Virus record (IMG/VR): IMGVR_UViG_3300029787_000286 | Span: 3,160 to 25,842 of that record | DNA from: a virus | Strand: one strand, 5' to 3' | DNA length: 22,683 nt | Part shown: in pieces, positions 1 through 22,683 of the stretch | Numbering within the stretch: the first letter of the stretch is position 1 | How the letters are laid out: the number at the start of each line of letters is the position of its first letter | Program-made: the position numbers and the translations under genes | Notes under the pieces: model-generated | Database searches by the model: none | The model's input: only the letters and a program-made list of their open reading frames with translations | Told to the model about the DNA's origin: nothing

Positions 1-3000
1 GATACCTTCTCCCGCCGTGATTAGTTGGTTGCGAGTTGTGATGTATGATTTTTCCACGGGAGTTCCTATCGGTTCATTAGGTAAACCAGCTTTACTTTTG
101 GGACCGTCAGCGTGAACAAGCTGTTCGATAATAGCGGTCATTTGTTCAGTACTCTCGACACGCTCTGGGATGCTAAACTTGGTGACACCCTCAGATGGGG
201 CTATCGTCCCGTCTTTCTTTCCTTGCGTAACAGCGCCTCTGACCATTGCCTTGTAATCGTCGTTGGTCTTATCCAGGTCATTAAGGGTGTTAGCTCTTGC
301 GAGGTCTTCTAGGCCCACTGAGTTAGTAGTACGGGGGAGTTCAGGATCGCTCTTAAAGATGTTTTTGATGTTGTCCTTAAACCCTTGCCAAGCCATCTGA
401 CGGGCCTCTGCTTTGTAGCCCAGTCCCAATTCTCTGGCACCAAACGCAGCGTTCAGTTCTTGTCGGACCTGTGTTGGCGTTTTGCCATCCGTGTCTACCC
501 TCATACCAAACGCACGGCTTTTCTCTAAGAATGTCAGGGGTGCGCCTTCTTTAGTAAGCCTCTGCATTTCGGCAGCTTGCACGGCTCTGGATTCTTCTGC
601 TGTAAGGGCTGTCGAGTTGTACTCAAGAACGTGAGTAGTCTCGTAAACCTGTTGTCCTGCGCTGCGAGTGCGAGGGCTTAAAGTGAAACCAGCAGCTTTA
701 CCATCGTTCTCGTTGAATCCTCTCACGTACTCACTCATGGTGATCACGCCGCCTTCTTGGGTTGCCTCAACGTAATCCTTAAAGTCTGGAGCGATAGAAG
801 CATCATCCATGTTGGTGTATTTCATCCAGTTATCAGGGATGATGTGAAGGTCTTTACCGTCTTCTCTGGTTAGCTTTTGTGAGGGAACCATTACGCCGCT
901 GCCGATATCGACAGGCGTATCTCTGTTAGGCCCAATGGATATTAACTGATGTGTGTTCTTATCCATGACAACACCGCTGCCGTTTTTTTGGGCTTCGGGC
1001 GAGGTGATATCGATGGTCAACTCTTTGCCTGTAAGCAAACTTCCAAAGTGACTACCGATTGTTCTTGTACCTCCACCCGCAGCCGTTCTGGATGGACCTA
1101 GCCTGGAGCGAACAAGGCGTGTTGTTGGAACTTGCTGTTCTGATAGTTTTCCAAGGCTTGAATTGAATTGTTGAAAACCAGAAACGACATCAGGAACTTC
1201 CCGAAACAAAGCCTCACGCTGCTCTTTAGACAGAGACGCTTTTGCTACCGGACTGCCATCTTCTAGAACAAAGAATTGCCCTGCTGCCCGTTCAGCAACC
1301 TTCTCTAACTCATCTTCGATATTATTTTTGTTAAGTGTTTTACCGCTGAGTGCGAAGCTGTATCTCAAATCTTCACGAATGCTGTCCACGAGATTAGGTG
1401 GTATTTGAGCATCTTCAAAAACGTCAGTGTCCCGTAGTGCGTCCTTTATAATGTCGGGCGCATACTTATTACGATTGCTTGTGGTAGACCGAAGAGCTTG
1501 ATCAATGTCTCGACCTTCGATTGACGCTAGCCGTTTTCTAACCTCGCCACTCTGAATTTTAGGCACAAACTCTTGGATCGTTTGTTCTGCATTAAAAGCA
1601 TCTGGGTTAGAATTTTGTGCGTCATTCAAACGGTCAAACATAAACATGGCCTCTGGGCCAAACTTCTTTTTAAGGTCTGCGTCAGATACCCCTAAGTTGG
1701 AAGCGTTTTTAATGACGCTGTACGCTACTACCGCTCTTGCATTGTTAGCGGCAATCACATCGCCAGAACCAGTAGCGTTATTGATACTTGTAAGAGAGTC
1801 TGCGAGTGTTGCTTGATCGTTTGGAAAGTCCATTCCTTGGGCTATAAGCTGTGGTAAATCACCCACCCCGATTTTACCAGTTCCATCCAATTTTTTGATT
1901 AGTTTAGGTTGCAGTGGCGCTCCATTTCTCCAAGCTAGTAGTGCATCTTCTGATGCCCCATCTTTTTCTATCTTCGCAATTGCTTTAAGAAGGGAGCGGT
2001 ATTTTGATCGGGTTTGAGTACCAGCCTCTGAATTTTTTAAGTCATTAAAGGCAGGTTGGCTGATAAGCTTAGTAATTGCTTGTGGGATTTCAGACCGCTT
2101 AATTTCCTGAGAGGCAATGGCTGTTGTTAGCTGATCTATTTGTTTACCCATTGCCTTATCTTGGAGTTCATACGCTGAGTTTGTTATCTTTGAGGCTTCT
2201 TCTGCTAGGTTCTGAAAAGCTTGGGGATGTAGCTGGCGAAAAGTCTTTGTGCCGTTACCTAGACTTTTATCGTTACCCAGTTGATGTAAGAGATTTGCCG
2301 ATAAATTGTGTGGGTCTCCTGCGTCTCTTGCCCCTTGAATAATCTGACCGATAATCCACGACTTTATTTGTCCCAGAGAGTATTCACCTGGAAGGACTTT
2401 CTTTGCGTCAATTATTGCAGACTCTAGATAGCCGTATTTCATTAAGCCTGGAATGTCGGCTGGGTTAGCTACTGTTGTCTTACCGTTCTCATCTAAAGAA
2501 AACCCAGCTACTGCCCTGATTTGATCTCCTAGATCGGCGCGATTTTTTATCTCGTCAGCTTTGACTAAGTCCGTTATGTGAGCATCTATTGATGGCTTAA
2601 CCGTGTCTCGCATAGCCGCTGTAAAATAATTTGCGTAGTGCGGGTCCATACCCTTCGTAATACTGGATACATGCTCTCCAAATGCACCAGCAAAGTCAGT
2701 ACCCAGAGGTAGGTTATCGAGGTCTTGTTCTATGTAGCGCCGTCCGGCCTCTGCTGCATGGTTCTGTGCCCGTATCTTTAGGCGGGTATCGTAGTAGTCT
2801 CTCCACTTTAGTTGCTGATCAGGATTATTTGGGTCTCTTCCTGGCATTTCAGTGGTTCCAGGTTTGCCAGGATTTTCAATCTCTTGCTTTACAGCATCGT
2901 TAAAAGACCGCTCTCGTCTCTCTTTGATTTCTACAAGTTCTTTTTTCTGCTCGACCTCGGCAATCTTCATGGCAGTGTTAGACATGTCGCCAAAGAAGCT

Positions 3001-3201
3001 GGCAGTGGCCTGACCCATCTGGTTCATACGTGCCGCAATCTGGGCACCGACCTGTCCTGCACCCTCCATTGGGTTGTAGGTAACAAGGCCACGCTTGGGT
3101 ATCACCACGTTTTGTCTGGTTGGTGCAGATCGGACATTAAGTGCGCCAGTGGACGATGACGTTCCTCGCCCAATACGTTTCTGACGGATACCAGTAGCCA
3201 T
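1..3201 (-). CDS. Large internal virion protein (T7 gp15/gp16-like), 3' end outside the window
   Basis: Reading from an ATG at 3201, I found no in-frame stop in the parts I checked down to the left edge, giving about 1067 codons with the C-terminus missing. The start overlaps the stop of the gp14-like gene (TAATG). The product begins MATGIRQKRIGRGTSSS and has a charged helical stretch (about residues 65-100, rich in E, K, R), then long soluble globular sequence. Position after tail tubular B and the gp14-like protein is that of T7 gp15/gp16, the core proteins ejected into the cell with the DNA. The ORF is already longer than T7 gp15 (747 aa), so it may be a gp15/gp16 fusion or a gp16 equivalent. 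I saw no lytic transglycosylase motif near the N-terminus, where T7 gp16 carries one. The role rests on synteny rather than a recognised domain. Confidence 0.75.
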   Translation of the reverse strand, partial: MATGIRQKRIGRGTSSSTGALNVRSAPTRQNVVIPKRGLVTYNPMEGAGQVGAQIAARMNQMGQATASFFGDMSNTAMKIAEVEQKKELVEIKERRERSFNDAVKQEIENPGKPGTTEMPGRDPNNPDQQLKWRDYYDTRLKIRAQNHAAEAGRRYIEQDLDNLPLGTDFAGAFGEHVSSITKGMDPHYANYFTAAMRDTVKPSIDAHITDLVKADEIKNRADLGDQIRAVAGFSLDENGKTTVANPADIPGLMKYGYLESAIIDAKKVLPGEYSLGQIKSWIIGQIIQGARDAGDPHNLSANLLHQLGNDKSLGNGTKTFRQLHPQAFQNLAEEASKITNSAYELQDKAMGKQIDQLTTAIASQEIKRSEIPQAITKLISQPAFNDLKNSEAGTQTRSKYRSLLKAIAKIEKDGASEDALLAWRNGAPLQPKLIKKLDGTGKIGVGDLPQLIAQGMDFPNDQATLADSLTSINNATGSGDVIAANNARAVVAYSVIKNASNLGVSDADLKKKFGPEAMFMFDRLNDAQNSNPDAFNAEQTIQEFVPKIQSGEVRKRLASIEGRDIDQALRSTTSNRNKYAPDIIKDALRDTDVFEDAQIPPNLVDSIREDLRYSFALSGKTLNKNNIEDELEKVAERAAGQFFVLEDGSPVAKASLSKEQREALFREVPDVVSGFQQFNSSLGKLSEQQVPTTRLVRSRLGPSRTAAGGGTRTIGSHFGSLLTGKELTIDITSPEAQKNGSGVVMDKNTHQLISIGPNRDTPVDIGSGVMVPSQKLTREDGKDLHIIPDNWMKYTNMDDASIAPDFKDYVEATQEGGVITMSEYVRGFNENDGKAAGFTLSPRTRSAGQQVYETTHVLEYNSTALTAEESRAVQAAEMQRLTKEGAPLTFLEKSRAFGMRVDTDGKTPTQVRQELNAAFGARELGLGYKAEARQMAWQGFKDNIKNIFKSDPELPRTTNSVGLEDLARANTLNDLDKTNDDYKAMVRGAVTQGKKDGTIAPSEGVTKFSIPERVESTEQMTAIIEQLVHADGPKSKAGLPNEPIGTPVEKSYITTRNQLITAGEGI

Positions 3202-3812
3202 TAGCGACCCTTTCCAATGTTATTTGCAATGTCTTGCATGGTCTTCATTTCATACGCCTTACCGCCTATCTGCATGGCTGACCCTGCGACACCAAACAGC
3301 GCATCTTTATTAGCCTGTGCAGTCGCAAGCTTCTGGTTTACGTTAGCGGAGTAGGCTTGCAGCGTAGCTGCATTGAGCGTCCTAGCTTGGTCTTCGACGA
3401 CTTGCTCCTTGTCGCGCTGGAGTGAGGCCACACGGTTCTTAACGTCATAGTCCATACGGGCCGCATCGATCTCATTGAAATAGTAAAGCTGCTGGGTCTG
3501 ACGTAGGAATGTTGTTGTACCTAGCTGGCCCCTCTCGTTGGCAAGAGCGACTAATTCTGATGACTCACGATCAGCGCGTCTGGCATCGTCTGATTTCTTT
3601 TGCTCACCAAGCCGTGTAGTTTCTTCTTGCTGTGCCGTGAGGGCTTCTTCTGCTGACTCTCTGATTCTCTCTGCGTTAGCAATCGCCATCTCGGATTCAC
3701 GGCGTATCATATCACCTTGATAACGGGCAGCGGCTTTGGCTTGACTGGCTTGGGCAACTGCTCCTGCGGCTTGAATGACAAACTTTGCTATCATCAAAGC
3801 TTCTTTTGACAT
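3201..3812 (-). CDS. Internal virion protein, T7 gp14-like
   Basis: A 203-residue protein. After an N-terminal hydrophobic, alanine-rich segment (about residues 7-30) it is mostly a long charged helix rich in E, R, Q and A (about 35-160) with coiled-coil character, followed by a Gly/Ala-rich segment (about 165-185). This composition and the place directly after tail tubular B match T7 gp14, the internal core protein thought to form a channel in the outer membrane during DNA ejection. Its ATG overlaps the stop of the upstream gene and its own stop overlaps the next ATG, so the three genes are translationally coupled. Family assignment is by composition and synteny, not by a catalytic motif. 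Confidence 0.75.
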   Translation of the reverse strand: MSKEALMIAKFVIQAAGAVAQASQAKAAARYQGDMIRRESEMAIANAERIRESAEEALTAQQEETTRLGEQKKSDDARRADRESSELVALANERGQLGTTTFLRQTQQLYYFNEIDAARMDYDVKNRVASLQRDKEQVVEDQARTLNAATLQAYSANVNQKLATAQANKDALFGVAGSAMQIGGKAYEMKTMQDIANNIGKGR

Positions 3813-6082
3813 TATTCTTGCCTCGTTATTTCGTTGAAGTAGCCCACAGTCGAGGCACTGTTAATTGTGCAAGGGAGGTGGCTGCTGTTGACCAACTCGA
3901 TCTTCACTTTGTCTCCCCGCGATTTCACAGGGAACTGCCATACGTCTGTAAGCAAAGCTGGCTTACCAACGATGTTAGTAGAGGAGCCAAGAAAGCGACC
4001 TGTCATTGTGTAGGTTTTTGCGTCACGGTTTTCTGGCGTGACTACCGCCTGGAAGAACCCTGTGTCCGTGAAGTAAACGCGCATGGTACGCATCTGAAAC
4101 CGCCCACGTATAATGCTGGAGTTGTCAGCCTCACGGACGTATTGCTTGGAGAACTCAACGCGCATTTCGTAAGGCATTCCAAAAGTCACCGCTGCGGCTG
4201 AATAGTTTCCCACGGCTGTTACACTGGTGCCTGTAGTTCCTCCCACATAAGTCAGGGCTAACTTCTTACCTGCGTCTGTAGAAAAAGCAGCGGGTAGGAT
4301 AGCTTCTATTTTTTCACGGTGAGCATAGGGAGTAGTCCATGTGGTTTTTCCCGTGCCACTAGAATAACTGCCACTGATATCGGTTCTGGAATCGAGCATT
4401 ATAGCGTGACCCAGCGTAGCGTCCTTCGTCTCTGTCATAAGGGGGATACGCTCTAGGGTCTTAGTGCCGTTGCGATCAGCAAGGATATATAAGTGCCCTG
4501 CAATTACTCCCATGCCTTTTACGCTGGTGCAATTTAGGTTCCACTTAGTCCACGCACTTTGGGCTTTATCCGCACCATCAAAATACACGGTGTAGACATA
4601 GAGTTCATCATAGTCTCCGCTCGATGCTACTTTATTTGTGTAGCAGAACAGACGGCCTGTTGTTGGATCACCCGCCATCATCGTAACATCAGCAGGAACG
4701 TAGCCTTCTGCGTGTTTGGTGATGTCGATAGCTACGTTGGTCAGCGTATCGTCCTCAACGAAATACTCGTAGATCACTGAGTTGGCACCTGACTTACCCG
4801 CAAAGTAGAGTTCATCGCCCAGAGCGACAGGCTTGCATAGGTTATCTGTTGAGTAGTTGGTGGCGAGATCAACCACAGCGGAAGAGGGTGTTAGTGCCCC
4901 TGACGTAGACAGTTCAAATTGGGCACGGTCTGCCGATAAGAATAACGCCTTACGGAACGGAACTGCCCATCTGAGAAGAGTTACCTTTGTGGTGGACGCA
5001 GCTACGTCAATAGAGTCCGTGTCTAACACCTCGGCAGCTTTGTCGGGCCATAAGTTAAAGAAGTCACCGGACTGCGAAAAGAAGACGTTTTCGTCAGACA
5101 AGAACCCCAGACGGTTACGGAAGAAGAACGCATCCGACATAGTACGCCCAACAAATTGAGGGTTGGGTACTGACAATATGTCACCGACAGAACGGGAGGA
5201 CCACGTTACTGTAGACAAAGTCCACGTGCCGTTAGCCTCTCGTACCAGCTTATGGGGCATGGTTGTAGCATCAAAAGAATTTGAGAGACTGGGGTCTACT
5301 GTTTCCTTCCAAGCCTGAATGTCATCATCGTAGATCACAAAGTAGTCATCGAAATCTGAGGCGGTATTGGTAATGCCAAACACGCCAACTTCGCCGCTGG
5401 CTGTTAGATCACCAAAGCTGTCTTTGTATCCAACAACGGTAGGTACAACAGCAGCACTATCATCGTGACTGGCAGCAGACGAGGTGCCGAAGCCACGGGT
5501 ACATCCGGTAAGATCGTTAGTGCTAATTCCTGTATAGGTAATGATCTCGTCGTTGATCTTTACGCCACCCTTGGTGGGAAAGCCTGTGGTACTGGCGAGA
5601 GTAATAGTACTTACTGAAGTGTTGATAGCCCCGTTCAATGTACTTGCCACTGCCGTTCCCATTGCCGTGACTTTGTTCCTATTAACCACGATTGTGTAAT
5701 CAGCAATGGTAACAAACGCTAAGTCATTTTGAGGGTCAGCCGTTGTGAGGTAGGTCGTTATGTCAGAGGAGTAAGAATTAACGGTCTTCGCTGCATCGTT
5801 AATAACGTCATAGACTTTTACAACACCAGCAGTATCCACAATCACGGCGTACTGTTCTGTAGGATCACGATCAATCGTGTGAAATGCGTTGGTTCCTGAA
5901 CTGGCTAAACCAGTAACAGAGAGAACGTATTGAGATGAGGGACGTTTCTCAAAACCGCCTGTTACAACTGACAATAGAGTGTTGTTTGCTTCTTGGACTT
6001 GACTGGTAAGACGCACGTTGTGTGGTTGCCTGGATACACCATTGAACAAAGCCTTTATCGGCTGCTCAATAAGTCTTCCCAT
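3812..6082 (-). CDS. Tail tubular protein B (T7 gp12-like nozzle)
   Basis: A 756-residue protein, close in length to T7 gp12 (794). The N-terminus (MGRLIEQPIKALFNGVSRQP, then EANN and EKRPS near residues 31-49) is the conserved opening of this family: a Q-S/P-I-K start, a GxSxQP motif and a KRP motif. gp12 forms the hexameric nozzle at the tip of the short tail. The rest is beta-rich, with repeated aromatic strands typical of the propeller. Residues about 149-215 contain a distinct beta module (TLASTTGFPTKGGVKINDEI, then a TRGFGT motif and a His) resembling a small domain found in many phage tail proteins. The start overlaps the stop of tail tubular A as TAATG. Confidence 0.93.
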   Translation of the reverse strand: MGRLIEQPIKALFNGVSRQPHNVRLTSQVQEANNTLLSVVTGGFEKRPSSQYVLSVTGLASSGTNAFHTIDRDPTEQYAVIVDTAGVVKVYDVINDAAKTVNSYSSDITTYLTTADPQNDLAFVTIADYTIVVNRNKVTAMGTAVASTLNGAINTSVSTITLASTTGFPTKGGVKINDEIITYTGISTNDLTGCTRGFGTSSAASHDDSAAVVPTVVGYKDSFGDLTASGEVGVFGITNTASDFDDYFVIYDDDIQAWKETVDPSLSNSFDATTMPHKLVREANGTWTLSTVTWSSRSVGDILSVPNPQFVGRTMSDAFFFRNRLGFLSDENVFFSQSGDFFNLWPDKAAEVLDTDSIDVAASTTKVTLLRWAVPFRKALFLSADRAQFELSTSGALTPSSAVVDLATNYSTDNLCKPVALGDELYFAGKSGANSVIYEYFVEDDTLTNVAIDITKHAEGYVPADVTMMAGDPTTGRLFCYTNKVASSGDYDELYVYTVYFDGADKAQSAWTKWNLNCTSVKGMGVIAGHLYILADRNGTKTLERIPLMTETKDATLGHAIMLDSRTDISGSYSSGTGKTTWTTPYAHREKIEAILPAAFSTDAGKKLALTYVGGTTGTSVTAVGNYSAAAVTFGMPYEMRVEFSKQYVREADNSSIIRGRFQMRTMRVYFTDTGFFQAVVTPENRDAKTYTMTGRFLGSSTNIVGKPALLTDVWQFPVKSRGDKVKIELVNSSHLPCTINSASTVGYFNEITRQE

Positions 6083-6693
6083 TAGTAACCATACAGTCTG
6101 TTGTTGCGGCGGCGGGTAACTTTGAAACTGTACTGATTGTCATACAGTATGTTTGCATCTTCACGCTCGGCCTCGTCTTGTAAGAGATGGGCGTAGGTCT
6201 CTTGTTCCTTGCGACGAGTAAAGCCATCGAGGGCGACACTAGACAGGACAATCTCTTGAAACTCCCGTGCGGCCCGTGCGGCTATGTAGCGTTGGAGTGA
6301 GTAGGTAAGGTCAGCAAAGGGCTGTTGAATTACAATATCAACATACAACTCGGACTCGTCATTATCAGTTGCTGAAGTCCACGTTAAAGATTGGTTCTTT
6401 ATGTCGTAGAGGTAGCTACCCCGCTGCACGACATTAATATGTGCGTGTTGATCTACCGTATCGACGGTAAGAGTGTCATTTGGTAGGGGAAACTTGTTAT
6501 CAGAATCTCGATTAAGTTTATAAATTCGATCACGGTTGCACTGCCAGCCAATCGATTGCACATCTTTATCAGTTTGATTGAATGTACGCTCTGCTGTTTC
6601 TGCATCTGCCAAACCTGATTGGAGAGAGGACACAGGGTTTTCCCCGATAGCATCCAGCATGAGGTTGACAGCCTCAAGTTTTGTCATGCTCAT
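6082..6693 (-). CDS. Tail tubular protein A (T7 gp11-like gatekeeper)
   Basis: A 203-residue protein, similar in size to T7 gp11 (196). The N-terminal MTKLEAVNLMLDAIGENPVS and the following TAERTF and IGWQCN stretches are typical of the family (LxAVNxxLxxIGExPV, then W near residue 50). The protein forms a ring between portal and nozzle. It is the first gene after the strong terminator and has its own SD (AGGAGA, 6 nt before the ATG at 6693), so its transcript must come from read-through past the terminator, as in T7 where Tphi is leaky. A second ATG two codons in is possible, but the SD spacing favours 6693. Confidence 0.93.
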   Translation of the reverse strand: MSMTKLEAVNLMLDAIGENPVSSLQSGLADAETAERTFNQTDKDVQSIGWQCNRDRIYKLNRDSDNKFPLPNDTLTVDTVDQHAHINVVQRGSYLYDIKNQSLTWTSATDNDESELYVDIVIQQPFADLTYSLQRYIAARAAREFQEIVLSSVALDGFTRRKEQETYAHLLQDEAEREDANILYDNQYSFKVTRRRNNRLYGY

Positions 6694-6708
6694 GACGTTC
6701 TCCTAGAT

Positions 6709-6747
6709 AAAAAAAAGGCACCCCCAAGCCGAAGCAAGAGGGTGCCT
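6709..6747 (-). terminator. Intrinsic terminator after the major capsid gene (Tphi-like)
   Basis: On the minus strand there is an AGGCACCC / GGGTGCCT stem (8 perfect pairs), extended inward through a G-T and a C-G pair and a TT/TT bulge to a GC pair closed by a UUCG tetraloop, and followed directly by eight T residues (plus-strand A run 6709-6716). It lies 18 bp after the capsid stop. T7 Tphi sits at the same place, just downstream of gene 10, so the position as well as the structure supports the call. Confidence 0.95.
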
Positions 6748-6764
6748 AAGATGTTCACAGTGAA

Positions 6765-7748
6765 TTACGAAGTCTTAAATTCAACTGCGAGTTCTGGACG
6801 GAGAACTCCGTGACCGACCGCCATCTTGGCGACCATGAAGTCTTCCTGGCGACGAACATCACGCTCTGTTTCCATAGCGAGGTCCATCAATTTCAGAGTA
6901 CCCACGGCTTCAGGGCACCACATGATGCCTGTAGTCGTGGAGTAGTTAGCGCGATACTTCGAGTAGACGCTCGTGTCCGAAGTCTCGTTAGCTGTTGGCA
7001 TCAGGTTCGAGCGGATAATACTTACACCGTCGATCTGAATTACGTTGCCGTTACCAGCAACACCACCAGCTTGCTCACCGTAATCCCTGTTCAATACAAG
7101 GTAACCGTGTGAGGAATCGACGGCGTATTTGATTGCATCAAACACATCAGCGTTTACCACAAGGTAACGAGGCATATCTTCAGGGACGTTCTTGTTATAG
7201 AGCGCAATGTTGGCCTCACGGATATGGTCAATCCATGACTTACCCGTTGTGCCAGCTATTGAACTGTTAACAAGAGCGGAGTCGGTAATGGTGTTACCCG
7301 CAGGGAACGGACCATCAGCCGAAGTACGAGCCGCAAGAACGATCTGACGTAGGACGTTCTTGTCAAACTCACGAGCCAACGAACGACCAAGCTCTTGTGA
7401 GAACTCACTCGTTACGTCGAAGTGTGACATCTTTTCATCGAGATCATAGATCGCGGTGTGAGACACGAGAAGGCCATCAATCGTGATGGTGACTTCTGTC
7501 GTATCGATGTCGTTGCCAAGCAGTTGCTGTCCAGCCTCCATATATTCACTGGTTGCGCGCCAAGTTTTGGGAAATTGTGCCGACTTCCCGAACTCGATGT
7601 TTCTGACAACGTGCTTGTCTAAGGTTACAACCTTTTCCGTAAAGGCGGTAAGAACTTCACCACCAAATACTTTTAAGAAAAGATTTCTATCGTCCGAAGT
7701 GGACTGCCCGTAACCAAAACGGGCGGGAGTGCTTGTTACACCAGCCAT
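6765..7748 (-). CDS. Major capsid protein (T7 gp10-like, HK97 fold)
   Basis: A 327-residue protein, slightly shorter than T7 gp10A (345). It opens with FGYGQSTSDDRNLFLKVFGG, followed by EVLTAF, a typical podophage capsid start. The middle contains the LDEKMSHFDVTSEFSQELGR helix region, and the C-terminal part contains a Met-Trp-Cys-Pro-Glu-Ala-Val-Gly-Thr segment and ETERDVRRQEDFMVAKMAVG, close to the T7 gp10 ending. The SD GGGAGA lies 7 nt before the ATG. It is preceded by a candidate phage promoter (8225) and the small virion protein gene, and followed by a strong terminator, which would give a high-level capsid transcript. Confidence 0.95.
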   Translation of the reverse strand: MAGVTSTPARFGYGQSTSDDRNLFLKVFGGEVLTAFTEKVVTLDKHVVRNIEFGKSAQFPKTWRATSEYMEAGQQLLGNDIDTTEVTITIDGLLVSHTAIYDLDEKMSHFDVTSEFSQELGRSLAREFDKNVLRQIVLAARTSADGPFPAGNTITDSALVNSSIAGTTGKSWIDHIREANIALYNKNVPEDMPRYLVVNADVFDAIKYAVDSSHGYLVLNRDYGEQAGGVAGNGNVIQIDGVSIIRSNLMPTANETSDTSVYSKYRANYSTTTGIMWCPEAVGTLKLMDLAMETERDVRRQEDFMVAKMAVGHGVLRPELAVEFKTS

Positions 7749-7760
7749 TGTTTTTCTCCC

Positions 7761-8162
7761 TTAACCCAGTAAGCCAACAGCAGCAGCGGTGGCGAGATCG
7801 CCATTCGTTGCGTTAACCGTTGCGCTTGTGACGGGGATGTAGAAAACTTTTACAGGCCCAGTAAATGCAACAGCGTTAGCTGAGTTGGATGAATTGTAAA
7901 CTGCGGCGTTAGACCGTGCGAAGTTGGAGTTGGTAACCGATATGGTTCCCACGCCGCATTCCCACTGGTCTGCACCAGCAGCATTCTTACCTTGGGCAGC
8001 GTACCAAACGGTATCGCTATCCGCGATTGTAGCGGTGGTTTCACGGTCAGTCAGAAGTCCACATCCTCCAAGAGGAACACCACCAGTTGGCAGTGTTGCA
8101 GAGTTTGCGTATCCAGCCTGTACCACTTCACCAGCGCCGACAAAGTCATGAACGTGCGCCAT
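7761..8162 (-). CDS. Putative small virion (decoration or head) protein
   Basis: I chose the ATG at 8162 because a strong SD (AAGGAGA, 6 nt spacing) precedes it; an upstream in-frame extension lacks one. The 133-residue product is rich in A, G, T, S, N and V with alternating beta-strand patterns (WYAAQGKN, WECGVGTISV, then FTGPVKVFYIPVTS). It resembles small beta-sandwich proteins in which each virion protein begins with a short recognition strand and a W-E-x-G-x-G-T motif, but I cannot name the family. It sits between scaffold and capsid, just downstream of a candidate phage promoter, so abundant co-expression with the capsid is likely. Decoration or head-fibre function is an inference from position and composition. 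Confidence 0.6.
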   Translation of the reverse strand: MAHVHDFVGAGEVVQAGYANSATLPTGGVPLGGCGLLTDRETTATIADSDTVWYAAQGKNAAGADQWECGVGTISVTNSNFARSNAAVYNSSNSANAVAFTGPVKVFYIPVTSATVNATNGDLATAAAVGLLG

Positions 8163-8216
8163 GATTTTCTCCTTGTGGTTGATAGTTGCGAGGTTCAAGC
8201 GACCTTTTTCCGTGTG

Positions 8217-8243
8217 ATTGTCCACCGTAGTGGGTCAAAGGTA
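8217..8243 (-). promoter_or_regulatory. Candidate T7-like phage RNAP promoter for the capsid operon
   Basis: The minus strand reads TTGACCCACTACGGTGGACA in the 106-bp gap between scaffold and the small virion protein gene. Aligned with the T7 consensus core (GACTCACTATAGGG), GAC-C-CACTA matches at 8 of 9 positions and the expected +1 G falls at 8225, giving a leader of about 63 nt. A second site (19550-19576) shares CCC-M-CTA-S-K-GT-R-G. A partial direct repeat (GACCCAACTAC) lies 15 bp upstream. The position corresponds to T7 phi10. No transcription data are available, so this is a sequence-based proposal. Confidence 0.55.
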
Positions 8244-8268
8244 GTTGGGTCTTATCCCAAAGGGATTC

Positions 8269-9063
8269 TTAGAAGTTCGAGCGTCCTACTCGGAGTCGAA
8301 CTTGATTTCTGAATGCGGGATCGGACTTATATCTCGGGTCCGACATCGCGGTTATCATTTGTTCTTTTGAGGCGAAAGCTTGTCCACCAGTGCCAGCAGC
8401 TTCTCCTTCAAGAAGCACAGGGCCAGACACATTTTGTCCATTGTCCAGACCATTAGCGTCAGCAGCGACACGTAGACTATCGATAGCCATACGCCAATTT
8501 GGGCTATCAAGAATTTCATTATAGTTATTGACCTCCTCTTCTGAGAGATTGTTTCGTGCCCAATCGAAAATGCCGTTTAGGTTTTCTTCTCCTCCTGCAT
8601 ATTCAATGGTGCGCTGTTGGGAAAACTCTTGGCCTATGTTGAGAAGGTCCATGTAGTTGTCGATTATATCGTCAGGGATACCAGCAGAATTAAGAGCTTT
8701 ACGATTGTCATCAGATAGCTGTCCTGATTCACTTACATTTTGGGCCATCGAGTCCCAATCCAACGAGCTATTCTGCTCCGCTGGCTGGGCTTCTTCTGTC
8801 GGTGTCGATGACTTGGTTTGTTCAAGGCGATACTCAAGCTCCTGTACATGATTAGCCCAATCATATTCACCGGACTCCTTGTTATAGAACTTATCCAAGC
8901 CGCCCTCTGGTATCGGCGTAACGTCGATTGGCTGCTCAAACGATTGCTGATTAGGATCGTCGCCACCTTGTGACTCATACTTTTGAGCCATCATCTCGTT
9001 GTATTCGGGCGATCCTTTTTGGGGGTTTACGTCGATATTGTTTGTGATGGTGTCATCACTCAT
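8269..9063 (-). CDS. Capsid assembly scaffolding protein (T7 gp9-like)
   Basis: A 264-residue, strongly acidic protein rich in D, E, Q, N and S with low-complexity stretches in the N-terminal half (for example a QSFEQPIDVTPIPEGG segment) and a helical C-terminal half. It ends in a short basic tail (RLRVGRSNF), as scaffolding proteins often do because that tail contacts the capsid. T7 gp9 is of similar length (307) and occupies the same place between portal and capsid. The SD AAGGA lies 7 nt before the ATG, and the start overlaps the portal stop region by a few bases. Assignment is by composition and gene order. Confidence 0.88.
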   Translation of the reverse strand: MSDDTITNNIDVNPQKGSPEYNEMMAQKYESQGGDDPNQQSFEQPIDVTPIPEGGLDKFYNKESGEYDWANHVQELEYRLEQTKSSTPTEEAQPAEQNSSLDWDSMAQNVSESGQLSDDNRKALNSAGIPDDIIDNYMDLLNIGQEFSQQRTIEYAGGEENLNGIFDWARNNLSEEEVNNYNEILDSPNWRMAIDSLRVAADANGLDNGQNVSGPVLLEGEAAGTGGQAFASKEQMITAMSDPRYKSDPAFRNQVRLRVGRSNF

Positions 9064-10531
9064 TCGTCATTCCTTCTTCGAGTGCGGGTGCGACCTGTTG
9101 TGCCATCTCCATCATTTGTCTTTGTTGTCGGAGTTGTGACGCTTCCTCTTCAGATCGAACCACCTGTGGGAGACCAAGTCCGTTGAATGCGCGTGTCAGC
9201 AACTCTGGCATCTTCACGTAGTCTAGGGACATTTCTGGCCCAAGCATCTGCACGATCTGTGCAGCAGCCTGGACCTTATGTACGTCTTGCTCTCTCCCAA
9301 GCGCAGACAATCCTGTGGTAATCTGTGGTTCGATCAGATCACCTTCAAATGGTGGCAACGCTCCTTGCTCAATCATTTGAATCATTAATCTTTCGAGGCG
9401 CATCCTCTGCATTTCTTGTGACATTGTGGAATAAACGCCGCCCAAGGTGCCCTCCAATTCTTCGGCAGCCATCCTGAGTTCCGTCGCTGTCACGCGCTCT
9501 GCGTTTCTGGTCATGCCGCTGTTTAGTAGAAAGGCAGATGATAGTGTTTGTGTGAGACGGGCAACTTCTTGGGCTGCAATTTGTAGACCCGTAACATTGG
9601 TGAACTGCATCATGTTCACATCTTCCATGTTACCGATAACAACCTCACCGTTGTCGGCCTCGGCAATACGCCGTCGTAGGTTGGCACCAGATGCGTTAGG
9701 ACGCACGAGGTAGATGTGACGGGATGCCATCGTGCTTCCATCGAGCAACGACTTTGACATCCCATCGAGTGCCACCAAGTCAGGGTAGTGTTCTTCTATC
9801 TTACCTCTTCCGTAATCCTCTCCAGGAACCAATGACCAGCGCAACGGTATGAACGGGCTAACATCGTAGAGACCTTGGGACTCAGGTACGACCTGGCCTT
9901 CGATCTCCTGGTAAACCTCAAAGCGTCCATCGTCGTCACGTTTAACGTGCGTGAACAGATCGATGAACTCGTGGCCCAACTCTGTTTTAACTGTGGTTTC
10001 CACGGGTGAATTTTCAGGCGAAATCTTTTCGTGGAGAATGATCTCTTTGATGGCACCAGTTAGATCGCGCTCTACCACGTACTGATCTAGGCGGTAGATG
10101 CGAAGTTGATTATCAGGTCCAATAAACTCAAGCGCATTACCTGTGGTTATCAGTAACTGCAACGTGAGGTTAGTTGCCGCTCTCCAATTGAGCCTGTCGA
10201 TCTCCGACATGATGAGCTTCTCAGCTAACGTAAAGCCACGCTCCAGTTCTGCTGGAGGGGCAAGCTCACCCGTCTGAAGTAAGACCTCATTAGGTATCAT
10301 CAGCTTGAAGAAGGTCTGACCCGGAGGTAACAGAGCCGTCAACAGGCGGGACGATAGGTTAACAACGCATCGTGCGCCCAGCCCTTGGTAAGGCTCCGGT
10401 AAATCTTGTGTGTATGTATGTCCTTCGGGGGGAAGAAGAGATGGTACAGTAAGCTCAGTGGATAGACGGGCACGTTTAAGAAACGGCTCACGGCGAAGGA
10501 CTAAGTCCTCGTATCGCTCTCTTGCTTTCAT
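9056..10531 (-). CDS. Portal / head-tail connector protein (T7 gp8-like)
   Basis: A 491-residue protein, a little shorter than T7 gp8 (536). The N-terminus, with helices followed by PYQGLGARCVVNLSSRLLTA and LLPPGQTFFKL, is the conserved start of this family. The central SPFIPLRWSLVPGEDYGRGK motif (P-x-R-W ... GEDYGRG) and the TRNAERVTATELR segment (about residues 340-353) are diagnostic of T7-type connectors. The protein forms the dodecameric ring through which DNA enters and leaves the head. The start overlaps the previous stop as ATGA. The C-terminal region is Q/M-rich and helical. Confidence 0.95.
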   Translation of the reverse strand: MKARERYEDLVLRREPFLKRARLSTELTVPSLLPPEGHTYTQDLPEPYQGLGARCVVNLSSRLLTALLPPGQTFFKLMIPNEVLLQTGELAPPAELERGFTLAEKLIMSEIDRLNWRAATNLTLQLLITTGNALEFIGPDNQLRIYRLDQYVVERDLTGAIKEIILHEKISPENSPVETTVKTELGHEFIDLFTHVKRDDDGRFEVYQEIEGQVVPESQGLYDVSPFIPLRWSLVPGEDYGRGKIEEHYPDLVALDGMSKSLLDGSTMASRHIYLVRPNASGANLRRRIAEADNGEVVIGNMEDVNMMQFTNVTGLQIAAQEVARLTQTLSSAFLLNSGMTRNAERVTATELRMAAEELEGTLGGVYSTMSQEMQRMRLERLMIQMIEQGALPPFEGDLIEPQITTGLSALGREQDVHKVQAAAQIVQMLGPEMSLDYVKMPELLTRAFNGLGLPQVVRSEEEASQLRQQRQMMEMAQQVAPALEEGMTNE

Positions 10532-10773
10532 GAGTAAACACTGAGACCAGCATCACCTGTGGCTGGAGCTATGGTTAGACCAGAGACACCTAGTCTACGG
10601 CGGCGTATCCTCGCCGCTTGTGCGCTGGCTTTCATTCGAGCGGAAGCTTCCTCATCTGTCTGAGGTAGGTCAGCATCAAGCTTGGCAACGGGTTCTGGTT
10701 CTGGTTCAGCAGCAGGAGGAGGTGGAGGTGGATTATAGGTGGGTATTTTAGGAGCAGAGAATAAAGCTCCCAC
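10528..10773 (-). CDS. Small proline-rich protein upstream of portal
   Basis: An 81-residue protein that starts with GTG at 10773, overlapping the upstream TAG by one base; an AGGTG element lies about 11 nt upstream. It begins MGALFSAPKIPTYNPPPPPP, continues with an acidic PEPEPEP stretch, and ends with a basic helix (about 48-60, RMKASAQAARIRRRR) and a Ser/Gly tail. Small proteins of this plan (MGxLFSxPKxP, poly-Pro, basic helix) commonly precede the portal gene in marine T7-like phages; their function is unknown. Conservation of position suggests a virion or head-assembly role, but that is an inference. Confidence 0.8.
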   Translation of the reverse strand: MGALFSAPKIPTYNPPPPPPAAEPEPEPVAKLDADLPQTDEEASARMKASAQAARIRRRRLGVSGLTIAPATGDAGLSVYS

Positions 10774-11066
10774 TAGATGCTTACACCTGATTTGCCGCCA
10801 ACGCCGCCAATCGAACCAATCCTAATATTCGGACGACCAGCACTCGCACTGCGTTGTACTTTCATTTTAAGTGGATCGGCTTTTTCGATCCCAAACTTTT
10901 GTTTGCGCTCAAGCTGTATCTGTGCGGCATCACGCGCTTCTTTTGTGTCGTAATTTTTACCTGCACTGTCTTTATACGTCGTCCGTGCTTGTGCCACCGT
11001 TGCTGGCGGCTGTGGCTTTGGCTTGGAAATAATTTTACTTACAACCTTATTTACTGCCCCGCCCAT
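10773..11066 (-). CDS. Hypothetical small protein
   Basis: A 97-residue basic protein with no recognised domain. The N-terminus is a helix rich in V, K, I and P (MGGAVNKVVSKIISKPKPQP). A middle stretch (YKDSAGKNYDTKEARDAAQI) is followed by a charged helix and a glycine-rich C-terminus (SIGGVGGKSG). It has a good SD (AGGAGA, 6 nt before the ATG) and sits between the GNAT-like protein and the Pro-rich protein in the head operon, so it is a real gene, probably connected with virion assembly. I cannot assign a function. Confidence 0.75.
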   Translation of the reverse strand: MGGAVNKVVSKIISKPKPQPPATVAQARTTYKDSAGKNYDTKEARDAAQIQLERKQKFGIEKADPLKMKVQRSASAGRPNIRIGSIGGVGGKSGVSI

Positions 11067-11068
11067 GT

Positions 11069-11464
11069 CTATTCTCCTAATCGGTAAAGTGCGAAGGGCG
11101 GGTAGACCTCAAAGCCTAGCCACCTTAATTGTTTCAATCTTCGTGGGTTTTGTGGGTGAAATATTAGGACGCTATCAGCGTCAATGAGTTTGGCTACCTG
11201 TTCAAACTTAGGAACGTCCTTCGGTCTGAGCCATCTGTTCTGGAAGGCAGGTAGTATAGTGAAGTGTAGCTCGAACATCCGGTAGGTGTCGGGCACATGC
11301 GAATACCAGAAGTAACCAATCGTTTCATGCTGCTCTGTAACACCACGCATAAAGAAAGTATTGCGTTGTAACTGATCCAGCGACCATTGATACGGATAGT
11401 TACACTCCTCGATTTCCTCAAGTATTTGAGGAGTCGGGACTGTCGCTTTCAATTCCCATTTCAT
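11069..11464 (-). CDS. GNAT-like acetyltransferase-fold protein
   Basis: I chose the ATG at 11464, preceded by GGAA-type SD sequence; the longer frame begins with a TTG that lacks one. The 131-residue product has the alternating strand-helix order of a small GNAT protein: a central strand pair (IGYFWYSHVP and MFELHFTILP), a helix (about 90-100), and a final DSVLIFHPQNPRRLKQLRWL strand-helix followed by GFEVY. The last segment resembles the GNAT motif B region (N-x-R-x-x-x-x-x-x-x-GF). Similar proteins sit near the portal in several marine T7-like phages and are often labelled acetyltransferases, though the target is unknown and the acetyl-CoA loop is not obvious here. Confidence 0.7.
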   Translation of the reverse strand: MKWELKATVPTPQILEEIEECNYPYQWSLDQLQRNTFFMRGVTEQHETIGYFWYSHVPDTYRMFELHFTILPAFQNRWLRPKDVPKFEQVAKLIDADSVLIFHPQNPRRLKQLRWLGFEVYPPFALYRLGE

Positions 11465-11642
11465 TGCGCTTCCATTCCTGTAGGTCTTTGACGAGATCAA
11501 CCATGCCAGCGTAGCGGTTAGCTGACTCCAATGTTTGGTTTGGAAGGATGCAACGAGGTGGGTAGCTCTCTACCAGTAGATCAATGAGATCATACGACCT
11601 GTCTGGGATGTATTCGTCTGCAATACTGGGCGGGTTAAGCAT
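11418..11642 (-). CDS. Hypothetical protein, 74 aa
   Basis: The start at 11642 is set by a perfect SD (GGAGGT, 7 nt spacing) lying inside the last codons of the RNR gene; a longer in-frame reading from 11672 has no such site. The product is acidic and helical (YDLIDLLVESYPPRCILPNQ, then SANRYAGMVDLVKDLQEW). I do not recognise a family with known function; short proteins with an ESYPPRC and RYAG pattern occur in other marine phages as hypotheticals. The last 47 bp overlap the GNAT-like gene. Confidence 0.75.
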   Translation of the reverse strand: MLNPPSIADEYIPDRSYDLIDLLVESYPPRCILPNQTLESANRYAGMVDLVKDLQEWKRNEMGIESDSPDSSNT

Positions 11643-13317
11643 TACATGTACCTCCATGTCCGGTGATGTCACAGATATCGTGGGTCTCTACGCCTTCTTC
11701 AAACTCTTCCCCTAGTTTTTCTACAGCTTCCACGTAAGGCACACTAGTAAGGGGCTGGCCTCCTCGGCATCCGTCTGGGTACACCGTGAAGCCCCGCAGC
11801 CTATGAGCGTAACGAGAAAGGCAGTCAGCAAAATTAGAAAGAGTATCTTCATTGTTAAGTTTGGAACCCCATTGCGGAAGATTAATCGTGCTAGAGATCG
11901 ACATGTCCACGTAGTCCTGAACGTCAGCTTGGAAACGGATTCGACGTTTGTAATCGTCAGCGAGATCAAGGGCAGACTCGATGTCATCAGGCCGCACACC
12001 GTAGAGGTCGATCATCTCCTGGGCTGCGCTGTCCACCACGTACTGGTAGTGCCAGCGGTTGCCACCTTTAAGATACCTGCGCTTGTAAGCGACGGCGAAG
12101 ATCGGCTCGATGCCAGTGGATGTGCCAGCGACTATCCCAATAGAACCTGTGGGTGCGATAGCTCTGTTAGCCACGGGCCTGGACACAGACAGTTCGTCAG
12201 CAAACTGGCGGGACACCATGTCACTCACGCCTTTGTATACAGCAAGCCAACGGTGTAGCTCTGGCGTGACCTCGTACTTGCTGCCCTTCTTAATCAGCCA
12301 CTCGTGCATACCCATGAGTCCCAAGCCCAACCGCCTGTTCTTTGCGCGAGTCTCGTAAACCTTTTTGTAGGGCAGGTCAGCGCGAAGGGTGCCACATAAA
12401 AGAAACTTGGTAGCCAGTTCTGTGATCCTTGTAAGATCAGCTACGCTGTCGATGCGTCCAAGGTTCATGGACCCAAGGTTGCATACGTCATCCCCGTCAG
12501 CACTTGTCACTTCCGTACAAGCGTTCCGAAGGGTCTCGCTTTCCTTGTCATGAAAGTTAAATGAGAATCCAGGCTCACCTGTTTGCAGTGCCTGACGCAC
12601 GTTGGTCTTGAATACATCCCCAACCTCACCTGTGTCCCAGAAGGTATGGAGCCACTCAGTGTCGTAGTTGACAGAGATGTTGGTCATGTCCAGCGGCGTG
12701 GGAAAGTTGAAGTCTTCTTGCTTTATGTCGCCCAGCGTTTTGTCCGTGCCAGCGACAGGCATGTTGTACCAGTCCTTGGCGTGAAGGAACTCAGTGATGT
12801 CGCTGTGCTTCCAGTTGAGCGATGCGTAGATGGCGCTGCGTCTGCTGCCACCCTGCATAACACGGCGACCAATCTCATTGATCATGAGCATCTTGTCGAT
12901 GGGACCAGAGGCTAGACCTCCAGTGCTAGATAGTGACGATCCGCGTGGGCGATAGATGCTGTAGTCCACACCAATGCCGCCGCCTGTCATAAGGCAAGAC
13001 TCAGACTTCCACGACAGGTTAGCCCAGTCTTCTCTGGTATCTTCTTCAGCTTTTAAAAGGTAGCAGTTGTTGAAGAACTTCTTTGCCCGTCCTGCATAAT
13101 ATATGTATCGGCCACCAGGAATGAACTGAAGGTTCTCAATCGCCTGAACTAAATCATCTTTGTCAGTCTTGCTCATGTATTCTTGGCAGACATCCTCGAC
13201 TAAGGTCTGGGCTAACTCAGCCCATGTCTCTGCACCTTCATGGGCGTACTTGTGGTAAAATATGTCCTCTGAAAATTTGGAACGGAACATAGGGTTCCGG
13301 TTGCTACGCCACTTCAT
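11635..13317 (-). CDS. nrdJ: Class II (adenosylcobalamin-dependent) ribonucleoside reductase
   Basis: A 560-residue protein starting at the ATG at 13317 (SD AAGGAGA; the upstream TTG is less likely). It reduces ribonucleotides to deoxyribonucleotides using a B12-generated thiyl radical. Visible active-site features are the redox cysteine in NNCYLL (C85), the N-A-C-T-E segment (N265, C267 as thiyl-radical site, E269), the second redox cysteine in VCNLGSMNL (C279), the GGGIGVDYS and RRSAIYASL substrate regions, and a C-terminal Cys pair (C549, C558) for re-reduction. No small-subunit gene lies nearby, which supports class II over class I. The ATG overlaps the stop of the DUF3310 gene (TGATG). 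Class II RNRs are common in roseophages such as SIO1. Confidence 0.92.
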   Translation of the reverse strand: MKWRSNRNPMFRSKFSEDIFYHKYAHEGAETWAELAQTLVEDVCQEYMSKTDKDDLVQAIENLQFIPGGRYIYYAGRAKKFFNNCYLLKAEEDTREDWANLSWKSESCLMTGGGIGVDYSIYRPRGSSLSSTGGLASGPIDKMLMINEIGRRVMQGGSRRSAIYASLNWKHSDITEFLHAKDWYNMPVAGTDKTLGDIKQEDFNFPTPLDMTNISVNYDTEWLHTFWDTGEVGDVFKTNVRQALQTGEPGFSFNFHDKESETLRNACTEVTSADGDDVCNLGSMNLGRIDSVADLTRITELATKFLLCGTLRADLPYKKVYETRAKNRRLGLGLMGMHEWLIKKGSKYEVTPELHRWLAVYKGVSDMVSRQFADELSVSRPVANRAIAPTGSIGIVAGTSTGIEPIFAVAYKRRYLKGGNRWHYQYVVDSAAQEMIDLYGVRPDDIESALDLADDYKRRIRFQADVQDYVDMSISSTINLPQWGSKLNNEDTLSNFADCLSRYAHRLRGFTVYPDGCRGGQPLTSVPYVEAVEKLGEEFEEGVETHDICDITGHGGTCNA

Positions 13318-14317
13318 CAACTTCTCCTTGAGTAGATGTCACCGACAGTGTCGAAGTCGAAGCTCTTTTGTTTTTGCGGCGAGGCTTCTTTCGTGATGAG
13401 CCTCTCGATGTAGTACTTCGCTTTAAGGAGGTCTGAGACTCCTCCTTTCCTTCGGTGTCGGCTGACGTACTTGATGATGTTTCCTTCGTGGAATCCGAGG
13501 TCTTGGCTTTCGATGAGGTCGATGGGTTCGCACCCGTCTCCTCTGTAATGAAGTTCGAGTCCTTCAGTCTGATTCTCGTGGGCTTGATGGGGTGCCATAG
13601 TTTAATTTCCTTTGATTCCATGTCGTAATCTTCGTGACGCAGTATGCGTGTCAGCCTCGCTGTATTGATTGCGTCATCCTCTGTCAGGCCAGCATCCCTG
13701 TAGGCAGCAACAACCACGGCCCACATGTCGGGGAGATTTGATCTGACGTTAGCGAGTATCTTCTCTGCTTTCTTCGGGCCGACACGAGGGATGCCTTGGA
13801 TGCCATCTGCTCTGTCGCCTTGTAGAACTTGCAGCATCCAGAACCTGTCGGCCTGACCAACGGTAATGCGGCGTGGTGCGCGATCCTTGTCAGGATTGTA
13901 AACGTGACCTGGCACTGTCTGCATATCCTTGTCGATGGATACGATGACGCTGTTGGTTCCAGCGGTGTGATAGATTGCCATCACATCGTCAGCTTCAAGT
14001 CGATCTACTGCATAGCTCTCGTAGTTCTGCTTCATCCATTCACTGACTTCGTTGTACAGGAATGGCTTCTCGCCTTTGCGATTGGCTTTGTAGGTTGGGT
14101 CTACTTCCTTCCTAAAATTACCGGAACTGCTCCAGCAAAGAGCTACGCTGTTATGCTTTGATCCATTCATCCATTGATTGATGATGTGTCGGGCTGAGTC
14201 TTTGGCTTGCTGTGAACTCAGCGTCCAACCATATGATCCATCAGGCCACTCGATGTCATCCTGGGATACTGATGCCGCCCGATAAGCAATGATGTCTGCG
14301 TCTAATAGTGCTACCAT
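13304..14317 (-). CDS. 5'-3' exonuclease (T7 gp6-like, FEN family)
   Basis: A 337-residue ORF whose first ~240 residues form a FEN/PIN-type exonuclease (T7 gp6 is 300 aa). Metal-binding acidic residues are visible in LLDADIIAYR (D6, D8), RLEADDVMA (E108, D110, D111), SIDKDMQ (D129, D131) and GDRADGIQG (D168, D171), followed by the helix-hairpin-helix IPRVGPKKA. In T7 this enzyme removes RNA primers and degrades host DNA. From residue ~241 the tail is Ser/Thr/Lys-rich and low-complexity; this is precisely the part that overlaps the DUF3310 gene, so it is probably overprinted sequence of little constraint. The ATG overlaps the DNA polymerase stop (TAATG). Confidence 0.92.
   Translation of the reverse strand: MVALLDADIIAYRAASVSQDDIEWPDGSYGWTLSSQQAKDSARHIINQWMNGSKHNSVALCWSSSGNFRKEVDPTYKANRKGEKPFLYNEVSEWMKQNYESYAVDRLEADDVMAIYHTAGTNSVIVSIDKDMQTVPGHVYNPDKDRAPRRITVGQADRFWMLQVLQGDRADGIQGIPRVGPKKAEKILANVRSNLPDMWAVVVAAYRDAGLTEDDAINTARLTRILRHEDYDMESKEIKLWHPIKPTRIRLKDSNFITEETGANPSTSSKAKTSDSTKETSSSTSADTEGKEESQTSLKRSTTSRGSSRKKPRRKNKRASTSTLSVTSTQGEVDEVA
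13317..13598 (-). CDS. DUF3310 family protein, overlapping the exonuclease 3' end
   Basis: A 93-residue protein with the DUF3310 signature: a Y-x-G-x-G-C-E-P-I-D opening, a GFHEGNIIKYVSRHRRKGG core, then DLLKAKYYIERLI. These small proteins are frequent in phages, sometimes annotated as nucleotide kinase-like; the function is not established. The ATG has its own SD (AAAGGAAA, about 9 nt), and the stop overlaps the RNR ATG. The whole gene lies inside the 3' part of the exonuclease ORF in another frame, which indicates that this frame is the conserved one in this stretch. Confidence 0.88.
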   Translation of the reverse strand: MAPHQAHENQTEGLELHYRGDGCEPIDLIESQDLGFHEGNIIKYVSRHRRKGGVSDLLKAKYYIERLITKEASPQKQKSFDFDTVGDIYSRRS

Positions 14318-16020
14318 TAATGTGTCTCCGACCAGTTGTTACCAATGTTAAAGCTGCCGTCCATCTGGCAGCGCAGACCTAGCTCGTACCCAGCATCTCT
14401 AATGGCGACACACATGGTGTGTGCTACCAAATCAGCTACGTCTGGGTGTGCTTCGATTTGAACTTCGTCATGTACGTTGGCGCAGTAGGCCCAGCCCTCG
14501 TCGGGCGCACGGTGATCAAAGATGGTGAGTGCCTTCTTCATCACTGTTGCACCTGCACCTTGGATCAGTGTGTTAAGTGAAGAGTGAGGGGAGGGAGTGA
14601 CGAGCTTGTGCATGGTTAGACCTTTGAGGTAGCCACGAGTGGCGGCTGTCTGACGCACACGAGTGACAAGCGCATCAAGACCTTTGATGCCTTCGCTGAG
14701 TTTCTTGCGCGTAGCCTTGCCAGCCTTGACCTTTGATCCTTTGAACGGCTGATCGTCGTATACGATCTGACCAATCTTGCCGTCGCCAGCGCCGTACATG
14801 AATGCAAAGAACAAACGCTTCGCACTGTTACGATCTTGCAGTTCACATATTTCTTGATTGAAAGAATGAAAGTCACCGTTGACCACACGATCAGCGAACT
14901 CACCGTCATCGAACTTGGCGAGGTAATGTCCAAGCAGTCGAGCTTCCAGTCCATCAGCGTCCACACCCACAAGCTTCCAGCCATCACGAGGTATGAACAG
15001 TTCTCTCATGCGTGGGTCACTGTCGGCCTGTGCGACATTAGGATTGCGGTGCGTCATGCGCCCAGTACGAGCGCCAAGGGTGTTGACCTCACCGTGGATG
15101 CGACCATCCCGCACCAGCTTGAGCCACGCCTTGTCTGATCCGCTCAACATACCCAGCATCTTTTCGATGCGAAGGTACTTCACCATCGCCTTGGCTTCTG
15201 GGTACGGGAGGTTCTTTAGGATACCTTCGTTGATCTCAGGCTGGCCTGATGGTGTGAAGCGTTGGGGCTTCCATCCGTACTGTCGATGCAGCCTCGTGGC
15301 TATCTGCTGGCGTGATCCAGGGTTGAACTCCTGCACCTTGACCTTCGTCAGTGGCTGACCAGCCGTGTAACCATGTCGCTTGTTGTCAGCCTTGGGTGTG
15401 AACTCTTTGTCGCACACATAGATCGGCTGAAAGATTTCCTTTAGTTCCTGTTCAGCTTCTTGCCGTTCACCATACAGAGTGGCCGCAAGTTTCTCGGCGG
15501 CAGGTACATCGAAGCAGAACCCGTTGCGTTCTTGCCGCTGCATAATCCGTGCGACTTCATGTTCGAGTTCGATGGCTGGACTTGCAGCAATAGGGTGAAG
15601 CTTTTGATAGACCTTCAGCGTCACCTCACAGTCACGCTTGCAGTACTCCAACATCTCTTCGGAGTACTCAGTCCAGTCCTCATGCTCCCCCTTTGGAAAG
15701 CCCAACGCTGCACCCCATGCACGGAGAGAGTGACCACCCTCACGCTGTGGATCATCGAGCCGTGAAGCAATCAAGGTGTCGTAGATTTTTTCTTCGGGGA
15801 AATGGTAGCCAAACTTTGCGAGAGCAGGATGGTCAAACCCAATCCCATTATGCATAACCACACGGTCAGCAGAAGCAAGGCGATCAACACCCTCATGAAT
15901 CGAAGCTGAATCGTAGTTGTCGATCTGTCCCGTGTCTGCGTCGAGGGTCACGAGACACCATATGTTTTTCATGTCGGGTAACAGATCGTCCGTCTCTATG
16001 TCTGCTATTAATGTCTGCAT
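14317..16020 (-). CDS. DNA polymerase, family A (T7 gp5-like) with 3'-5' exonuclease
   Basis: A 567-residue replicative polymerase, shorter than T7 gp5 (704). The exonuclease domain is intact: IADIETDDLLPD (D7, E9), HNGIGFDHPAL (D63) and EYCKRDCEVT (Y126, D130). Polymerase motif A is VGVDADGLEARLLGHY (D354); motif B is DRNSAKRLFFAFMYGAGDGK (R397, K401, F405, Y409); motif C is ANVHDEVQ (H517-E519). F405 corresponds to E. coli Pol I F762, where T7 has Tyr. The region equivalent to the T7 thioredoxin-binding loop (between about residues 205 and 232) is much shorter. A clear SD (AAGGA, 8 nt) precedes the ATG, which lies inside the 3' end of the HNH-like ORF. Confidence 0.96.
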   Translation of the reverse strand: MQTLIADIETDDLLPDMKNIWCLVTLDADTGQIDNYDSASIHEGVDRLASADRVVMHNGIGFDHPALAKFGYHFPEEKIYDTLIASRLDDPQREGGHSLRAWGAALGFPKGEHEDWTEYSEEMLEYCKRDCEVTLKVYQKLHPIAASPAIELEHEVARIMQRQERNGFCFDVPAAEKLAATLYGERQEAEQELKEIFQPIYVCDKEFTPKADNKRHGYTAGQPLTKVKVQEFNPGSRQQIATRLHRQYGWKPQRFTPSGQPEINEGILKNLPYPEAKAMVKYLRIEKMLGMLSGSDKAWLKLVRDGRIHGEVNTLGARTGRMTHRNPNVAQADSDPRMRELFIPRDGWKLVGVDADGLEARLLGHYLAKFDDGEFADRVVNGDFHSFNQEICELQDRNSAKRLFFAFMYGAGDGKIGQIVYDDQPFKGSKVKAGKATRKKLSEGIKGLDALVTRVRQTAATRGYLKGLTMHKLVTPSPHSSLNTLIQGAGATVMKKALTIFDHRAPDEGWAYCANVHDEVQIEAHPDVADLVAHTMCVAIRDAGYELGLRCQMDGSFNIGNNWSETH

Positions 16021-16390
16021 CTAGTCGTTCCTTGTTAAGGTAGTGGTGTACACGCTGGGCAAATGTGTGAGCAGCTTCAGCTAATATGTCAGGGTCCGTC
16101 ATGGCACCCATCAAAGAATTAGCTAGTGATGAAATCACTCGCACGTTGCCAGGAATGTAGCCCCGTGCAGGATCAACACGATCCAGCGTTGGGCTGTTCC
16201 ATCGTGGGCCTCGCTGCCCACCCGTGCCTTCATATGATCTAAGTTGTATGTCCGTGAGAGGACAAAATTCTGGCACAACTATGTTGTCTAAGCTGAGAGC
16301 AAAGTCGATGTCTTTCTTCTTTGCTCTGTTTTTTGCATTACGAAGTAGTCTAACTTCTGTCCTCTCACCTCGACGGAGAGAGGAGGGCAT
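15893..16390 (-). CDS. HNH-like endonuclease
   Basis: A 165-residue ORF. Residues 1-120 carry a basic N-terminus followed by CPLTDIQL and the segment SPTLDRVDPARGYIPGNVRV-ISSLAN, a pattern (C-P-x-T ... S-x-D-R-x-D-x-x-x-G-Y-x-x-x-N-V ... N) shared by small phage HNH-superfamily nucleases without the full zinc Cys set. Possible roles are a free-standing homing nuclease or a DNA-processing enzyme in replication. It has an SD (AGGAG) overlapping the primase stop region. Its last ~42 codons (after about residue 123) overlap the start of DNA polymerase in another frame; this Arg/Asp/His-rich tail is probably not conserved. Function remains inferred. Confidence 0.72.
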   Translation of the reverse strand: MPSSLRRGERTEVRLLRNAKNRAKKKDIDFALSLDNIVVPEFCPLTDIQLRSYEGTGGQRGPRWNSPTLDRVDPARGYIPGNVRVISSLANSLMGAMTDPDILAEAAHTFAQRVHHYLNKERLDADINSRHRDGRSVTRHEKHMVSRDPRRRHGTDRQLRFSFDS

Positions 16391-16393
16391 GGG

Positions 16394-17986
16394 TCAGAAC
16401 TCCTCATCATCAAAGACGTGGTCACTGGCAGCAAGCCGCCCCGTGTTGGTGTCATATGACAAGACGCAGCCAGCGCCTGTCTCACCACTGAATCTATTTT
16501 TAAGGATGCGAACCTGCGTAAGGTTACGCTCCTCTGGATCATCGCTCTGACTGTTGCGGCCCAGCGCCAACACCATGTCGGAGAGTTGGGCTATGCTATG
16601 TGATGATCGCAAGTCCGTGAGGCTAGGCATCAAACCTTCCTCATGGCTCTTGCCACCAGGAGGGCGGCGCAAGTGTGACACTATTAATAAGCCAACCTTT
16701 GTTTCTTCGGCGAAGGATCGGAGGTTGGTCATGCAGCGGTCGAGTGTCTTACGCTCGTCGCCCATCTCTTCCATGCCACTGACAACAATACTCAAGTGAT
16801 CAAGCACGATCCACTTGCAGTCACATGCCTTTGCCATGTAGCGGAGCTTGGCTAACAAGTTGTCGGAGTCGAGGCTACCCCAATGGTCATACAACCAGAT
16901 GCGTCCTGTTCCCATTGTGACATCGAAGGCACGGCGTAGCTCACCATCAGACACATCCTGGTTGGGCAGATGAATGGGACGGTTTAAGTTAATGCCCATG
17001 AACCGCCGTGCGCTTCGGCCCGTGTTCTCTTCTAGGGCCACGTAGCCCACGTTGTCATCTCCAAGCACACCAAGATGGTACGCTACTTCAGCAGTGAAAG
17101 CTGACTTACCTATGCCAGACCCCGCGCAGATGGTGACCAGTTCTCCTGGCCGTAGGCCATACGTCTTATCGTTCAGGTCAGACCAAGGATACTGGACACC
17201 CATCTCGATAGGCTTAGACACTTCGTCCCATGTGTCCCGCCCATTGATGATACCGTCTGGTCTACTCTCCTTGGCCTCAAAGATTGAGTTAGCAATCTGT
17301 TTAGCCTCACGATGCTGAAGCATCTCGTTGGCATCTTTGCGGGGCAGCTTGGCTATGGCTGCTTTACCTGGAGACAGCAGATCAGCGCACTCACGTGCCG
17401 CCTTCTGTCCTGGCTCATCCTCATCAAACATGATGACGACCTTGTCGTATGATTCTAGGTACTCAATGTTCTCCTTGAAGGATCGCTTCGCTCCTGCTGC
17501 GCCTGACTTGATAGAAACCACAGGCCAGTTAGGCATGGCCTCGAAGACGGACAGCGCATCGATCTCACCCTCTGTCACCACCACTCTCTTGTTGCCTGAT
17601 CGGAACAGCTTCTGTCCAAACAGTGTGGCCTTCTTCATGTCACCCAAGGTGATCATGTCTTTGTTTGGGAATCGAACCTTCTGTGCCACGAGCATACCCT
17701 TGTCATCGAAGTAAGGTGCGACCTGCACAGGCTGGCCCTTGTACTCTGCCTTGCCGTATCCAAACTTACGGCATGTGTCCTCACTTATGCACCGCTTTCC
17801 AAGCGGCCCAATGGTAGTGCTTTCAATCAATCCTTCCATCCGTACCTCACTCTCGCTGTCGTTTGATCCAAAGAATTTGTCACAGGAAAAACAAAAAGAA
17901 TGCCCGTCATCATAGACAGCGAGTGCATCACTCGATGATCCACAAGGACAGGCTGTGTGTTCAATTAGGGTTGAAGCTCCATCCAT
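16394..17986 (-). CDS. Bifunctional DNA primase-helicase (T7 gp4-like)
   Basis: A 530-residue protein (T7 gp4 566). The N-terminal zinc-binding module has C13-x-C15 and C32-x-x-C35. The TOPRIM primase core shows VVVTEGEIDALSV (E139, E141, D143) and VIMFDEDEPGQ (D188, D190). The RecA-like helicase has Walker A AGSGIGKSA (289-295), the LEEN segment after the first strand, Walker B WIVLDHLS (D396) and the sensor IVSHLRRP (H438). The end is acidic and finishes in Phe (DDEEF), matching the T7 arrangement in which the acidic C-terminal tail with a terminal aromatic residue contacts the polymerase. SD AGGAG precedes the start, which overlaps the RusA gene by 22 bp. Confidence 0.96.
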   Translation of the reverse strand: MDGASTLIEHTACPCGSSSDALAVYDDGHSFCFSCDKFFGSNDSESEVRMEGLIESTTIGPLGKRCISEDTCRKFGYGKAEYKGQPVQVAPYFDDKGMLVAQKVRFPNKDMITLGDMKKATLFGQKLFRSGNKRVVVTEGEIDALSVFEAMPNWPVVSIKSGAAGAKRSFKENIEYLESYDKVVIMFDEDEPGQKAARECADLLSPGKAAIAKLPRKDANEMLQHREAKQIANSIFEAKESRPDGIINGRDTWDEVSKPIEMGVQYPWSDLNDKTYGLRPGELVTICAGSGIGKSAFTAEVAYHLGVLGDDNVGYVALEENTGRSARRFMGINLNRPIHLPNQDVSDGELRRAFDVTMGTGRIWLYDHWGSLDSDNLLAKLRYMAKACDCKWIVLDHLSIVVSGMEEMGDERKTLDRCMTNLRSFAEETKVGLLIVSHLRRPPGGKSHEEGLMPSLTDLRSSHSIAQLSDMVLALGRNSQSDDPEERNLTQVRILKNRFSGETGAGCVLSYDTNTGRLAASDHVFDDEEF

Positions 17987-18381
17987 TTCACAATGCTCCT
18001 GGGTTCCTCATCTACTTCGGCGTATCTCTTGGTCACTGCTAACCAGATGATCTGATCATCATCGTTCCACGCACCGTCTGCCTTGGTGATGGCATCGAGC
18101 GGTCCCTTGACATGATTGTCGCAGTCCCCTGTTGGGTAGCTGCGCTTCGTTGTCTTGGGTCTCTTGCATATCTGCTCAACCATCACTGCTAGTGGGGCAG
18201 CGGTGCGTGGTAGTTCCTGATTCTTCAACAATCTCTCTGCCTCATCCTTCCACTGGGCATACTTCTTGCCGTAGTAGGTGCCCCAACGTCCGACACGAGG
18301 TCGAGACGCTGGGACTGGAGCGAGGGAGAGAGAGCATTGTCCGTCTGCTTTGAACCAATCGATGTTAGAAGTCGTCGTCAT
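17965..18381 (-). CDS. RusA-like Holliday junction resolvase
   Basis: I chose the ATG at 18381, because upstream in-frame sequence lies wholly over the SSB gene and lacks family similarity. The 138-residue protein has the RusA acidic-site pattern: GDCDNHVKGPLDAI (D86, D88, N89, K92, D96), then AWNDDDQI (D107-D109); RusA itself uses D70-x-D72-N and K76, with D91 further on. A basic segment (CKRPKTTKRSYP) just before resembles its DNA-binding part. It would resolve branched replication intermediates, a job done in T7 by the unrelated gp3. Its start codon lies inside the acidic tail of the SSB gene. Confidence 0.88.
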   Translation of the reverse strand: MTTTSNIDWFKADGQCSLSLAPVPASRPRVGRWGTYYGKKYAQWKDEAERLLKNQELPRTAAPLAVMVEQICKRPKTTKRSYPTGDCDNHVKGPLDAITKADGAWNDDDQIIWLAVTKRYAEVDEEPRSIVKWMELQP

Positions 18382-18907
18382 CGGTCTCTTCAGTTTCAAA
18401 GTCATCGGACTCTTCGGCAACGAAGCCGTCGATGTCATCGAACACATCGCCAACATCGCCACCAGTGTTCCGCTTCTCGACTAGCTGAACTGCTTTAAGT
18501 CGGAGCGAGACACCTGCGTTGGCACCCGTATCGTAGCCAGCTAGACCCATCGCTACTCGGATGAGGTCGCCGGACATGGGTGCAAATTTCTCAGTCAGTT
18601 GATTGCGGTCAGTATCTACCAGCTTGGGTGCATACTGTGTCTTGGCCGTAAAGACCCACTTGCCTTCCTGTCCTTCCTTGCCGTCCTTGTCACCGTCTTT
18701 AATGGGTGACTTGGTGTCCTTACCAGCCGCAAATTCTTTATGCGTCTTGTTGACTTTTTGAACAAACTTCTCGGTGGCATCTTCACCTTTGTCCATCATG
18801 AGCGTTACCTTGAAATGGTTCTGCCCAAACGCAGTGTCTGCTTTGGTGAGCCATGAGTACGCTGCTACCCCTGTCGGCGATACCACTGTCTCTACTTTAG
18901 TCTTCAT
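18365..18907 (-). CDS. ssDNA-binding protein, T7 gp2.5-like
   Basis: A 180-residue protein with an OB-fold-like N-terminal part (alternating strands, for example SWLTKADTAFGQNHFKVTLM), a lysine/glycine-rich loop (about 60-85) and a strongly acidic C-terminus ending DDDDF. A terminal Phe after an acidic tail is a hallmark of T7 gp2.5 and its relatives (DUF2815-type), where it contacts the polymerase and helicase. Phage SSB coats single-stranded DNA during replication. SD AAGGAGA precedes the ATG, and the gene overlaps the upstream one by 11 bp. The primase-helicase also ends in an acidic Phe tail, in keeping with competition for the same polymerase surface in T7. Confidence 0.88.
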   Translation of the reverse strand: MKTKVETVVSPTGVAAYSWLTKADTAFGQNHFKVTLMMDKGEDATEKFVQKVNKTHKEFAAGKDTKSPIKDGDKDGKEGQEGKWVFTAKTQYAPKLVDTDRNQLTEKFAPMSGDLIRVAMGLAGYDTGANAGVSLRLKAVQLVEKRNTGGDVGDVFDDIDGFVAEESDDFETEETDDDDF

Positions 18908-19262
18908 AGTCGTCGTCTCCTTGGAACTGGTTGAATAATGCTTTGAGTCTGGGTGATGCTTCAGCCATCGTTAAGTCGAACAACCCTCTGTCTGCTGCCT
19001 CGATCAGTCGGAAGTAAAATGTCTCAGCATCTTCTTCGAGAGTGTCGGCAACAGTGTCGATGATGATTGCTGCCGTCATGGCTTGAGCGAGAGCAAATGC
19101 CTCGCGTGAAACATCAGAGTGATCGACAACGAGGTCACTCATGACCTCCGCGAAACGCAAACCAAGCTCATGCAAAACAGGCTTGGCCTCACGGACAGTC
19201 TCAACGTGCAGCCCCAGAGATTGAGCGACACTGAAATCAAAGTCGATTACTTGCGCTGTCAT
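18897..19262 (-). CDS. Hypothetical acidic helical protein
   Basis: A 121-residue protein whose ATG at 19262 overlaps the upstream stop (ATGA). It is acidic and almost wholly helical (for example SREAFALAQAMTAAIIIDTV and DLTMAEASPRLKALFNQF) with a short acidic end (GDDDYED). I do not recognise the family. It lies between DUF6378 and SSB genes in the early/replication operon and is translationally coupled to the former. It has no signal peptide, and the AIIIDTVADTL stretch is too short and too acidic to be a membrane segment. Confidence 0.75.
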   Translation of the reverse strand: MTAQVIDFDFSVAQSLGLHVETVREAKPVLHELGLRFAEVMSDLVVDHSDVSREAFALAQAMTAAIIIDTVADTLEEDAETFYFRLIEAADRGLFDLTMAEASPRLKALFNQFQGDDDYED

Positions 19263-19531
19263 TTGAAGCACTCGTGTGCAACAGCGGCATACGCTGCGCC
19301 ATCGATGTAGTCGTCGTCGTTATGTACGCCTGTCTTGCGACGAGCTATCTTCAACAACTCCATCATGTTGGCTACATCATGGGCATCGATGGGCATGTGA
19401 AGATACCCTGTCCATAACGCAGCTATGTTATCGTGGTTCTCTCGCATGTCACCGTGGGTCTCTGCTCGATCACCAACGATCAGTGATGCTGCTTCTTTCA
19501 GAAGCTGTGCGGGTGGGATGTCTGTACTCAT
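19259..19531 (-). CDS. DUF6378 family protein
   Basis: A 90-residue protein starting at the ATG at 19531 (SD GGAG about 9 nt before); an upstream TTG is less likely. The sequence ASLIVGDRAETHGDMRENHD, then IAALWTGYL, DVANMMELLKIARRKTG and YIDGAAYAAVA, is the characteristic DUF6378 pattern (GDR-x-x-x-HG-D-x-x-N ... MM-x-L-x-K-x-AR ... D-x-x-D-x-x-GY), common in phages and of unknown biochemical role. It is the first gene after the RNAP cassette, directly behind a candidate phage promoter. Confidence 0.88.
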   Translation of the reverse strand: MSTDIPPAQLLKEAASLIVGDRAETHGDMRENHDNIAALWTGYLHMPIDAHDVANMMELLKIARRKTGVHNDDDYIDGAAYAAVAHECFK

Positions 19532-19549
19532 TGTTGTTGTCTCCAAGTT

Positions 19550-19576
19550 TCTCTCTACACTAGGGGGAATTAATTG
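19550..19576 (-). promoter_or_regulatory. Candidate phage RNAP promoter for the replication operon
   Basis: The minus strand reads AATTCCCCCTAGTGTAGAGA within the 75-bp gap between the RNAP C-terminal gene and DUF6378. It shares CCC-M-CTA-S-K-GT-R-G with the site upstream of the capsid genes, with the same predicted +1 G (19558) and an AT-rich upstream stretch (ATTAATT). The leader would be 27 nt. T7-type phages place class II promoters just after the RNAP gene, which fits. No experimental support. Confidence 0.5.
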
Positions 19577-19581
19577 TAGTT

Positions 19582-19601
19582 CACTTAATAATAAACCACT
19601 G
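19582..19601. repeat. Left copy of the 20-bp inverted repeat flanking the RNAP cassette
   Basis: On the minus strand this reads CAGTGGTTTATTATTAAGTG, just after the RNAP C-terminal stop codon. It matches the plus-strand sequence at 22441-22460 in 18 of 20 positions, so the two copies are inverted relative to each other and enclose the four-gene RNAP cassette. Confidence 0.7.
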
Positions 19602-19606
19602 TACTT

Positions 19607-21259
19607 TTAACTGAAAAAATATGGTGCATCCGAAACGCTCTTAACATCGAAGGTGCCAAGCTCTGGTGGTGTAGGCAGAGCAACCTTGTGTCTCATTAGA
19701 TTGTTATGAAACTCTTCGAGTATCGGCCTGTCATATATTCGCACGAACTCACGGCGTATGATCTTGTTGAGCCTATCCACATCACAGGCGTGGACACCAA
19801 TGCTGTCATGTATACATGCCCAGGATGTAATAGGGTTCTCTTCACTGGCACCCATCATGACCACAGCCTGGAGGTGTGCAGCATCATGGGCATGGATGAT
19901 GTTAGGAGAAGAGGCCAGCGATTGCTTGCGTTTGTTTAAACCCATCGATGGTTCCTCGTACCAAAGCACAGCCTTCCCAAAGAGTGTCTTAACTTCCTTC
20001 TTGTTGTGATTGATGTACGCTTGTCTGATCTTCATGCCCATTGGTGTAGTAAATTCTAATGGGATGTTCTCTTCGGCCAGAGCAGTGGCGCAGCCCTTGA
20101 AGTACTCCATTACCTCCATTGGTTTGCGGATCGTCTCACCGAGAGATTCAACCAGTGCATCTCTCAAGTAGGTAGCGTTAGCAATCTTACTTCCAGGTAT
20201 GTGATCAAGGTGGCCGTCCTTGATGAACTGATCCCTCAATCCTTGCGGGGTCACAGAGTATGGGATGGTCATCACCCCTCGCTTTACCGTCGAGCGGGTA
20301 ATCTGACCGTGACAATTCTTAGCTGCTTCATCACTCTCTAGATCACGGGCAATGACCTTGTTAATCTCTTGAGCCTGGATGCCATAGATATCATAGCGTT
20401 CTGCACTCGATGTCATGTTGACAACCTCTGCTGCACGGGAGTCTCTTGACCATGCGCTCAAATGCTGTAGGCCAGAGGCCGTAGCGTCGAGGTTGATGGG
20501 CATGTGCGATACGAACTCTTCCTTGTGCGTTGCCCATCCCTCGTACTCCTTGCAAGCAGCGAGGAATTGAAAGGGTTCATCAGCCTGTGCCCAGAATCTC
20601 TCACCATCCAGCGGGTTGGCTGCGCAATCAAGTATCATTGGATCATTGTCAATAACCCACTGTACTCTTTCATCAAAAGAAAGCTTGTCCATTCCAAACG
20701 TATTAGCCAACCTGATAGCCAGCCAGTAGTGGCCTCGCTTGCCCAGCTTCTTACCTTCGGCAAACATGATGAGTCCACGAGACAGGTCATCGTTCACAAA
20801 ATTCAGGTCTTGTGACTGAGGGTACAGCCTACCTCTAAAGTCAGGGCAGTGCGGAATCCAAAACGTCTTGCCCTTGAGGTCATGCGCCATGTTAATCTTC
20901 CGAAACAGAGCTTCCCTCTGTCCCTGGAACTTGGCGTTAGCGGAGTGAACACGCTCTCGCTCTGCCTTGACGGACATCCGTTCCTTCTTGTCCATGTTCT
21001 CCCATACACCGTCAGGTACAGACGGAGGGAAGGCAAGCTGATCAGACGGTGGGATGTTGCCCAACGTCTCGTTCCTTGCGACTAGCTCTTCGACCACCTC
21101 AAGTACGTATGTGTTCACTAGTAGTGGTGTCTTACCTAGCACATCACAGACGTACATCACCTCGTCACTGATGGGCCGTCTCAGTGAGGCCGTGTGTTCA
21201 TGCAAGCCGTACTTTAAGAACGGCTCCTTGATCATATAGTAACCACCAACGTAACTCAT
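19607..21259 (-). CDS. T7-type RNA polymerase, C-terminal catalytic fragment
   Basis: The ATG at 21259 is fixed by a strong SD (AAGGAGA, 6 nt), and it overlaps the stop of the membrane-protein gene (ATGA). The 550-residue product starts SYVGGYYMIKEPFLKYG, aligning with T7 RNAP just after its PPKPW segment (about residue 280), and contains the catalytic set: DFRGRLYP (R144, Y146), INLDATASGLQHL (D258 = T7 D537), TRSTVKRGVMTIPYSV (K326, Y334 = K631, Y639), PNIIHAHDAAHL (His 457) and CIHDSIG (D485 = D812). The C-terminus (PYFFS) mirrors T7 FAFA. All polymerisation residues are here; the N-terminal domain is encoded separately upstream. It should be active only with that partner. Confidence 0.95.
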   Translation of the reverse strand: MSYVGGYYMIKEPFLKYGLHEHTASLRRPISDEVMYVCDVLGKTPLLVNTYVLEVVEELVARNETLGNIPPSDQLAFPPSVPDGVWENMDKKERMSVKAERERVHSANAKFQGQREALFRKINMAHDLKGKTFWIPHCPDFRGRLYPQSQDLNFVNDDLSRGLIMFAEGKKLGKRGHYWLAIRLANTFGMDKLSFDERVQWVIDNDPMILDCAANPLDGERFWAQADEPFQFLAACKEYEGWATHKEEFVSHMPINLDATASGLQHLSAWSRDSRAAEVVNMTSSAERYDIYGIQAQEINKVIARDLESDEAAKNCHGQITRSTVKRGVMTIPYSVTPQGLRDQFIKDGHLDHIPGSKIANATYLRDALVESLGETIRKPMEVMEYFKGCATALAEENIPLEFTTPMGMKIRQAYINHNKKEVKTLFGKAVLWYEEPSMGLNKRKQSLASSPNIIHAHDAAHLQAVVMMGASEENPITSWACIHDSIGVHACDVDRLNKIIRREFVRIYDRPILEEFHNNLMRHKVALPTPPELGTFDVKSVSDAPYFFS

Positions 21260-21450
21260 GCGCGTCTCCTTCGTATCCACCAGATAAGTTGTGCAAATGT
21301 TTGGATGGGCCAGACGATAGCTACTGCCCCAAAGATAAACACATTGATCTCTTCGTATGACAGGCCCGTGATATCCACGATCATGTAGAGTATCTCGACT
21401 GCCTTATCGAAGCTTACGTCAATCCATTCGATCCCACTGTTTGCTGCCAT
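21256..21450 (-). CDS. Small membrane protein between the RNAP halves
   Basis: I take the ATG at 21450, preceded by AGGAGA with 6 nt spacing; that SD sits at the stop codon of the RNAP N-terminal gene. The 64-residue product has an acidic N-terminal half, a single membrane segment (about residues 35-58, INVFIFGAVAIVWPIQTFAQ, then LIWW) and a basic end (IRRRRA), predicting the C-terminus in the cytoplasm. Short phage proteins with an E-E-I-N-V-x-I-F motif are widespread but uncharacterised. It has no twin membrane spans or holin-like features beyond size. Its stop overlaps the RNAP C-terminal start, so translation is coupled. Confidence 0.75.
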   Translation of the reverse strand: MAANSGIEWIDVSFDKAVEILYMIVDITGLSYEEINVFIFGAVAIVWPIQTFAQLIWWIRRRRA

Positions 21451-21574
21451 GTGTGTCTCTCCTATCAAGCTGCTTGCGTTTGTTTCTGTCGTAGTGCCGC
21501 CGCGATTTGACTATCCGCTTCCGATACTTCGGACTTCGTAAGTCCCTCGCCACTGGATTTACCTTTCCCTTCAT
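21419..21574 (-). CDS. ArfA-like small basic protein, overlapping the RNAP N-terminal gene
   Basis: A 51-residue, highly basic protein in a different frame from the RNAP fragment. The ATG at 21574 has a good SD (GGAG, 5 nt). The sequence NPVARDLRSPKYRKRIVKSR, followed by YDRNKRK, resembles the core of alternative ribosome-rescue factor ArfA (E. coli: A-L-L-H-D-P-L-F-R-Q-R-V-E-x-x-K-K ... Y-x-R-K), and similar short proteins are common in phages. ArfA frees ribosomes stalled on mRNAs lacking a stop codon by recruiting RF2. Whether the phage version rescues ribosomes or has another purpose is unknown. The gene overlaps both the RNAP N-terminal tail and the membrane protein start. Confidence 0.68.
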   Translation of the reverse strand: MKGKVNPVARDLRSPKYRKRIVKSRRHYDRNKRKQLDRRDTHGSKQWDRMD

Positions 21575-22439
21575 GCCATCTCCATTCCGCTGGCTCACAC
21601 AGCATGGGTAACAGGAAGGGACGATTGAACTCGCACCTCCTGTGATCCTGCTCGATGGCATCACGTGCTATCTGTGTAAGCTTCACTGTTTTCTCTGTGT
21701 GTCTTGTTCGACCATAGCCTCGACCAACGAGGGACATCTCGAACCATCCGTTGCCATGCCGCACCAGTGTATCGAGGCACTTCATGCCTACGTGCAGCTT
21801 GACCTCCTTCGCCCAGTCCAGGCGATCAAGGTCAGTGGACAGTCGCATGAACTTACGAGCGGCACGAGTGTCGATGCGCTTGCAATTCTTTGTCATCACC
21901 TTGAATAGGTTGATACTGCCTGACTCACGTGCCTCTCGATACTGTCGCTCTTTCCATAGATCGAACTCACGTTCCATCTTTATGTTAGCACCAATGAGCA
22001 GAGCCGCTGCTGTCCAAGGTCGAGAGTGTGATACCTCTGGCTGTAGTCCAGCAAGTACAGTGCGGATCGTGACTGCTGCTATCTTCTCGGCATCGAGGCA
22101 CAGGATAGGGAGCCACCATATAGCAGTGTGCCCCTTCTTACTGAACCCAAGCTGGGCTGCTGCCTGTTCCTCCTTGATGCCAGCAACGAGAGGTCTCATG
22201 CACTGGTCTACCAGCTTGGACCCTACGTCAGTATCAGCAAAGGCACTGCGTCCCGTCTCACTGAACTTGCTGACATCCTTGTTCAATTCATTCTGATATC
22301 TCTGGACACCACGCTCGATGCCACTGGTCTCCCACTCTACATTACGTGCAATGGTAGCCTCCCTCTCCTCGAATGTTCGAGGCGAAGCTTGTGTCACGTA
22401 TGTGTCACAACTATGTCCTTGATATATATACTTTTTCAT
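21465..22439 (-). CDS. T7-type RNA polymerase, N-terminal fragment
   Basis: A 324-residue protein. Residues ~50-288 align with the T7 RNAP N-terminal domain: FSETGRSAFADTDVGSKLVD, the AAVTIRTVLAGL helix, the ALLIGANIKMEREFDL segment (T7 ASAIGRAIEDE), RLDWAKEVKLHVGMKCLDTL (T7 HVGVRCIEML) and PFLLPMLCEPAEW (T7 PPKPW). That domain handles promoter AT-rich recognition, melting and nascent RNA. The fragment stops being RNAP-like at W288; the last 36 residues are a low-complexity K/S/Q/A tail that coincides with the start of the ArfA-like gene. AGGA lies 7 nt after a CCACTGG spacer upstream of the ATG. With the 550-residue fragment downstream the total (about 840 RNAP residues) nearly equals T7 RNAP (883). 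Confidence 0.92.
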   Translation of the reverse strand: MKKYIYQGHSCDTYVTQASPRTFEEREATIARNVEWETSGIERGVQRYQNELNKDVSKFSETGRSAFADTDVGSKLVDQCMRPLVAGIKEEQAAAQLGFSKKGHTAIWWLPILCLDAEKIAAVTIRTVLAGLQPEVSHSRPWTAAALLIGANIKMEREFDLWKERQYREARESGSINLFKVMTKNCKRIDTRAARKFMRLSTDLDRLDWAKEVKLHVGMKCLDTLVRHGNGWFEMSLVGRGYGRTRHTEKTVKLTQIARDAIEQDHRRCEFNRPFLLPMLCEPAEWRWHEGKGKSSGEGLTKSEVSEADSQIAAALRQKQTQAA

Positions 22440-22440
22440 C

Positions 22441-22460
22441 CAGTGGTTTCCTATTAAGTG
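22441..22460. repeat. Right copy of the 20-bp inverted repeat flanking the RNAP cassette
   Basis: The plus strand reads CAGTGGTTTCCTATTAAGTG immediately upstream of the RNAP N-terminal start codon. It is 18/20 identical to the minus strand at 19582-19601. On the minus strand it contains the AGGA SD of the RNAP gene, and it also forms part of a perfect 8-bp palindrome (TGGTTTCC / GGAAACCA, 22444-22451 and 22463-22470). Confidence 0.7.
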
Positions 22461-22570
22461 TTGGAAACCAAGGGTGACAGCGGGTTACAGGAAACCCGGA
22501 TCGGAATCATAATCCGCGTGTCGGGGGTTCAAGTCCCTCCTCCGCTACCAACTTTCCCTTAGTTTCCAAC
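22460..22570. repeat. Inverted arm-like repeats around the tRNA-derived att core
   Basis: GTTGGAAACCAAGGG at 22460-22474 and CCCTTAGTTTCCAAC at 22556-22570 are inverted repeats with 14 of 15 pairs matching, separated by 81 bp that contain the tRNA fragment. The GTTTCC hexamer (either strand) occurs four times around the core: 22446, 22463, 22490 and 22562. Such symmetrical repeats beside a tRNA core are what integrase or excisionase binding sites look like; this interpretation is inferred. Confidence 0.7.
22502..22550 (+). other. attP: Probable phage attachment site core: 3' half of a tRNA-Met(CAU)
   Basis: The 49 bp from the anticodon stem to CCA form the 3' part of a tRNA: a CGGA / TCCG anticodon stem with loop ATCATAA (anticodon CAT at 22508-22510), a GTGTC-type variable region, a T-arm GGGGG-TTCAAGT-CCCTC and an acceptor strand CTCCGCT-A-CCA. 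The 5' half is not a proper tRNA: upstream sequence AGCGGGT partly pairs with the acceptor, but the D-arm has a four-base loop without GG and a mismatch. This is what an integrating phage carries at attP (identity to the host gene's 3' end). The sequence type looks alphaproteobacterial. If the right edge were host DNA the same core would be one prophage end. Confidence 0.78.
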
Positions 22571-22624
22571 GGGTTAGAAGGCATAGTATTGATACCACTT
22601 AACATGACATCACTGTTTGTGGCA

Positions 22625-22681
22625 TCATTGTGTCTTGAAAGCAGCATCAAAAGTGGCTGTTGCTTTCCGTGTTAGATCGTC
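22625..22681 (-). CDS. 3' end of a gene, possibly integrase (partial)
   Basis: Only the last 18 codons are inside the window: the minus strand encodes DDLTRKATATFDAAFKTQ followed by TGA. A helical, amphipathic C-terminus of this kind just upstream of an att site and RNAP gene would fit the end of a tyrosine integrase, which in integrase-bearing marine T7-like phages lies directly before the RNAP gene. There is far too little sequence for a family call. The 185 bp between this stop and the RNAP start hold the att site. Confidence 0.35.
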   Translation of the reverse strand, partial: DDLTRKATATFDAAFKTQ

Positions 22682-22683
22682 CG

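Follow-up and report, generated by a model that had tools for sequence, protein, structure and literature searches.

The window, by which we mean the whole stretch of 22,683 nucleotides that was analysed, comes from a partial viral record of 25.8 kb. In minus-strand order from the contig end, it holds the end of an integrase gene, the 3′ half of a tRNA-Met-like gene, the N-terminal half of a T7-type RNA polymerase (RNAP; N half), a small basic ORF, a membrane-protein gene and the C-terminal half of the polymerase (C half), at the following coordinates:

22625..22681, minus strand: C-terminal end of a tyrosine integrase, truncated at the contig end; it reads DDLTRKATATFDAAFKTQ followed by a stop and resembles the end of the integrase of the relative L002
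22502..22551, plus strand: 3′ half of a tRNA-Met-like gene, read from the sequence; probable attP core
21465..22439, minus strand: RNAP N half, 324 aa, T7-type N-terminal/promoter-opening domain (PF14700 RPOL_N, E 2e-11)
21465..21575, minus strand: C-terminal tail of the N half without RNAP homology, which shares its DNA with the small basic ORF in another frame
21419..21574, minus strand: small basic ORF, ~51 aa, phrog_20887-like, overlapping the N-half end; Shine-Dalgarno GGAG before the ATG at 21574
21256..21450, minus strand: small hydrophobic protein, presumably a membrane protein, 64 aa, motif GxSYEEINV, conserved in L002-L005
19607..21259, minus strand: RNAP C half, 550 aa, ATG at 21259 (PF00940 RNA_pol, E 3e-100)
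19553..19568, minus strand: conserved non-coding block TCCCNNTARTGTAGAG, immediately 3′ of the C half, with an exact match in the window and L002-L005

The near-complete relative L002 (41.8 kb) carries an entire integrase at 226-1323, in a position matching the window's integrase end, and the tRNA-Met-like 3′ half is also found there, between the integrase and the N half. No complete tRNA was found in the window by ARAGORN. Beyond the C half lie genes for a ssDNA-binding protein, RusA, a primase/helicase, DNA polymerase, an exonuclease, RNR and podovirus structural proteins (head-tail adaptor, scaffold, major head and tail proteins). The integrase and the probable attP in a tRNA 3′ end beside the RNAP, together with the podovirus gene set, characterize a temperate Autographiviridae-like phage. 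A host-prophage scan of genome contigs returned nothing but three distant RNAPs (27-32% identity). On the minus strand, an endonuclease-like ORF (15893-16390) and the DNA polymerase ORF (14317-16020) share ~128 nt at the start of the latter. The TCCCNNTARTGTAGAG block, which has one match only within the window, is a candidate phage promoter; its position corresponds to that of the first T7 promoter after gene 1. Repeated promoter-like motifs were also sought in the window, and no convincing family was found.

The two RNAP ORFs tile one profile, with the N half matching positions 2-251 of phrog_414 and the C half positions 248-816. Membership of the T7-type RNAPs is indicated by the RPOL_N and RNA_pol domains, which jointly cover the family profile, and by the presence of the catalytic motifs. 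The N half covers about T7 residues 14-279 and ends in a tail of ~36 aa; the C half, with the thumb, palm, fingers, specificity loop and C-terminal foot, covers about residues 280-883. RNAP homology in the N half stops at a conserved EPxxW motif (W286/W288), the C half begins MSYVGGYYMIKEP about 315-316 bp further downstream, and the homology is seamless over this gap in the alignment. The initial annotation had placed the break at T7 residues ~275-280; alignment with T7 and with unsplit phages gives 279/280, within the conserved P-P-x-x-W ... G-G-Y-Y linker. Its statements that the summed length is that of a full enzyme and that the catalytic residues are intact also agree with our data. The halves add up to 874 aa (883 in T7), and D258 (motif A), K326 and Y334 (motif B) and H484-D485 (motif C), equated to T7 via the motifs, are invariant in 18 relatives, as are the DxxGR residues D140-R144 of the C half. 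AlphaFold models were built chain by chain. That of the N half, at moderate confidence (pLDDT 71), matches T7 RNAP residues ~16-282 with Z 16-17.6, and that of the C half (pLDDT 89) matches residues 273-883 of 1h38 with Z 42; the separately modelled halves fit complementary parts of T7 RNAP.

The N and C halves stand in different frames, each with its own start, and do not form the single polypeptide of a T7-type RNAP. An AAGGAG located 6-7 nt ahead of the C-half ATG provides a strong Shine-Dalgarno sequence, in line with the proposal that this half has its own initiation signals. Coupling through ATGA overlaps had been suggested for both halves and applies to one of them: the stop of the membrane-protein ORF overlaps the C-half start in this way, but the N half stops 14 nt ahead of the membrane-protein ATG, its last ~36 codons being overprinted on the basic ORF. 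The N half of L020 has a similar tail, although no basic ORF is present there.

The contents of the gap vary among the relatives that share the split. The basic ORF and the membrane protein occupy it in the window, L002 and L003, whereas in L004 (1204-1662) and L005 (1003-1461) the basic domain is longer and fused to a MazG-like pyrophosphohydrolase domain, and the membrane protein is again present. A Bro-N/KilAC antirepressor was found in the gap of L120, and small ORFs of unknown function in those of L022, L113 and L118, the last being the largest gap (~970 bp). Gene-free gaps were found in L020 (22 bp), L114 (~28 bp) and L026 (an ATGA overlap). The description of two inserted genes therefore holds for the window and not in general, and the insert is not the cause of the split, since L020 and L114 are equally split. 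The membrane-protein gene has a dN/dS of 0.02-0.09 in close pairs. Its product is homologous to a protein encoded between the integrase and the RNAP in the unsplit sisters L013, L014, L021, L023 and L029 (hhalign probability 97%, E 2e-10), and a search of the L002 record with a profile of the sisters' protein retrieves precisely this gene (E 8e-10). Over the history of the split, at least this gene has thus shifted its position with respect to the RNAP. A phage search in INPHARED gave no relatives of the gap membrane proteins.

The same split, here called site A, was identified in at least 12 other viral contigs (13 counting the window), which confirms that it is real. Five of them form a close set of independent metagenome contigs at about 65-88% identity (L002, L003, L004, L005 and L020), and seven a distant set at 34-43% (L022, L026, L113, L114, L115, L118 and L120). 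In the split relatives the halves always co-occur, adjacent and in the same order, and a good Shine-Dalgarno sequence precedes nearly all C-half starts. Each of the near-complete relatives checked has a single N half and a single C half, and none has a second intact RNAP. The window's own record has one C half; as this record is partial, a second RNAP elsewhere is excluded via the relatives only. Both halves are under strong purifying selection, with dN/dS of 0.035-0.075 for the N half and 0.052-0.083 for the C half in the pairs with estimable dS, where dS is saturated or near-saturated. The small basic ORF, which overlaps the N half, was left out of this reading. These values (0.03-0.08 in both halves) are far from the value near 1 that the initial annotation had named as a sign of decay, and its view that the locus is not decaying stands. 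All site-A examples are metagenome or IMG/VR contigs and none is a named isolate; N-half searches among named phages matched 5 and 3 records, and all of these, among the matches listed, are annotated with one RNA polymerase.

A two-gene phage RNAP is already a known kind of arrangement; what is new here is another cut site, the gap genes and the breadth of split sites. Chen et al. (2019, PMC6811365) described the RNAP genes of HTVC019P-group III pelagiphages as "fragmented into two parts". The split members are HTVC025P, HTVC041P, Gjalp and Eyrgjafa (genus Fussvirus), S30C28 and uv-Fonsiphage-EPL; two RNAP genes are annotated in the GenBank records of the first five. As in the window, the T7-type RNAP is encoded by two genes, cut between the N-terminal domain and the core, 3′ of the integrase, and an RNAP in two parts downstream of the integrase is common to the window, L002 and the cultured phages of this group. 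In GenBank, HTVC025P (MH598799) even has two small genes between the N and C halves, as the window does, so the initial statement that T7-type phages were not known to combine such a split with an inserted gene pair does not hold. The two cases differ nonetheless. The group III cut lies at T7 ~291/292 (site B), ~12 residues downstream of that in the window, the gap genes are unrelated, and the group is a separate clade (starred branches in the tree) with HTVC011P as unsplit relative and the window outside it. Since HTVC025P, HTVC041P, Gjalp and Eyrgjafa live in culture, a two-gene T7-type RNAP cut at nearly the window's site is compatible with growth.

The RNAPII of phage N4 (Schitoviridae) is a purified T7-like heterodimer, in which gp15 comprises the N-terminal part, the thumb and DX2GR, and gp16 the palm and fingers (PMC4496689). 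There too a T7-like enzyme is covered by two adjacent genes, the heterodimer being inferred for the window, but the N4 split lies behind DxxGR at T7 ~453, and gp16 (6dt7_B) matches only residues 174-550 of the window's C half (Z 27). T7 RNAP itself stays functional when bisected at five surface seams and co-expressed (Segall-Shapiro et al. 2014, PMC4299498); those splits, at sites that include 67, 179 and 601, are artificial and the window's is natural. Other integrase-bearing autographiviruses (Roseobacter phage CRP-113, Pelagibacter phage HTVC109P and Rhizobium phage RHEph21) share the order integrase, gap and RNAP and the enzyme family; unlike in the window, their RNAP is one contiguous gene. 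No published discussion of split phage RNAPs other than those on N4 and in PMC6811365 was found in the open-licence literature.

Besides that of N4 (~453), four natural split sites were observed, at T7 ~279 (A), ~291 (B), ~300 (C) and ~415. Site C characterizes a clade of uncultivated phages that is widespread; 31 contigs show the N half immediately upstream:

Site-C contigs: L063, L091, L169-L171, L173-L178, L180-L195, L197-L200

Its junction reads ...LPxVRRR and a stop, then MSLKTHL or MRKSS..., with halves that abut or overlap, and the split is seemingly undescribed so far. L123 (297-2908) and L124 (3122-5760) are continuous at site A and split at T7 ~415, just before DxxGR; the RNAP is divided there into ORFs of 426 and 439 aa, both contigs are cut at the same place, and they belong to the clade of site A. 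In L103 (AP013541, uncultured phage MedDCM-OCT-S42-C7), the RNAP gene is unannotated and runs past the record end.

Split and unsplit RNAPs are strongly clustered in the C-half trees, and sites A, B and C occupy different parts. The site-A clade is supported at 99/98, and the unsplit L013 group is nested inside it (100/97-98). A single clade of all site-A splits was rejected by the AU test (p 0.008, then 9e-6 with more rows), because of this nested group. The split at site A is ancient, and by parsimony only, one fission followed by one or two re-fusions (2-3 changes) is preferred over many separate fissions. The unsplit L013 subgroup appears to have re-fused. The unsplit RNAPs of L013, L021, L023 and L029 have a linker longer than that of T7, a possible trace of natural re-fusion.

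Uninterrupted relatives had been named in advance as a finding that would count against the split. Such sisters exist, L013 among them, but the split is not thereby an artefact, as the phylogeny places them inside the split clade, where they look re-fused. That every site-A case comes from a metagenome or IMG/VR contig could still suggest an assembly or sequencing error. We find this hardly credible, given that the identical junction occurs in independent assemblies at about 65-88% identity with differing gap contents, and that no unsplit reads were found by Chen et al. (PMC6811365) for the analogous site-B split. Decay usually starts with one break, and the RNAP might be a decaying pseudogene in a phage relying on the host RNAP alone; a dN/dS of 0.035-0.083 in pairs with saturated or near-saturated dS, the invariant catalytic motifs and the retention of the split across lineages at 34-43% identity make this very improbable.

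Only slightly more probable is the restoration of a joined chain over the gap by a self-splicing intron, an intein, bypass or frameshifting. Introns and inteins are frequent in phage genes, and the seamless homology would fit. Yet an Rfam scan of the window gave no match, and thus no known intron family; the gap, whose contents are unrelated between contigs, ranges from an ATGA overlap (L026) over ~22-28 bp (L020, L114) to ~970 bp (L118); selection also acts on the membrane-protein gene within it; and the two ORFs lie in different frames, the N half ending in a tail and stop of its own and the C half having a separate Shine-Dalgarno sequence. The halves could also have separate jobs: the C half might work without its partner, perhaps aided by a different initiation factor, and the N half might act as a regulator or titrate promoters. 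N4 RNAPII indeed has a reduced N-terminal domain and requires cofactors (PMC4496689), and the window's N half diverges faster at depth, with 65% identity to L004 compared with 73% for the C half. We consider such a division of labour unlikely, because close pairs show equal constraint on both halves, and the two never occur apart and keep their adjacency and order throughout.

The N and C ORFs therefore most probably encode two non-covalently associated chains of one T7-type RNA polymerase, whose assembly and activity we infer; a working two-chain enzyme, thought plausible from the start, stays the best reading. In T7 RNAP, the transition from initiation to elongation involves rotation and refolding of the N-terminal ~266 residues, while the core stays in place. 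The break lies in a surface linker just behind this moving domain, and the modules can therefore become unlinked; with the promoter elements in the N half and the core in the C half, a two-chain polymerase is the most economical reading. Both halves would be translated off a shared early transcript, each from its own ribosome-binding site. The N half would supply the promoter-contacting and promoter-opening (melting) domain, whose T7 counterpart refolds from initiation to elongation, and the C half the catalytic core and specificity loop. The chains would join after translation without a peptide bond and then transcribe the phage genes. The gap (~315 bp) may have become a cargo site, where small genes would be co-expressed with the polymerase: those for the membrane protein and for the basic protein or MazG-like enzyme, and elsewhere one for an antirepressor.

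A broader scheme, which we offer as speculation and think rather doubtful as a whole, is that fission of T7-type RNAPs is recurrent, reversible and adaptive in temperate autographiviruses. The four sites would have arisen separately, with site A already present in the ancestor of a deep clade and re-fusion following in some of its members; the gap would remain permanently available to early cargo genes, regulatory or metabolic, and the detached N half a limiting, sigma-like subunit controlling the exit from lysogeny.

T7 RNAP is the textbook one-chain polymerase. The splits described here suggest that nature repeatedly cuts this enzyme type within one short linker and that the cut state lasts over deep time, yielding ready-made two-chain enzymes. 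These could be used to probe the control that the N-terminal domain exerts over promoter opening and the elongation switch, and natural split polymerases are possibly useful in gene circuits. For annotation, two-gene phage RNAPs are to be read as halves of one enzyme, not as fragments or duplicates. For the phage itself, loose chain ends may bring dosage control, a slot for early genes, or no benefit at all.

Follow-up and report, generated by a model that had tools for sequence, protein, structure and literature searches.

A putative tRNA-Met attachment site between the integrase gene and a two-gene RNA polymerase in a marine T7-like bacteriophage

Does a fragment of a host tRNA gene, located between the integrase and RNA polymerase (RNAP) genes of a T7-like phage, serve as its attachment site (attP), and what would integration at this place mean for the polymerase? 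The question arises at the right end of the window, i.e., the whole analyzed stretch of 22,683 bases, which forms the right-hand part of a 25,842-base IMG/VR record. Here, the minus strand carries the 3′ end of an integrase gene, a gap of 185 bases and the gene of the RNAP N subunit. The source is a marine T7-like bacteriophage; a T7-type RNAP, a gp2.5-like SSB, a primase/helicase, DNA polymerase A and an exonuclease are all present in a T7-like order. Autographiviridae-like phages are recognized by an RNAP of a single polypeptide, but two separate genes were found in all five contigs of the clade, and we therefore use the label “T7-like” and do not assign the phage to the family. Searches of IMG/VR with RNAP returned four relatives, L177, L178, L179 and L180 (the C subunit of L177 is 82% identical), and no clade contigs beyond these were found in IMG/VR using the integrase, RNAP N, RNAP C and the att pattern as queries.

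The proposed attP core (22502–22550, plus strand; CGGA...TACCA) starts at the anticodon stem and ends with CCA; over this 3′ part of tRNA-Met(CAU), it is identical to the alphaproteobacterial gene at 49 of 49 bases. A genome scan recovered the exact core from at least 118 genome stretches, and ARAGORN called a tRNA-Met over it in 111 of the 118 listed; all 80 titles among the matches listed are Alphaproteobacteria by name. Exact matches in such number, mostly within tRNA-Met, are far beyond chance, and the 49 bases are indeed the 3′ half of a real tRNA, as originally predicted. Three of the seven listed stretches without a tRNA call (L126, L133, L163) have the 5′ half cut by the stretch end. 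In the other four (L064, L100, L109, L138), the 5′ side is present along with the exact core; here, different elements using this tRNA-Met may have left att remnants (attR) behind. Among viral contigs, the exact core was found in 57 stretches, and INPHARED gave zero matches to the 49-mer.

Phages which integrate into tRNA genes generally contain that portion of the tRNA which lies past the crossover. Since identity to the tRNA starts at the anticodon stem or loop, the anticodon loop (ATCATAA, 22506–22512, plus strand) is, judging from the sequence comparison, the probable crossover (overlap) region. The core of L177 has at least 30 exact bases in common with that of the window, and its identity block starts at the loop: both phages are identical from TTGGTAGC through GATTATGATT, followed by a one-base difference in the anticodon stem.

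As expected of an attP, this block of identity to the 3′ part of a host tRNA adjoins an integrase gene. The last 18 codons and the stop codon of a tyrosine integrase are located at 22625–22681 (minus strand) and encode DDLTRKATATFDAAFKTQ, while the remainder of the gene lies beyond the contig end. The peptide resembles the end of the L177 integrase, EVSRKASATFDAKFTTHM, so that the integrase end suspected at this position was correctly recognized; the whole gene was found in L177 (226–1323; PF00589, 80.7 bits), where its frame is intact. L177 shows the same order as the window (complete integrase, core on the opposite strand, RNAP) and is the sole relative with the same site. L178 starts inside the RNAP gene and is, therefore, uninformative on the site. 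In L179 and L180, RNAP starts directly after the integrase end with no core between them, and both contigs break inside the integrase.

A junction with a host tRNA was detected in the MAG G005 (Magnetovibrio sp. MED 128563; L059/L187). In L187, an intact tRNA-Met (7492–7568) is followed by a phage-like arm and an integrase 3′ end pointing back at the tRNA. The phage part shares 91% nucleotide identity with L177 over 424 bases, and the integrase 97–98% of its amino acids. By its sequence, the junction is attL-like and corresponds to the attL predicted by the attP model, albeit on a partly chimeric contig. The integrase breaks off at position 7943 of L187, where the GC content rises from 0.443 to 0.561, as compared to 0.436–0.49 elsewhere in the MAG, and five Ns occur in 7574–7613. 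This GC jump and the Ns nearby make a misassembly likely, and the part right of 7943 is probably a misjoin; according to our reading of its ORFs, it runs into a phosphonate (phn-like) operon. Possibly, the junction itself is a false join through the shared 49 bases. G005 displays the attL-like junction only, as attR was not found in it; RNAP was not found there either, in a search run without a positive control. Among 385 alphaproteobacterial genomes drawn evenly, a close integrase was present in G005 only, and 15 other genomes matching the integrase at E ≤ 1e-12 were at most 36% identical. A search for an empty site beside this host flank covered 48 genomes from the MAG’s family; 44 of them gave matches, most of which comprised just the tRNA, and a clean empty site did not emerge.

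A full prophage of the clade was found neither in G005 nor among the 385 genomes. This would fit a relic, i.e., a phage which once integrated but whose site is now unused, or a transient integration with lytic infection as the rule. T7-like cyanophages are described as integrating without forming stable lysogens (PMC8776855), and integration therefore need not mean stable lysogeny. On the other hand, the exact identity over 49 bases, the intact integrase frame of L177 and inverted arms around the core, which are conserved in L177, argue for present use, and the attL-like junction in the MAG also speaks against a relic. A site that is out of use or used in passing is thus possible but rather doubtful.

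The inverted arms are located at 22460–22474 (RNAP side) and 22556–22570 (integrase side) and represent candidate arm-type sites of the integrase; the arm on the integrase side has a counterpart in the MAG junction L187. They are complementary at 14 of 15 positions, confirming the inverted repeats seen in the original prediction. The pair is unique in the window (15 bases, at most one mismatch, spacer of 20–150), and none occurred in each of five first-order Markov simulations. When aligned with the window, L177 shows its arms conserved in place, each longer by one base. For 15-base flanks of the core compared without gaps, the best inverted match comprises 14 of the 15 positions in the window, 14 in L026, 13 in L038, 12 in L177 and 10–12 in the remaining 22 T7-like loci that carry the core. 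L026 (position 14692) and L038 (position 7313), which combine the same tRNA-Met core with strong inverted repeats, belong to a different T7-like cluster.

Four copies of GTTTCC/GGAAAC had also been noticed around the core, and all are present (22446, 22463, 22490, 22562). A joint role of the four as integrase sites was rejected, since conservation in comparison with L177 is limited to the two copies within the arms; it does not extend to the one at 22490, and the one at 22446 represents the Shine-Dalgarno region of RNAP. Two copies of the motif CAGTG-N8-TTAAGTG form a further inverted pair, which is weaker and lies outside the first. One of them (22441–22460, plus strand) points toward the core and overlaps the ribosome-binding region of RNAP; the other (22596–22615, minus strand) is situated between the integrase stop and the core, points toward RNAP and is partly conserved in L177 and L187. 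A third copy (19582–19601, minus strand) lies just downstream of the RNAP C gene, 3 kb away. The motif thus occurs in three noncoding places around the RNAP genes, and is weaker in L177.

Instead of binding integrase, or besides doing so, the arms might mainly be an RNA element, forming a long hairpin over the antisense tRNA half in the integrase–RNAP transcript, for instance an RNase III-type processing site or an attenuator before RNAP. The RNA of the RNAP strand folds better than 200 of 200 shuffles in the window (z of −3.74) as well as in L177 (z of −3.83), the arms are paired in both, and the one-base length change in both L177 arms preserves this pairing. However, the antisense tRNA half adds its own structure, the arms are largely conserved and not covarying, and comparable inverted flanks surround the core in L026 and L038, two loci with the site upstream of the integrase. 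Because two sequences only are compared, an RNA role and protein arms are inseparable here; we consider it unlikely that the arms act chiefly in RNA.

The 5′ half preceding the core (22479–22501, plus strand) is degenerate, in agreement with the original prediction: acceptor-like pairing is partly kept, the D arm is absent, and 9 of the 28 bases upstream of the core equal the host tRNA. It is highly improbable that this is a functional tRNA gene, or that a piece of tRNA was captured by chance without any relation to integration. The Rfam match (22479–22547) does align the whole tRNA model with acceptor-like pairing, but it reaches 26.5 bits and remains under the gathering score of 29, and ARAGORN makes no tRNA call in the window. 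Neither program finds a complete functional 5′ half, whose detection would have refuted the original prediction, or the complete cloverleaf expected of a functional tRNA-Met gene. Against chance capture, an integrase adjoins the core and the same site exists in L177.

Thus, an attP of a T7-like phage with a tyrosine integrase is well supported by the exact tRNA 3′ half, the degenerate 5′ half, the adjacent integrase, the conserved arms, a second phage with the same layout and the attL-like junction in the MAG. We estimate the probability of the attP, as originally proposed, at about 85%; this figure covers the attP only and not a switch of RNAP.

What is unusual in the window is the order integrase – antisense tRNA 3′ half – RNAP, along with an RNAP that consists of two proteins. 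The N subunit (21465–22439, minus strand; 324 aa; PF14700, 2.2e-11) matches positions 2–251 of phrog_414, and the C subunit with the catalytic domain (19607–21259, minus strand; 550 aa; PF00940, 3.3e-100) matches positions 248–816. Between them, a small hydrophobic protein of 64 aa is encoded (21256–21450, minus strand), which is conserved but without a Pfam match, and the stop codon of which overlaps the ATG of the C subunit. In L179 and L180, an additional MazG-like protein was seen between the RNAP genes. Since the same break is found in all five contigs (window, L177, L178, L179, L180), at identities to the window of 64–88% for N and 73–82% for C, a sequencing error is excluded. Compared to T7 RNAP, the N subunit aligns to approximately residue 254 and the C subunit from approximately residue 313, and the break is therefore placed near what we take to be the border of the N-terminal and polymerase domains. 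The predicted structures of both subunits had a mean pLDDT of 35.7 and 34.3 and were set aside.

RNAPII of phage N4 is likewise a T7-type polymerase composed of two proteins (a heterodimer). However, its chain 6dt7_B matches the C subunit of the window only from residue 179 on, which means that the N4 break lies elsewhere, and the C subunit scores 494 bits against the T7-like family vs. 174 bits against the N4-like family. An N4-type RNAPII was rejected due to the differing break point and the closer kinship to the T7-like family. No report of this RNAP split was found in the open-access literature.

In the proposed integration, the integrase would bind both arms and recombine the anticodon-loop region with the host tRNA-Met gene. 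The phage would supply the 3′ half, such that the host tRNA would stay whole. In the resulting prophage, the restored tRNA would be followed directly by the integrase, oriented toward it, and the two RNAP genes would be found at the far end, with the host sequence that had followed the tRNA as their new upstream DNA. In the circular or linear phage, a transcript started upstream could cross integrase and attP and reach RNAP, but it could not do so in the prophage. Since integrase and RNAP flank the antisense 3′ half, integration would detach RNAP from the whole of its upstream phage DNA; the original prediction of a separation of RNAP from the DNA to its right follows from this layout.

The promoters around RNAP were searched as well. 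The RNAP strand showed no sigma-70-like site in 21900–22683, and a weak one near the integrase end of L177 is no more than chance. A candidate phage promoter, TTCCCYCTARTGTAGAG (19553–19569, minus strand), is located in the gap after the RNAP genes and before the SSB gene; it is conserved in all five clade contigs (with 2 mismatches in L179 and L180), and no copy of it was found between the core and RNAP. In the record of L177, it recurs once more with 2 mismatches. Based on T7 biology, we infer that RNAP would depend on transcription through integrase and attP. Judging by the layout, the uncoupling from upstream DNA would likely help to keep RNAP quiet after integration, and the integration-dependent RNAP expression suggested in the original prediction is plausible as a switch. 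A stronger version, in which integration is the off-switch of the two-subunit RNAP, excision rejoins it with its promoters and the geometry holds lysogeny instead of or besides a repressor, is put forward as a tentative proposal, which we would not expect to be correct. No report of an integration-dependent T7-like RNAP was found in the open-access literature.

T7-like phages with an integrase and a tRNA attP have been published (PMC8776855, PMC10134795, PMC3861242), a temperate Autographiviridae phage is described (PMC10142737), and HTVC019P and Rhizobium phage Pasto are cited as lysogenizing (PMC10134795). Hence, signs of lysogeny in a T7-like phage, which the original prediction presented as a novelty, were already known from two of these papers (PMC8776855, PMC10134795). 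An attP between integrase and RNAP is known, too, and the antisense 3′ half is the variant found here. In P-SSP7, which like the window is T7-like with an integrase, a tRNA-derived attP and RNAP, the annotation has the integrase ending at 5768 and RNAP starting at 6039; the gap of 270 bases separating them presumably contains the 5′ half of tRNA-Leu. P-SSP7 and S-TIP37 are reported to integrate at tRNA-Leu, with attP downstream of the integrase, and their published motifs match the first half of the tRNA-Leu gene (PMC8776855). Read in this way, the P-SSP7 gap contains a 5′ half in sense to RNAP, whereas the window contains a tRNA-Met 3′ half in antisense. Due to the sense 5′ half, integration of P-SSP7 would put RNAP behind the host tRNA promoter; moreover, its RNAP is not in two genes, unlike that of the window.

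According to its annotation, Pasto resembles the window as a temperate T7-like phage with integrase, opposite-strand tRNA and RNAP, but the annotation gives a complete tRNA-Leu and several genes in between. HTVC019P-type pelagiphages (by annotation) and LUZ100 (PMC10134795) are T7-like with an integrase close to RNAP, as here. Their tRNA-Leu is reported upstream of the integrase (PMC10134795), unlike the site of the window but like the core in 24 contigs with tRNA-Met. The latter comprise those viral stretches, among the 57 containing the core exactly, in which a T7-like RNAP is also encoded (HMM). In each of the 24, the order is core, integrase, RNAP, with all three on one strand; they form 6 clusters at 70% RNAP identity and, therefore, do not represent 24 independent events. 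In one of them, L030, a complete tRNA-Met precedes the integrase, and this contig may represent the end of a prophage.

The RNAP of T7-like phages normally drives lytic growth, and how such a phage stays quiet in its host is poorly understood; the layout described here offers a testable answer. In this clade, integration would have to move RNAP to the other end of the prophage, whereas in all 24 other T7-like contigs with the core, RNAP would stay behind the integrase and the restored tRNA. The contrast of the two layouts bears on whether the position of attP controls RNAP and, since attB is a conserved alphaproteobacterial gene, the system is open to trial in cultured hosts.
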